From NCBI GenBank assembly GCA_963580285.1, contig OY757023.1, positions 129,178,027 through 129,242,026 on the forward strand: a DNA stretch of 64,000 nucleotides, read 5' to 3'. The notes below the pieces were generated by a model. That model made no database searches, was not told the origin of the DNA, and saw only the letters and a program-made list of their open reading frames with translations. This stretch comes from Lucinisca nassula. Taxonomy: Eukaryota > Mollusca > Bivalvia > Lucinida > Lucinidae. Below are positions 1 through 64,000 of this stretch, in pieces. A program made the translations under genes and the position numbers. Position 1 is the stretch's first letter. Every line of letters starts with the position of its first letter.

Positions 1-235
1 AAACGAAAAACGAAAATCAAAACAAATTCCCCTGCAAATGAATATCGAAAAACGAAAAACGAAAATCAAACTAACTTCACCTGAAAATGAATATCGAAAA
101 ATGAAAAACGAAAATCAAACCAACTTCACCTGAAAATGAATATCGAAAAACGAAAAACGAAAATCAAACCAACTTCACCTGAAAATGAATATCGAAAAAC
201 GAAAAACGAAAATCACACAAAATTCACCTTCCTTT
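1..235. repeat. 49-bp minisatellite (GAAAAACGAAAAACG units)
   Basis: The motif AATATCGAAAAACG recurs at about 41, 90, 139 and 188, giving a 49-bp period over roughly 4.7 units. Each unit ends in an ACTTCACCTGAAAATG-like segment. The array runs off the left edge of the window, so its full length is unknown. It is non-coding. Confidence 0.9.
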
Positions 236-239
236 GATG

Positions 240-293
240 AGAGACCTAATGATTAAGAGTCAGCGGTCTTATCCATTAGACCACGGAGGCCCG
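240..293 (-). repeat. tRNA-derived SINE head, truncated (family F)
   Basis: On the minus strand the segment starts GGGCCTCCGTGG and has an A-box-like TGGTCTAATGGATAAG. It closely resembles the longer copy at 17985-18116. No B box follows, so this is only the 5' part of a tRNA-headed SINE and not a tRNA gene. Confidence 0.6.
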
Positions 294-419
294 TTTCAAA
301 GATGCCTATCAGACTGCGCGGATGCGCAGTGCGCGGAAGTGCAGACAGATCTGCACATTTATTGTGCGCAAATGGCTTAGATAGTTTTTCTTAAGACGTG
401 ACTAAAATGAGCAATTTTA

Positions 420-691
420 GTTTGTTTGAGCTGGGATTTTACGTCCCAGTCAACGCTATTCAGGCCAGTATTGGAGACGTTGCTATCATGTTTGTTTAAC
501 TTTTACCCGACGTTGAGATGAAATAACGTTTCAAGTCGCAATGCCCAAAGTAAGTGTATAAGGATCGGTCCGATTCGCACCTTTTTTCCTTGCAGGCTTG
601 GACCTTCTAAGCGGTTTATAAGTACCTAAGTTCAGAGGATTTCAGAACTTTGCGAAGTATTTTATTTCTCCAAGCCCCGATGGGCGGGGGC
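420..691 (-). repeat. SINE-C copy (CGTTAAAC-tail family), diverged
   Basis: This is the reverse orientation of a roughly 300-bp family found about 14 times in the window. The sense strand starts with a CCCCGCCCATCGGGGC hairpin head, passes through GGTAAACCGCTTAGAGG and a CCCGACATT region, and ends in a GTTGACGGGGACGTTAAAC-like tail. This copy is more diverged (GTTGACTGGGACGTAAAAT tail). Confidence 0.75.
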
Positions 692-758
692 TTCTTTTAT
701 TGTGGTTTTGCAAACATATTTTATTCAACTATTACCATCGTCCCGATCAGGATTTATC

Positions 759-984
759 TTAACCCATTGTATACTAGCGGACTTTTCCATTGTTGTATGT
801 TAGACAAGCCCATTTGTTATACCAGGGGGAGACCTATTTTTTCTTTCTTATTCTGGTTTTGATGGGAAATTCTGTTAGCAAATAGTGCAGGCCCTGATCA
901 GACGCCGGGTTCTGTGGCGTCTGATCTGGGCCTTGACTGTTTGCCAAGTTACCCCTTTAGGAGCTTCTCGCCTACAATGGGTTA
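759..984. mobile_element. MITE-D, palindromic, terminal TTAACCCATTGTA
   Basis: The terminal inverted repeats are TTAACCCATTGTATA and TACAATGGGTTA. The interior contains the hairpin GATCAGACGCC ... GGCGTCTGATC. The same structure occurs at 11866-12093 and 25362-25588. There is no coding capacity, so it is a non-autonomous DNA transposon, with the superfamily not determined. Confidence 0.8.
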
Positions 985-1123
985 TGGAAAATACTGAATG
1001 GATGCCTCTACATATTTTGTCGAACTCGGTGACTATAAGCGGTCGCCGAAATTAGTGCTAGAAAAAAGTCAGGGTTAGTTTCCCCTTTCCTTTGGGGCTT
1101 TCAAACCGGTACGACCAGGGTTT

Positions 1124-1454
1124 ACCGGCCCCGATAGCTCAGTTGGTAGAGTGTCCGCTCCAGGGAACGGGAGGTCACGGGTTCGATCCCGGGCCGCGAC
1201 ATACCAAAGTCGTTAAAAATGGTACTAGCTGCTCCTCGCTTGGCACTCAGATTTACGGGGTAGAGCTAGGACTGGTCGACCCAGTGTCAGGATAATGTGA
1301 CTGGGTGTGGTATCATGTAATGTGTCTGGGACATGATACTTCAGTGAGGCAGCACTATAAAAGTGAGCATTGAGCTCCCTGTCGCAACCAGACACCGTCG
1401 TGATATGACTGAAAAATTGTTGAAAGCGACGTTAAACCCGAAGTCACACACACA
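1124..1454 (+). mobile_element. SINE-A, full length, with 14-bp target-site duplication
   Basis: The head is tRNA-like (A box TAGCTCAGTTGGTAGAG, B box GGGTTCGATCCC), followed by a body with GACATGATAC and a tail GCGACGTTAAACCCG ending in CACACA. The copy is flanked by perfect 14-bp duplications TACGACCAGGGTTT at 1110-1123 and 1455-1468. That proves insertion by retrotransposition and argues against a functional tRNA gene. Confidence 0.93.
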
Positions 1455-1544
1455 TACGACCAGGGTTTTGTCCTGTATGTAAGATGCTGTTTTTAAGATA
1501 TGCACGTTTCTGTGTTTGCGCTTTGATACCTGGGGTCAGGCGTA

Positions 1545-1849
1545 GGCCCCCGTCCATCGGGGTTGCAAGAAATAGATTGGGCTGCATGATGCTTCCACGT
1601 GGAGCTCAAACCGACCGCAAAATAGTACTGACACACCCCTTAGAAGGCCTAATCCTGTCAAGGTAAAGTGAAGCGAGTCAGACCGTCCTAGCATATAACC
1701 CCTATTAGTTTGTTTGGGCGGCGGGACTTGAGATCCCATTTCATGTCATTGTCGGTTAATATCCAACAAAATTGGAAGCAACGTCTCCAAAATGTCCTAG
1801 ATAGTGTTGTCGGGGAAGTAAAACCTCAATAAAAAACACACTCACACAC
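1545..1849 (+). repeat. SINE-C copy, plus orientation
   Basis: A hairpin-like head (CCCCCGTCCATCGGGG) is followed by the family body (GATGCTTCCACG, CCTTAGAAGGCCTAA) and a degenerate tail GTCGGGGAAGTAAAACC. There is no tRNA-like head. Confidence 0.8.
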
Positions 1850-1889
1850 CTATGGTCTGTCACTCTTGTGGTCCTTGCTATATAGATTA

Positions 1890-2164
1890 TTACGAAAACA
1901 CGCCTATACAAATGTATTGGAAGATTTTACCACCCCAAAATGAAATTTTCCAGATATAAAATCTGATATTTTTCTAGTTTGCTCAAAACATAGATTTCGG
2001 GGACTCGATATAGAACCGCCTCGAGGAGGCGGTTCTATCGAGTACCCACAATCTATGTTTTTGAGCAGAATTAAGAAAAAATAATGTTTTCCCCTGAAAA
2101 CCCCAGTTTTACTTTATAAAAGTGGGGTTAAAGGGGTCAAAATTATATAGGCGTGTTTTCGTGA
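1890..2164. mobile_element. MITE-A, full length
   Basis: The terminal inverted repeats are TACGAAAACACGCCTATA and TATAGGCGTGTTTTCG. The centre is a long palindrome, TAGAACCGCCTCGA and TCGAGGCGGTTCTA, nested inside matching ATAGATT and AATCTAT arms. An internal pair ACCCCAGTTTTACTTTATA / GTGGGGTT is typical of the family. It is non-coding and is the most abundant MITE of the window. Confidence 0.88.
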
Positions 2165-2415
2165 TGTTTATGTTTTTGTTTGTGCTGAGGTTATGCCACT
2201 ATAAAAAGTAAAAACGGTGTTAAAAATTGAAATCTAGACTTAAAAACAGATGTCACCACAATACACCCCTTTCAAAACAAGTTTAATTTAACAGCACCTA
2301 TGAGATCAAGGTCACGAAAACCTAATCAGTCCTTCATCCTGACCAAATTTAATATTCAAGCAAGTTTGATTAAAATCCACCCTGCCAGTAGGTAATGAGA
2401 TATACTGCACACACA

Positions 2416-2692
2416 TTACGAAAACACGCCTATACAAATACAGTGTAACCTTTATCGCCGAAAAAAAAGAAATTTTATGATGAAAAATTGTGATATTTTT
2501 CTTATTTCTGCTCAAAATATAGATTGTGGGTACTCGCTAGAACCGCCTCGATGAGGCGGTTCTAACGAGTACCCACAATCTATATCTTAGAGCAGAAATA
2601 TGAAAAATAAGGTTTACCCCTACAAACCCCAATTTTACTATATAAAAGTGGGGTTCAAAGGGGTCAAAATTATAAAGGCTTGTTTACGTGAT
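2416..2692. mobile_element. MITE-A, full length
   Basis: It starts TTACGAAAACACGCCTATAC and ends TTTACGTGATG. The central palindrome is GAACCGCCTCGATGAGGCGG flanked by GGGTACTCG and CGAGTACCC. It interrupts the AAGGTCA tandem repeat. Confidence 0.88.
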
Positions 2693-2979
2693 GACCTAAA
2701 TTTGGTCAAAATTTGACATACATTCAAACTTCGATAACTCGAATACCCTGGGGATCATAAAAAATGTGTTCGAAATAGTGGTTGTTCGAATTTCTGAGGT
2801 TTAATCATAGTTAGTGGTCATGAAGGATAATGGAGATCACGTAAATATCTGTACGATCTTATATGAACTAAAGGTATGTTGTGGGTTCTCATTAGAATCG
2901 CCTCATTGAGGCGATTCTAATGAGCACACACAATATACCTTTTACAGACCAAATCAGGAAAACCTCCGTAAAATATCGA

Positions 2980-3316
2980 GAGTGTGTGTGTGTGTGAATT
3001 CGGGTTTAACGTCGCTTTCAACAATTTTTCAGTCATATCACGACGGTGTCTGGTTGCGACAGGGAGCTCAATGCTCACGTTTATAGTGCTGCCTCACTGA
3101 AGTATCATGTCCCAGACACATTACATGATACCACACCCAGTCACATTATCCTGACACTGGATCGACCAGTCCTAGCTCTACCCCGTAATTCTGAGTGCCA
3201 AGCGAGGAGCAGCTAGTACCATTTTTAACGACTTTGGTATGTCGCGGCCCGGGATCGAACCCGAGACCTCCCGTTCCCCGGAGCGGACACTCTACCAACT
3301 GAGCTATCGGGGCCGG
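2980..3316 (-). mobile_element. SINE-A, full length, with 15-bp target-site duplication
   Basis: This is the reverse-strand copy of the SINE at 1124-1454. The tRNA-like head is at the right end (GCCCCGATAGCTCAGTTGG on the minus strand) and the TTAAACCCGAATTCACACAC tail at the left. It is flanked by perfect 15-bp duplications TCCGTAAAATATCGA at 2965-2979 and 3317-3331, so it is a relatively recent insertion. Confidence 0.93.
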
Positions 3317-3730
3317 TCCGTAAAATATCGAAATACGAGGATATCTTGAGGTATTGGATGAATTCTCCAGGGCCTCGAGAGCGAGTTCGAATTAACAAAG
3401 GTAAACGTGCTATCCGTGTTCGAATATTCGAAGTTTCCCTGTATTTAGCACGGCTGTGACATTGAAAATAAGGTCAAGGTCACCAAACCTAATCAGTTCT
3501 TCATACTGGTCCAGTGTTATATCCATGCAAATGTGATTAAAATCCACCCTGCCAGTAGCTCATGAGATTTACTGCGCACAAACTAAATTTGGCCTATTTG
3601 ACATATTTAGCACGGACGTGACCCTGAAGATAAAGTCAAGGTCACAAAAACCTAATCAGTTCTACATGCTGCCCAATTGTTATATCCTTGTTTTGATTAA
3701 AATCCAACCTGTAGTTCATATCTTGCACAT

Positions 3731-4280
3731 AATTGTCACGCCAACGCCGACGGCGACGCCGACGGGATCCGCACCAAAACAATGTACCTCCCACCCCTTC
3801 AGTGAGGGGACAAAATAAACAGATCGCAATGGAAATAAAGGACCAGACAGTATTGATCATTTCTGAAATGGTTAAGCAATATATACCGATTGACACAAAA
3901 TGAACTATTGGTAAACAGTGAACACAAAGATCAGACGCCATTGAACGAAGTGTATAATAAAGTTGTATACTATTTGCGTAAAGTAAAAGAATTTAATGGT
4001 TGAAGTCCAGGTTCTGAGCTGTTTTTCTGGCGCAAACGCAGTAGCAACGACACACCAGTGCGGTATTACATCACGTCGCTGCTATTCAGTGGATAACGTC
4101 ATATCAGAATCAGAATTGTTACTGGTGACACGTCAAATGTTATTCATACACCAGGGCTTGTGATATGGGAAGTTACTCCTAACTCTCACCAAAAGGATTA
4201 ACTTAGCTATATAATCCTCAGCACCTTCAGCCGTTGCAGTGATTGAACCTGGAAGTTCATTCTAATCCCTAATGGTTCGG
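3731..4280. other. No gene recognised; GC-rich spot in AT-rich DNA
   Basis: A short GC-rich stretch at 3738-3772 (repeated GCCGACG) is followed by ordinary AT-rich sequence. No conserved protein or RNA signature was seen on either strand. Confidence 0.5.
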
Positions 4281-4295
4281 GGGAGGGGGTTATGT

Positions 4296-4710
4296 AATGT
4301 AGTTACATAGGCATGTGATCTTAATGATCCAAATAGTGTTGACGGATTGTAAAACAGACACCTTTTATTAAATAGGCATGTTACATGAATTGTTGAAACA
4401 CCGTCGATGAGTAGTAAGAACTTCATATGTCCAATATGCTATTGAATGGGTAATAAATGTATTTAGGATTATGTTGATTGGCCTATGATACGTCGTTATA
4501 AACTATAATTAGAAATTGAAACGTTTTATCGTTCAACATATATTTTAATCCATTATCTATAAGATTGCACAATATACCGAACAACTGTAGTATACATAGA
4601 GATATATTTTCATTGGAGCCTAGTCAAAACCAGTGACACTTTGAATTGTCCTTTCAATTATGCATTACATAGTTAACATGTGCTGTTATTCAAATTAGAT
4701 TTGCGAGAGA
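4296..4710 (+). repeat. Duplicated block 1 (partner at 7397-7940)
   Basis: The stretch from GTTACATAGGCATGTGATC to ATGTGCTGTTATTCAAAT is repeated with few changes at 7397-7770 and 7918-7940. It carries no coding signature. It may be an uncharacterised dispersed repeat or a local duplication. Confidence 0.75.
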
Positions 4711-6639
4711 AAACAATATTTTGACTTTACTCCTGATGTAACACTTGGACAGCCTTGTTAAGGTTAATGTTTTCAGGACGGAGATGGGTCATTAAACGTG
4801 ACAGCTTCTCAGGCCATTGAAAGAGTGTAGGCTACTCAGGACTGTTTCGAAGTGTTATACTGACGATATTGATTGTAAAGCGACGGAGGAATATGGATGT
4901 TGGCATATACTTAAGGGCTGCTGTATGATGTGTAGAGCTAGCAATATGATGCACAATATGTGGTTACATCCTTAAATAGGGATTTGAGCTGTGGGCAACT
5001 GTGGACCTTTGGTACGCGATGTTAACAACATATTCCTTATGATAGGACTCACGAGGGCTGTTCCTATTCAGAGAGAATGACACATAATATTTTTGTTTAC
5101 CGACTTATGATTAGAAATAATTTGGCATACATATTTGGGCTACTCATAGTATGAGTGGGATTATTCAGGTAAAATTCCTGAATTGTTTACATATGTATAA
5201 GTTGGGATAAATATTTCATAGACTAGCCTCCTTATACATATGGTTTGAAGTAATTGGTACATTACTTCGTTTGTCTCATCGAGGTACATTGTATGCTTAA
5301 AATACCTCGTAAAATTGTTTTGTAAATAATTGGTTGACAAATGTGTTTGTTCAATCAGACGAACATTACGCATTGCTTAGGGCCATTGCTTATAAGGTAG
5401 TCTTTTTGCCTCTTATGTCTGAAGACAAACGATATATACTTTTATGTAAATGACACATAGTAATCGATGACATTTGTCCATAACTTAAGAGGCCGTTAAA
5501 TAAATATAAGGCCACTGGTATTAAATTAAAATGTCCATTTGACATTTTTTAAGTTAAACATAATATAAATACTAAAGGCTAAGTATTTTGTTTAATATAT
5601 CTTTGAAAAATAAACCATTGAATAGATGCTCATGTAATTATTGCCGCGATGTCACTTATGAAAATAGCATTTGTTGTTTCTTTACAAATTAGAGTACATG
5701 TAACTTCAGCCAAATAATTGGTAAACGACAGGCTAATATGTATGACCTTGAGAATGTAGATGTAAAATGAATTACCTCATTGTGTTTGTAATGGTGAAGA
5801 ACAATGCACATGACTGTGAAGCAATTGTGAGACAATCACCTGTGCACGGTGCTGATAGTGATATTGAGACGTCTGGTGTAATGGAGAATATAGACGTCCA
5901 TAACGAGCCCTAGGGACAAACACAACCCCTCAGACACACTGATGCCATGTTGGCATGGAGAAAATAACTATGTAGAAGAAAATCATTTGCATCCTGATTA
6001 AAATTTCAATGTAAATAACATAATTAATTAGAAGGCCTAGGTATGACCCTGAAGGTCATGCTGATGGTGAAGATTACTGACCTGACATTTTTAAGTTTAA
6101 GTTTATTAAATTTATTATATTACAGATAAGTCCTAGGTTTAACCCTTAAGGTTAAGCTGATGGTGAAGATTAATTGTAACAGACAGATAGCGTTATTGAA
6201 CACACGCATTGTATCTTCATTCCATTCATCAACAACATATACAGATGACGTGGCAGCGATGAGGGATTCATATATACAAACGAGAAGATCTCCTCCTGTT
6301 CCAGTCTACCTGACAGTAATCCAGTTTACTCAACATGGTCGTTTGATGACAGCGTGCTCGTAGCCAAGGATAAAGTTCCCATGATTCCTATACCGCAGAA
6401 ACCAACAACCGAAGAGGAAAATGCAAAACAGTGAACAATAAACTCTATAAATGTGCTTTAAATGTTATTAAGTTGTTAATGTCTTTTAAATATAAACTAC
6501 AGTAAAATAGACTGAAGGCCTAAAGCTTCAGAAGACATTCAAAACAAAAAAGTGAATAAAAGTTATAAGCTATGGGACAAAATGACATTAGATATTGCTT
6601 TAAATAATTTTAACATGTTGATTTAAAGCCTTACATCTC
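4711..6639. other. No gene recognised; AT-rich unique-looking DNA
   Basis: Only short open frames (70 codons or fewer) without recognisable domains occur here. Two short direct repeats near 6037-6060 and 6127-6172 share AAGGTNATGCTGATGGTGAAGAT. I see no SINE, MITE or exon. Confidence 0.5.
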
Positions 6640-7141
6640 CCCGTACATCATCATAGAGCAGATTATATTTTCTGATCCTTTGAGATCATTGAGTTCATTT
6701 GGTATCATTTTGAAAAAAGAGTACTGCTTAAGCCAGTGCCAGACGGCGTGGCGAGTGTTGCAAATTTCAGTACGGTTCATGAACAGACTCAATAAAACCG
6801 AGTCTGCTATTTTCTTTTATTTGGTGTATTCCTTGCTTCCAAAGGGTCTAACTTCAGAACTTATTTATTTTCACTGCAGCTGGTGTTGTGCTGTGTGGCG
6901 GCCGTAAAACGTCTTCCCGAACATCATCATAGTGCAGATTATATTTTCTGGTCCTTTGGGATCATTGAGTTCATTTGGTATCATTTTGAAAATAGAGTTC
7001 TGCTTAAGCCGGTGCTAGAGGGCGTGGCCAGTGTTGCACTTTTCAGTACGGGTCATGAACAGACTCCATAAAACCGAGTCTGCTATTTTCTTTTATTTGG
7101 TGTATTCCTTGCTTCCAAAGGGTCTAACTTCAGAACTTATT
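6640..7141 (+). repeat. Tandem duplication, period about 277 bp, related to the hammerhead repeat flanks
   Basis: Two direct units start CATCATCATAG at about 6646 and 6924. Each contains a CAGACTC ... GAGTCTG hairpin (CAGACTC, 9-nt loop, GAGTCTG) and ends in GTGTATTCCTTGCTTCCAAA. The ends and the AGCTGGTGT / TGTGGCGGCCGTAAAACGTC segment match the retrozyme-like repeats at 28560, 46275 and 63040, but no hammerhead core is visible here. Confidence 0.65.
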
Positions 7142-7344
7142 TTGCTGACTATCCATTCTATTAAAGATATTTAGTTATTTAAAAATACTCTGTAATTACT
7201 TCATTTAAGAGTACTGCATTTTATGCACGCCTATCTTATATGGTCATATAAGATTAATTAAGCTTATGCAAATTGTGTTGTATGACAAAACGGAATTCTT
7301 AAAGTTGTTTTAGGAAGACATGATCAACTGGACACATGTATATT

Positions 7345-7950
7345 TAAATTAATTAAACCCAAAAATTATTTTTATAAAAATTGGAGGTGTGTTAAGTAGT
7401 TACATAGGCATGTGATCTTAATGATCCAAATGGTGTTGACTGATCATAAAAAGATGCACTTTTTATTACACAGGCATGTAAGATGTATAGTTGAAACAAC
7501 GTCGATGAGTAGTAAGACCTTCATATGACAAAATGCTGTTGAATGGGTAATAAATGTATTTAGGATTATGTTGATTAGGCTATGAAACATTATAAACTTT
7601 TACAATTAGAAATTGAAACGTTTTACCTTTCAACATATATTTTAATCCATTATCTATAAGACTGCACAATATACCGAACAACTGCTCTACTACATAGTAA
7701 TATATTTTCATTGGAGCCTATTCAAAACCAGTGACATTTTGAATTGTCCTTTCAATTATGCATTAATTAATTAAACCCAAAAATTATTTTTATAAAAAAG
7801 GGAAGTGTGTTACGTAGTTACATAGGCATGTGATCTTATATGACCCATCTTCCTTCTTATGAATGTTTTCATTGCTCTTAAAGGAACTCATTTTTGATTT
7901 TTATTTACATATATAACATGTGCTGTTATTCAAATAAGATTTGGCGGTAG
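7345..7950 (+). repeat. Duplicated block 2, with an internal insertion
   Basis: This is the second copy of block 4296-4710. A segment CCAAAAATTATTTTTATAAA is repeated at about 7359 and 7782, and a fragment at 7845-7905 matches the sequence just 3' of the hammerhead at 31876-31921 (TTATGAATGTTTTCATTGCT). The block then resumes at AACATGTGCTGTTATTCAAA. Confidence 0.65.
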
Positions 7951-8539
7951 AAAAAAGTGCAGTTTAAATAAAAGCTAAACTGTATCTACAAAACGTCAAC
8001 CATATGGATACATATTTCCATTTATGCTAATCGTGAGGGCCTATTAGCCATGATTTAAGCACATAGTACCCTGCAGGTGTTGGTAAAGGTGTTCAAATTA
8101 TGTTTAAATACATTTAATATTTTTGTTTATGATAGAAACTCTGTAAACGTGGGGAAAAAAGCCTGTGGAATGCTCTGAAACTTATAAAACGTCCAGTTTG
8201 ATCATGTCATATCAGTCAGGTTTTCAGTTAATGTAGCAGTCGGGTTCTTGCTAGTGTTCAGTGTGCATGCAGGGGCTAGATCAAGCCCTGAACACTGCCT
8301 GTCTCAAAAATCTTTCGATTTTAGTCAAGCTTTCATGCGACTAGAATGCTTTCGTAATGTTATAATATGTAACACTGATATTAAAAAAGAGACCAATTTA
8401 CTTGGTCTAAAATTAAAAGAAAAACAAAAGTTTTTGACATTATTTATTTGCGAGGTCCCAAATTTCATAATGTAAAACTATAGATCATTGTTAAACCCCA
8501 CTTTATGGCGTGCGTTAGGTCAAAGTTACGATTCTTTGT
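7951..8539. other. No gene recognised
   Basis: AT-rich sequence. The open frame at 8248-8475 (75 codons) has no recognisable domain. The right end borders the 3' end of the minus-strand LINE. Confidence 0.45.
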
Positions 8540-9120
8540 AAATGTCATTTCTGAAACGTCAATGAATGATGATTTCTACAGTGCCTATCTGGGGGAACAA
8601 GGTGATCTGTTGGAATGCTGGCAACACCCTTTAGACCTTTGAATAAAAGTATGAGCCTACTGTCTTTTCTCCTTTTCTTGAGAGACTCCCATTTTAATTT
8701 CCCTAGTACTCCAATCATGCTCCCAGTTTCAAAGCAGTAATTGCATGTTACAAATATAGCTGCTCTATTCTGAACTTTTTCAATTTCTTCATTAAGGACC
8801 ACTCGACTGGGGTCCCATATACAACTACCATATTCCAAGGTTGGGCGAACAAGACCTTCATATGCTGTCCTTTATATGAGTTCTATTTGCCTTAGTACAC
8901 ATGTTGCTATTATTTGTATTCCATCTCAAATTGTGTGTTATTGTCACACCAAGGTATTTAATGGAATCACCATGCTGCAGGACCGTTCCCTTTGAGATAT
9001 GAGAAGCCTCAATTTTATTTGTTCTCTTCCTAGTTTTCTGCATAATATTGAATTTAAGGGGCTGAAATCTCATGCCCAAATTCGTACCCAACATCATAAT
9101 CTATCTATATCATTCTTAAG

Positions 9121-9285
9121 ATAGAAGCCTCCGTAGAGTAGTGGTTATGCTACTCGCCTTGTAAACCAGGGATCACAGGATCGATCCCGGGCTTCTACAG
9201 ACTTTCGGATGAGTCTTTAAACCGATGTCCCATCTCTGTATGACCTTAGCTGTTGGTGGGACGTAAAACTCAAACACTCACTCAC
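9121..9285 (+). mobile_element. SINE-D, short tRNA-headed SINE, inserted in the LINE
   Basis: A tRNA-like head (GTAGAGTAGTGGTTATGC, B box GGATCGATCCC) is followed by a short body and a TGGGACGTAAAACTC tail ending in CACTCACTCACT. It is flanked by an 11-bp duplication TCATTCTTAAG at 9110-9120 and 9286-9296. The insertion is younger than the LINE it interrupts. Confidence 0.9.
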
Positions 9286-10994
9286 TCATTCTTAAGTTTC
9301 AGTGAGTCCACTGTATCTCCAATTCCCCGGTAGCAAAAGCAGTCGTCTGCGAACAGTCTTTTTTCTGAGTCGATGTCAGTCGAAATATCAATGATGTACA
9401 GGGAGAATAACAGTGGTCCAAGAACAGACCTTGTGGGACTCCAGATAAAACTGGTGCCCACTTCGAAGATCCACCATTAACAATAACGCGCTGTTTTCTG
9501 TAGCAAAGAAAGAAATCTATCAATTTGAGAGTCCCTCGCCCCCGATTCCATAACCAAATAACTTAGATTTGAGTAGTTCATGTAGTGGGATGTCAAACGC
9601 CTTCTCGAAGTCAAGAATAAATGTGTCTACCTGTTCCTCTTTGTCCAAGATTTTGCCCACTAATTAATAACTGTGCTCAGATGAGTTACACAACTATGCC
9701 TTTTCCTAACTGCATGTTGTTTGCCTGAAAAAAAAAATTATGTTCATCTAAGTGGGCAATGATGTTTGAGCATACCATATTTTCAAGCAGTTTACAAAGA
9801 ACACAAGTCAGAGACACAGGGCAATAATTACGGGCAAGAGCCGTTTCTCCATTTTTGAAAAAGTAGGCAGATGTTCGCTAGAAGCCATTCTTTGATGATT
9901 TCCCTCGTAACAAGAAATTGTTGAACCAGGTGTGTAAAACCCGGACCTAACTCATTTACTAGTTCCTTCAGTGAAGTAACCTGATCACTCCTGTCGCTGA
10001 CACAACAACATCATCCATGAATGGGGCCGATCTTCCAGTCAATGAAACCTCCGTGAACTCAGTTTTATTAAACACATCATTGAATTGACCGACTAGTTCC
10101 CCTGCCCTTTCAGAGTCCGCAACCTCCTCCCCCTCTTTTATTAAGGGATACATTGTCTGTATTTCTTCTGACTATTCATATATCTGTAGAAGTCTCTTGG
10201 GTTTGCCTTTACATCACCTACCAACTTATTCACATGCAAATCATGCTGATTTTGTTTTATATCAGTCTTGATCTCAGGTCTCAAGTTTTCATATTTTGTC
10301 CTGAGTTAACCACTTCCCGACATTTTTGCCTTTGCATGAATATTATTTCTTCTGCGAAATTTTCTTCTTATTTCTGGTGTGATCCAGGGAATCGTAGATA
10401 CAGACCTTCAAGTTTTTGACGGGATATGATTTTCAACCGAAGTATGGATGAAAGATGTAATCAAATCAAAGTTCTCCTGGACAGACCGAGCATCTAAATG
10501 ATCCTTAAAGTATTTCTCCTTTGCAAATCTGAGCGCATCCGTCCTCATAGTTTCATAGTCACCATTGCGATACGAATGCACTTTCTTCTGAGATTTCTTT
10601 ATTGGTGGAATATCCGGAAACAATATCATGATCACTTAGTTTATCTGGAGACTGAATATCTTCAAACTGTCCAGGCAAAAGCGTAAGAATCAGATCCAAT
10701 ATGTTCTTGTCACGGTGGAGAAGTTAACAGTTTGTTCTAAGCCATGATCGTTCGTAATGTTAATTAATATTTGTCCTTCGTAACTCAACATTGTGCCTTC
10801 TCAACAATGCCTCTGAAGTTGAGGTCACCTAGAACATGTACAGCCCGGAGTTTTTTTTACTCTTGTGCTGCGACTTAATGCAATCAAGCTGGTATTTAAA
10901 CAGTTTTTGACCGTACCATTTGGTGGTGGATACCAACTTGCTACGAAGTGAGAACTTTTAGTTGCAAAAACCTCAACCCAGATCGAATCGATGG

Positions 10995-11360
10995 CATAGA
11001 GTATCTTACATGAGTGCTCATGTATTATTGAATTTATTAAACGAGTTGAGGAAAAGGGATAAAATGCGAGGCTTTGCCGAGCATTTTATCCCTTTTCCTC
11101 AACGAGTTTAATAAATTCAATAATACATGAGCACGAATGCAAGATTCTATTTATCATATGACATTTAAATCGCATTTTATTCACGAGTGTTTACAAAAAT
11201 TTCAATTTTCCGCCATTAGTAAACGCGACGTCGTTAAGGACGTCGTACATGTAACGTTACGGGACGTATCAAGCTAATTTGCATATTTAATCCACTAGTG
11301 GATTATCGAAAATATTACATGGCGATATTACACCCTCAGACGCGACGTCATATGATAAAT
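10995..11360. mobile_element. Palindromic MITE inside the LINE endonuclease region
   Basis: A near-perfect inverted repeat of about 50-bp arms occupies roughly 11010-11138 (AAAAGGGATAAAATGC ... GCATTTTATCCCTTTT, loop GAGGCTTTGCCGA). It is followed by GACGTC-rich sequence. It separates LINE segments that would otherwise encode adjacent parts of the endonuclease, which marks it as an insertion. Exact ends are uncertain. Confidence 0.7.
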
Positions 11361-11865
11361 TTTCATATTCCATAAAGGCATGTGAGGGACGTCTCTGTGA
11401 ATGAGCAACATCACCCCACCGCCAAAGAGTGTTCCTAACTGTACTCACAAGTTTCAGGGAAAAGCTCAGGTGTGGTAGTTGAACTGTTAATCTTTGTTTC
11501 CTGAATAGCCACAATATGTGGTTGATAAGTAAAAGAGAATCTAAAATGTCAAGAATTGTTTTACCTCTTATTCCATTTCTGTTTTTACGGCAAAGTTTCA
11601 ATATAAAAGTGAAGGCAAACCTTTAACAAAATTCGGCTTATTTACTTCAGTAGTTGAAGATTTATCTCTCTTATCCGTTGACAGAGGTTCAAATTTGTTT
11701 GACTTATTCAGTTCTATATATTCTTTGAAGGAGGAGTCGGAAAAATTGCACACCTCACATTTTGGACAGATCCATTGGCTGTTGGAGTTTACCAAAGTGC
11801 CATACTCGGCATCTGAAATGAAAAAAGCATTCAGTGTATCCAAATATCGAATAATCACATGTGTA

Positions 11866-12093
11866 TTAACCCTTTTTGTACCAAATGGAATCTTCCTCCT
11901 TATATATAGCAGGAGACCAATTCAAAATTTCGGGCTGTCAGGTAGTGTTTTCTTCAAAATTTATTTGGAAAATGGCTGAAAGTTTCGCAAACAGTGTAGG
12001 CCCTGATCAGACGCCGCGTTCTGCGGCGTCTGATCTGGGCCTGCACTGTTTGCCAACTACCCGTTTTGGGGTTTCCGGTACAAAATGGGTTAA
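11866..12093. mobile_element. MITE-D, full length
   Basis: The ends are TTAACCCTTTTTGTAC and GTACAAAATGGGTTAA. The internal hairpin is CCTGATCAGACGCCGC / GCGGCGTCTGATCTGGG. It lies directly beside the 5' end of the LINE remnant. Confidence 0.85.
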
Positions 12094-12615
12094 CACATAG
12101 TTACTGGCGCATGACGTCATGACGCCGTGCGTGACAACAGAGATGAAACAACGATGACTCGACAGCATGAAATAACTGAATGCTTGAGCGCTTCTCATCC
12201 GGCCAGTGGCCAAGCAAATGAAATTATTCACAAACTATTAGTCAGTGACATACAAATAAAGCCATAGAAATAGTAAGAGACACAGTGAGCTATCTGGCTA
12301 CCTGCGGAATACAAAGTGATAATGAGTCCCAAATCAAATAGCATAACTCTAGTGCTTCAGGACACTGGACTTTAAAGTGTCCCTGTTGGAAACTATTTTG
12401 AGTCAACCTATCTAATTTTCTTCCAGGACCAACACTGGAGCATCGTCATTTTTAGGTTGAGTGCAAAGGGTGGTGAGGCTCAAACAAGAAACATTAAAAC
12501 AGATCAAATTAAAAAGCTTAAAAACAGTTTTTACATAGTTTAGAGAGGACTTGCATGACACATTTAAAACCTTCAAGGATCACTGATGTGATATTTACTC
12601 AGTGTATGTTGGTCC

Positions 12616-12852
12616 TTAATGCGAATGGATACACCTGACAAATGTTCCGCCATTTTGCAAAGGGAGACAATTTTCGGGACTACCTGTTCGCTTTTCTATA
12701 AGCCCTGTCCCACTGAAAAAGGTGGTCTTCTCTTATAGGAAAGAATTTGCTCCTCAGGAGAAAATTCTTTCCTTTAAGAATTGACCCCTATTGACATGGG
12801 AGACAAAAGTACTTTTACAGGAGTTGCCTCCCCTGAAGGTGTATCTGTTCCC
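12616..12852. mobile_element. MITE-E copy 1
   Basis: It contains CCGCCATTTTGCAAAGGGAG, CTTTTCTATAAGCCCTGTCC and the palindrome GGAAAGAATTTGCTCC / GGAGAAAATTCTTTCC, ending TACAGGAGTTGCCTCCCC. The same order occurs at 18248-18487, where TTAA-ended inverted repeats are visible. This copy has degenerate ends. Confidence 0.7.
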
Positions 12853-13022
12853 CTTTAGTCTGACGCCATGGAGAGGCTTAAGGAGAACTGACGGAAGATT
12901 TTGGTTTATTTGCCCAGGGCGTGTTCTCTATATCCCGATGCTTTCCGGTTGGAGGACCTGCAAGCAGAGATGTCCACTTAGCACAGAGGGATAAAGTAAA
13001 CCCCTTTGATGTTGGTGACTAT

Positions 13023-13318
13023 GTTTGTTTGATTTGAGGTTTAACGTCCCCGTCAACACTGTAAAGGTCATTTTGGAGACGTTGCTTCCAATTTTGTGGG
13101 ACTTTTACCCGACATTGAGATAAAATGACATATCAAGCCCTGTCGCCCAATGAAACCAATAGGGTTTATTAGCATGGACGGTCCACCTCGCACCGCGGTT
13201 CCTGGACAGGCTTAGATAGAACCTCTAAGCGGTTTACCAGTACTAGTGTGCGGGCCGGATTCAGCTCTGCGTGGAAGCATCATGCAGCCCATATATTTCT
13301 TCAAGCCCCTATGGGCTG
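13023..13318 (-). repeat. SINE-C copy, minus orientation
   Basis: The left end GTTTGATTTGAGGTTTAACG is the reversed tail, and the right end TTCTTCAAGCCCCTATGGG is the reversed hairpin head. It is nearly full length. Confidence 0.85.
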
Positions 13319-13669
13319 TCGGCCAAGGTGTTGTATCACCTAGTAGGTACTGCAGGTTGTGTGGTAGTCACCTCTGTCAAACCGAGCTGATGCCGTTGCA
13401 TTGTCTCCAGCTGCTGGATGCTAAACAATAAAATTCCTATATTAAAACCACATTTGGGACTGTTCAAAAGTGGTCTTTAAGACCACTTTTGAAAAGTCCC
13501 AAAGGAGGTCCCTGACCAGAGAACATTGTACGCAGAATACACAAAGAACAATTAAGTGTACCCTTCAAAATAAGCTTGGAGAATTAGTCTTAATTTTAGG
13601 TGGTCTTAACAGCGGAATTTCACTGTATGTGGTTCCCATACTGACGTGGCATAATCAAGGATAGGTCTG

Positions 13670-14450
13670 ACCATGGTCTCTGCCATCATACTTTAATATG
13701 TTTAATCCAGATGGCTTTGTTCATTCTGAAGAAACGCCAGGCTGATTGATCTTTGTCCTTTTATAGTTGCATCAGAATAGGGTTCCCATGACATTGTCTT
13801 TGAAATAAAGGATGCCTGGGCATTTTCACGTCTTTAAGATTTACATAACGGTTTGTGGCTCAAAACTTCCATCCAGGTGATTTAAAATGGCTGTCATTAG
13901 TAAAAAGGCGAGCTCCAGAGCTTACTTTCTGTTGCAGGTCATTTATGTATAGGCAGAAAAACAAAGGTCTGAGCATGGCGCCTTGAGGGACACCAGATAC
14001 ACATTGGGCATTTTGACCAGATCCTGTTGGCCCCTGTCGGCCAGGACGCTCTGAGGCTGTTTTATACCAGGCCCTGAGGTTATAGAACGTTTTTCATGCT
14101 CAACTCTGCTGAGCATGAAACTTGTGCGCTCATAAAAATTAAAATACTAAGAAGTTGAGCGATTTTTCTTTCTCAGATATCAGAGAATGTTATTTGTCCT
14201 GCTCATAAATTTTAAAATGCCAACAATTGTTGGCATTTTAAAATTTGTGTGCAGGACAAATTTCATGCTCAAGTGAGTTGAGCATGAAAAAAGTTTTATA
14301 ACCTCGGGGCCTGGTCTTAGCTGAGTTTGATAGTGTTCAAGGCATTCATGGAGAATTTTGTTCAACGCCTTGCTGAAGTCAAGAACAACGGTGTCCATCT
14401 GTTGGTCTATACCCATTCTTGAAATTGATCAGAATAAACTGGCTTTTACA
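13670..14450 (-). pseudogene. LINE reverse transcriptase fragment (jockey/CR1-like), second copy
   Basis: Minus-strand frames give MDTVVLDFSKALNKILHE (motif-A region) near 14360-14410, then VSGVPQGAMLRPLFF and LYINDL near 13940-14005, in the order expected of non-LTR reverse transcriptases. The first and second parts are separated by the palindromic insertion at 14068-14312. Stops and frame changes show it is inactive. It differs in sequence from the 8540-11860 element. Confidence 0.8.
14068..14312. mobile_element. Foldback MITE, terminal CAGGCCCTGAGGTTATA
   Basis: The inverted ends are CAGGCCCTGAGGTTATAGAA and TTTATAACCTCGGGGCCTG. Internal palindromes include TTTCATGCTCAACTC / GAGCATGAAA and AAATGCCAACAATTGTTGGC. 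Because LINE coding sequence flanks both sides, this is an insertion. It is non-coding. Confidence 0.82.
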
Positions 14451-14611
14451 CCACTGCCTCTTTCGAAACTCGTTCTTTTGATCTCACAGACAAGATGCAA
14501 ACGACCTCGGTGAAAATAATGCCAAAATCCCAGAGGAGAATGGAGTAATGGACTATCCTTATTTTGCCTAGTAGTAGATATAAGAAATGTAATGTACCAT
14601 TCTGGACTTGC

Positions 14612-14945
14612 TTAGTGGAACCTAGTAGCTCAGTGGTCAGTACACTTGCCTATGATTTTAGAGGCTCTCTATTCTATTCCCATTATAAAATTGCAGTGTC
14701 CGAACATACTGCACTGACATCATTTGCAGGGATGAATGCGACAAAGTATACTGTCCTTCAGATCGAAACGATAACTGCCCCCCCCCCCCCCCCCCCCACA
14801 CACACACACTTCCTCCCTCTATGCAGGTAGAACCATCCCCGGTGCAGATCACAGATCACTACCGTAATTACATGATTACTGTGTAGTCTTTCATCCTTCA
14901 AACATGGCGTGTATGCAATGTACACCTGCGAGTAATGATCAAATG
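14612..14945 (+). repeat. SINE-E copy 1
   Basis: An A-box-like TAGCTCAGTGGTCAGTACAC begins a unit that shares GCACTGACATCATTTGCAGG, ACATGATTACTGTGTAG and CACCTGCGAGTAATG-type segments with the copy at 15877-16175. A pure run of 19 C (14779-14797) followed by CACACA lies inside. The B box is degenerate. Confidence 0.65.
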
Positions 14946-15062
14946 TGGAAGAACATGCAATAAGGGATGTCCACTTAGCCAAGAGGGAGGCGGTAAACCA
15001 CCATAACTTTTACATCGTGTTGTCAATGTTTGTGAGTTTGCCAAGTTGTTATATCACTCTGT

Positions 15063-15297
15063 ACAGGTCATTTTGGAGACGTTGCTTTCAATTTTGTGGG
15101 ACTTCTACCCGACATTGAGATGAAATGACATCTCAAGCCTTGTCGCCAAACGAATTGACATCTCAAGCCTTGTCGCCAAATGAAATGACATCTCAAGCCT
15201 TGTTGCCTAATGAAACCAATAGGGTTTATAAGCCTGGACTGTCCGACTCGCAGCACTTTGCTGGGGCAGGCTTAAGATGCCTCTAAGCGGTTTACCA
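15063..15297 (-). repeat. SINE-C copy cut by the assembly gap, with internal triplication
   Basis: The reversed tail region leads into three consecutive about 30-bp units containing TGACATCTCAAGCCTTG (15124-15210). This local triplication is absent from the other copies. The head is lost in the gap at 15298-15497. Confidence 0.8.
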
Positions 15298-15497
15298 NNN
15301 NNNNNNNNNNNNNNNNNNNNNNNNNNNNNNNNNNNNNNNNNNNNNNNNNNNNNNNNNNNNNNNNNNNNNNNNNNNNNNNNNNNNNNNNNNNNNNNNNNNN
15401 NNNNNNNNNNNNNNNNNNNNNNNNNNNNNNNNNNNNNNNNNNNNNNNNNNNNNNNNNNNNNNNNNNNNNNNNNNNNNNNNNNNNNNNNNNNNNNNNN
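15298..15497. other. Assembly gap of 200 N
   Basis: A run of 200 undetermined bases, probably a scaffold gap of conventional length. Any frames across it are meaningless. Confidence 0.99.
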
Positions 15498-15751
15498 AAT
15501 GCACTATGTCCCAAGGGATGTGTTTTCGTGATGGTATCCTCGTGTAAGCCCCGATTGCTCTATATAAAGTTGGGTTTACATGGCTTTTTCTTACACAAAA
15601 TTTTTTATGTGATGCCAAGTGAGTAGACTAGGTGATTTAAGTCTTCCGGCAAAACACCTTTTCGCATACCGTATTTACCCTAAATATTCCGACACTCAAC
15701 TCCTTACCATATTCTAAAGTTTGAACAAGAACAATTTAATATATACTAGTT

Positions 15752-15832
15752 GGATGCGTGGCAAAAAGTGTAGACCCAGATGAGACGCCGCGTTGTGCGG
15801 CGTCTCATCTGGGTCTACACTGTTTGCTCAGG
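15752..15832. repeat. MITE-D hairpin fragment
   Basis: A near-perfect palindrome AGACCCAGATGAGACGCCGC / GCGGCGTCTCATCTGGGTCT around a TTGT loop. It matches the internal hairpin of MITE-D. Confidence 0.65.
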
Positions 15833-15876
15833 TCTGTCTGTCCGAATCCATACGGTAACGCGATCCATTCTGCAGC

Positions 15877-16175
15877 GCGTGGCAGCTCAATGGTACATGT
15901 AAGTGAACTTGCCTCTGATGCCAGATGTTCCGGCTTCGATTCCCGGCAGCGGCGATAAAATTTCGATGCCCAAATGTGCTCCACTGGCCTCGTTTTCAGG
16001 AATGAATGCCATAAAGCGTAATGTCTTTTGGATCGGACCTTTAGCTGGACGCCCCAACCCATCCGCTGACGGCATATGTGCCAGTCGGATGTGCATGTTA
16101 GAAATCCCAGACGTAATCACATGATTACTTTGTAGGCTTTCATCTTGCTGTGCCATGTACATCTGCGAGTAATGG
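15877..16175 (+). repeat. SINE-E copy 2
   Basis: A tRNA-like head (GTGGCAGCTCAATGGTACA, B box GGCTTCGATTCCC) is followed by a body with AATGAATGCCATAAAGCG and CACATGATTACTTTGTAGG. It is the better-preserved partner of 14612-14945. No convincing target-site duplication was found. Confidence 0.7.
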
Positions 16176-16204
16176 TAGAATATGACCCATCGACCCTTTT
16201 TGGG

Positions 16205-16470
16205 TGTTCATTTTAGTTACGTTTGTCCTTCCAGTTGTTGATGATTCTGATTCTTTCCCCCATTATGTATATTGCTCCTTTTTAGAAAGGTTTGGATATT
16301 CTGAGTCACCACCTGTTTTGGAAAGAGTTGCTGACTCGGTTAACCTGTTGTCCGTTTTTTTACTGTCGTCACTCCATGTTTCGACTTCTTTCCCTGGTGA
16401 TATTGTGGGAAGAATTAGGGGCCTGATTGTATCAGTTCCTGGTCGTTTCTATTTTAATTTTCAGTAGATA
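16205..16470 (+). repeat. Penelope-type 3' tail fragment
   Basis: It ends with CTGATTGTATCAGTTCCTGG then TCGTTTCTATTTT, matching the 3' end of the Penelope-like copies (ATTGTATCGATTCCTGATC...CTTCTATTTT). It belongs to a subfamily also seen at 46690-46762. Confidence 0.55.
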
Positions 16471-16487
16471 AAAATATAGGAAAGCAT

Positions 16488-17885
16488 TTTTATGCCCCGA
16501 ATTGGATGATGCCGGGGGCATGGAGTTTTTCGGTTTTCCGTACGTGCGTCCGTGGGTACGTGCGTACGGTTTCCGAATGTACGTCCTTCTGTACGAAAGT
16601 GTGTACGAACGTACGTAATCCTGTTAGACTCAGGTTAAGGTTTTTGTACAAGATAGAACTTGAGCTCATATTTTCCAAACCATACAATAGATTTGGTTTA
16701 TATTTAGTATGATGATAGATATAGGTCCAAAGTTTTATTTAAGCAATACCCCCACCCATACCCATGACCTCAAGGTCAAGGTCACGAACTTAGAAATTTC
16801 TAACGTTTAAGACAGGTTAAGGTATTTGTACCACGTAGAACTTGATATCATATTTTCAAAACCGTACAATGGATTTGGTTTATATTTAGTATGATGATAG
16901 ATAAAGGTCCAAAGTTTTATTCAGCAATACCCCCAACCCATACCCATGACCTCAAGGTCAAGGTCGTGGATTTTGAAATTTTTAATGTTTAAGACCCAGG
17001 TTAAGGTATTTGTAGCAGGTAGAACTTGAGCTCATATTTTCCAAACCGTGCAATGAATTTGGTTCATATTCGGTATGATGATACATATAGGTCCAATGGT
17101 TTATTCAGCAATACCCCACCCATACTCATGACCTCAAGGTCAAGGTCACAGACTTAGAAAATTTTTAATCTTTAAGACTTTGATTAAGGTATTTGTACCA
17201 CGTTGAACTTGAACTTTAATGATTGTTTTGGTTCAGAACTTTTATGATTAATTTGGTTCATATTTGGTTTGATGATAGATGCACATCCAAAGTTTTATTC
17301 AGTAATACACCCACCCATGCCTATGACTTCAAGGTCAAGGTCGCAGACATAGAAATTTTCAAATTTAAGTATGTTAATAGCTTATATTTTCCAAACTTTA
17401 TAATGGATTTGCTTCATATTTGGTATGACAATAGTTGCAGGTCCATAGTTTCATTGAACCATACCCCCCACCCCTTACCTAAAGGTCAAGGTCACAGACA
17501 TAGATTTTTTGTTATATTATATTTCTGAGGGTCCATATTTCCTGAACCATGTGATGGATTTGCTACATATTTGGAATGATGATGGATGCAGGTCAAAAGT
17601 TTCATTCAGCCATAACCCCGCCCCTGCCCATGACCTTAAGGTCAAGGTTGCAGACTTAGAAATGTTTAATGTTAACGTTTGTAAAGGCCTATATTTTCCA
17701 AACCATTTGATGGATTGAGTTCCTATTTGGTATGTTGATAGTTATGTTTTCAAGTTTTAATCAGCAATACACCAATCTATGCCAATGACCTAAGGACAGG
17801 TATTATTGTAATATGTCATTTTATTGCGGGGGAGGGGGAGGTAGGCCCCTGGGCGGGGGCATTTGTGTTGTATTGACACATTTCT
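16488..17885. mobile_element. Element with TGCCCCCG ends carrying a 180-bp satellite
   Basis: The left end holds ATGCCCCGAATTGG / ATGCCGGGGGCAT and a CGTACG-rich segment. The right end is CCCCTGGGCGGGGGCA. Between them, 16625-17800 holds about six tandem units of roughly 180 bp. Each unit has TTTTCCAAACCGTACAATGG, TATGATGATAG, CAGCAATACCCCCACCCATA and CTCAAGGTCAAGGTCA. Divergence increases rightward. It is non-coding. Confidence 0.75.
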
Positions 17886-17984
17886 AGTTTTGTTTTGTTT
17901 TGGTTTTAGGGCCCTTTCAGTATTATTTCACTTATTTCGAACCGATCGTTAATCAGAGGTATCGAAAACCGGACTACCCGGAGA

Positions 17985-18116
17985 AAGACCACATGGCCTT
18001 CCGTTGCAGAACTTGGCGTCTCACATGTGGCCCGAGCGAGGCGCGAACCACAGCGGTGAGAGACCTAATGTTTAAGATTCAGCGCTCTTACCCATTAGGC
18101 CACGGAGGCCCGTTAC
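17985..18116 (-). repeat. SINE-F head, tRNA-like
   Basis: On the minus strand GGGCCTCCGTGGCCTAATGG (A box) is followed by a GTGGTTCGCGCCTCGC B-box-like segment 55 nt later. It matches the truncated copy at 240-293. The anticodon region is degenerate, so a functional tRNA is unlikely. Confidence 0.6.
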
Positions 18117-18247
18117 TTATACCGATTTATAAATTTGAATTTTCAGTCACTAAGGTTAGTGGAATTTAAATTGCTTATCTCAACATTATGAAATATCCAT
18201 TTTACATCAGTTAACATTAGCTTATGTGCTACTGTTTTAAAAGACAT

Positions 18248-18487
18248 TAAGGGGAATGGGAACTCCTGGCAGATTTTTCCGCCATTTTTCAAAGGGAGAC
18301 AACTTTCGGGACTTCCTGTTCGCTTTTCTATAAGCCCTGTCCCACTGAAAAAGGGGTCAACTCTTAAAGGAAAGAATTTGCTCCACAGGAGCAAATTTTT
18401 TCCTTTAAGAGTTTACTCCTATTGACATGGGAGACAAAAATACTTTTGCAGGAGTTGCCTCCCCTCAAGGTGTTCCCATTCCACTTA
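18248..18487. mobile_element. MITE-E copy 2, TTAA-ended
   Basis: The ends TTAAGGGGAATGGGAAC and GTTCCCATTCCACTTAA are inverted repeats that include TTAA, suggesting TTAA target duplication. The centre is the palindrome AAGAATTTGCTCC / GGAGCAAATTTTTT. It shares the interior of 12616-12852. Confidence 0.82.
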
Positions 18488-18802
18488 AGGCAATGTGAGT
18501 CTGTCCATCCATTCAGAAGAAACGTATTCGAATGTTTAATTTGACGTGACGTGCATTGTATTGACTTTTTATGGGGTCGACTGTTTATCAATCGACAGTT
18601 TATCAATCGACACAAAGAAGCTTCACGCCTTTTATCGTTCACATGGCTGTCGATGACCATATAGAAAATCCAGGCACCGGTTATTTATAGCAGCGCTAGT
18701 CTTCTCCCTGTGACGTCAGGGCGCTGTGCAAAAAGTAAAATCTTCAGAGGATCAGACGAGGCAACTCATTCAAAAATATTTTTTGATTTTCGTATCACCT
18801 GT

Positions 18803-19045
18803 CGGGTCGGAAAAATTGATCATAAAATGTTTTCTTCAGTTATTCTCTCCATTCCGATTATTCAAGAAGGACAGTTGTCTGTTGTTTTTTTTTCAAGAAA
18901 GAATGTGCACTATACTGGCAAACAGATTATGTATAAGCCCGCCAAGGAAAATTGTGATGAGGTAAACTGACCGGCTAGATATTACTTAAACAGTGTTGAC
19001 TTGGTCGTTAAACTCCAAACAAACAAACAGACAGACAAACAAACA
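18803..19045 (+). repeat. SINE-B copy, 5' truncated
   Basis: It matches the full SINE-B at 43271-43586 from its AATTGATCATAAAATG segment through AGAATGTGCACTATACTGG and GTTGACTTGGTCGTTAAAC to an AAACAAAC tail. The tRNA head is missing, as is usual for 5'-truncated retroposons. Confidence 0.8.
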
Positions 19046-19046
19046 C

Positions 19047-19600
19047 ATCACGTGAACAGTTTCGTGAAACGAACACCCCCTAAACCCAACTTTATATAGA
19101 GAAAATTGGGGTTTGGGGGAATACATTATTTTTCTTATTTCTGCTCCAAGACATAGGTTGTGGCTACTCGTTAGAACCACCATACACAGATTTTAATATC
19201 ACGAAAACACGCCTATATAATTTTGACCCCCTTGAACCCCACTTTTATATAGTAAAACTGAGGTTTCCGGGGGTATACCTTATTTTTCTTATTTCTGCTC
19301 TAAAATATAGAGTGTGGGTACTCGTTAGAACCGCCTCGATGGGGCTGTTCTAACGAGTGCCCACAATCTATCTTTTGAGCAGAAATAAGACAGAAGAACC
19401 GCCTTGGAACGGTCAGCGGAAACTAATTCTACTGAAACCCCACTTTACATAGAGAAAACTGGGGTTACGGGGGTATAAATGATTTTCCTTATTTCTGCTC
19501 CAAGACATAGGTTGTGGGTACTCGTTAGAACCGCCTCAATGAGGCGGTTCTAACAAGCAACCACAACCTAGGTTTGCTGTATAAATAAGAAAAATATCAT
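19047..19600. repeat. Cluster of MITE-B and MITE-A pieces
   Basis: MITE-B left half begins CATCACGTGAACAGTTTCG at 19047. MITE-A follows at 19199-19392 (ACGAAAACACGCCTATATAA). A 35-bp Penelope-tail piece (GAAGAACCGCCTTGGAACGG) sits at 19388-19422, and a second MITE-B piece with GCCTCAATGAGGCGGTTC runs to about 19600. Repeated insertion or template switching has shuffled these. Confidence 0.7.
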
Positions 19601-20130
19601 GGATTTTCATCAGAAAAGAAGCCAGTTTGGAGATGTGGAAACAAATGCACTATGTTTTACGGGTGTTATCGTAATGATAATTGTCAAATACTTGGCATGC
19701 AGACCAGAGATATGGACGTGGGTGTGGCTGTGTGTGAGTTTGTGGTTGTGTGTGTGTGTGTGGGGGGGGGGGGGGGGCGGGGACGTGGAATAGCGGCTGG
19801 GTTGGGGATAGGTAAATCAGTAGCTCGGCGATAAGATTGGTCGGTTGATAGGTAGGTGAGGTGTGTATGTAATTTAATATGTAGGTAAGGGATGCTTGTA
19901 GCTAACACAAAAATGACAGAAAAACGACAAAAAACTTCTAAAGACAATAAAACGTGCGCGATAAAACTAAAAGTAAGCAGCCCACATTCTTTCACCTTAT
20001 ATGAACCAGTCCGCCATTAATGCATATACGAGGACATTTGGCAACAATGTAGACCCAGATCAAATACATTCATCTGAAAATTGCTACATGTAAAGGACGT
20101 AATTTTAGCGCACGAGTGTATTCTCGTCAT
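19601..20130. other. No gene recognised; GT/G microsatellite
   Basis: A GT-rich stretch with a G run lies at 19737-19778. Otherwise no exon, SINE or RNA signature was seen. Confidence 0.5.
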
Positions 20131-20133
20131 CGC

Positions 20134-20570
20134 GAAAACACGTCTATATTATTTTTATACCCCCGCAAACAAAGTTTGAAGGGGGTATATAGGAGTCAGC
20201 TTGTCGTCTGTCGTCGGTCCGTTACAAAAAAACTTTAACATTGCTCATAACTTCCTTATTCTTTGACCGATTTCTTTAATATTCACACACCACACACCTT
20301 GCCACTAGTACTTAAGATTGATATACACAAACCTGACCTTGACCTTTACGTTGACCTTCCTCAAGGTCAAATACTTGTAAAAATTTGTCTGACAACGCAT
20401 GCGGGGGTATAATTGGCGTCCGTTAGGCGGCAGCTCTAGTTTATATAGTAAAACTGGGGTTTACATTATTTTTCATATTTCTGTAGAAAAACATAGATTG
20501 GCGGTTCTAACGAGTTCCCATAATCAATGTTTTGGGCAGAAATTTGAAAAATATCTCCATTTTTTATTAT
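20134..20570. repeat. MITE-A split by a CCCCCGCAAAC element
   Basis: MITE-A end CGCGAAAACACGTCTATATT (about 20138) and its interior from TTATATAGTAAAACTGGGG (20439) are separated by 20157-20433. The insert begins ACCCCCGCAAACAAAGTTTG and carries GACCTTGACCTTTACG. The insert interior is probably the start of another satellite-type element. Confidence 0.6.
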
Positions 20571-20756
20571 TTTGTGGTTAAATTTTCGATATAATTTAAT
20601 ATGCGTATTTTGATAATGTTGATGGCTGTATCTTATAGTCCATATTGGGAAATAAATAGAAACGGGATATTACGGGATATTTTTAGTTGCTCATTACGAT
20701 AACACACCCTTGCGCAAAAACTGTAGAACTAATATTCTTTTCAGAACAAAACGTTC

Positions 20757-21690
20757 GATATTTTTATGCCTCCGCCATTCAAAAAAATGGCGGGGTATTA
20801 TGTTAGACCCTCCGAAGTTTTGAGTGTCCGTCCGTCCGTACACACAAATGGATAGATAGGTGGCTATGAACTTGGACAGAATCAATGTAAGTCAATGAGA
20901 GAAAGTGCGATTTATTCCGTTAGACACATAAAAGGTCTGTTATGTGGTTAAAATTAGCCACCTAAGTATCAATCTTGCTCAAAATAGCCACATAAGTATC
21001 CATTTGTGAGAACGTCCGTACTTCCGTCCGGCCATCACTGAGCGCCCCATAGTTCCGTGTCCGTTCCATAACTCTGATACCGTTTGAGATATTTTCACGA
21101 AACTTCACAGGTATGTAAAGGCATACCAAACGACGTGCAGAACATATAAACCGTAACTCTGATTTTCCTACTTTTGGAGTTGTTGCCCTTTGAACATTGA
21201 ACGTAGGCATTTCTATCATAGTTTCGTGTCCGCTCCATAACTTCGATACCATTTGAGATATTTCCATGAAACGACGTGAAGACCATATGAACCGTTACTC
21301 TGCTTTTCCTACTTTTGGAGTTATTGCCCTTTGAACTTTTAATGAAGCCATTGCTATCAGTTTCGTGTCCGCTCCATAACTCTGATACCATTAGAGATAT
21401 TTTCATGAAACTTCACAGGTATGTTGAGCAGCCTGAGACGACATGCATGACATATGAACCATAACTCTGATTTTCCTACTTTTGGGGTTATCGCCCCTTG
21501 AACTTTGAACATAGCCATTTCTATTATGTAGTCTGTTTGAAGCGCTATATCTCCTGAACTTAATGGTTGGTTCTGACCAAACTTGCATGGTTACATCACT
21601 AGGATGGGGGAAAACAGCCATTAGGTTTTGTTTCACTGTGATATGGCACTTGCTTAATGTTTTTATAGTGGCGGGGCAGTGCTTGCAGTT
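20757..21690. mobile_element. Element with GGCGGGG ends carrying a 165-bp tandem array
   Basis: The left end forms a hairpin, CCTCCGCCATTC / AAATGGCGGGG, and the right end contains GTGGCGGGGCAGTGC. From about 21045 to 21600 three units of roughly 150-170 bp repeat TTTCGTGTCCGCTCCATAAC, GAGATATTTTCATGAAAC and TTTTCCTACTTTTGGAGTT. It is built like the 16488-17885 element but with another satellite. It is non-coding. Confidence 0.72.
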
Positions 21691-21714
21691 TTATTTCTTA
21701 TTTGTGGTTAAAAT

Positions 21715-21885
21715 ATTTATTGTGAGTGCTCGTTAGAACCGCCTCAATGAGGCCTAACGTGTAACAAACAATCTAATTATGCTTTTGAGCACAAAAAAGG
21801 AAAATAATGAATACGTCCATAAACCGCACTTTTCTCTATATAAAGTGGGGATTTGTGGGATCTTCATTTGACGGAATTATTACAT
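21715..21885. repeat. MITE-B fragment
   Basis: The half palindrome GAACCGCCTCAATGAGG and the CTCTATATAAAGTGGGG / TCATTTGACGG end identify the family. The left end is missing. Confidence 0.55.
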
Positions 21886-21964
21886 ATAACCTGGTGGGAG
21901 GAAAAATATGAACTAATTCTAATCGCATCATCCAGGCGATTCTAATGACACAGATTTCATGTTT

Positions 21965-22112
21965 TCTCGCGGAAGAATGTGCACTGCACTGGTTAACCGC
22001 TTTCGTATAAGCCTGCCCAGGAAAAGTGTGGATTGGTAAACTGGTCGGCTCAAAAATGACCTAAATATTGTTGACTGGGCCGTTAAAGTCCAATACAAAC
22101 AAACAAACAGAT
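21965..22112 (+). repeat. SINE-B fragment (3' half)
   Basis: It begins at GGAAGAATGTGCACTGCACTGG and ends GTTGACTGGGCCGTTAAAG with a CAAACAAACAAAC tail. Confidence 0.75.
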
Positions 22113-22176
22113 ATCATGCTTTTAGTTCACAGAAGATCAATAAGCTTTTCCTGCACTATCCCCCATTATGCCTATT

Positions 22177-22320
22177 CATCACGTGAATTGAACACCCAAA
22201 ACCCCACTTTATAAAGACAAAAACTGGGTTTAAGGGGGTATATATTATTTTTCTTATTTCTGCTCTAAGACATAGGTTGTTGGTGCTCGTTAGATTTGCC
22301 TTAATGAGGCGGTTCTAACA
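22177..22320. repeat. MITE-B fragment (left half)
   Basis: It begins CATCACGTGAATTGAACACC and runs to a damaged central palindrome (TTAATGAGGCGGTTCTAAC), where MITE-A begins at 22322. Confidence 0.6.
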
Positions 22321-22321
22321 A

Positions 22322-22601
22322 CATCACGAAAACACGCCTATATAATTTTGACCCCCTTGAACCCCACTTTTATATAGTAAAACTGAGGTTTCCGGGGATA
22401 TACCTTATTTTTCTTATTTCTGCTCTAAAATAAAGATTGTGGGTACTCGTTAGAACCGCCTCGATGAGGCGGTTCTAACGAGAGCGCACAATCTATATTT
22501 TGAGCAGAAATAAGAAAAATAACACAATTTTTCATCATAAAATTTTCATTTTTTTCGGCGATAAAGGTGGCAATGTATTTGTATAGGCGTGTTTGCGTAA
22601 T
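22322..22601. mobile_element. MITE-A, full length
   Basis: The ends are CATCACGAAAACACGCC and GGCGTGTTTGCGTAATA, and the central palindrome is GAACCGCCTCGATGAGGCGG. It is well preserved. Confidence 0.88.
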
Positions 22602-22833
22602 AAGTAGCAAAAAGCTATAAAGTAACACGTAAAAATAATACATGGCATTGCGATTAACCCTTACGGGCTTGCATTACAAAAACATGCCTATACGAATGTA
22701 CTGAAAATTTTAACATAAAAGAAAATGAACTTTTTCAGATAAAAATTCTGACATTTTTCATATTTCTGCTCAAAACATAGATGGTCCGTACTTGTTAGAA
22801 GCGCCTCGTTGAGGCGGTTCTAAAGAGTTACCA

Positions 22834-23837
22834 CACTGAGAAAACAAAATAGTCATGCCGACTAAGGAACCTAGTCAATATGATTGTCCAAAAAAGCACT
22901 ATGCAAAATAGTCGATGTGACTAGGAAGACCTAGTCAAGCATTTTGACTAGAAAAAACTAGTCAACTTGACTAGCTTTACTTAGCCTAGTACATTTGACT
23001 AGCTTCATCTAGTCAAAGTTCACTAGTTTAAGCTTGTCATATGTACTAGCTTAATAGTCAAATGTACTGGCGTGACTGTCAAAAGTACTAGCAAGCATGG
23101 TCAGGATTACTAGATTCTTAGTACTGATTACTAGTTGCTTTAGTCGTAGATTACTAGATTCTTAGTACTGATTACTAGTACTCAAAACACATATGGAAAA
23201 ACATGCTGTGTAAAGGCGCCTTTAGGAAGATAAGAGAAGAAATAAAAGAATATTTCTTACCTGCAGAGTTATATTTTCATATTGCAGAAAAAAAAAAATC
23301 CCCATTATTTATGCTTGGATTCACGGAAATGGCGACTTTAGAGCTTCTGGACGTATATTTGTATGTTGACATTGTTGTTGTTGTTGTTTATCTTGTAAGC
23401 ATTATAACGCTGCTTATAACCACTAGGTGCTTAAGAAATAAAAGAATATTTCTTACCTGCAGAGTTACAAACAATAAGAACAAAGTGCCCAAGGTGAGTA
23501 CAACAACCCACTGTATGTTGGGTGAAATAATATCAGAATCAACCCACTGTATGTTGGAGCATGTTCTCCTAAACGTTAAGATGGCGTCTGGAACGCTTCC
23601 TCTACACATTCTGCAAGCTGTCAATCAACATTCGGCGGGAAAACTGTCTAGACACCCTAGTCATACTGACTAGAAAGGCTAGTCATACTGACCAGACGCC
23701 CTGTCAACGATTATTGATTTACGCTTACTAGAGAGACTAGTTAAATTGACTAAGAATGCTCAGTCAACCTACAGACGACTAGGTGACCCTCTGTGTTTAC
23801 TAGGTAAACTAGTCGAATGTACTAGTTATTTTTTTCA
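22834..23837. mobile_element. Non-autonomous DNA element with CTGA ends and subterminal CTAGT repeats
   Basis: The imperfect inverted ends are CTGAGAAAACAAAATAGTCA and, from the right, CTGAAAAAAATAACTAGT. About 350 bp at the left and 200 bp at the right are dense in ACTAGT and CTAGTCA motifs in both orientations, a layout seen in transposase-binding subterminal regions. The middle contains two copies of AAAGAATATTTCTTACCTGC and two of AACCCACTGTATGTTGG. The superfamily is not determined. Confidence 0.7.
23203..23673 (+). other. 156-codon open frame inside the CTAGT element, uncertain coding
   Basis: This is a long frame for this region. It has a hydrophobic segment of about 20 residues (VDIVVVVVYLVSIITLLI near residues 55-72) following a Met (MATLELLD) and a donor-like site GGTGAGTA near 23490. 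It resembles the first membrane segment of many transporters, but no family motif is conclusive. It overlaps direct repeats, so it may be chance or a captured exon. Confidence 0.25.
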
Positions 23838-23946
23838 GCGCACAACCAATGTTTCTGGGCAGAAATAAGAAAATTTACGTATAACCCTATAAACAAGAAA
23901 GTAGGGTTTAAGGGGGTCAAAATTATACAGGTGTATTTCCGTGATG

Positions 23947-24284
23947 GATAGCAAAATGACTGAAGACAAACGCGCTTTTAAGGTTTTTAATATTTAAAAC
24001 TGTCATTGTTTCCGTTGTATCTGTCAAATGAAACAAATTTATATATTTATTTTGCTTGTTATTACCGGACATTTATATAGATTTTCCTAAAATTTGCAAC
24101 AATTATGGCAAACTTTGTGACATGAAGGCCAAGTTTGTACAAATTAATTGTTCAGAATGAAGTCAATACAGCGATTTCAGCATTAGGAAAACATGTCCGT
24201 AAGAAATAATGGCGTCCAACATGGTGTCAGAAGATGATAAATATTATGTAAAAATTAAAAGATCTTTATTCATACTGCTTTCAA
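23947..24284. other. No gene recognised
   Basis: AT-rich sequence with no repeat family or exon signature that I recognise. Confidence 0.5.
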
Positions 24285-24465
24285 CATAGATTGTGGGTGC
24301 TCGTTAGAACCGCCTCATTGAGGCGGTTCTAACGAGTACCCACAATCTATGTTTTTGGGCAAAAATAAGGCAGATAATATTTACCCCCGTAAACCCCACT
24401 TTTCTCTATATAAAGTGGGGTTTAGGGGGGTCTTCGTTTCACGGACTTGTTATCGTGATGGTGAT
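24285..24465. repeat. MITE-B, right half with intact palindrome
   Basis: AACCGCCTCATTGAGGCGGTT forms a perfect palindrome flanked by ACATAGATTGTGGG and CCCACAATCTATG. The right end is TTTCACGGACTTGTTATCGT. The left half is missing. Confidence 0.7.
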
Positions 24466-24593
24466 ACTGGTATACTTCCTGTGATTTGCGACCACTCTAT
24501 GTTAATTTATGTTCACGAGACACACAAACATTTTACAATTACATGGACAGCCGACCTTCAATGACACTAACATCTTTGGACCATGAAAATTTC

Positions 24594-24803
24594 ATTACCA
24601 AAACACGCCTATACAAATACATTGTAACCTTTTTCGCCGAAAAAATGAAAAATTTAAGATGAAAAATTGTAATATTTTTCTTATTTCTGCTCAAAATATA
24701 GATTGTAGGTACTCATAAGACCCACAATCTATGTTTTAGAACAGAAATTAGGAAAATAAATACTGGGGTTCAAGGGGGTCATAATAATATAGGCGTGTTC
24801 ATG
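24594..24803. mobile_element. MITE-A, deleted centre
   Basis: The ends are CATTACCAAAACACGCC and ATATAGGCGTGTTCATG. Most of the central palindrome is missing. Confidence 0.7.
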
Positions 24804-25071
24804 TTGTATGAGACAGGGGAAAGACTGCACTCCGTCAAGCGGGTATATTTGTATCCTAACGATATAATTTCACAAATCGGGTTACATTCGAATTTATAAA
24901 ATCGCTGTCGATCAATGTTTACTGTTATGGCATATTAATCTATTTCTTCACCAGCACCCATTATTGAAACTTATCAATCGACGCAAAGTTATGTATAGAA
25001 TAGCCCCTTATATGGTTGATGACCACGTGACTACGACTGACCAATAAAGTTGAACTGCGTGCAAATAAGAA

Positions 25072-25318
25072 ATGGGCCCCGTCAAGCGATTTTGGTACTT
25101 ATCGCCTATGCGAGCAGCGAAGGTTCAGGCGAGCCTGCGCATCCGCGCAGTCTCGCCAGAACCTTCGCTGCTCGCCCATACAAGCAGTGAATCAAGAGGA
25201 ACCTTCAGACAGAAAGCCATATCCCTGGCCCCATCTGAATGGCTGGACATGCGCAGTTGAAATTTGTCATGACGGAATGCTCGAAGACACAAATTCGCTT
25301 GGCGGGGCTCAAATAGAA
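25072..25318 (-). mobile_element. MITE-C, hairpin type
   Basis: It carries a near-perfect foldback, CGAGCAGCGAAGGTTC(A)GGCGAG and CTCGCC(A)GAACCTTCGCTG, around GCGCATCCGCGC. The full element shares AGCCATATCCCTGGCC and GACGGAATGCTCGAAGACAC with copies at 26295-26543 and 57860-58195. It lies about 430 bp upstream of the KY exon at 25753. Confidence 0.82.
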
Positions 25319-25361
25319 GGAGTGGAATGAAAACAGGGCCGGAAAGTATAGTGAAAGTGTT

Positions 25362-25588
25362 TTAACCCATTGTATACTATAGTGGAATCTTCCACTTCTG
25401 TATGTTGGACACGTCTAATTGGCATATAAGCGGTGGCAGACCTATTTTAGCTTTTTTATTCAATTTTTGACGGAAAATTCTGTTTAACTTAACAAATAGT
25501 GCAGGCCCTGATCAGACGCCGCGTTCTCTGGGCCTGCGCTGTTTATCGAAGGTACACCTTTAGAGGTTTCTTGCATGCAATGGGCTAC
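25362..25588. mobile_element. MITE-D copy
   Basis: It starts TTAACCCATTGTATAC and ends TGCAATGGGCTA. The internal hairpin has partly decayed (GATCAGACGCCGCG without its full partner). A CCATATATGG motif lies just outside at 25606-25615. Confidence 0.75.
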
Positions 25589-25752
25589 TTATTGAATTGG
25601 TTTTCCCATATATGGCTTGTGTCCCCAACTGGGACCCTGACAAACAATGTAGCCCTAGATCAGTCGTTATGCTCCCTCTTAATATGGACTTAAACTGTTG
25701 TAAAAGAACGCAAATGTTATGTCAAGGTATAATATATTTGCTTATTTCACAG

Positions 25753-25973
25753 GCATGCCAACCTACCATGTGCCATAATCCGGGGTTATTTGAAGGGTTC
25801 CACCTACGAAGTTGGTCAGAAGATAAACAAAGACACACATCGAGGGGAGTGGAACGCTGTTCTGATTGATGGAAACTGGAGACTTATCAATACTTTCTGG
25901 GGCGCATGCGTACTGGCAGGGGACAATCAACAAGATTATTGGTACACGTGCGATGAAAATTTCTTCCTAGCTG
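25753..25973 (+). CDS. KY: Kyphoscoliosis peptidase-like protein, exon a (transglutaminase-like core)
   Basis: The exon follows a 3' splice site CTTATTTCACAG and ends at a GTAAGG donor. Its first base completes an upstream codon, so the preceding exon is phase 2 and was not recognised. The translation runs HANLPCAIIRGYLKGSTYEVG, then EWNAVLIDGNWRLINTFWGA, ending CDENFFLA. This is the signature of the KY/hillarin transglutaminase-like domain (GYxKGxxYxxG ... WNAVxIDGxWxLxxxxWG). KY-family proteins act at the muscle Z-disc in vertebrates and as septin-associated hillarins in annelids. The catalytic Cys would lie in a missing upstream exon. The usual His of HAWNAV and Asp of LVDxxW read Gly and Asn here, so catalysis is doubtful. 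Confidence 0.9.
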
Positions 25974-26059
25974 GTAAGGGGGCTTCACGCGGACTGCTTG
26001 GTTTGGAAACTATCACGTTACCACCACACGTCCATGTTACAGCAGAATTTCATTTATGA

Positions 26060-26294
26060 CTTTAAAATGTTTTTTTTTTTGAAACCTTGTGATGTGTTTC
26101 TGTTTATTAATTCTGCTAAAAAATAGATTGATTGTAATTGTTAGATTGAGGCGGTTCTAACAAATATACATCATTTATGTTAAGTTAAGGCTTACCTTTG
26201 TAATCCTGCTTTTGCTTCGTAAAAAGAATAGGTTTTATAAATTGTTCATTGAACTTGTTAACACTGCGAATAATTGGTTGCTTTTAACCCATCA
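26060..26294. repeat. Degenerate MITE-B/A remnant
   Basis: The half palindrome TTAGATTGAGGCGGTTCTAAC with TAATTCTGCTAAAAAATAG is a decayed member of the MITE-A/B group. Nothing else was seen. Confidence 0.45.
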
Positions 26295-26543
26295 ATGACC
26301 ATCATATGAGCCCCGCCAAGCGCATTTGTGTCTTCGAGCTTTCCGTCATGACAAATTTTAACTCCGCATGCCCAGCCATTCAGAGGGGCCAGGGATATGG
26401 CTTTCTGTCTGAAGGTTCCTCTGGATTCACTGCTTGTATGAGCGAGCAGCGAAGGTTCTGGCGAGACTGCGCGGATGCGCAGGCTCGCCTGAACCTTCGC
26501 TGCTCGCATAGGCGATAAGTACCAAAATCGTTTATGATATGGG
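26295..26543 (+). mobile_element. MITE-C, hairpin type
   Basis: This is the opposite orientation to 25072-25318. It starts GAGCCCCGCCAAGCGCATTT, with the foldback GAGCAGCGAAGGTTCTGGCG / CGCCTGAACCTTCGCTGCTC and an end at ATAAGTACCAAAATCG. With the other copy it brackets the KY exon. Confidence 0.82.
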
Positions 26544-26875
26544 CCCATATCATAAAACGGGCTTTGTCAAGTATTGAGAACCCAAATCATATAGCTTGCA
26601 CAACTTTCTAGCTGATAATGATGTAATTTTCTGTCATGACGAAAAGGTCCTGTTTAATAAGGACCTCAAAGTAGGATACATTTAGTTCGCCCCAATCATC
26701 TACCTTCTGATAAGGTTCACCGTTGTCCTATTGAATAAACTAATTTTGCTACACCATTTTTGACAATCAAATTACCTGATATAGTATATTGATTCAGAGT
26801 CACAATTTGAATGATAAACAGTGTAGGACCTGATCGGATGGCTGTCTGATCTGGATCTACACTAACATTACAAAA

Positions 26876-27140
26876 ACACGCCTATACATATACATTTTAA
26901 ACTTTACCGCCAAAAAAAAAGAAGAAAATTTAAGATGGAAAAGTGTGATATTTTTCTTATTATTGCTTAAAATAAAGAGTGTGGGTACACGATAGAACCA
27001 CCTCATCGAGAACCCACACTCTATAGTTTAGAGCAGAAATAAGAAAAAATAAGGTTTACTTCCAAAGCTTGCTTCCAAAGGATAACCCTTTTATAGAACA
27101 TATTACCCCTGTAAACCCCAGTTTTACTATATAAACCTCC
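26876..27140. mobile_element. MITE-A containing a retrozyme-repeat fragment
   Basis: The left end is CATTACAAAAACACGCCTAT and the right part GTAAACCCCAGTTTTACTAT. At 27060-27106 it is interrupted by TTGCTTCCAAAGGATAACCC and TTTTATAGAACAT, which belong to the hammerhead repeat (compare 46275 and 63045). A short deletion follows at the right end. Confidence 0.7.
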
Positions 27141-27251
27141 CATTTTAAAACGGATAGACATTGAAACTCCACTGACTCGAACGCTGATGGCTCGTTTACC
27201 TTGGCTGTTTCGAACAAGCACTTGAGTTCGTAAAATCACCATAACTGTAGA

Positions 27252-27500
27252 TTTTGTTTGCTTTACGTCCCCGTTAACACTATCAAGGTCATTTTGAAGA
27301 CATTGTACCCGATCGATTTTGTTGGACTTTTAACCAACATTGAGGTGAAATCACATCTTAAGCCCTGCCGCCCAAAGAAACGGACGGTCCGACTCGCATC
27401 ACTTTACCTGGACCGGCTTAGACCTTCTAAGCGGTTTACTAGTACTCAAATGTTTAGTCGGTGTCAGTTCTGCGCGGAAGCACCATCCAAACTAACCCCC
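27252..27500 (-). repeat. SINE-C copy, minus orientation
   Basis: Reversed tail TTTGCTTTACGTCCCCGTTA and reversed body CCTTCTAAGCGGTTTACTAG. The head is truncated at GGAAGCACCATCC. Confidence 0.8.
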
Positions 27501-27530
27501 TTCTCTAAGTCATAACTGCATATATTACGG

Positions 27531-27832
27531 CCCCCGCCCATAGGGGCTTGAAGAAATATATGGGCTGCATGATGCTTCCACGCAGAGCTGAATCCGGCCC
27601 GTATACTAGTACTGGTAAACCGCTTAGAGGATCTAAGCCTGTCCAGGAATCGCGGTGCGAGTCGGACCGTCCATGCTAATAAACCCTATTGATTTCATTT
27701 GGCGACAGGGCATTTCATCTGAATGTCGGGTAAAAGTCCCACAAAATTGGAAGCAACGTCTCCAAAATGACCTTTACAGTGTTGACGGGGACGTTAAACC
27801 TCAAATCAAACAAACAAAAACTGCATATATTA
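27531..27832 (+). repeat. SINE-C copy, plus orientation, nearly full length
   Basis: Head CCCCCGCCCATAGGGGC, body GGTAAACCGCTTAGAGGATC and tail GTTGACGGGGACGTTAAACC with CAAACAAAC. It sits head to head with the neighbouring minus copy. Confidence 0.88.
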
Positions 27833-28233
27833 AAAACTGATAATTCAGGGATAGTTATCTTGTATTCTCTTATTTTGTCTTAAAAAATATGTTGTGTGTA
27901 CACATTAGAATTCTAATGGATACATACAACCTACGGTAAATTTATAGAAAATCGAAATTATGTCCCTCATAATCCCTGTTATACCTCCTGACGCTCCCAC
28001 CCAGCCCTGCACTATGAGTATCCGTCAGTTCACTATCTCGAACAAGTTTTTATGGCCCCAAAGATGTTTGAGCTGTTGAAGTTCGACTACAGTATTTGTC
28101 TATGCTATTTATTTGTGTCCTTTTCGGGTCTAGTGTTTATGAATCGACCCAAGATATTAGGTGAAGCGTCACCACGATTGCCCACGTGACCATTAAAGTT
28201 AAAACGCGTACTATGAAACCCAGGCAGCAGTCA

Positions 28234-28512
28234 CATTACGCAAACACGCCTAAATAAAATACATTACCACCTTAACGCCGAAAAAATGAAAATTTTATGA
28301 TGAAAAATTGTGATATTTTTCTTATTTCTGCTCAAAATATAGATTGTGGGCACTCGTTAGACCCGCCTCATCGAGGCGGTTCTAACGAGTACCTACAATC
28401 TATACTTTAGAGCAGAAATAAGAAAAATATGATATACCCCGGAAACCCCGGTTTTACTATATAAAAGTGGGGTTCAAGGGGGTCAAAGTTATATAGGCGT
28501 GTTTTCGTGATG
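28234..28512. mobile_element. MITE-A, full length
   Basis: The ends are CATTACGCAAACACGCC and GGCGTGTTTTCGTGATG. The central palindrome GACCCGCCTCATCGAGGCGG has one mismatch. Confidence 0.88.
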
Positions 28513-28547
28513 TTTATAGCTGCACTTCTCATCAGATTAACAAGTCA

Positions 28548-28960
28548 ATGAAACGAAGAACACTCTAAATGTTCTGAAAAAGAGGTAATCCTTTGGAAGC
28601 AAGAACTACAGCACAGAACTTATGGACTGTACAAGATTTTTCTGGGCCAGACTAGCTAGTTTCGGCCAGTTTGACCTCATCAGTGACCCTCAAATAGTTC
28701 CTGAATTCCGCAGTGAAATCGATGGTCCCAAAGAACTAGAAAATTTAACCCTTGTATCATTCATTATATGAACTGTTATATGTTTTCGAATGTTTAGCTA
28801 TAATATGTAAATAAGTTTATGGTGGCAAAAATTTCTGAATAAATAAATAAACAGCTACAATATAACCACACTATGATGAAGGGGAGGGAGACTTTTTATG
28901 GCCGCCACACATTCCCTTAACACCAGCTGTGGTGAAGTTAAATGTTCATCATATAGAGAA
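28548..28960 (-). repeat. Retrozyme-like repeat carrying a hammerhead (family A), with an internal insertion
   Basis: On the minus strand it follows the same order as the 46275-46680 units: AGCTGGTGTT, TGTGTGGCGGCC, the hammerhead, then TTGCTTCCAAAGGATTACC. About 110 bp ending in AATAAATAAATAAAC (about 28745-28855) is absent from other copies and is probably an insertion. Confidence 0.75.
28644..28689 (-). ncRNA. Hammerhead ribozyme motif, family A, intact core
   Basis: Read on the minus strand the elements are, in order: stem I 5' strand GGGUCA, core CUGAUGA, stem II GGUC-AAACU-GGCC, core GAA, stem III ACUAGCUAGU, cleavage-site C, stem I 3' strand UGGCCC. Stem I pairs throughout with one G-U. 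Stem III is self-complementary with no loop, so a stable fold needs a dimer, as described for animal retrozymes. Every conserved core base of the type I hammerhead is present. Cleavage is predicted after the C of GUC. Confidence 0.88.
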
Positions 28961-29170
28961 AAGTGGAGTTTACGGGGTATTCATTTTTTCCTTATATTGC
29001 TCAAAAGCAAAGATTGTGCGTACTCGTCAGGACCGCGTCAATGTGGCGGTTCTAACGAGCACAAACGATATACGTTTGGACTAGGAATAAATAAAAATAT
29101 CAAAGAATTTCAGCTGAAAAATCATATTTCTGCAAATAAGATAGACGCAATTTTAGTGCACGTGTATCGT
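28950..29170. repeat. MITE-B remnant
   Basis: AGAGAAAAGTGGAGTTTACG, then GACCGCGTCAATGTGGCGGT (decayed palindrome) and AATCATATTTCTGC. Its ends are not preserved. Confidence 0.5.
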
Positions 29171-29341
29171 CATGTCTTGTGTCTGTGACGTTAGAGTATC
29201 GTGTAAAGAGGGTTATTTGTAAAGCCCGGACTGGCCACTAGCACTTTGACATTGGCAAACAGCGTAGACCCAGATTCGTTGCAGCTGAACGCGGCGTATA
29301 ATCCGGGTCTTTACTGTCTGCTTAAAAATACAGACATTCAA

Positions 29342-29621
29342 GACATTACAATAACACACCCGTGCGACATAGTGCATTTTTTCACATATCCAAATTGGCT
29401 ACTTTTCTGATGAAAATCTGTGATATTTTTTTTTTACACTGCAACTTAGGTTGTGGGTGCTCGTTAGAACCACCTCAATAAGGCGGTTCTAAACAAGTAC
29501 CTACAACCTATGTCTTGGAGAAGAAATAAGACAGAATATTGTATAAGCCCGTAAACCCCAGTTTTCTGTATATATAGTGGGGCTTAGGGGTGTTCATTTC
29601 ACGGACTTGTTCACGTGATGA
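29342..29621. mobile_element. MITE-B, nearly full length
   Basis: It starts CATTACAATAACACACCCGT and ends TTTCACGGACTTGTTCACG. The centre is GAACCACCTCAATAAGGCGG flanked by ACTTAGGTTGTGGG and CCTACAACCTATG. Confidence 0.75.
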
Positions 29622-29799
29622 TTAAATGAAGGGTCAAGACAATTTTCCAGTCTACACTCAGAGACAATAGACGCGTCAACGTTGCCAGTGTTTCGATTTT
29701 GACACTAAGTATAGTAATACGCATATGTAATATTTTTGACAATTGCACGACCCGCAGAAAAAGCAACCGGCTGAAGTCGGTTGATGTCTAAGAGTGCCC

Positions 29800-31180
29800 T
29801 AAAAGCACCGTGTCATTCTGTCATTCTTGGGCCGATTGAAGTCAAATTTCGTATGGAGCCTCCATGTGATGGGGGAAACCAAAATTTGCTCATTGGGTTC
29901 AGGTCACATGACCAAAATGGCCGCCAAGCCATATATGGTTTGTCTGTCCGTCCGTAAACCGTTTGTGAAAATTGGTGAAAATGACTTAACCACTTGGAAT
30001 ATTTAAACAATTTTTGGCATACTGATAGATATCAATGAGATCTAACCAATGAACTTGCGAAATATTACATTCCATTAAGTATAGCCTCGCCGAGGCGAAA
30101 AATGTGAAAATTTTCGAACTGCTTCTCCTCGGAAGCCATTGGGCCGATTGAAGTCAAATTTCATATGGAGCCTCTATGGGATGGGGGAAACCAAAATTTG
30201 CTCATGGGGTCCAGGTCACATGACCAAAATGGCCGCCAAGCCATATATAGTCTCCAAAAATAGTCTTCTCCAGAACTACTGGGCAGATTTCCACGAAACT
30301 TGATAAATAGCATCTGGGACGTAGGCCCATTATAAATTGCTAAAATTGTGACCCTGGGTTGACCTTGACCTTCTTTGGGTCAGTCCGTAACCCGTTTGTG
30401 AAAATTGGTGATAGTGACTTAACCGCTTGGAATATTTAAACAATTTTTGGCATACTGATAGATATCAATGAGATCTAACCAATGAACTTGAGAAATATTA
30501 CATTCTATTTAGTATAGCCTCGCCGAGGCGAAAAATGTGAAAATTTTCGAATTGCTTCTCATCGGAAACCGTTGGGCCGATTGAAATCAAATTTCATATG
30601 AAGCCTCTATGGGATGGGGGAAACCTAAATTTGCTCATGGGGCCAGGTCACATGACCAAAATGGCCGCCAAGCCATATATGGTCGGTCTGTCTGTCCGTC
30701 AGTAACCCGTTTGTGAAAATTGGTGATAGTGACTTAACCCCTTGGAATATTTAAACAATTTTTGGCATACTAATAGATATCAATGAGATCTAACCAATGA
30801 ACTTGCGAAATATTACATTCCATTTAGTATAGCCTCGCCGAGGCGAAAAATGTGAAAATTTTCGAACTGCTTCTCCTCGGAAACCGTTGGGCCGATTGAA
30901 GTCAAATTTCATATGGAGCCTCTATGGGATGGGGGAAACCAAAATTTGCTAATGGGGCCAGGTCACATGACCAAAATGGCCGCCAAGCCATATATGGTAA
31001 AAACCCTTCAAAAATAGTCTTCTCCAGAACCACTGGGCAGATTTCCACGAAACTTGATAAATAGCATCTGGGACGTAGGCCCATCATAAATTGCTAAAAT
31101 GGTGACCCTGGTTGACCTTGACCTTCTTTGTGCCTAGGTCAAACTTTGACACATATGCTTTTGTATTGGAAAAATGAGAA
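29800..31180. repeat. Long-period tandem array (about 310-430 bp units)
   Basis: The block CCTCGCCGAGGCGAAAAATG begins units at about 30086, 30519 and 30832. Each unit has TGGGCCGATTGAAGTCAAAT, CCAAAATGGCCGCCAAGCCA, often CCATATATGG, and GACCTTGACCTTCTTTG. Long and short unit types alternate; the long type adds a CTTCTCCAGAACYACTGGGC segment. It is intronic to the KY gene and non-coding. Confidence 0.8.
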
Positions 31181-31655
31181 TGCATTTTATCCTGCAAATG
31201 ATTCAGAATACTGTACTAAAGTTTAAGATATATTTTTGCTCCTTACGATAAGGCGCATTTATTGGGGGAACCGTTTTAGGTCCAGGTCACATGACCAAAA
31301 TGGCCGCCATACCCATATATGGTAACACTCATAAAGCTAAAAGCATCCGGCGGGTCGTGCACTTCAGCTGAAGCACTGGTTCAATATTTTTCAATATCTG
31401 TTGCAGAATTTGTTGCCATAGTAAAACTTTCTCTTTATATTGTTTACATTGAATTCTTTCAACATTCGTTCGTGGTAACCAATCATGACATCTTTTCTAC
31501 AGTCATTACATCTCCCTTAGGACAGTTACATGTCTCAGTTCCTAATGAAAGAATGATCAGTGCTGCTATAAGCCTGACCTGCGAAGGTTGAAAAGGCCTT
31601 TTACTCCAAAAATAAATGGTACATATTAAATTTGGCCGGCTTCTGAGAAAAAGGA
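31181..31655. other. No gene recognised; decayed edge of the tandem array
   Basis: A last recognisable piece, CAGGTCACATGACCAAAATG with CCATATATGG, lies at 31273-31324. The open frame at 31319-31591 (90 codons) has no recognisable domain. Confidence 0.45.
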
Positions 31656-31659
31656 ACTT

Positions 31660-31980
31660 ATCACCTAGGCGAGACTACACTTCATCACAGTCTCATCAGA
31701 GTTCTTGCTGTTAACAGACATGTTAGAAATAAATTGTTGGTTTAGACTCATTCTAGACATGTTTTTAATTATTTGGACCCCTTTTTGATTTATATCAGTC
31801 TTTGAATCGACTGCCTATTCGAAATTCGCAAAATTGCAGTTCGTTTCCTCTGGCTTTCTTTGCCGGATCATTACAGGGTCACTGATGAGGCTTTATTAGC
31901 CGAAACTACGTAGTATGGCCCATCTTCTTTCTTATGAATGTTTTCATTGCTCTTAAAGGAACTCATTTTTGATTTTTATG
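31660..31980 (+). repeat. Retrozyme-like repeat, family B
   Basis: This roughly 300-bp repeat contains the plus-strand hammerhead at 31876-31921 and then TTATGAATGTTTTCATTGCTC, which recurs at 7860-7880. Boundaries are approximate because only one complete copy exists in the window. Confidence 0.6.
31876..31921 (+). ncRNA. Hammerhead ribozyme motif, family B, intact core
   Basis: The elements in order are: stem I GGGUCA, core CUGAUGA, stem II GGCU-UUAUU-AGCC, core GAA, stem III ACUACGUAGU, cleavage-site A, stem I UGGCCC. Compared with family A, stem II has changed C-G to U-A and stem III G-C to C-G while keeping pairing. These compensatory changes support selection on structure. The cleavage triplet is GUA, allowed under the NUH rule. 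Confidence 0.9.
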
Positions 31981-32118
31981 TTCAGGCGAGTCTGCCCTTA
32001 AGCACAAAGTCGTCCCGAAATTCTTGCAGCTCGCAGACATGTAGTTGAGACCTTGAGTACGGCAATGATTGGGACAGACAGGCTTAAACAAACACTGCAG
32101 ACCCAGATCCTGAAGGAG

Positions 32119-32240
32119 CAGTACCCACAATCTATGTTTGGACCAGAAATATGAAAATATCAGGAGTTTTATCTGAAAAAAAAAAAAATTTTGGGTGGTA
32201 AATTTTACCAATATATTTGAATAGGTGTGTTTTCGTAATG
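32119..32240. repeat. MITE-A right half abutting a KY splice site
   Basis: It starts in the palindrome arm GTACCCACAATCTATG and ends GGTGTGTTTTCGTAATG at 32240. The KY exon begins at 32258, so the 3' splice site and its short pyrimidine tract lie only 17 bp from the MITE end. Confidence 0.8.
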
Positions 32241-32257
32241 GGTTGTTTCGATTACAG

Positions 32258-33046
32258 ATCCCCAGCAGCTGATCTACACACATTTCCCAGAGGAGCAGGA
32301 ATGGCAGTTGCTGGACAGACCAAAGACAATCAAGGAATTTGAAACAATGGCTTTCCTCAAGGACAGATTCTTCAACCTCGAAATGAGGGTCTTATCACAT
32401 CCAAACTGCAACATAGAATGTTCAGACGGGGAAGTCGAGATTTTATTCGGGCTTCACCCGGAGAAATCTGTAAACCATACTTTTCTGTGTATTCCTACGC
32501 TGTTTGATGAACAAAAGCAGAAATCTACGCCCGTTGAACTCCCCCAGAAAAATGTTCAACTCGATTTTATTCATCGCCCCAATGAAAATGTTCTGTCAGT
32601 AAAAGTTCGTTTTCCTGCCGTGGATATGTACAAACTGGAGATTGTAGGGAAAGATTTGACAGTCACACAACCGGACTATGATTTTGACTGGGTCGCCATT
32701 TATAAAGTAAAGTGTACAAGTATTCCACCTAAACAGACTTTCTTTCCCCTCCTTGAAGCTGCAGGCTGGGGTCCGGGCAAACACCTGGAAGAATTTGGAC
32801 TGGAAGCACTTAGTCATGCTAACGGCGTGATCAATATGCATCCGGGACTGTTGGAAATGAAGTTCAGAATAGCGAATAAAAAGAAGGCAGAGACTCTGAA
32901 TTTAGTGTATAAAATGATTCCAATGGGTAAGGATGAAGAACAATATATGGCGGAGCCATTCAAAAAATCCGGTGATATTTTAGGGGCAGTGACGCAAGTG
33001 CAACCTGGAGAATTTAAAATGAAAATAAGCCACATGTTTGGGGAAG
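32258..33046 (+). CDS. KY: Kyphoscoliosis peptidase-like protein, exon b (KY C-terminal domain)
   Basis: This is the largest exon, 789 nt, between TTTCGATTACAG and a GTAAGT donor. Two bases complete the split Asp codon from exon a, giving FFLA-DPQQLIYTHFPEEQEWQ then LLDRPKTIKEFE. The sequence DPxxxIYxHFPxxxxWQLL is the hallmark that follows the transglutaminase core in KY and hillarin proteins. The rest (FFNLEMRVLSHPN, VEILFGLHPEK, EAAGWGPGKHLEEFGLEA) is the beta-rich KY-type domain. The exon ends SHMFGEG in phase 1. No stop or frameshift interrupts it, so the gene is probably functional. Penultimate segments such as IANKKKAETLNLVYKM are Lys-rich. Confidence 0.93.
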
Positions 33047-33081
33047 GTAAGTTTTCATAGTTGTTGTTTTTTGCTGCCCTC

Positions 33082-33367
33082 AGCCAAAAACACGCCTATA
33101 CTAATACATTGCCAATGTTACAGCCGAAAAAATGAAAATTTTCCGATAAAACGTATGATATTTTTCTTTTTTCTGCTCAAAAAATAGATGGCGGGTACAC
33201 GGTAGAACCGCCCCATTGAGTACCCACTATCTATGTTTTTAAGCAGAAATAAGGAAAATAATGTTCACCGCTGTTAACCCCAGTTTTTTTTATTGCCTTC
33301 ACTTTTATTTTACTAGATAAAAGTAGTGTTCGAGGGGGTCAGAAGTATATAGGCGTGTTTTCGTGAT
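33082..33367. mobile_element. MITE-A, full length but decayed
   Basis: It starts AGCCAAAAACACGCCTATAC and ends GGCGTGTTTTCGTGAT. It lies 36 bp past the exon-b donor, so exon b is bracketed by MITE-A copies on both sides. Confidence 0.8.
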
Positions 33368-34551
33368 AAAGGTGGCTTAAATGACTGCTTTCTCTCTCTG
33401 AAATCGCAAGAGCAATTTTCAATTATTTTTCATATACAGGCTCCTATAATTTGGGACAAAAGTTTGTTCGAATGGTCCAGGCCACATAACCAATATAGTC
33501 CTATTCGACGTCTTTGGCTTTTAAATGGTAAAAATGGCGTTTTCGAAAACTGTTGTGGTGTATGACATGAGGGTGGATACATTATGAATGTCTATACATT
33601 ATTAATGTCTATAAATAATAAGTTCAGGTTCATTCAGCGACCTTCGCCTAATTTCAATTGGCTAATAGGTCCATCGACATTTCAAAGGACATTTTTTCTT
33701 AATCCATTTGACCAGTTTCAATTACATTTTATTTACAGTCCCGCTTGCAACGTTTAAACGAAATATTGTTTAATGACGCAGATCACAAAACCAAGATGGT
33801 CACAATGGTCAAATGCGTTAAAAAACCTGAAATAGCTTCTTCTCTAGAACCACGTGACCTATTGTCTTGAAACTTTGTTTGTACTTTAAGGTGACTGAGT
33901 ACTATTGCCTTTATTCCAATGATAAGGAATTGGTGTGTTATTGACGTATTCCAGTTATACTACAAGGTCAAATTTCGTCTCGTAGGATTTTTAAGAAAGG
34001 AAAAGCTAAAACAATGTATTGTAGTTGTTTACATATGCACTAAAATTTCAATTAAACTTCAAATCAAACCCCCAGCCCCACATCCCAGCCCCACCCATGG
34101 CAGAGACGTAATTTATTCTTTATTTTCAAATAGTTCAAGTTACATTACAAGACGGCTACCATGGCCATATATGGGAGAATGGCCACCATGGCCATATATG
34201 GTAGAAACCTCGAAACATTTTTTCTTCTTCACATTAGGTTCCTTAGGCTTTTGAATTTAATTACAACGGGTAAACGAAAGTGGCTTAGGACACTTGAAAC
34301 CTCACAGTGACTAAGTTTGTTCTAATATTGACTTAGTTAGGGCAATTTTAAATTTCAACGGTAAAAGGGTGCTTAAAAACATGTTGTAGTTTATGATGTA
34401 CGTAAAAGTATGTACTACATGAATGTTTATTAATGCAAAGGGCCAAGGTCATTCAGTGACCATAACGGTATGTCACCAGGATTGCATGTCCACCAGCATT
34501 TCAAAGGGCATCTTATCGTCTTTAATCCCAAAGCTTATTTGATTTTTCATA
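33368..34551. repeat. Decayed intronic satellite pieces
   Basis: Imperfect repeats of the 29.8-31.2 kb array type appear (CAGTGACC, CTTCTCTAGAACCACGTGAC, CCATATATGG twice at 34163-34202). The open frame at 33919-34254 is not recognisably coding. Confidence 0.45.
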
Positions 34552-34802
34552 CATTAGGAACCCGTGTCACATAGTATATTTTCATATTTCCACCATAATG
34601 GTTAGTTTTCTGATAAATCTGTGATATTGTCCTGATTTGTACTCAGAACATAGGTTGTAGGTGCCTGTTAGAACCGCCGCACTGAGGCGGTTTTAAGGAG
34701 TGCCCACAACCCATGCCTTGAAGCAGTAATAAGAAAAGATAATGTATCCATCTGTAAACCCAAGTGTCCTCCATTCATTTCACGGACTTGTCAACCTGAT
34801 GT
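34552..34802. mobile_element. MITE-B, nearly full length
   Basis: The left end is CATTAGGAACCCGTGTCACA, the right end TTTCACGGACTTGTCAACC, and the centre GAACCGCCGCACTGAGGCGG. Confidence 0.7.
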
Positions 34803-34839
34803 GCAACCTCATGGCTGCTGGGGGAATAAAAGCTTGGTC

Positions 34840-34960
34840 GAATGGTCCGGTCTGTTGCTTCATGTTTGTGTTTCTTTCCCTTTGGTGTCTCTGATTGGAG
34901 CTGTGGGTTAATTGTATCGATTCCTGATCATTGCCTCTACTTCTATTTTTTATAAGACTA
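34840..34960 (+). repeat. Penelope-type solo 3' tail
   Basis: TTTCTTTCCCTTTGGTGTCT, GGTTAATTGTATCGATTCCTG and CTCTACTTCTATTTTT match the 3' end of the Penelope-like copies. Confidence 0.75.
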
Positions 34961-35479
34961 TTTTACGAAAATGTGAAAAATGTGGCCTAAAGCTTTGAAT
35001 GGAAAAAGTAAGACAAAGTTTTTTTTTTTTCAAAACATTTGCAGTCTGTGAGAGTATGTGCTACATTAATGTCTATACATGTACAAGATCATGGTCATTT
35101 AATAACATGTTGGAATGCATTTCAATGGACTTCTTTTCTGAAACCAGTAGGTTGATTGCAATGTAATTGATATTTCATAATGCAATGTTCTGACAATGGG
35201 AGAACAAAAGTTTATTCAAAATGACCTTGTCAAATGACCAAGATGGCTCTCATGCCCATATATGGTAAACGCCTTAAACACTTTTCTTCAGAATTGCCGA
35301 TGCTATGCCGAGTGCTTGCAAATATTGTTAAAATCATTGACATACTGGAAAACAGAGTAGATCCTAATTAGACGGTTCATTTGGAGCTACACTGTTTGCA
35401 CTGTTTGCACAGGTGTCTGTTGGTCAACAGAGCTGAAAGGGCTAAAGAATCAGCCATACAATGCAGAATATCACAGGTG

Positions 35480-35592
35480 CTTGGTGTTTAATTTAATATT
35501 TATTTCTTTCCCTTTGGTGTCTTTTATGGATGGAGTAAGTTAATTGTATCAATTCCTGATCTTTGTTTTACTTCTACTTTTCATTGTCTTTA
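35480..35592 (+). repeat. Penelope-type solo 3' tail
   Basis: TTTCTTTCCCTTTGGTGTCT and AATTGTATCAATTCCTGATC, ending in TACTTCTACTTTT. The version with ATCTTTGTTTTACTTC matches the 51.0-kb copy. Confidence 0.75.
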
Positions 35593-36839
35593 CGATTTGC
35601 GAAGAAAATCGAAGGTAGGACACTTCCCAATTGATATATTGATCTCTGCGTTAATATTTATGTAAGCAACCATGTTTCAAAGCCAAAATTTTGGTCTTAG
35701 TATACATTAGGTGACCCATTTTTCCGCCGCTAACTTCAAATAACAAAAGATCTTGATTATACCTGCAAATCCGTTATTTCTGAGAAATATCGATTTAGCC
35801 AGTTGCTGAATACGATCCACTTTCTTGTTTGTTTACATCTTTGCAGGCCGTGACCTGAACAAAATTCGGGTACCTGCACGTTGATCGCTTATCCAATCAA
35901 ATCGCGAATCAGGATTTACTGCTGTACCAAAAACATGGCGGCCGTATGGGACAACTGGCAAAAGGTAAATTTTGAAAGTATGAAGCGGCGGAGATAAAAG
36001 CGTTGCTAGCATATTTGCATGTGTGAACAGAATTTTGATACAAACGAAAGGACGCAGAAACAATATCATAAGCCAAGAAGCAACCGTCCTTCGATTTCTT
36101 CGAAATCGTAAAATAAGATTTTGAAAAATAAACGAGAAACAACTTCAAGCTGCTGTGCAGAATATAATGGGCTATGGTTATTTATTCTAGTTTAAAGAGA
36201 TGCTTAATTAAGAAACCCATATATGCCAATAGTATTTTCCACCAGATAAGTTTAGAGTGCTCCATTTCTAGTTATAGGGGAGTCAGGTTTGTTTATGTTT
36301 GTAGCAAATTTTACAACAATGAGTCCTCTTTAAGCAAACAGTACAGTGCAGACCTGGGTCCGCGCTGTTTGCCAATGTCCCAGAAAAGGACCACTAGGCA
36401 TATTAGAGTAAAACAAGTAGTGCTCAAGTAAGACCGAAAACATTGATTTGCATAAAAAGTCTGTACAATAAGTATTATTTGATACTTATAAGTATGGAAT
36501 GATGTGTATATGGGCGTTTACATAGAAATTGGACCATACGGAGCCCGCCCGTTTTACAAGCACAATTCGCTTCCAAGACCAGCTTATATGGTATTAAATA
36601 AATTCTACCTTTAAAGTTTTAGTAATTGCCTTTTTTATCTACAACTAGTGTCTGTACTTGGGGGTTGTTGAGATCTTGTTTTGTATACCCATTGTACTCC
36701 TATACTTATAGGACTCTTCCAAATAGGTCTTTAGGGCCACGTTTTAACAGTTCTAAAGATGGAGTTGACTACAATAAAACTCATCTTAATCCATATAATT
36801 TGACACGAAATAAACTAAAAATGTCATTTTTCGTTCCAG
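35593..36839. other. Intronic DNA, no gene recognised
   Basis: Apart from a MITE-D hairpin scrap at 36330-36372 (GCAAACAGTACAGTGCAGAC), I see no repeat family or exon. Short frames lack domains. The stretch ends in the acceptor TTTTTCGTTCCAG of the next exon. Confidence 0.5.
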
Positions 36840-36953
36840 GGCATGAAAGAAATATCTGTAACTACCACGTGATATGCACCCCAGTTGCTGAGCAGAGGCC
36901 AGTGGAAAAACCACCAACACCGAAACCCGACGAAGCCGACGAACTTAGAAACA
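36840..36953 (+). CDS. KY: Kyphoscoliosis peptidase-like protein, exon c (end of KY domain and Pro-rich linker)
   Basis: The exon lies between TCGTTCCAG and the donor GTGAGT. It joins exon b in phase 1 (G codon split) to read GEG-HERNICNYHVICTPVAEQ, which closes the KY domain with its typical NxCxYxVxC strand. It continues into a charged, Pro-rich linker PVEKPPTPKPDEADELRN. It ends in phase 1, which matches the start of exon d exactly. Without the splice the frame stops 10 codons later. Confidence 0.88.
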
Positions 36954-37261
36954 GTGAGTACAATGAATTCTAGATTTCTTTTTCTAAGTTAAACTTATGA
37001 ACAGCTGTAGAACAGTGTTACGGCTACTATTTATCATGAAATCTGTTCGAAAAATATAAACTGTGAGGGAGTAAGGTAGCAGGTGCCATGAAACTTTTAT
37101 CATCGGGGCGTTGAGCTGAAATTGTGTAAGGTAACAATTGAGAGAGACTCGCTCTTCTAACATAAAGGGGAACAGACAGGGCATGCCTTATTCACATTGT
37201 TTCCCCGTTTTTATTGATTCTTTTTCTCGCTTTGTCTTCTTTTCATCTTATAATGTTAACA
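36954..37261. other. Intronic DNA, no feature recognised
   Basis: This is the start of the 18.4-kb intron. No repeat family or conserved frame was seen. Confidence 0.5.
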
Positions 37262-37590
37262 AGTTCATCGTAACGAACACTCATCGAAATCCCATTTTAT
37301 ACAAAGAAAAGTGGTGTTTAAGGCGCTATTCATTTTTTTCTTTCTTTTTGCTAAAAAACATAGATTGTAAGAATTCGTTAGAACCGCCTCATTGAGGGTG
37401 CTGAGGGGTGGCCATCACGAAAAAACGCATAAATAATTCTGACCCCCTTGAACCCCACATTTATGTAGTAAAACGGGTTAGAAAAAAAAACGATTCCTGA
37501 TCATTGCTTCTGCTTCTATTTGACATGGCTAAACCTTATTTTTCTTATTTCTGCTCCAAAATATAGATTGCGGGTACTCGTCAGAACCTC
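37262..37590. repeat. MITE-B and MITE-A remnants with an embedded Penelope-tail scrap
   Basis: MITE-B pieces (TCGTAACGAACACTCATCG, TAGAACCGCCTCATTGAGG) precede a MITE-A left half at 37413 (CATCACGAAAAAACGCAT). A GATTCCTGATCATTGC / TTCTGCTTCTATTT tail piece lies at 37480-37530. MITE-A stops at TCGTCAGAACC, where Tc1 sequence begins. Confidence 0.65.
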
Positions 37591-38010
37591 CCCGCACCAT
37601 TATGCTACCATTACTCGAACGGGAAACCTATTTAACACAACAGCCTTGGAATTGCCCCCATCGTCGACGCTATATTTACGCCGCGTATCAAACATTTCAA
37701 CCCCAAAACGGGTCTCGTCTGTGAACAGTACACCACGCCAACGCTGTTGTGTCCATCGGATACGCTGTCGACACCAATTAAAGCGTCTGATTCGACGCTC
37801 CGCCGTCAAAACGGCCCCCTATTGATCTTATGGCTAGAAATATGCGTTCCTGGATACGCCGCCGTACAGTTAAGGCACTTACGCGTATGTTATGGGTTCC
37901 CTCTGTCTCCTGGGTAGTTTCCACAGATGTCCTGGATCGGTCGCGTAAATGACTGCTGAAACCAATGTACCGGTCCTGCTGACGTGTTCACGTCCACGTC
38001 CACGTCCAGG
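37591..38010 (-). pseudogene. Tc1/mariner-like transposase, C-terminal and middle parts (split gene)
   Basis: Minus-strand reading gives REHVSRTGTLVSAV, then IYATDPGHLWKLPRRQREPI and the catalytic-domain piece RRWRGVLFTDETRFGVEM (FTDETRF carries the second Asp of the DDE/D triad). This is a Tc1-type transposase that would cut and rejoin element ends at TA sites. Stops between segments show it is dead. It is truncated at 37591 before the last catalytic residue. The remaining N-terminal part lies at 45662-45850, across a 7.65-kb insertion. Confidence 0.85.
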
Positions 38011-38165
38011 GGCCCGTTTCACTAAACTTCGTAACTTTACGAAATTCGTAGACTTAAGAACTCGACTTACGAAATTCTTAAGAAAATCACGGGTGCGTTT
38101 CACTAACGTCTTCCTAAGTTAAATGACTTACGAATTTCGTAGCTAAGAATTCGTAGCTACTCTTT

Positions 38166-38605
38166 AATGCTGAAGATAAATATTTTACGCACGGAGGTTG
38201 AGATTGCGGGAATTTATTGTAATAAAAACACGTTTTAGACATGAGGACTCACATGTTTTGTTGGTTTAGATTTACTTTGACCGATTGCGAGGAGCAAAAA
38301 ACGAAACATTTTGAATGGGGAAAAATAAAAATCTAGTAAACCTGTTTGCATCAAAGTTGTTTCATTTCATCGGCGCTGTGAAGAAGTCATAGAGGGAACG
38401 GACAGGCCCAAGTTAAATGATGAAAGCTGGCAAATATCTGTCATCCCTGCACACTGTGTTGTCATTATTTATGTGTTACGTAGTTATCGATGACGTCATC
38501 AATTTAAATACGCAAGGGAGCTTACTCCGACTCATGTCTTATGGTCGGGTAAAATCTAGCCATAGGCCTAACCTGTATCGATAGCCGATTCATCTAAGTT
38601 GCTTG
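38166..38605. other. No gene recognised
   Basis: This is interior DNA of the nested insertion. No protein or repeat family was recognised. Confidence 0.45.
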
Positions 38606-38815
38606 TTTGAATTGACGTTTAACGTCCCCATCAACACTATTTAGGTCAATTTGGAGACGTTGCTTCCAATTTTGTGGGACTTTACACAATGAAACCAATA
38701 CTCAGAGTAGGGTTTTATAAATATGCATGGATTGCCCGACTCGCATTACTTTGCGGTTACCAGTAGCCTACTCTGACCTGTGCGGTCGGTTTCAGCTCTG
38801 TGCGGAAGCACCATG
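38606..38815 (-). repeat. SINE-C copy, minus, partly deleted
   Basis: Reversed tail GACGTTTAACGTCCCCATCA and body GGAGACGTTGCTTCCAATTT. The middle is shortened. Confidence 0.75.
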
Positions 38816-39019
38816 TTGTCAAATCTATTTCTCATAGCCCGACAAAGTTGAAAACCATAGTTCTTCGCTAAACTTTCGGAATATTTCGAATATCTAGCAC
38901 AGACCGAAGAGTCAGTACTGTTTGTTGGTAGTTAAATCTTCAACACAATCTTATTTTTTCCTATCTTCTCGCCTCATTTATAACCATACATAGCCTATCT
39001 CTTATGGTCATTTAATTAG

Positions 39020-39470
39020 TGTAACGGTTATAGATAAATACCACTTCTACAGCCTTGCTGTAGGAGCCGGCTCTTTTAGCGACGCAGGTAGAGTGGTTGG
39101 CTTATTCACGAAGTTAAGCAACGGAGATTGCGGTTAGTACCTGGATGGGTGACCGCGTTGTTTGACTTCGTGGACGACCCGGTACACGCAGCATTGGTGG
39201 CAGCGGTGGGATTGAAACAGTGCCGCTGGTTTGTTACATAGACTCCGCCCTCGGGTTTAGCCTTGGGAGGCATGTGTGACTTCGGGACGAAGTCAAGAGA
39301 TGAGGGGGAGAAATGTAACGGTTATAGATAAATACCACTTGGAGCCGGCTCTTTTAGCGACGCAGGTAGAGTGGTTGGCTTATTCACGAAGTATAGCAAC
39401 GGAGATTGCGGTTAGTACCTGGATGGGTGACCGCGTTGTTGACTTCGTGGACGACCCGGTACACGCAACA
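39020..39470 (+). mobile_element. Cassandra-like mini LTR retrotransposon with 5S-rRNA-derived LTR
   Basis: Two direct terminal repeats, 39020-39193 and 39314-39470, both begin TGTAACGG and end CGCARCA. After the first comes TGGTGGCAGCGGTGGGATT, complementary to the 3' end (with CCA) of tRNA-Leu, a canonical primer-binding site. Before the second comes the purine tract GATGAGGGGGAGAAA. The internal region is only 120 bp and non-coding, so this is a TRIM. Each LTR holds a segment near identical to the 5S rRNA internal promoter. No clear target-site duplication was seen. Confidence 0.85.
39108..39157 (+). promoter_or_regulatory. 5S rRNA-like internal promoter in the 5' LTR
   Basis: CGAAGTTAAGCAACG corresponds to the 5S A box, and CGGTTAGTACCTGGATGGG then TGACCGC to the 5S intermediate element and C box, with near-normal spacing. 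The rest of 5S rRNA is not preserved. It could recruit TFIIIA and RNA polymerase III, as proposed for plant Cassandra elements. Equivalent copies lie at 39384-39435 (one change in the A box) and 45302-45350. Confidence 0.82.
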
Positions 39471-39591
39471 TAAGCATATCAGGACGTCTCTTTTTCAATT
39501 ACGGATTTTTTCCCCTTTTCTCTGGTAAATCTGTAGACCTAGACATGTACCTTACTTTGGACCCCCCCCCCCATGATGGTTTCCTGGTTGG

Positions 39592-39858
39592 GCTCCCGCC
39601 CATCGTGGCTTAGAGAAATAGATTAGGCTGCATGGTGCTTCCATGCAGAGCTGAATCTACTGGTAAACTGCTTCAAGAATCTATGCCTGCTAAAGTGGTG
39701 CGTATCGGACCGTCCTATTGGTTTACACTGCGGGCGGCGGCATGGATTGTCATTTCATCTCAATATCGGATAAAAATCCCTCAAAGTTGGAAGCAACGTC
39801 ACCAAAATGACCTATGTAGTGTTGACAGGGACGTTAAACCTCACATCAAACAAATGAT
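39592..39858 (+). repeat. SINE-C copy, plus orientation
   Basis: Head GGCTCCCGCCCATCGTGGC, body ATGGTGCTTCCATGCAGAGC, tail GTTGACAGGGACGTTAAACC. Confidence 0.8.
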
Positions 39859-40575
39859 TTCCTGATGGTTGACATGGGCTATGATGGTGCGAGTAAGCTT
39901 ACAAGGCCCGATCGTCCTAATGCATTTGGGGCATAGTGGGTCATGTGTCTAAGTTCTGTGCTTGCAACAGGTGCGGAATGTTTATTTTTTTTTTATTTAT
40001 TTATCAAATCTCAGTTCCATAACACACACGGTTTCGAATAAAGTGTACCTTATTTCATTGTTTAATTACAAACACCAACTGTTATGGTCACTTCCTGCTG
40101 ATATGAATTTTTTAAAGTTTTAAAACATTTGTTTTAAATCATTTAAGAAAGAGTGGCATGCGTGCGTGCGTGCGTGTTTTTATTTATTTATTACTATTTT
40201 TTGGAGGGGGATGGGGGTGTGGGGGGATTAGGAGGAGCGGGTCTATTAAAGGAGCCTTTGGATTTTTTCGTTATTCTCATCAAAATAGTGTCTTGGTATT
40301 TACGAGATACTGGATACTGGTCCTAGAGAATTCATTGCCCATTTCTCTTCTAGATAGTCAAATGGGGAGACCGGGGCTAGTTGGTCCGCGGGGCAAGTTG
40401 GTCGAAGGCCAATTACTCTGAACTAAGAAAAGCTCTGTAGACTTTCAGCTTTGTGTCAAGCCGTATTCCACTTCGATTCCAAACACTTTCACGTAGTCGG
40501 CCAGATGCTGCACTAGCTTTCAGTTATATTTGCAATCCTGGCATTGACTTCATTATCAATGAGCACGACTCTTGA
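39859..40575. other. No gene recognised; short simple repeats
   Basis: It holds a GTGCGTGCGTGC stretch at 40157-40175 and a G-rich stretch at 40203-40245. The 88-codon frame at 40158-40421 lacks any domain. Confidence 0.5.
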
Positions 40576-40576
40576 A

Positions 40577-40877
40577 GGTCCCCGCCCATCGGGGCTTGAA
40601 GAAATAGATGGGCTGCATGATGCTTCCATGCAGAGCTGAAACCGACCCGCACACGAGTAGGTCTACTAGTAAACCGCTTAGAGGATCTAAGCCTGTCCAG
40701 GCAAAGCAGTGCGAGTCGGACTGTCCATGCTTATAAACCCTATTGGTTTCATTGAACGGCAGGGCTTGAGATGTCATTTTATCTCGATGTCGGGTAGAAG
40801 TCCCCCAAAATTGGAAGCAACGTCTCCAGAATGACCTTTACATTTTTGCCGGGACGTTGAACCTCAAATCAAACAAA
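40577..40877 (+). repeat. SINE-C copy, plus orientation, nearly full length
   Basis: Head CCCCGCCCATCGGGGCTTG, body GTAAACCGCTTAGAGGATC, tail GCCGGGACGTTGAACCTC with AAACAAAAC. Confidence 0.85.
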
Positions 40878-40979
40878 ACACGATCTTGACAAAGTGCTTC
40901 AAAGGTAGGTGAACTTGTCTACCACTTGCAATCTTTGACCTTTTCACTGTAATGGTGGGCTCCTTATAAGGTTTGCCAA

Positions 40980-42190
40980 GTTCTGGTTAATAAACCACCT
41001 CGGATATTTTAATGCTGATTGTGAATTCATAACTGTCAGATACGCCATCTATACGTTTTTGCATCTTCTCTTCTGCTGGAGCACCCTTTGTCATCTCGTC
41101 AGCAAAGGGGAACTCGTCTTCTGGATCACTTGCAACCTTCTTAGGCTGATAAAGCTTCCCATCAAACCCATACCAAACAGGTATACCATTGTCACCATCC
41201 CGGAAAGCATTTGTGAGCATGACAGCGAACATTATGCTGAGCAGCTTGACTCCATTGTCACAGGAAATGGATCAGAGAACTCATCATTATTTTTATGCGG
41301 TGCCGTTTTACTATTTAACCCATATAGATATCCATAATTCGATTTATGGTTATCCATAATTCGAATTAAGGATATCCTTAAATCGAATAATGGATATCTA
41401 TAATTCGATTTATGGACATCCATAATTCAGATTGATTTATAGATACCAATAATTCGATTTATGGATATCTATAATTCGAATAATAGATATCCATTATTCG
41501 GCTGATCTATGGATATCCATAATTCTGAATTATGGATATCCATAATTCGACTGATTTATGGATATCCATAACTTGAATTACAGATATCCATAAATCGAAT
41601 AATGGATATCCATAATTCAATTTAATTGATGTCCATAATTCAGATCGATTTATAGATATCCATAATTCGAATTATAATTCGAATTATGGATATACAAATT
41701 AAATAGAATTATGGATATCCATTAATAATTATTGATACCCATAAATAATTTTGGATATCTATAAATAGTGAATAAATAGGAAAAGGGCGTCCCATACGTT
41801 TTGGAAACCGTGCAAGCATGCCATCGCGAAACGGCCTCCAGTTGCTATACTGATCTTGGTCGGACAACCAAACTTCGCCATAATTTTCCAAAGACCCTCA
41901 CGACCGACTTCGTCATATGATTTGGTGAGTTCAACAAACCTGACATTGCTCTTGAAGCTACCTTGCTGTGAAGATCATGTCAGTTTTTCATAGAGCTGTC
42001 CTTTCTGATCACACAGTGAACACACATTGGCTTTCTGACTGTTCAGTGTGTTCATTCAGTCGGTGAAGTAAATTTCTTGAAAGAAACTTCCCAGCCATTG
42101 GCAAAATAAGAGATGCCTCGATGATTGCCACACCAACTGAGGATTCCCTTTCCGTTTGAATATGTGGATAATTGACGCGTCCTTGAATTC
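40980..42190 (-). pseudogene. RTE-like LINE reverse transcriptase remnant, split by a satellite
   Basis: Minus-strand reading gives, in order, LPQEFKDASIIH-type sequence and RKGNP (near 42130-42180), then FVELTKSYDEVGREGLWKIM and AKFGCP (motif A region, near 41860-41960). EFSDPFPVT follows near 41260-41290, then FAVMLTNAFRDGDNGIPVWY, FDGKLYQPKKV and a final EFTISIKISEVVY. This is the RTE/BovB-type reverse transcriptase order. The YADD box region is degenerate (FPFADEM). Frameshifts and stops make it inactive. The 41320-41770 satellite splits it between FxDGMxAR and EPFPV. Confidence 0.85.
41320..41770. repeat. Palindromic AT satellite, unit near 20 bp (GGATATCCATAATTCG)
   Basis: More than 20 imperfect units alternate the two small palindromes GGATATCC and TTCGAA or GAATTATGGATATCCATAATTC. 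Most units therefore read nearly the same on both strands and can form many overlapping hairpins. It lies entirely inside the LINE reverse transcriptase remnant. Confidence 0.9.
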
Positions 42191-42452
42191 TTGAGGGACT
42201 TGGAGAAATAGATTGTGCTTCAACGCAGAGCTGAAACTGACCGTCCATGATTACTGGTAAACTGCTTAGAAGGACTAAGACTGCCCAGGCAAAGGCCATC
42301 AAATGCATATAAGCCTTTTGGTTCGATCAGGCGGCAGGGCTTGAGAAGTCATTTCATCTCAATGTCGGGTAAAAGTCCCATAAAACTGGAAGCAACGTCT
42401 CCAAAATGACCTAAATAGTGTTGACGGGGACATTAAACCACAAACCAATCAA
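42190..42452 (+). repeat. SINE-C copy, plus orientation
   Basis: Body GTAAACTGCTTAGAAGGAC and AATGTCGGGTAAAAGTCCC, tail GTTGACGGGGACATTAAACC. It abuts the LINE remnant. Confidence 0.8.
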
Positions 42453-43258
42453 CCAATCATCTTCAATGTCGCATCGTTTTGTCTTGCGATTAGCGCAAAA
42501 AGACGCGACCATTGTCAGTTAATTTTTCGATTATTAATTGTGTTGGGTTTAACAACATGTCAACCCATGTGGGTAATTTGTCTCGTCTCCCAGAGAAATG
42601 GAGAAAAATATAGAAGAGATCGTTGGTTAAAGTAAAGGACAGAGGAGAAAAAGGAAAATGAATGGAAGTGTAGAAACAGAAGGAATAAGAGCACTCCCCT
42701 CTACCCTTACCTGCTGTAGGGATAGCAGGTCTTACCCAATTGTCAGCCGATATCAGTTGGACGCCACAGTGACGCAAGACATACGTCACCTTTACCTTAC
42801 GCTATATTTAAAATTGTCAAATTCAAAGAAATTAATAACTGCTATCGAATCAGTCTGAACAACGGTTATTTATTGCCACACAAAATTGCGCATGCGCAAA
42901 AATACGGAATCTTTGGGTAGCATTTCCTTAGCGACCGGTGGCGTCCTAAACTCATCTATTGGTATGAGTTCCCCTTTTCATAATGAACAACTAGTCCGAC
43001 TGTCAAGTTAATATGTTCAGTAATGACAGAGATATTACAAAATGTCCAAGTGTTTGCACGACGACGACGACGCAGACGACGCCAGAGCTATGACAATACC
43101 TCGTCGTTTTCTTCGAAAACAGCCGAGCTAAAAATGATTAATACAATTTTCGGACCAACTATTTCCGGTCTCCTCTATGTCCAGAGCAGATGAAGTCCTC
43201 AAAGCCCTGGCAATATATATATGGCTTTGCCTCCCAGTAAGCAATGAAAGACGTGCCA
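42453..43258. other. No gene recognised
   Basis: Short frames only. A repeated GACGAC stretch lies at 43057-43083. No known repeat or exon signal. Confidence 0.5.
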
Positions 43259-43270
43259 ACGGCGGGCCGA

Positions 43271-43586
43271 GCCGCCTCGTAGCTCAGTCGGATGCGCGTT
43301 TGACTGGTGATCGGGAGGACGCAGGTTCGATACCTGCCGGGGCCGGCAACATTCTTTCGGGGAGATTGATCATGAAATCTTTTCTACAGTCATTCTCTCC
43401 CTTCGGCTGATTCAAGAAGGGCAGATGTCAAGTTCTTGCGAAAGAATGTGCACTGTACTGGATAACATACTAACGTACAAGCCTGCCCAGGAAAAGTGTG
43501 GATAGGTCAACTGACCGGCTCATAAATGACATAAAATAGTGTTGACTGGGCCGTTAAACTCCAATAGGCTACAAACAAATAAACAA
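43271..43586 (+). mobile_element. SINE-B, full length, with 12-bp target-site duplication
   Basis: A tRNA-like head (GTAGCTCAGTCGGATGCG, B box GGTTCGATACC, ending CCGGGGC) leads to the SINE-B body and a GTTGACTGGGCCGTTAAAC tail with AAACAAATAAACAAA. It is flanked by ACGGCGGGCCGA (43259-43270) and ACGGTGGGCCGA (43587-43598), a duplication with one mismatch. The duplication rules out an ordinary tRNA gene. Confidence 0.92.
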
Positions 43587-43796
43587 ACGGTGGGCCGATA
43601 GCGATGCGACGTTGCAACGTTGTATCGCTGTCGGTCCGACGTTGGTCCGTTGTTGAGTGCTGACTGAGCTGTTCCAGCTATGTTAAGTGAGAAGGGTAAG
43701 TGGGAGAGGGAGACAGAGAGGTGGTGGGAGGGAGAAATACAGGGAGACAGGGGAGAGCGGGAGGAGATCGGGGAGAGAAGGAAAGTATGAGAGTTT

Positions 43797-44048
43797 TGTT
43801 TGTTTGATTTGAGGTTTAACTTCCCCGTCAACACTGTATAGGTCATTTTGGAAACGTTACTTCCAACTGTGTGGGACTTTTACCCGACATTGAGATGAAA
43901 TGACATCTCAAGCCCTGCCGTCCAATGAAACCAATAGGGTTTATAAGCATGGACGGGGCCGACTCGCACCGCTTTGCCTGGGCAGGCTCAGATCCTCTAA
44001 GCGGTTTACAAGTACTCGTGTGCGGGTTAGTTTCAGCTCAGTGTGGAT
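43797..44048 (-). repeat. SINE-C copy, minus orientation
   Basis: Reversed tail GTTTGATTTGAGGTTTAAC through GATCCTCTAAGCGGTTTAC, truncated before the hairpin head. Confidence 0.85.
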
Positions 44049-44413
44049 AGCCCCCGCCCATAGGGGCTTGAAGAAATAGATGGGCTGAAATAGATGGGCT
44101 GCATGATGCTTCCACGCGGAGCTGAAACCGACCCGCACACGAGTACTGGTAAACCCCTTAGACGATCTAAGCCTGCCCAGGCAATGCGGTGCGAGTAGGC
44201 CCGTCCATGTTAATGAACCCTATTGGTTTCATTGGGCGGCAGGGTTTGAGATGTCATTTTTTTCCCATTTCGGATAAAATTCCCAAAAAATTGGAAGCAG
44301 CATCTCCAACATGGACGGGGACGTTAAACTTCAAATCAAACAAACAAACAAAAGCTCTGCGTGGAAGCATCATGCAGCCCATCTATTTCTTCAAGCCCCG
44401 ATGGGCGGGGGCC
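44049..44413. repeat. SINE-C head-to-head cluster
   Basis: A plus copy (44049-44352) starts CCCCCGCCCATAGGGGC, has a 14-bp internal duplication GAAATAGATGGGCT, and ends GGGGACGTTAAACTTC. A minus-strand head fragment follows (44354-44413, ending AAGCCCCGATGGGCGGGGGC). Confidence 0.82.
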
Positions 44414-44436
44414 GTGAGTGTGAGAGTAGGGGAAAG

Positions 44437-44437
44437 T

Positions 44438-44500
<63 letters not shown>

Positions 44501-44503
44501 GGT
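44437..44503. repeat. (AG)n then (G)n simple repeat
   Basis: About 26 AG dinucleotides run straight into 12 G. A short (CTAT)n stretch follows at 44541-44562. Confidence 0.95.
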
Positions 44504-44894
44504 GGCTGACTGATACTTTGTACCCTAAGTCACACGGTGGCTATCTATCTATCTAGCTATCTTCTCATACTGAGTCGGTCATATTTGGCCATTACCTCTA
44601 GAGAAAGAACACCATGTTTTACCCTGAGTATTCAGCAATAGAATATGACGTCATGGTGACGTATGATTTTTTTTCTCCTCGCGCGCAAATGTCAACAAAA
44701 CTTATGGCGAGGTAAAAAAAAAAAAAACATTCATGACGACTGATACAGGCAAACACCGTTTAATGAGTTGCAAGGGTCTTCAACAGGTGCTCTATGCTTC
44801 TGTCTCATCCTGAAGTCTCGAAACGATGTGTTTATCAAAGAAAACAGTAAACTGGGTCACTGACAATGTCGGTGCTGCTAAGGATTAGTGATGT

Positions 44895-45120
44895 AGTGAC
44901 TGTAGTGGTTGGTCGAAGTCTCCGGTCAGCGTAGGCCGATTCACCGACGTCGTGCATTGGTTGGACAAAAGCAAGAGATCCGGCTCTGGGGCATTCTGGG
45001 ATTGACAGCGAGCGGGAAAACGTCGACTAACGTAGAAAGAGACGACCGAGAAGAATATTCTACAAGTATTTGGGACCCAGACGCTACCAATCTTATTCAG
45101 GTAATACCCAGATACTTTAC
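44895..45120 (+). other. Unassigned 225-bp segment upstream of the TRIM primer site, possible coding remnant
   Basis: An open frame on the plus strand includes QEIRLWGILGLTASGKTSTN and REEYSTSIWDPDATNLIQV, with coding-like composition and a donor-like AGGTAATA just after. It does not match the LTR expected here. It may be a captured exon or a piece of a larger relative's internal region. I do not recognise the family. Confidence 0.3.
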
Positions 45121-45393
45121 TGGTGGCAGCGGTGGGATTCGAACCCACGCCTCCGAAGAGACTGGTGAGGCATGTGTGACTTCGGGACGAAGTCAAGAGA
45201 TGAGGGGGAGAAATGTAACGGTTATGGATAAATACCACTTCTACAGCCTTGCTGTAGGAGCCGGCTGTTTTAGCGACGCAGGTAGAGTGGTTGGCTTATT
45301 CACGAAGTTAAGCAACGGAGATTGCGGTTAGTACCTGGATGGGTGACCGCGTTGCTTGACTTCGTGGATGTGGACGACCCGGTACACGCTACA
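45121..45393 (+). mobile_element. Second 5S-LTR TRIM, lacking its 5' LTR, with extended tRNA-Leu sequence
   Basis: From 45121, TGGTGGCAGCGGTGGGATTC continues for about 45 nt as the exact complement of the 3' part of a tRNA-Leu (CCA, acceptor, T arm and variable-arm GTCTCTTCGG). Then come the shared internal piece CATGTGTGACTTCGGGACG, the purine tract and a 3' LTR at 45214-45393 with the 5S-like segment. No 5' LTR precedes it. Confidence 0.82.
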
Positions 45394-45661
45394 GTGAAAA
45401 CAGGTAAGATTTTCTTTATTTCAAGCTTCACCAAGCTTGGAAATTGCAATTTATTGCTCTAATCGGGCGCGAATCTAAACCGCCGCCATGACACTTACGA
45501 AATTCTTAAAGTTACGACAGCCTACCCCCTATCGTAAAGTTACGAACAAACTTACGCAAAAACTTAGAATTTGACGTTAGTGAAACGCAAATTTTGAGTT
45601 AAGAATTCTTAAGATCGAACTTAAGAAAATCTTAGAGTTACGAAGTTTAGTGAAACGGCCA

Positions 45662-45850
45662 CCAGGGCGTTATATATCGTCCACAGACCCCGTAGGGTTT
45701 TGTCTTTCAGCAAATCGAGCGATCGAGTAGTGTGTGAACAACCCATACTCTCTACAGCTAGGCGGTATGAAAGCCCACCTTCGACTATACCGAGGGCACG
45801 ATGACATCGAAGTTACCTAGACGTCCTTTTGGCTTGTTCATATGAAATGT
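45662..45850 (-). pseudogene. Tc1/mariner-like transposase, N-terminal part (split gene)
   Basis: Minus-strand reading gives RFAERQNPTGSVDDI then a stop and RPG, the linker between the helix-turn-helix DNA-binding domains of Tc1 transposases. The frame continues directly into RGREHVSRTGT on the far side of the 38011-45661 insertion. Sequence further 5' is degenerate. Confidence 0.75.
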
Positions 45851-46270
45851 TTTGCTGACTTTTAACGTAAAAATCCGACCTTACAATGACAATAAAGAAA
45901 TTGCCAAAATATCGTGATTACGAAAATTTGTAATTTTTGCATTTTGCACGTGCACATGCACATCAGGAGAATCACGCATTATTCGTGTCAAACTTCATGC
46001 TTCGGTGACAACACAATACCGTATTTTTAGTCGAAATAGTCAGTAATTTTTACCTTAAACTAAAGAAATCGAAATTCTAAAAGTGGTGCGTTTTCATTGA
46101 ATCCGAGTACATGTAATTATTATTTGAGCGTATACCTTTCTTGAAGTACATGTGTGTTTACAAGCAAATAAATCTTATATGGTAATGTCGAAAGGAAAAA
46201 TACGGAAAGACTGAGCAATCTGTGTCACAACCTGTGACTCGGTTTACCATTTGTTTGTTTTGCTTACTGT
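45851..46270. other. No gene recognised
   Basis: AT-rich intronic DNA with no recognised repeat family. Confidence 0.5.
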
Positions 46271-46355
46271 CGTAAATATGTTCTACAAAAGGATTATCCT
46301 TTGGAAGCAAGGAATACACCACAGAAGTGAAAAAAATGGAGTGTACATGTTTTCT

Positions 46356-46402
46356 GGGCCAGACTAGCTAGTTTCGGCCAATTAGGCATCATCAGTCACC
46401 CT
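46356..46402 (-). ncRNA. Hammerhead ribozyme motif, family A, slightly decayed
   Basis: The core CUGAUGA and GAA and stem III ACUAGCUAGU are intact. Stem I has one G-G mismatch (GGGUGA against UGGCCC), and the first stem II base G is U (UGCC / GGCC). Activity is probably reduced. Confidence 0.8.
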
Positions 46403-46616
46403 CAGATATTTTCAAAATTCCACAATGGAACCAATGATCCCAAAGGACAAGAAAATATAATCTACACTATGATGTAGGGCAGGGAGACGTTTTACCACCG
46501 CCACACATTCCCACACACCAGCTGTAGTGAAGGTAAATATGTTCTATAAAAGGGTTATCCTTTGGAAGCAAGTAATACACCACAGAAGTGAAAAATATGG
46601 AGTGTACATGTTTTCT

Positions 46617-46662
46617 GGGCCAGACTGGCTAGTTTCGGCCAATTAGGCCTCATCAGTGACCC
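46617..46662 (-). ncRNA. Hammerhead ribozyme motif, family A, intact core
   Basis: The elements are GGGUCA, CUGAUGA, GGCC-UAAUU-GGCC, GAA, ACUAGCCAGU, C, UGGCCC. Stem II is perfectly paired. Stem III has one substitution relative to the palindromic form (CUAG/CCAG), so dimer pairing is weakened. The core and cleavage triplet GUC are canonical. Confidence 0.86.
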
Positions 46663-46689
46663 TAAGATAACTCCACATATCGATTTCAT

Positions 46690-46762
46690 TCCTTGTGATG
46701 TTGTGGGTGGGGTATCTGGGATATGATTGTATCAGTTCCTGGTCGTTTCTCTTTTCAGCATT
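46690..46762 (+). repeat. Penelope-type solo 3' tail
   Basis: GATTGTATCAGTTCCTGGTC then GTTTCTCTTTTCAG. It matches the subfamily at 16430. Confidence 0.6.
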
Positions 46763-47395
46763 TTATTCTCTCAAATTAAGATGTAAGACATTTAAGGAAA
46801 AACTTTGTGCATGTATTCTGATAGACATATGGTGAAATATATTAGGCCGTCTTTCTCTTATGCTCATCTAAGAAGATACTCGTCAATTTACGGCGCAAAC
46901 ATGTACGCTGTACATATAAGCATGCCCTAAATTGTGATTAGGTGAAGACCGGTCAAATTATCAGGTTGCTTTATCGACTGCAGACCTCTTCTAAAAGCTA
47001 GTATAAAGGGCATACAAAGATATATATTCGATTGATTGTAAATAATTCAATGTTAGTTATTTTGACTTAACACATCATTATAACCGCCGATATGAAAACA
47101 TTTATTTAAATTACTACGCAAGGATTGAAATGGTCTTATATTTGTCCATAATCAAATTTAACACCGATTCGTTATTGAATTTATGTTAATAAATTAGAAA
47201 TATTGAAATTAAGATATCAAAAAATAAATAAAAAAATGCAAAATTACTTTACAATTGTATATTTTCTTGCAATTGAACGCAAACTTTATTCACTTGTTTG
47301 AATTTGAGAGATGATTGACTGATACAAAATATTTTGCAATTTGATTAAACGCATTCGAATGACAGTACATTTGTGATAACTTACTGCTCTCTCAG
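46763..47395. other. No gene recognised
   Basis: Very AT-rich DNA with no repeat family or exon signature. Confidence 0.5.
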
Positions 47396-47399
47396 ATGA

Positions 47400-47703
47400 C
47401 CCCCACCCATCGGGGCTTGAAGAAATATATGGGCTGCATGATGCTTCCACGCAGAGCTGTATCCGACCGCACAGGAGTACTGGTAAACCGCTTAGAGGAT
47501 CTAAGCCTGCCCAGGCAAAGCGATGCGCGTCGGCCCGCCCGTGCTTATTAACCGTATTGGTTTCAATGGGCGGCAGGGCTTGAGATGTCATTTCATCTCA
47601 ATGTCGGGTAAAAGTCTCACAAAATTGGAAGCAATGCCTCCAAAATGACCTATATAGTGTTGATGGGGACGTTATACATCAAATCAAACAAAACAAACAA
47701 ACA
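47400..47703 (+). repeat. SINE-C copy, plus orientation, full length
   Basis: Head CCCCCACCCATCGGGGCTTG, body GTAAACCGCTTAGAGGATC, tail GTTGATGGGGACGTTATAC with AAACAAACAAAC. Confidence 0.87.
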
Positions 47704-47806
47704 GCTCTCTTAAGTTACCTAAGGTTAAAACTTCGCACATAAAAAAAAGCTGAACTTCTGGTCCTTTTAAGAGACAGAGACTTCTGGTCCTTTTAAGAGA
47801 CGTAGA

Positions 47807-50525
47807 ATGAGTAAGCCTAAGAAAACTGACACTTTCTTATACCGTCACTTTCGACGTACAGGTCATTCTGTAAATAACATTGTTATACAACCAGTGGAAA
47901 AACTTTATTACGATGCAAATTCTACATCTAGATTCAAAATAATCAAAAGACATGAAGCTGAACTGAAATGGATTAAATTTTTACAGACCCCTTTTCCACT
48001 GGGATTTAATGACAACATTTATCATGAGGGTAATATTTCCAGAATGCCGGACTTTGATATTTTCTCACTCCTGGAATGTCGAAAACGCAGAACTAGATCT
48101 CACGGCACCAGGAAAAATGGTAACTTTAAACGTAAATCACGTGCGTTTAAACGAAACAATACTAGACTGAAGTGACTGTCAATTATATTATTAAATCATG
48201 GACGCCACTCTATGCTTTCATTTTTAAGTTCATTACCCGTTTCTGTTTTACGTCTTCTGGACACCGAGGCGAATAAATTCTACGATAGTTCTCATCAGTT
48301 ATATGATGCGGCTCTCTTAACTAGAGGCTATACTCAGCATACTCTCCGTCCTTACATTGATTCTGAAATTAATCATAAACGTCATTTCTTCAAAATATCC
48401 TTCATTAATAAGGGTATGGATTTTATAGATTTGCCCAGTATCTTCCGTGAGAGATCGGTGCTTTCTTCCATTCCTGCTTATTTTCAAAATACTGAAACAC
48501 CTATAATTTTCTATAAATATAACAAACCTGTTAGATCTATCATTTTTAATTTCAATAAACTTGTTTCAGATCTTGATATTGATACTAATACTCCTGATTC
48601 ATGTGGTTGTAAAAACTCAAAGTATTGCTATCCTGCTGCTGGCCATGTAATTACTGGCAATTTGAAAATTATTCCTGATTCTAGGATAAGGAATATAATT
48701 TCTAAAGGACCGAAATATCGGTTTCCTTCTAAAATTGATTTCAGTAAATGTAGAGATGAAATCGCTGCTTCCTTGGATGAATTCGGTAATCGATGGTGTA
48801 AGCGAGAGTATATTGAGCATAAAGCCCTTAAGGACTGGAAACTTAGCATTTTAAAGCTAGTGAATAAACGCATTTCTTTCTATTCTCAAAATACTAACTT
48901 ATTACCTCCTAAGCCCAAGACGTCTTTACGTCATCTTAAAATAGGTATTCAAGAATTTCATAAGAAATTTGTTTTGGCCACTGCAGACAAGGCTGCTAAC
49001 AACGTCGTCGTTGTGTGACGGCTCCACTATGTTAACACGCTTAAGCAGGAACTTGGTGGTACTAAGGCCTATGAACTTCAGCCTTTAGCTGAAGAGAGAG
49101 CTATAGTAGATACACATGTTTGTCTTTCAGCCACCAAGTTTGCTGTGTGTGTTAACGAAGGCCAAGACAAGCTTCCTACGCTATACTGGTTACCAAAACT
49201 TCATAAAAAACCCTACAAAGCACGGTTTATTGCAAATTCTAGCTCTTGCACTACCACTGAACTTTCTAGATTATTAACTTCCTGTCTTACTGCTATTAAA
49301 ACGCATGTAATTAAATATTGTGATAAAGTCTTTGAAAGATCAGGAAGAAATCTGTTTTGGTCTATAAAAAATCGAATGAGGTTTTAAATAAATTGAAATC
49401 TAGACATTTTCGTGCTTCTAGTCTGTCTACCTACGATTTTTCCACTCTTTACACTACACTTCCTCATAATCTTATAAAAGAAAAGCTTAATGATTTAATT
49501 GAATGGGCTTTTCACAGAGAAGATTCTCTCTAGCTTGCATGTAATGTCCGAAATGCATGTTTCACTTCTAAAGAGCATAAGAATTATACACTTTGGTCTT
49601 GTCAGTAAGTGTGTGATGCCCTCACCTTTCTACTTGACAATATTTATATTAGATTCGGTACTAAGTTATTTAGACAAATTGTGGGTATTCCGATGGGTAC
49701 TAATTGCGCACCTCTTGTGGCTGATCTGTTCTTGTATTGTTATGAAAGAGACTTCATTTTGTCGCTTTCCATTGATAACCAATCTGAAATTATTGAAGCT
49801 TTTAGCTCTACTTCTAGATATTTAGATGATTTATTAAATATTGATAATGCCTATTTTGATGGTTTGATCAGTCAGATTTACCCCCCCCCCCCCCAGAACT
49901 TCAGTTAAATAAAGCAAATTCTTCTGATACAGAGACCCCGTTTTTGGATTTACATCTATCTATTGTAGATGGATTTGTTTCGTGCAAAATTTATGATAAA
50001 CGCGATGACTTTGATTTTGAGATTGTAAATTTTCCTTTTTTGGATGATGATGTTCCTCGTGCGCTATCCTATGGCGTTTATATTTCGCAATTAATTCGAT
50101 TTGCTAGAGTGTGTAGTCATGTAACTGACTTCAACACTCGTAATAAATTATTAACGGCTAAACTCCTTAATCAGGGTTATTGGTACCATAAACTACGCAA
50201 AGCCTTTTCAAAATTTTATAGACGCCATTCTGATTTAATTTCAAAATTCAATATTGGACTTAAACCTCTTCTACAACAAGGTCTATCGGAACCCGAATTT
50301 TATGGTGACTTAGTATATAAATTCAGAAAAATATATAACCGCAATGACTTAAGCACCCAATTTCGTAAAATCATTCTTCGATATAAAAAGATTGGGTACA
50401 ACATGTATATTATACGACAGACTGCATGCATGGTAGTTAACCCAATCACGGTTGGCAACTGTGCTTCCCTCTTTAATTGCACGCCGGTGGGTCAAGCCTC
50501 AGATTCTATGACGGCTCCAACGTAA
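47807..50525 (+). pseudogene. Penelope-like element, GIY-YIG + reverse transcriptase (copy 1)
   Basis: In order: the C-terminal half of an N-terminal GIY-YIG endonuclease (KTDTFLYRHFRRTGHS, LKWIKFLQTPFPLGFND, 47807-48080), a basic linker, a Cys-containing segment (CGCKNSKYCYPAAGHVITG), then the reverse transcriptase. RT motifs are KLPTLYWLPKLHKKPYKAR, STYDFSTLYTTLPHNLI (motif A), VGIPMGTNCAPLVADLF, SRYLDDLLNI (catalytic YLDD) and TPFLDLHLSI. An endonuclease ahead of the RT is the permuted Naiad-type order. Such enzymes prime reverse transcription at nicked DNA. Lesions: stops at 48173 and 49016, a frameshift near 49375, stops near 49531 and 49604, and a 14-C run at 49881. The 5' end is truncated. 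Confidence 0.9.
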
Positions 50526-51095
50526 AGGCTTATTGAAAATTAGAGAGATAATGTTGGTTGGTGCCTGATGCTCTGTCTCTGGTCGGGCTCATCGGAGTCT
50601 AACTGTTGGTTTTCTTTTGCTCCAGCATTTCAGTGGTTTCTTGCTGTCGAGTCCTCACCGTTGTCTCACCTCTGTGGTTCTTTGATTTTTGTGTTCACAG
50701 AGATGTTGCACTGATGAGTTAGGAGGCCTTCATGCGGACTGAACAAATTATTTGTCTAAATCGCGACGGAAGTAAGGGCGAGGATTGTGGCCACGTAAAA
50801 TCGATTTAAGCCCCCCAGTGGAAATCTTCCACTGACCGTTCCAAGGCGGCTCTTCTGTGGCGATTTATTTATGTTGTTGTTTGTTACTTACTGTGTGTAT
50901 CACTTGTGTCTTTTGGTTTTGGATGGCCATATGGCCATTTTGTGGGAAAGTAACTGTCCTTATGGCCTTCCTTTGTTTAGGTTTCCATTATGGTCTGGTC
51001 GCTTAATGTTTGTATTTCTTTCCCTTTGGTGTCTTTTATGGGTGGAGTAAGTTAATTGTATCAATTCCTGATCTTTGTTTTACTTCTACTTTACA
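50526..51095 (+). repeat. 3' untranslated region of the Penelope-like copy 1
   Basis: Includes GGATTGTGGCCACGTAAAATC, CCAAGGCGGCTCTTCTG, the palindromic GGCCATATGGCCATTTTG and the tail AATTGTATCAATTCCTGATC. Parts of this region recur as solo tails across the window. A hammerhead-like relic lies at 50711-50760. Confidence 0.85.
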
Positions 51096-51179
51096 ACCCA
51101 TTTACAACCCACTTACAACCCATTGAATCTGCTGTTGACCCGACAATCAATCCGTATTTCATCACGCATATAAATTATA

Positions 51180-52519
51180 AAAAGTAGAAGTAAAACAAAG
51201 ATCAAGAATCGATACAATTAACTTACTCCACCCATCAAAGACACCAAAGGGAAAGAAACACACACATTAAGCGACCAGACCATAATGGAAACCTTAACAA
51301 AGGAAGGCCATAAGGTCAGTTACTTTTCCAAAAAATGGCCATATGGCCATCCAAAATAAAAAGACACAAGTGATACACACAGTAAGTAACAAACAACAGT
51401 ATAAATAAATCGCCACAGAAGAACCGCCTTGGAACGGTCAGTGGAAAGATTTCCACTGGGGGGCTTAAATCGATTTTACGTGGCCACAATCCTCGCCCTG
51501 ACCTCCGTCGCGATTTAGACAAATAATTTGTTGTCCGCATGAAGGCCTCCTAACTCATCAGTGCAACATCTCCGTGAACACAAATAATCAAAGAACCACA
51601 GAGGTGAGACAACGGTGAGGACTCGACAGCAAGAAACCACTGAAATGATGGAGCAAAAGTAAACCAACAGTTAGACTCCGATGGGCCCAACCAACATTAC
51701 CTTGAATTAGATCTCTCTAATTCTCAATAAGCCTTTACGTTGGAACCATCAAAGAATCTGAGACCTGACCCACCGGCGTGCAGTTAAAGAGGGAAGCAAA
51801 GTTGCCAACCGTGATTGGGTTAACTACTATGCATGCAGTCTGTCGTATAATATCTATGTTGTACCCAATCTTTTTATATCGAAGAATGATTTTACGAAAT
51901 TGGGTGCTAAAGTCATTGTGGTTATATATTTTTCTGAATTTATATACTAAGTCACCGTAAAATTCGGGTTCTGATAGACCTTGTTGCAGAAGAGATTTAA
52001 GTCCAATATTGAATTTTGAAATTAAATCAGAATGGCGTCTATAAAATTTTGAAAAGGCTTTGCGTAGTTTATGGTACCGATAACCCTGATTAAGAAGTTT
52101 AGCCGTTAATAATTTATTACGAGTGTTGAAGTCAGTTACATGACTCTACACTCTAGCAAATCGAATTAATTGCGAAATATAAACGCCATAGGATGGCGCA
52201 CAAGGAACATCACCATCCAAAAAAGGAAAATTTACAATCTCCAAATCAAAGTCATCGCGTTTATCATAAATTTTGCACGAAACAAACCCATCTACAATAT
52301 ATAGATGTAAATCCAAAAACGGGGCCTCGGTATCAGAAGAATTTGCTTTATTTAACTGAAGTTCTGGGGGGGGGGGGGGGGGGGTAAATCTGACTGATCA
52401 AACCATCGAAACAGGTATTATCAATATTTAATAAATCATCTAAATATCTAGAAGTGGAGCTAAAAGCTTCAATAATTTCAGATTGGTTATCAATGGAAAG
52501 CGACAACATGATCAATAAG
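51180..52519 (-). pseudogene. Penelope-like element, 3' half (copy 2), tail-to-tail with copy 1
   Basis: Reading leftwards from 52519 gives the RT region after VADLF through the C-terminus and the whole 3' UTR, ending at the tail complement at about 51180. An 84-bp spacer (51096-51179) separates the two tails. A 19-G run (52366-52384) interrupts the frame at the same place as the C run of copy 1. A MITE-A insertion truncates it at about 52520. Confidence 0.88.
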
Positions 52520-52735
52520 TTTGATCCCCCTGAACCCCACTGTTATAAAGTAAAACTGGCAGGGGCAAACGTTATTTTTCTTATTTCTGCTCTAAAATAT
52601 AAATTGTGGGTACCCGTTAGAACCGCCACAATTTATATCTTGAGCAGAAATAAGAAAAATATCATATTTTTTTAGTTTTAAACTTTCGTTTTTCCGGGGT
52701 TAAAGTTTGCAATGTATTCGCGGGTTTTCGTAAGG
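52520..52735. mobile_element. MITE-A, interrupting Penelope copy 2
   Basis: It starts at TTTGATCCCCCTGAACCCC (terminal repeat lost) and ends ATTCGCGGGTTTTCGTAAG. The palindrome is shortened to CGTTAGAACCGCCACAATTT. Confidence 0.7.
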
Positions 52736-52980
52736 TGATCGTGTCAAATGTAAAATGGTCTTCGAGCATGCGCGCACAGAGAGATGTCTCAAATCCCTCA
52801 GTTAATATACACCAGTCTCAATATGTAGGAAGAAACGTGGACCAAGGAGCATTCATAAGGCGCACAGCGAAGACTTATCTGATCTGAGTCTACGCTAGGC
52901 GCCCTTGCTCGAAGAGCCATTTTGCTTGGCACGGCCTATCTATTATGTCTCACGGTTTTAAAATCGTTCCCCTCCGATAT
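52736..52980. other. No gene recognised
   Basis: A unique-looking segment. A short TCTGATCTGAGTCTACGC piece resembles a MITE-D end. Confidence 0.4.
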
Positions 52981-52984
52981 ACAC

Positions 52985-53670
52985 GTGGCCGCCAGAGCTA
53001 AATAGAGAATAAAACACTCCTTAAGCAATAACTCATCTTAAACCCTCCGACCAGCGATTTCAGTCAAACTTTATAGGGATGTTGAATAGGTTACTCTATA
53101 CGATAATAGCTCAAACAGCTCCGTGCGAATGATCGCAAAGGCCGACTGAGCTATCAATAATAAAACGAACATTTAAACGACTTCTCCAATACATTATGTC
53201 CAGTTTAACGCTAACTTCACAGGAATGTTGTTTTGGTAGCCCTTTACAAAAATAGCTAAAACAGTTTCGCTCTGACGATCAAGATGGCTGCCAGAGCTAA
53301 AATTTCTCCTATACCGTTGGTCCAATTTCATTCAAATTTCACAGGGAGGTTGCTTAGGTGACCCTCAACCAATCCAGATATAACGGTTCTGCTCGGATGA
53401 ATAAAATGGTCTCCAGTGCTAATCATAATAAACAAAAACCTTCAAATGACAATTCCTCCTGCACCTCTGGTCCAGTTTCATTTACACTTCACAAGATTAT
53501 TGCTTTGGTGCTTAAGTAACCCTCTACCAAAACAGCTAAAAAATGGTTCTGCTCCAACGAACAAGATGGCTGCCAGATCTAAGAATAGAAAAACAAACTT
53601 TTAAAATGCTAATATCTCTTACAACATTGGTTCAATCTCATTCAAACTTGTCATTTACTTTCCTAAGGTA
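52985..53670. repeat. Tandem repeat, period near 120 bp
   Basis: Units contain CAAGATGGCTGCCAGAGCTA, CCAGTTTCATTCAAACTTCA, CACAGG and ACAGCTAAAACNGTTCTGC. About five to six diverged units are seen, related in style to the intronic satellites with GGCCGCCA at 29.8 kb. Confidence 0.65.
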
Positions 53671-53761
53671 ACCTGCGGTGGCTGCGTTCTTCTGTTACTA
53701 GTTTTCAGTGACCTGTTGCTTAGATGACCCCAGAGAATAACAGTTGAATATATTCCATACA

Positions 53762-53895
53762 TCATGAAAACACGCCTATATAATTTTGACACCCTTGAAC
53801 CCCATTTTTATATAGTAAAACTGGGGTTTACGTGGGTAAACTTTAAGAAAAATATCTCAAGGCGGTTCTAACGAGTACCCTCGATCTATACTGTT
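53762..53895. repeat. MITE-A fragment
   Basis: Left end CATGAAAACACGCCTATATA, then CCCATTTTTATATAGTAAAAC and one arm of the palindrome (GGCGGTTCTAACGAGTACCC). Confidence 0.7.
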
Positions 53896-54104
53896 CACAA
53901 AAAGTAGGGGTTATTCTGGTTCCTTCGAGCCCATCAGCCTAAACATTAGGAATAATCAAATATCGGGTATAGCATGTCAATTGACTATCATGTGTGTATA
54001 GTCTATCGTTGAGCAGTATGGTATTTATGCTCGAGTTGCGTAGCGCGGGGGCATATATTGTACATGGGGTAGCACGCGAATTTTAACATTTAGTGACAAA
54101 CCGG

Positions 54105-54440
54105 TTTTGGCGAGGATTGTGGCCACGTAAAATCGATTTAAGCCCCCAGTGGAATTCGTTTCCGCTCATCGCTCCAAGGCGGTTCTTCTGTCGCGGTTTA
54201 TTTTTTGTTATGGTTTGTTTTTGGGTGTTTGTGTCGCTTATATTATTTTATTTTGGATAGCCTATTGGCCATTTTGTGTGAAAGTAAATGTCCTTTTGGC
54301 TTTCTGCTATTGATGTTTCCATTAGGGTCTGTTGTTTCATGTTTGTGTTTCTTTCCCTTTGGTGCCTCTGGTGGGAGCTGTGGGTTAATTGTATCGATTC
54401 CGGATCATTGCCTCCACTTCTACTTTAAACCAAACGGTGC
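54105..54440 (+). repeat. Penelope 3' UTR, solo copy
   Basis: GCGAGGATTGTGGCCACGTA, CAAGGCGGTTCTTCTGTCGC, TTGGCCATTTTGTGTGAAAG and GTATCGATTCCGGATCATTG reproduce the UTR order of the full copies. Confidence 0.85.
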
Positions 54441-54699
54441 AAGCGTAGTTTTGACAATGTCCTTTTCGTCTACTTATAAAACTTGTTTTGCTCACTTGGG
54501 AGGGTTATTGCTTTAGACGAGTTTCGTCTAAATATTTCTGAGTATTTTGGAATCGATTATTTGTCAGTCGAACCATTGTTACCAAGCAAGTATCTTGAGC
54601 GACTATCACTCATCTATACATAATCCAGGTAATGGGTATTTCTAGCAGTGCAGCTCTTGTCCTTGTAACATCAGTGTGCGGTGTAAAGAGGACCAGAGT

Positions 54700-55200
54700 G
54701 TCTATTCATGTAGCAGATGTCAATACTCGTGATAAATTGTTAACTGCTAGACTTCTTTATCAGGATTATCGGTATCAAAAACTACGAAAAGCCATTTCTA
54801 AGTTTTATAGACTTCATTCCGATTTAGTTTCTAAATTTAATGTTGGACTCAAATCATATATTTTTGTTTTGGATAGCAAATTGGCCATTTTGTAGAAAGT
54901 AACTGTCCTTTTGGCTTTCCGCTATTGATTTTTCTATTAGGGTCTATTTATTTTATGTTTATGTTTCTTTCCCTTTGGTGTCTCTGATGGGAGGTGTGGA
55001 TTTCAGGTCATTGCTTTCACTTCTATTGTTAAATCGGTATTCACTGACCATTTTGTGGGAAGGTAACCGTCCTTTTGGCTTTCCGCTAATGGTGTTTCCA
55101 TTTGGATCTAGTTATTTCTTGTTTGTGGTTCCTTCCCTCTGGTGTCTCTGATGGGAGCTGTGGGTTAATTGTATCGATTCCTGATCATTGCCTTCCATTT
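54700..55200 (+). repeat. Penelope RT C-terminal fragment and two tandem tails
   Basis: 54713-54866 encodes VNTRDKLLTARLLYQDYRYQ then KLRKAISKFYRLHSD, the C-terminal region of the Penelope protein. UTR pieces follow at 54872-55030 and 55040-55200, each with TTTGGCTTTCCGCTA and TTCTTTCCCT-type segments. This is a shuffled, dead copy. Confidence 0.8.
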
Positions 55201-55367
55201 TATCGCAACACGCGATGGGTGGGGCGCCAACGAAACAAGTAAGTCCTCGAAAAGGCCATTTTTCAGTCTAAACTTAAAGACAATCGGTCAATCAGTGCTT
55301 TAATTGTTTTGATTTTATTACAGCTTTAGAAGGGATGTCTTTTTAATGGTTGGCATATCAATTTCAG

Positions 55368-55525
55368 AACTTCGAGAGGCGATCGAGGCCCAGGATCTGG
55401 AGTTGCTTGAGAGGGCTGTCGACATGGTGGAGAGTCGGGGATACGCCCATAGACTGTCAGCCGAGTTGAAGGAAGCGAAAGATTTGATAGCAAGATTAAA
55501 GAGACTGCAGAAATTAGTACACGAG
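55368..55525 (+). CDS. KY: KY-like protein, exon d (charged helical tail)
   Basis: The acceptor TATCAATTTCAG precedes it and a GTAGGG donor follows GAG. Two bases complete a Lys codon with the last base of exon c, so the phases match across 18.4 kb. It encodes KLREAIEAQDLELLERAVDM then VESRGYAHRLSAELKEAKDL and IARLKRLQKLVHE. It is strongly helical, rich in Leu, Glu, Ala and Lys, with heptad-like spacing. Such LREAIE...L..A helices are found in coiled-coil or ankyrin-like linkers. Exons d and e being part of this gene, rather than another one, rests on phase, strand and composition. Confidence 0.72.
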
Positions 55526-55659
55526 GTAGGGGAATGAATCAACGCACTAAAGACACTTGAATGACAGATGCTTTAGAATTTTAATACATCTGATAGAGCG
55601 TTTGTTGGAAACTAGTAAGAAAAGTTCACAATCAAAGAAAGTTTGGCCTTTCGCTTGTG

Positions 55660-55785
55660 ACGTTTTCATTGTGTTGAAGTTGTTTAATGTTTGTGTTTCT
55701 TTACCTTTAGTGTATTGGATGGGAAGTGTGAGTAATTGTAACCTGATTCCTGATCATTACATTCATTTCTATTTTTCATAAAAAT
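55660..55785 (+). repeat. Penelope-type solo 3' tail
   Basis: TTTGTGTTTCTTTACCTTTAG and TAACCTGATTCCTGATCATT, ending TTCTATTTTTCAT. Confidence 0.7.
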
Positions 55786-55999
55786 TCTCGTCAAATTGAT
55801 AAAAACTGTGCTTCGAAAATAAGTTTGGAAATGCTTGTTTATGATCAAGGAGTGCCATAGAATGGTTAAAATTGCTTATCAGCTAGCCTTATCTTTGAGG
55901 TGGCATATTGATAATCTTATTATCTGGTTCTGTTTATAAGTAGTTTAGGTCGTAGTACCAAAGCGTTAATCCAAAATCATTAGTCCACAGACAAATTGG

Positions 56000-56170
56000 C
56001 AAATATCAATGTTCAGATCAACAGACGTGGACTCCAGAAGAGTGTAGTCAGGCGTCCGCGGATAGTAAGCAATACTTGGTAAGCAAGCTTCGCCCACCAT
56101 GCCCATCGACCCGAACGAAGAAAAGGTGTAAATGCCGAGAAGGGTATGTCCGAGATTTTGGAAGTCATCC
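56000..56170 (+). other. Possible Cys-rich coding remnant
   Basis: One plus-strand frame reads KYQCSDQQTWTPEECSQ, then LRPPCPSTRTKKRCKCREG and YVRDFG. The spacing and CKCREGYVRD ending recall trypsin-inhibitor-like or EGF-like domains. No splice sites or neighbours confirm it, so it could be a lone exon, a pseudogene or chance. Confidence 0.25.
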
Positions 56171-56739
56171 TATGGCTTTCCATTTGCAAACATATCAGAA
56201 ATAATTCTTGAAATGGCCACATTGTACGGATCAACAAGATCATGGTGCCTCCAATAGAACAGAGCTTGATTCCAGTTGGTATCGCTGGATTAACTTGGAT
56301 AAAACTTGTGTTTCTATTCATCTTATGTATATTTGGTTTTCCTCAAGATTTTAAGCTAAACTTGTATGATATGATAGCTCCTTGAAGTAATAAAAACATA
56401 TACAAATGTCAAAATAATGAGAACACACGTCGCTGTTTGTTTTGTGCGAACCCAAATTTCTATTGTGGAGAATTGGTGTGTTTGTGTGTGCATGCGTGTG
56501 TGTCTTTGAACACCCTTATGGCAGCGTAGAATGACATGAAATCTGCCTGAGGTTTGAAAAGCTTTGCTATTTTGTTAAAACGGAAGATGTCAACATAAGC
56601 ATAAGATGTCAACATGTTAACAATGCCATTAACATGGTTTTTCATGCATTAACATTCGCCGGGTCCCGAGGAAGCTGTTGAACATGAGGCCACCAGGCCG
56701 AATATTCAAATATCTTCCGAGGGATCCGGCAAATGTTAA

Positions 56740-56825
56740 TGCAATGAAATAACCATGGATGATCGTTATTCTTGCATAACTTACGATTCCGACAGCAAAT
56801 TTTGACGAAAACGCCCAAAAGCTCC
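56740..56825. repeat. 86-bp segment duplicated exactly at 57981-58066
   Basis: Starts TGCAATGAAATAACCATGG and ends ACGCCCAAAAGCTCC. It directly adjoins the terminal end of the Penelope tail that begins at about 56830. Confidence 0.9.
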
Positions 56826-56829
56826 GTAT

Positions 56830-57090
56830 AAACATCATATAAAAAGTAGAAGTAAAACAAAGACCAGGAATCGATACAATTAACTTACTCCACCCATCAA
56901 AGACACCAAAGGAAAAGAAACACAAACATTAAGCGACCAGACCATAATGGAAACCTAAACAAAGGAAGGCCATAAGGACAGTTACTTTCCCATCAAATGG
57001 CCATATGGCCATCCAAAATAAAAAGACACAAGTGATACACACAGTAAGTAACAAACAAACAACATAAATAAACCGCCACAGAAGAAACTC
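56830..57090 (-). repeat. Penelope 3' UTR, solo copy, minus orientation
   Basis: AAAAAGTAGAAGTAAAACAA, GAATCGATACAATTAACTTA, TGGCCATATGGCCATCC and AACCGCCACAGAAGAA. It belongs to the same subfamily as the inverted pair at 50-52 kb. Confidence 0.85.
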
Positions 57091-57855
57091 TTCAAATGCG
57101 ACCGGCGAACCAACATGGCGGCCAGTTCAGAATTTTGTTAACAATGACGTTGTTACGCAGTAACCATCTGACGTCATCATAGATTCCTAAAACGCTACGT
57201 TCAGGGCGATAACATTACGTCGCTCAACGTAACGTAAACAAAGCAAGGCCAGTCTTGTGATATCAAAAGCTCGAAATCCATGTTCAAACAGCACGCGAAT
57301 TTCATGATTTGAACATGGTTTTTGCTGTTTGAGCACGGCTTTCGGCCCCTTTGACAATGGTTTCAAACAGCCATGCGCATAGGTATTTATGCAAGAATAA
57401 GTAATAGAACAAACAATACATGTAGAGAAATGACGCAATGATAAAATTTAATACAGATAAACCAATTTATACCAACATTTTATTTAACGACAAAACTGGT
57501 TACAACAACAGTTTCAATGGAACGAATCCATAGCCCAAGACGGGAGGGGTTAATGTAGATGGTCAAGAATGTTGTGTGTTACTCCTCGGGTCAAGAATGT
57601 TGTGTGTTACTCATAGAAACAAATGTTGTGAAAATTGTTAGAATCGCCTTGGTTTTGAAGTAACTCGGGGTAAGATTGCCCATTTTACCTATCATGCTAT
57701 TCCTTTATTTGGGATTCTTCAAATTCCTTATGATAAAGTGTATGGAATCAAATACTGTCGTCATAACGAGGGTAATCTTTATAGTTTCGACATAAGTTTC
57801 GACATAATAGTTCCTGTAAAAAGGCCCCCCATACATGAGGTGGTTAATTCAAGCA
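57091..57855. other. No gene recognised; short direct repeat
   Basis: The segment GGTCAAGAATGTTGTGTGTTAC occurs twice (57557-57580, 57588-57611). The 83-codon minus-strand frame at 57187-57438 lacks a domain. Confidence 0.5.
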
Positions 57856-57859
57856 CAAA

Positions 57860-58195
57860 CATGAGCCCCGCCAAGCGAATTTGTGTCTTCGAGCATTCCG
57901 TCATGACAAATTTTAACTGCGCATGCCAAGCCATTTAGAGGTGCCAGGGATATGGCTTTCTGTCTGAAGGTTCCTCTTGATGCAATGAAATAACCATGGA
58001 TGATCGTTATTCTTGCATAACTTACGATTCCGACAGCAAATTTTGACGAAAACGCCCAAAAGCTCCTCTTGATTCACTGCTTGTATGAGCGAGCAGCGAA
58101 GGTTCTGGCGAGACTGCGCGGATGCGCAGGCTAGCCTGAACCTTCGCTGCTCGAATAGGCGATAAGTACCAAAATCGCTTGACAGGGCCCACATA
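57860..58195 (+). mobile_element. MITE-C with an 83-bp templated insertion
   Basis: Same family as 26295-26543 (GAGCCCCGCCAAGCG start, AGCAGCGAAGGTTCTGGCG foldback). At 57982-58064 it is interrupted by the segment also present at 56740-56825, and CCTCTTGAT is duplicated on both sides. Confidence 0.85.
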
Positions 58196-58519
58196 CATTT
58201 TTGAAGCAGCAATAAGAAAACGTATACAATTTATTGCCCAAATGATCATTTGTAGTGTCACAGGCTAAGCCATTATCCTCATGGGTTTCTTATGCTGATG
58301 ATCTTGCAAGTAACGCATAATATAAATATATGTCTGGGAGAGAGAAAAGGACTGCACGTGGTTTAGGCCTGATTAATATATTTACGAAAAGCTTATTGGA
58401 ACAACATTCATGTGAATTTAAGGATACATATATTATAATAGACATACGCCTGAGGCCTAAAAGCTGTCTTAGTAAGCAAACGATACATGATAGGTGGTAC
58501 CTTGAGAGTCTCTGTTTTT

Positions 58520-58860
58520 TTATTGAAAAATAGAAGTGAAGGAAATGGTCAGGAATCGTCGATACAGTTATCTCGCTCCTGTCATGTCATCCATGACAAC
58601 AAACAGAAAGAAACGCAGGCATTAAACAACTTCACCATAATGAAACACATGTCACAAGCGGAAAACCAAACGAACAGTTACTTTCCAACAAAAGGCCTAA
58701 TGGCTATCCAAAATAAAAAATAAGAAATAATACAAGCAAATCGGAACTATAACAATAATAAACCATAACAGTAGGTCCGTCTAGGAACGGTAAGTATAAA
58801 TACTGGCGGGCTTCAATTGATGTAACGTGGGCACAATCCTCTCCCTTGGTTCTGACTCCT
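58520..58860 (-). repeat. Penelope 3' UTR, solo diverged copy, minus orientation
   Basis: AAATAGAAGTGAAGGAAATG, GAAAGAAACGCAGGCATTAA, CTTTCCAACAAAAGGCCTAA and ATGTAACGTGGGCACAATCC follow the UTR order. It ends 70 bp before the KY exon at 58931. Confidence 0.75.
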
Positions 58861-58930
58861 TATATGTGAAAAAAGTATCAATATATTTTTTGTTCGTTTT
58901 GCTCTCTTCATTTCATTTTTTCCATTTAAG

Positions 58931-59053
58931 GTGATGACCCTTAACCAAAGAACCATTGCTGAAATACGATCTTATACTAAACCTGTTCAAGAAATCCACA
59001 CGGTAATGCAAGCCACATTGGTACTGCTAGGAAACACGACAGAGGAAACAAAG
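58931..59053 (+). CDS. KY: KY-like protein, exon e (dynein-stalk-like segment)
   Basis: A long pyrimidine tract ending TTTTTCCATTTAAG precedes it and GTAAAAC follows. The 123-nt exon is phase 0 at both ends and continues exon d as LQKLVHE-VMTLNQRTIAEIRSYTKPV then QEIHTVMQATLVLLGNTTEETK. The pattern LxxxxIxEIRSYxxPxxxIxxVMxAxxxLLG is strikingly like the stalk base of dynein heavy chains (EIKSFxxPPxxVxxVMEAVCILL), where it flanks the coiled-coil microtubule-binding stalk. Later exons were not found before the window end. Confidence 0.75.
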
Positions 59054-59915
59054 GTAAAACTAATTTAAACAGTGTTTTATTTGTATCACAACATTTTATA
59101 CATTTTAACGTATTCAAGACAAAGTGAATGAATTCTTAATACCTCGGTCCAATACAGTAGACCTCGGACCTGTACCAGGGCCAATTCGAAATTACTTGGT
59201 TAATATTAATTTATTAATTAACTTCAATAAAGAAAAATAAAACACTTGATGATTTCATTGTGGGAAGGGTATCCCTAGCAAAGTTTTATTCCAGTAAACG
59301 GTGTCGACAAGATATTTCTCACCCATGCGAGAAAAATAACTCTTTACATGGCCATCTGCCATTTCTTTGTTTCAAATTCCTGTCTTACTCTGGGGTTTAT
59401 TTGCTATCTCAGTCTGTGAATATTGCTTGATAAATGGAAATTATACAATGCCATGGACCTACTTTTTTAAAAATGTCTGTTTCATGCCTTGTTATCATTG
59501 CAAACCCAAAAGTAACTATTTTTTTTCATCTGCTCATCTGCCACAGTGGCATGTCTTTAACCAACTGAAATGAAATTGACATTCAGCGCAGTATGTCATC
59601 AAACTGGTGTCAAGGAAACAAAGTTATGAAATGTACATAATACAAATGTATTTTCTCGAAATCAACTACCATGTTAATAAATATATTGAAAATGGATTTA
59701 AGCATCTCACTAGAAAAAGCTTTCTTCAGAAGGTAAGAACAAAAAAACTTGCATCGTTTTCTCTGGGGCCAGGCAGCCTTATGACAATCACTTCTTTGGA
59801 AGAATTGTATCATTCAAAGCATATGATAAAAAGTAGACGAGTCGGAAATAATCATCATTAATGATTTGGTTGAAACATCGAGACGGAATTCTTAGGCTCG
59901 TTTCAAGTTGTTTGT
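59054..59915. other. Intronic or downstream DNA, no gene recognised
   Basis: AT-rich, with short frames and no domain. No further KY exon was recognised. Confidence 0.5.
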
Positions 59916-59917
59916 TT

Positions 59918-62340
59918 AAAATAGAAGTGGAGGCAATGATCAGGAATCGATACAATCAACCCGAAGCTCCCATCAGAGACACTAAAGGGAAAGACACACA
60001 AACATGAAACAACAGACCCTATTGAAACACCAACAACGGAAAGCCAAAAGGATATTTACTTTCCAACAAAATGACCAATAGGCTATCCAAAATAAAATAA
60101 CATAAGCGGCACAAAAACCCAAAGAAAAACCATAACAAAAATAAACCACGACAGAAGAACCGCCTTGGAACGGTCAGCGGAAACGAATCCCACTGTGGGG
60201 CTTAAATGGATTTTACGTGGCCACAATCCTCGCCCTTACTTCCGTCGCGACCCAGACAAATGATTTGTTCAGTCCGCATGAATGCCTCCTAACTCATCAG
60301 TGCAACATCTCCGTGGACACAAAAAATCAAACAACAACAGAGGTGAGACAACGGTTAGGACTCGACAGCAAGAAACCACTGAAATGCTGGAGCAAAAGAA
60401 AACCAACAGTTAGACTCCGATGGGCCAGACCAGAGACAGAGCATCAGGCACCAACCAACCTTACCTTGAATTGGAGCTCTCTAATTCTCAATAAGCCTTT
60501 ACGTTGGAACCGTCATAGAATCTGAGGCCTGACCCACCGGCGAGCAATTAAAGAGGGAAGCAAAGTCGTCAACCATATTTGGATAAACTACCATGCATGC
60601 AGTCTGTCGTTTAACATTTACGTTGTACCCAATCTTTTTATATCGAAGAATGATTTTACGAAATTGGGTGCTGAAGTCATTGCGGTTATATATATATATA
60701 TATTTTTCTGAATTTATATACTAGGTTACCATAAAATTCGGGTTCCGATAGACCTTGATGCAGAAGAGATTTAAGTCCAATATTGAATTTTGATATTAAC
60801 TTAGAATGGCTTCTATTAAATTTTGAAAAGGCTATGCGTAGTTTATGGGATCGTTAACCCTGATTAAGAAGTTTAGCCGTTAATAATTTATTACGAGTGT
60901 TGAAGACAGTTACATGACTATACATTCTGGCAAATCGAATTAGTTGCGAAATATAAACGCCATAGGATGGCGCACGAGGAACATCACCATCCAAAAAAAG
61001 GAAAATTTACAATCTCAAAATCAAAATCATCGCGTTCATCATAAATTTTGCACGAAACAAACCCATCTAATTAGATAGATGTAAATCCAAAGACGGAGCC
61101 TCGGTATCAGAAGAATTTGATTTATTTAACTGAAGTTCTTGGGGGTAAATCTGACTGATCAAACCATCGAAATAGGTATTATCAATATTTAATAAATCAT
61201 CCAAATATCTAGAAGTGGTGCTAAAAGCTTCAATGATTTCAGACTGGTTTTCAGCAGAAAGGGACATCATGAAGTCTCTCTCATAACAAAACAAAAAACA
61301 GATCAGCTACAAGTGGTGCGCAATTAGTACCCATCGGAATACCCACAGCTTGTCTAAATAACTTAGTACCAAATCTTATGTAAATATTGTCAAGTAGAAA
61401 GGTGAGAGCTTCACACACTTTCTGACATGACCATAAAGTATAATTTTTATGCTCTTCAGAAGTGAAAAAAAAGCATTTCTTACATTACATGCAAGATAGA
61501 GGGAGTAGTCCCTATGAAATGCCCATTTCGTTAAATCATTAAGTTTTTCTTTTATAAGATAATGAGGCAGTGTAGTGCAAAGGGTGGAAAAATCATAAGT
61601 GGACAGACTTGAAGCACGAAAACGCCTTGATTTCAATTTATTTAAAACTTCGTTAGAATTTTTATAGACCAAAACAGATTTCTACCTGATCTTTCGGAGA
61701 CTTTGTCGCAATATTTTATCACATGTTTTTGATAGCAGTAAAACATGAAGTTAATAATTTGGAGAGTTCAGTGGTAGTACAAGAGTTTGAATTTGCAATA
61801 AACCGTGCTTTGTATGTTTTTTATGAAGTTTAGGTAACCAGTATAACGTAAGAAGCCTGTCTTGGCCTTCTGTAACACAGACAACAAATTTGGTGGCTGA
61901 ATGACAAATGTGGTCTTCAACTAAAGCCCTCTCTACAGCTAAAGGCTGATGTTCATAGGCCTTAGTACCACCAAGTTCTTGCTGAAGAGTGTTAACATAG
62001 TGAAGCCGTCAAATAACGACCACATTGTTAGCGGCCTTATCAGCTGGAGCCAAAACAAACTTCCTACGAAATTCTTGAATACCTAGTTTAAGGTGACGTA
62101 AAGACGTCTTAGGTTTAGGAGGTAATAAGTTCGTATTTTTCGAATAAAAAGAAATGCGCGTGTTCACTTATTTCAGAATGCTAAGTTTCCATTCCTTAAG
62201 AGCTTTATGCTAAACATACTCTCGTTTACACAATCGATTACCAAATTCATTCAAAGGCAGCAGCGATTTCATCTCTACATTTATTAAAATCAATTTTAGA
62301 AGGAAATCGATATTTTCGGCGTAGCCTCCCATGAGGATGA
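59918..62340 (-). pseudogene. Penelope-like element (copy 3), minus strand
   Basis: Starting from the tail complement at 59918 and the UTR (60140-60330), reading leftwards gives the RT C-terminus, RYLDDLLNIDNTYFDG (near 61180-61230), the VxIPMGTNCAPL region, YDFSTLCTTLPHYLI (near 61590) and upstream the linker to about 62340. Here the LNKSN / IYPQELQL stretch has only five G (61141-61145), so the homopolymer frameshift of copies 1 and 2 is absent, but other stops remain. The 5' GIY-YIG part is missing. Confidence 0.88.
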
Positions 62341-62344
62341 AATA

Positions 62345-62990
62345 AACTGAACATTTGCCTTGTCTCAGTAGCAACCCATCATTGTCCACCATGTGGCTTT
62401 CTCTGAACTACAAGCAGGGGGAATGAGCATGCGCATAACTTCACATGTATCAGCAGAGTCGTATTGGTCCTGTTTTCTTTTCACATTGGTCCCCTTTTTC
62501 TCATATTGGCCTTCTTTTTCCCGTTTTGGTCCTGTTTGTCATCTTTTTAGTGCAGGCAGGTTTGACTATATAAATGCAATACTATTTTTGTTAATTAATG
62601 TTTAAAAATGATAGCATTGATCCTCTAACAATTGTTTAGCTGCGATCTTCAGTGAGCCCCTATATAATTTTCGTGGTGAGCTAATAAAATATTTTTCATT
62701 AAACACACCAATCATATGTTTCGTTTATACCGCAATCGAAAACAATCACAAGGTTTTGCCATTTTTGATGAAAATTGACGAACAAAAGCAGGTTAAACAA
62801 TTTTTATTGACAGAACGCGCACACGCAGCACTACGTGACGTTAAAATTGCACAATTCCTGAGAAGATGCGTCACAGTGACTCCAGAAACAGCATGTACTG
62901 TCCGATAAATGTTTTTTTTTTCAGCACCGTACATTCTTTATATTATGTAAGTGAAGGCAGTCGTCAGGAGTCGATAAAATTACCTCACTT
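62345..62990. other. No gene recognised
   Basis: No recognisable frame. A short AGTCGATAAAATTACCTCAC piece near 62968 is a Penelope-tail scrap. Confidence 0.45.
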
Positions 62991-62992
62991 TC

Positions 62993-63290
62993 TGTCGAAA
63001 GAATGTGCATTGTACTGGTTAACCGCTTAATAATATGTATAATATGTTCTATAAAAGGGTTATCCTTTGGAAGCAAGGAATACATCACAGAACTGAAAAG
63101 TATGGAGTGTTCATGTTTTCCGGGCCAGACTAGCTAGTTTCGGCCAAATAGGCCCCACCAGCGACCCCCGGATATTTTACAAATTCCACAATGGAACCAA
63201 TGATCCCAAATGACAAGAAAATATAATATACACTATGATGTAGGGCAGGGAGACGCCCCAACGCCGCCATATAAGTCTGCCCAGGAGCCT
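62993..63290. repeat. SINE-B fragment split by a retrozyme-like unit
   Basis: SINE-B sequence AAAGAATGTGCATTGTACTGG stops at about 63033 (ACCGCTTAATAA) and resumes at 63272 (ATAAGTCTGCCCAGGAG). Between them lies a 235-bp minus-strand retrozyme-like unit with TATCCTTTGGAAGCAAGGAA and a hammerhead remnant. Confidence 0.75.
63122..63167 (-). ncRNA. Hammerhead ribozyme remnant, family A, mutated core
   Basis: Stem II GGCC-UAUUU-GGCC, GAA, stem III ACUAGCUAGU and UGGCCC are kept, but the core reads CUGGUGG instead of CUGAUGA and stem I is GGGUCG. The core changes should abolish cleavage. Confidence 0.8.
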
Positions 63291-63965
63291 GGGGGAATGG
63301 AATCGATTATACGCGGCCACAATACTCGTCCTTACTTCCGTAAGCAATTGTAAATGCAATCCCTGAGGTTTATATTTGATTAACTAAAGGCGTTATTATT
63401 AATTCTCAGTGGCTGGAAGACAAGGCAATGATCAGGAATCGATGCAATTACCCCACACACCTCCCATCAGTCGCCACATCACGAAAACACGCCTATATAA
63501 ATTTGACCCCCTTGAACCCCACTTTTATATAGTAAAACTGGGGTTTAAGGGGGTATACATTATTTTTCTCATTTCTGCTCAAAAACATAGATTGTGGGTA
63601 CTCGATAGAACCGCCTCGTCGAGGCGGTTCTATCGAGTCCCCGCAATCTATGTTTTTAGCAGAAATAAGAAAAATATCATAATTTTTCATCTTAAAATTT
63701 CTAATTTTTGGCCAAACAATTGGCAATGTATTTGTATAGGTGTGTTTTCGTAATGAAAGGAAAAAAAACACACGAACATGAAGTATCAAAACCAAATGAA
63801 AACACCGTATAGGATAGCCGAAAGGACATTTACTTTCCCACAAAATGGCCAAAGTGCTAACCAAAATAAAAAGAAATAAGCAATACATACATGCAAAGAC
63901 AAACTATAACAAATAATAAACCACGACAGAAGAACCGCCTTGGAACGGTCAGCAAAAAGTATTTG
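63291..63965 (-). repeat. Penelope 3' UTR pieces interrupted by MITE-A
   Basis: ATCGATTATACGCGGCCACA (63303), then the tail complement GATCAGGAATCGATGCAATT (63429) and, beyond the MITE, ACTTTCCCACAAAATGGCCA and AGAACCGCCTTGGAACGGTC (63930). The parts at 63409-63476 and 63756-63965 were one copy before the MITE inserted. Confidence 0.8.
63477..63755. mobile_element. MITE-A, full length, best preserved
   Basis: The ends are CATCACGAAAACACGCC and GGTGTGTTTTCGTAATG. The central palindrome TAGAACCGCCTCGTCGAGGC continues perfectly to TCTATCGAGT. It is a clean insertion into a Penelope tail and serves as a reference copy of the family. Confidence 0.92.
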
Positions 63966-64000
63966 ACCGTTTCTCTATTTCAATTTGCACCGGGGAGGGA

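Follow-up and report, generated by a model that had tools for sequence, protein, structure and literature searches.

What is the 450-bp sequence at 39020–39470 of a 64,000-nt stretch of Lucinisca nassula DNA (hereafter, the window), whose repeated ends resemble part of a 5S rRNA gene, and how could such a sequence move? The preliminary description had recognized an element of about 450 bp with two LTRs, a tRNA-Leu primer site, a purine tract and no coding sequence, and we found every one of these features in place. The sequence is a TRIM, i.e. a non-autonomous LTR retrotransposon of less than 1 kb without genes: it has two LTRs, its primer-binding site (PBS) adjoins the 5' LTR and its polypurine tract (PPT) adjoins the 3' LTR, and a survey of open reading frames (ORFs) in 39020–39470 detected no coding sequence, only stop-to-stop frames of 70–71 aa. 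The features of this element, of its candidate target-site duplication (TSD) and of a second, truncated copy in the window are as follows.

39016–39019, forward strand: left TSD candidate, TTAG (boundary set on 38 copies)
39020–39193, forward strand: 5' LTR (LTR1), 174 nt, TGTAACGG...GCAGCA
39034–39040, forward strand: TATA-like box (ATAAATA), positions -29 to -23 relative to the predicted start of Pol III
39063–39077, forward strand: predicted R, 15 nt, from +1 (39063) to TTTT (39074–39077)
39105–39174, forward strand: predicted RNA hairpin, pairing 39105–39122 (box A) with 39157–39174
39112–39123, forward strand: 5S box A, AGTTAAGCAACG, same as host 5S +50 to +61
39142–39154, forward strand: 5S box C, TGGATGGGTGACC, same as host 5S +80 to +92
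39194, forward strand: one-base spacer T between LTR1 and internal domain
39195–39313, forward strand: internal domain, 119 nt, with GAGGGGGAGAAA at its end
39195–39212, forward strand: PBS TGGTGGCAGCGGTGGGAT, 18 nt, complement of the tRNA-Leu 3' end including CCA
39302–39313, forward strand: PPT GAGGGGGAGAAA
39314–39470, forward strand: 3' LTR (LTR2), 157 nt, without a 16-nt stretch (CTACAGCCTTGCTGTA) present in LTR1
39352–39355, forward strand: TTTT of the 3' LTR, where Pol III is predicted to terminate
39471–39474, forward strand: right TSD candidate, TAAG
45121–45393, forward strand: truncated second copy, 5' LTR missing, 3' part of the internal domain retained
45121–45165, forward strand: tRNA-Leu complement of the second copy, 45 nt
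45214–45393, forward strand: 3' LTR of the second copy

The PBS of the window copy reads TGGTGGCAGCGG, and its assignment to tRNA-Leu is made against what we take to be the tRNA-Leu sequence. Besides the 16-nt gap, LTR2 differs from LTR1 by three substitutions and a one-base indel, and its box A carries two changes; 57 of 87 LTR copies have the missing 16-nt stretch in full. The TSD of the window copy is imperfect, TTAG and TAAG agreeing at three of four positions.

As reference for the likeness to 5S rRNA we used the host's own 5S gene, obtained by a search of the same genome with the Rfam model (at least 47 places). LTR1 is identical to this gene at 42 of 48 positions over 5S +47 to +94, giving a score of 36, whereas 2000 shuffles of LTR1 gave a mean of 8.2 (sd 1.3) and a maximum of 15. 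LTR2 and the LTR of the second copy score 32 and 36, against maxima of 17 and 15 in 2000 shuffles each. The similarity, with which the preliminary description would stand or fall, is thus significant (36 for LTR1 against a shuffle maximum of 15). Its claim of about 45 bp nearly identical to 5S rRNA is right for boxes A and C, which are identical in LTR1, and has to be withdrawn for the intermediate element: five of the six mismatches between LTR1 and 5S fall within +62 to +68, in the intermediate region, which has diverged. Beyond the matched stretch, identity is at chance level (16/46 before it, and 10/26 at +94 to +119). We regard as probable an overall explanation, set out below, in which the LTRs acquired the control region of a 5S rRNA gene and nothing else of it. 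Furthermore, a human 5S query matched three places in the window at E<10, which are the three LTRs; the Rfam 5S model gave no match to the LTRs at E≤10.

In the accessible text of PMC7215508, the boxes of Cassandra are given as RGTTAAGYRHGY, 18 nt and RRRATRGGTRACY. At this 18-nt spacing, they match with 3/25 mismatches at 39112 and 45306 and with 5/25 at 39390; when the spacing is varied between 12 and 24, the three LTRs have at least six mismatches at every other value. When one strand of 100 simulated windows was searched, the best mismatch count was 4 in 3 windows, 5 in 32, 6 in 57 and 7 in 8. An unrelated place without an LTR, at 61797, also has 5 mismatches. Because simulated windows and this place reach 5 mismatches, LTR2 is not significant by the Cassandra-box test alone.

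Copies of the element are present elsewhere in the host's genome (2,926,205,003 bases, i.e. 2.93 Gb, in 696 contigs), in which we found at least 59 matches, including array units that overlap one another; the number is a lower bound because 40 of 1995 first-look candidates were scored. After removal of duplicate loci (L001, L004, L005, L007 and L008), 40 loci were oriented, and the 38 with both ends were kept (L039 and L044, which have no complete end, were dropped). These comprise 29 two-LTR copies of 439–467 bp and nine LTR-internal-LTR arrays. They start with TG in 37/38 cases and finish with CA in 37/38, and seven of the 38 do not contain the PBS word used in the survey. A 4-bp TSD is exact in 29/38 (22/29 two-LTR copies and 7/9 arrays), matches at three of four positions in seven more, and at fewer in two (L012 and L033); the insertion-site evidence that the preliminary description had demanded of other copies therefore exists. 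Shifting the boundary by one base at both ends gave exact TSDs in 16 and 13 copies, and the other boundaries tested gave three at most. The base before the 4-bp TSD is often A (16/38) and the base after it often T (13/38), a pattern resembling a mild, symmetric preference at the target site. A 5-bp reading thus retains some plausibility: if one base is taken off the LTR, 16/38 copies have an exact 5-bp TSD. LTR pairs could be compared in 23 copies, and they diverge by 0 to 6.9% (median 3.2%, one pair being identical), values that overstate youth, as the sample overstates intactness, because the copies are the best-scoring matches to the window copy and not a random sample. Some of the insertions are recent, and the family has been recently active.

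Eleven loci (L034–L044) are LTR-internal tandem arrays with three to five LTRs, and one of them, L039, looks like a repeated two-unit block. In seven of the nine complete arrays, a single exact 4-bp TSD flanks the array as a whole, which speaks against the merging of two neighbouring insertions, a route to arrays that is among those discussed for Cassandra in the accessible literature. Another locus (L060, reverse strand, 1325–1728) is a mini TRIM, in which two TRIM LTRs lie about 54 nt apart and the spacer consists of an extended tRNA-Leu complement and a purine tract. Words from the LTR, PBS or PPT had no matches in viral and prokaryote contig collections, where an animal element would hardly be expected. 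A translated piece of the TRIM matched one protein, P0013, which in turn matched nine, itself included. The translation of P0013 runs through box C, PBS, internal domain, PPT and LTR start in this order, most of the others span only part of the TRIM, and we read these proteins as spurious ORFs on other contigs, some of which may come from other assemblies of the same species.

Which known elements does this family resemble? Because Ajax has been published, the kind of animal TRIM that carries a 5S promoter is already known. According to the accessible text of Kojima 2024 (PMC10886601), Ajax (Ajax-1_LiLo and Ajax-1_NGe) is an animal TRIM of two nemerteans only, Notospermus geniculatus and Lineus longissimus; of 5S its LTR contains just the promoter, its PBS is that for tRNA-Leu and its TSD measures 5 bp, and no helper is named for it there. 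Among the matches listed by a search of the open literature, there was no animal case besides Ajax, and the accessible part of a 2026 meeting report mentions only Helenus and Ajax (PMC12859917). Our family shares with Ajax, as the latter is described, the restriction to the 5S promoter region in the LTR, the tRNA-Leu PBS and an RNA fold that is not 5S-like. We have nevertheless not filed it as Ajax, because the TSD of Ajax is 5 bp and that of our family is best read as 4 bp. Our tentative reading, to which we would give slightly less than an even chance, is that this is an independently born lineage of animal 5S-promoter TRIMs, mobilized by a tRNA-Leu Gypsy element that makes 4-bp duplications. 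It is also possible, if on the unlikely side, that the family belongs to the same lineage as Ajax, through common descent or horizontal transfer, and had no separate origin. The anatomy is the same as described, the lengths are similar (421 or 434 bp for Ajax versus 439–467 bp here), and the 16 copies with an exact 5-bp TSD under a shorter LTR could be read in this sense; on the other hand, 4 bp fits best (29/38 versus 16/38 for 5 bp), and Ajax is reported, in the text available, from the two nemerteans only.

The element had also been called Cassandra-like, a name that is apt for how it works, with 5S boxes at an 18-nt spacing in both LTRs, a short R and LTR-internal-LTR arrays, and need not imply kinship with the plant element, the nearest published relative being the animal Ajax. 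As far as the accessible parts of PMC10886601, PMC7215508 and PMC10853983 go, Cassandra is described from plants, is longer (about 560–860 bp) and has a larger 5S core, of about 70 bp. Its R is 18 bp (PMC10886601) versus about 15 nt predicted here, its PBS is that of Met, TGGTATCAGAGC (PMC7215508), versus Leu here, and according to Kojima no helper is indicated for it (PMC10886601). In the case of biv-TRIM (Satovic 2019, PMC6934838), the likeness consists of its being a bivalve TRIM with tandem arrays and a PPT, GGGGAGA, that is contained in GAGGGGGAGAAA. However, its repeats are 202–218 bp, its internal segment is 77–80 bp with TGATCCCAAAGGAC, which is absent here, and it has no clear PBS; the term '5S rRNA' does not occur in the accessible text of that paper. 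These differences in size and internal segment, together with the absence of a clear PBS, make biv-TRIM a different element. The animal Helenus, in the account accessible in PMC10886601, is likewise a TRIM with a Pol III promoter, 4-bp TSDs and a link to Gypsy, but its promoter is derived from tRNA and not from 5S rRNA. We file the family under the TRIMp3 kind of Kojima, as promoter sequence of a small-RNA gene lies inside its LTR; this filing is by sequence only, and the use of Pol III is predicted.

Could the 5S control region drive transcription? Aligning box A with 5S +50 places the predicted +1 at 39063 (LTR position 44). The ATAAATA upstream of it is kept in 77 of the 87 LTR copies, and five host 5S loci have TTTATATAT at -30 to -22. 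A TTTT lies at +12 to +15 of the predicted start in LTR1, and among the two-LTR copies it is present at R in 27/29 first LTRs and in 29/29 second LTRs. The TATA-like box at -29 and the TTTT at +12 are compatible with a transcript made by Pol III in which the R repeat is 15 nt long. The position of the T4 run is weak evidence, since about 1.5 such runs per element are expected by chance; moreover, the TTTT of the 5' LTR, 12 nt past the predicted start, would require Pol III to read through, and in six of 29 copies a further T4 run lies between the R sites, where Pol III should terminate prematurely. Of the 87 complete LTRs, 76 share an identical box A, 66 an identical box C and 40 an identical 18-nt spacer between the two. 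The mean majority is 0.988 for box A and 0.980 for box C, 0.948–0.958 for U3, R, the sequence leading up to box A and the spacer between the boxes, and 0.974–0.985 for the segments 3' of box C; since conservation is good on the 3' side of the boxes as well, that of the boxes themselves is a modest argument.

These observations bear on another explanation, namely that the TRIM is driven by Pol II and that the 5S segment rides along as the remnant of an old insertion of a 5S SINE (such SINEs are treated in PMC8010984, as far as accessible). The divergence of the intermediate region would be compatible with this, and the TATA-like box also suits Pol II; we nonetheless consider it distinctly unlikely, as the boxes keep a spacing of exactly 18 nt and are more constant than their spacer in the 87 LTRs, and the TATA-like box stands at the distance seen in 5S genes. 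That the sequence might be no LTR element at all, but a 5S-derived SINE (SINE3) or an array of duplicated 5S pseudogenes, would account for the 5S promoter boxes and the existence of tandem arrays, and is scarcely credible in view of the LTR pairs, the 18-nt PBS with its CCA complement, the PPT, the 4-bp TSDs and the TG...CA ends.

A functional RNA structure was considered for the predicted hairpin. It folds better than shuffled sequences do, with z values of -5.9, -3.6 and -5.4, and each pair is kept in 82–87 of the 87 LTRs. Two-sided changes, for instance at columns 94/147 and 111/137, occur in single copies only, the copies being nearly identical to one another, and with hardly any covariation the case is weak and no proof of function, so that we did not adopt it.

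We thus hold it to be probable that the element is a Pol III-driven TRIM with a 5S control region, moved by a Gypsy helper that uses tRNA-Leu, and we infer the following cycle. TFIIIA, TFIIIC and TFIIIB would bind the 5' LTR at its 5S boxes and at the TATA-like box upstream of them, and Pol III would start at about 39063, proceed through the rest of the LTR, the PBS, the internal domain and U3, and stop at the TTTT of the 3' LTR, yielding an RNA of about 293 nt with an R of about 15 nt at each end. This RNA would be packaged by a helper Gypsy element also using tRNA-Leu; tRNA-Leu would prime at the PBS, the R repeats would permit strand transfer, and the PPT would prime the second strand. The helper's integrase would then insert the element, producing the 4-bp duplication, and unequal exchange between LTRs could generate the arrays.

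Which Gypsy element might be the helper? The word TGGTGGCAGCGGTGGGATTCGAACC has five occurrences in the genome, and its backward control never occurs. At one place (L058/L062) there is a Gypsy-type element with the domain order protease, reverse transcriptase (RT), RNase H and integrase, LTRs of 744 nt that are 99.7% identical, and the TSD CAGG/CAGG. It is of the right type with respect to primer tRNA and 4-bp TSD, but was not taken as the helper, as it has no TRIM sequence beyond the PBS. A second Gypsy family was found at L067–L077 (L078 and L079 extend the L076 place). In this family the LTR end CGCTACA is followed by T (C in L077) and then by the same 18-nt PBS as in the TRIM. The L078-type element has an ORF in the gag position, in which a domain search recognized no gag domain, and downstream of it the domains of RT, RNase H and integrase. 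Between its two LTRs identity is 99.7%, and their comparison with the TRIM LTR gave no significant match. At one locus, L075, a TRIM LTR (97%, positions 1–170) replaces the Gypsy LTR before the PBS and the first ORF, and from the LTR end on the sequence is 99.3–99.7% identical to three other Gypsy copies; an inverted PBS on the other side indicates that the locus is rearranged. The LTR-PBS junction is present in 7/11 of the loci L067–L077 (drawn from at least 25 places), and one of these seven has the TRIM LTR.

The chimera at L075 is likely, from its sequence, to be a product of strand transfer between TRIM and Gypsy templates in one particle, a reading under which the second Gypsy family would be the helper. 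We therefore view the L078-type family as the likely helper of the TRIM, a conclusion drawn from one chimera in a rearranged cluster. The preliminary description had suggested looking for an autonomous partner with the same LTR: L075 points to a candidate partner, but the LTR of this candidate has no significant match to that of the TRIM. What is new here is a locus where a TRIM LTR precedes the coding part of a Gypsy element that uses tRNA-Leu, which offers a lead to the helper. If our reading is true, this hybrid would be the first direct trace of a helper for a Pol III-driven LTR element, and the presence of a recently active family and a candidate helper in one genome makes the packaging and reverse transcription of Pol III RNAs by Gypsy testable.

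A further locus, L063, has 79 nt of the TRIM internal domain and PPT (94.9%) before another sequence. This neighbour is an antisense Gypsy, and the 11 loci L067–L077 carry a different sequence before it; L063 is therefore a TRIM fragment in a rearranged cluster and was rejected as proof of the helper. The region that includes L063 and L067–L075 (C15:39.187–39.287 Mb) contains clustered Gypsy copies that have been rearranged; in some, the LTR-PBS junctions are inverted, as might be seen in products of self-integration.

The truncated second copy in the window has a long PBS, a perfect 45-nt complement of tRNA-Leu that reaches the anticodon stem, as judged against the tRNA-Leu sequence that we assume, whereas among other copies the listed forms of the PBS depart from the tRNA after about 18 nt. 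This suggests that reverse transcription may have proceeded past the usual stop in the tRNA. Upstream of this PBS, 44906–45120 has GATACTTTA in common with L057, where it also lies directly before a PBS, and this sequence may be another LTR family.

Elsewhere in the window, 48212–50525, 51735–52397 and 60499–62008 contain pieces of ORFs that are related to one another and occur in both direct and inverted orientation, and the arms 49881–50549 and 51711–52379 are 96% identical. The pieces between 48212 and 62008 are, we presume, possibly from a Penelope-like element; a Pfam search with two of these ORFs gave no match. At 32308–33060 there is an exon-like ORF with a KY-type immunoglobulin-like domain (PF23265), whose best three database matches are 81–90% identical, and 43272–43347 is a tRNA-Thr (GGT) gene or a tRNA-like sequence.
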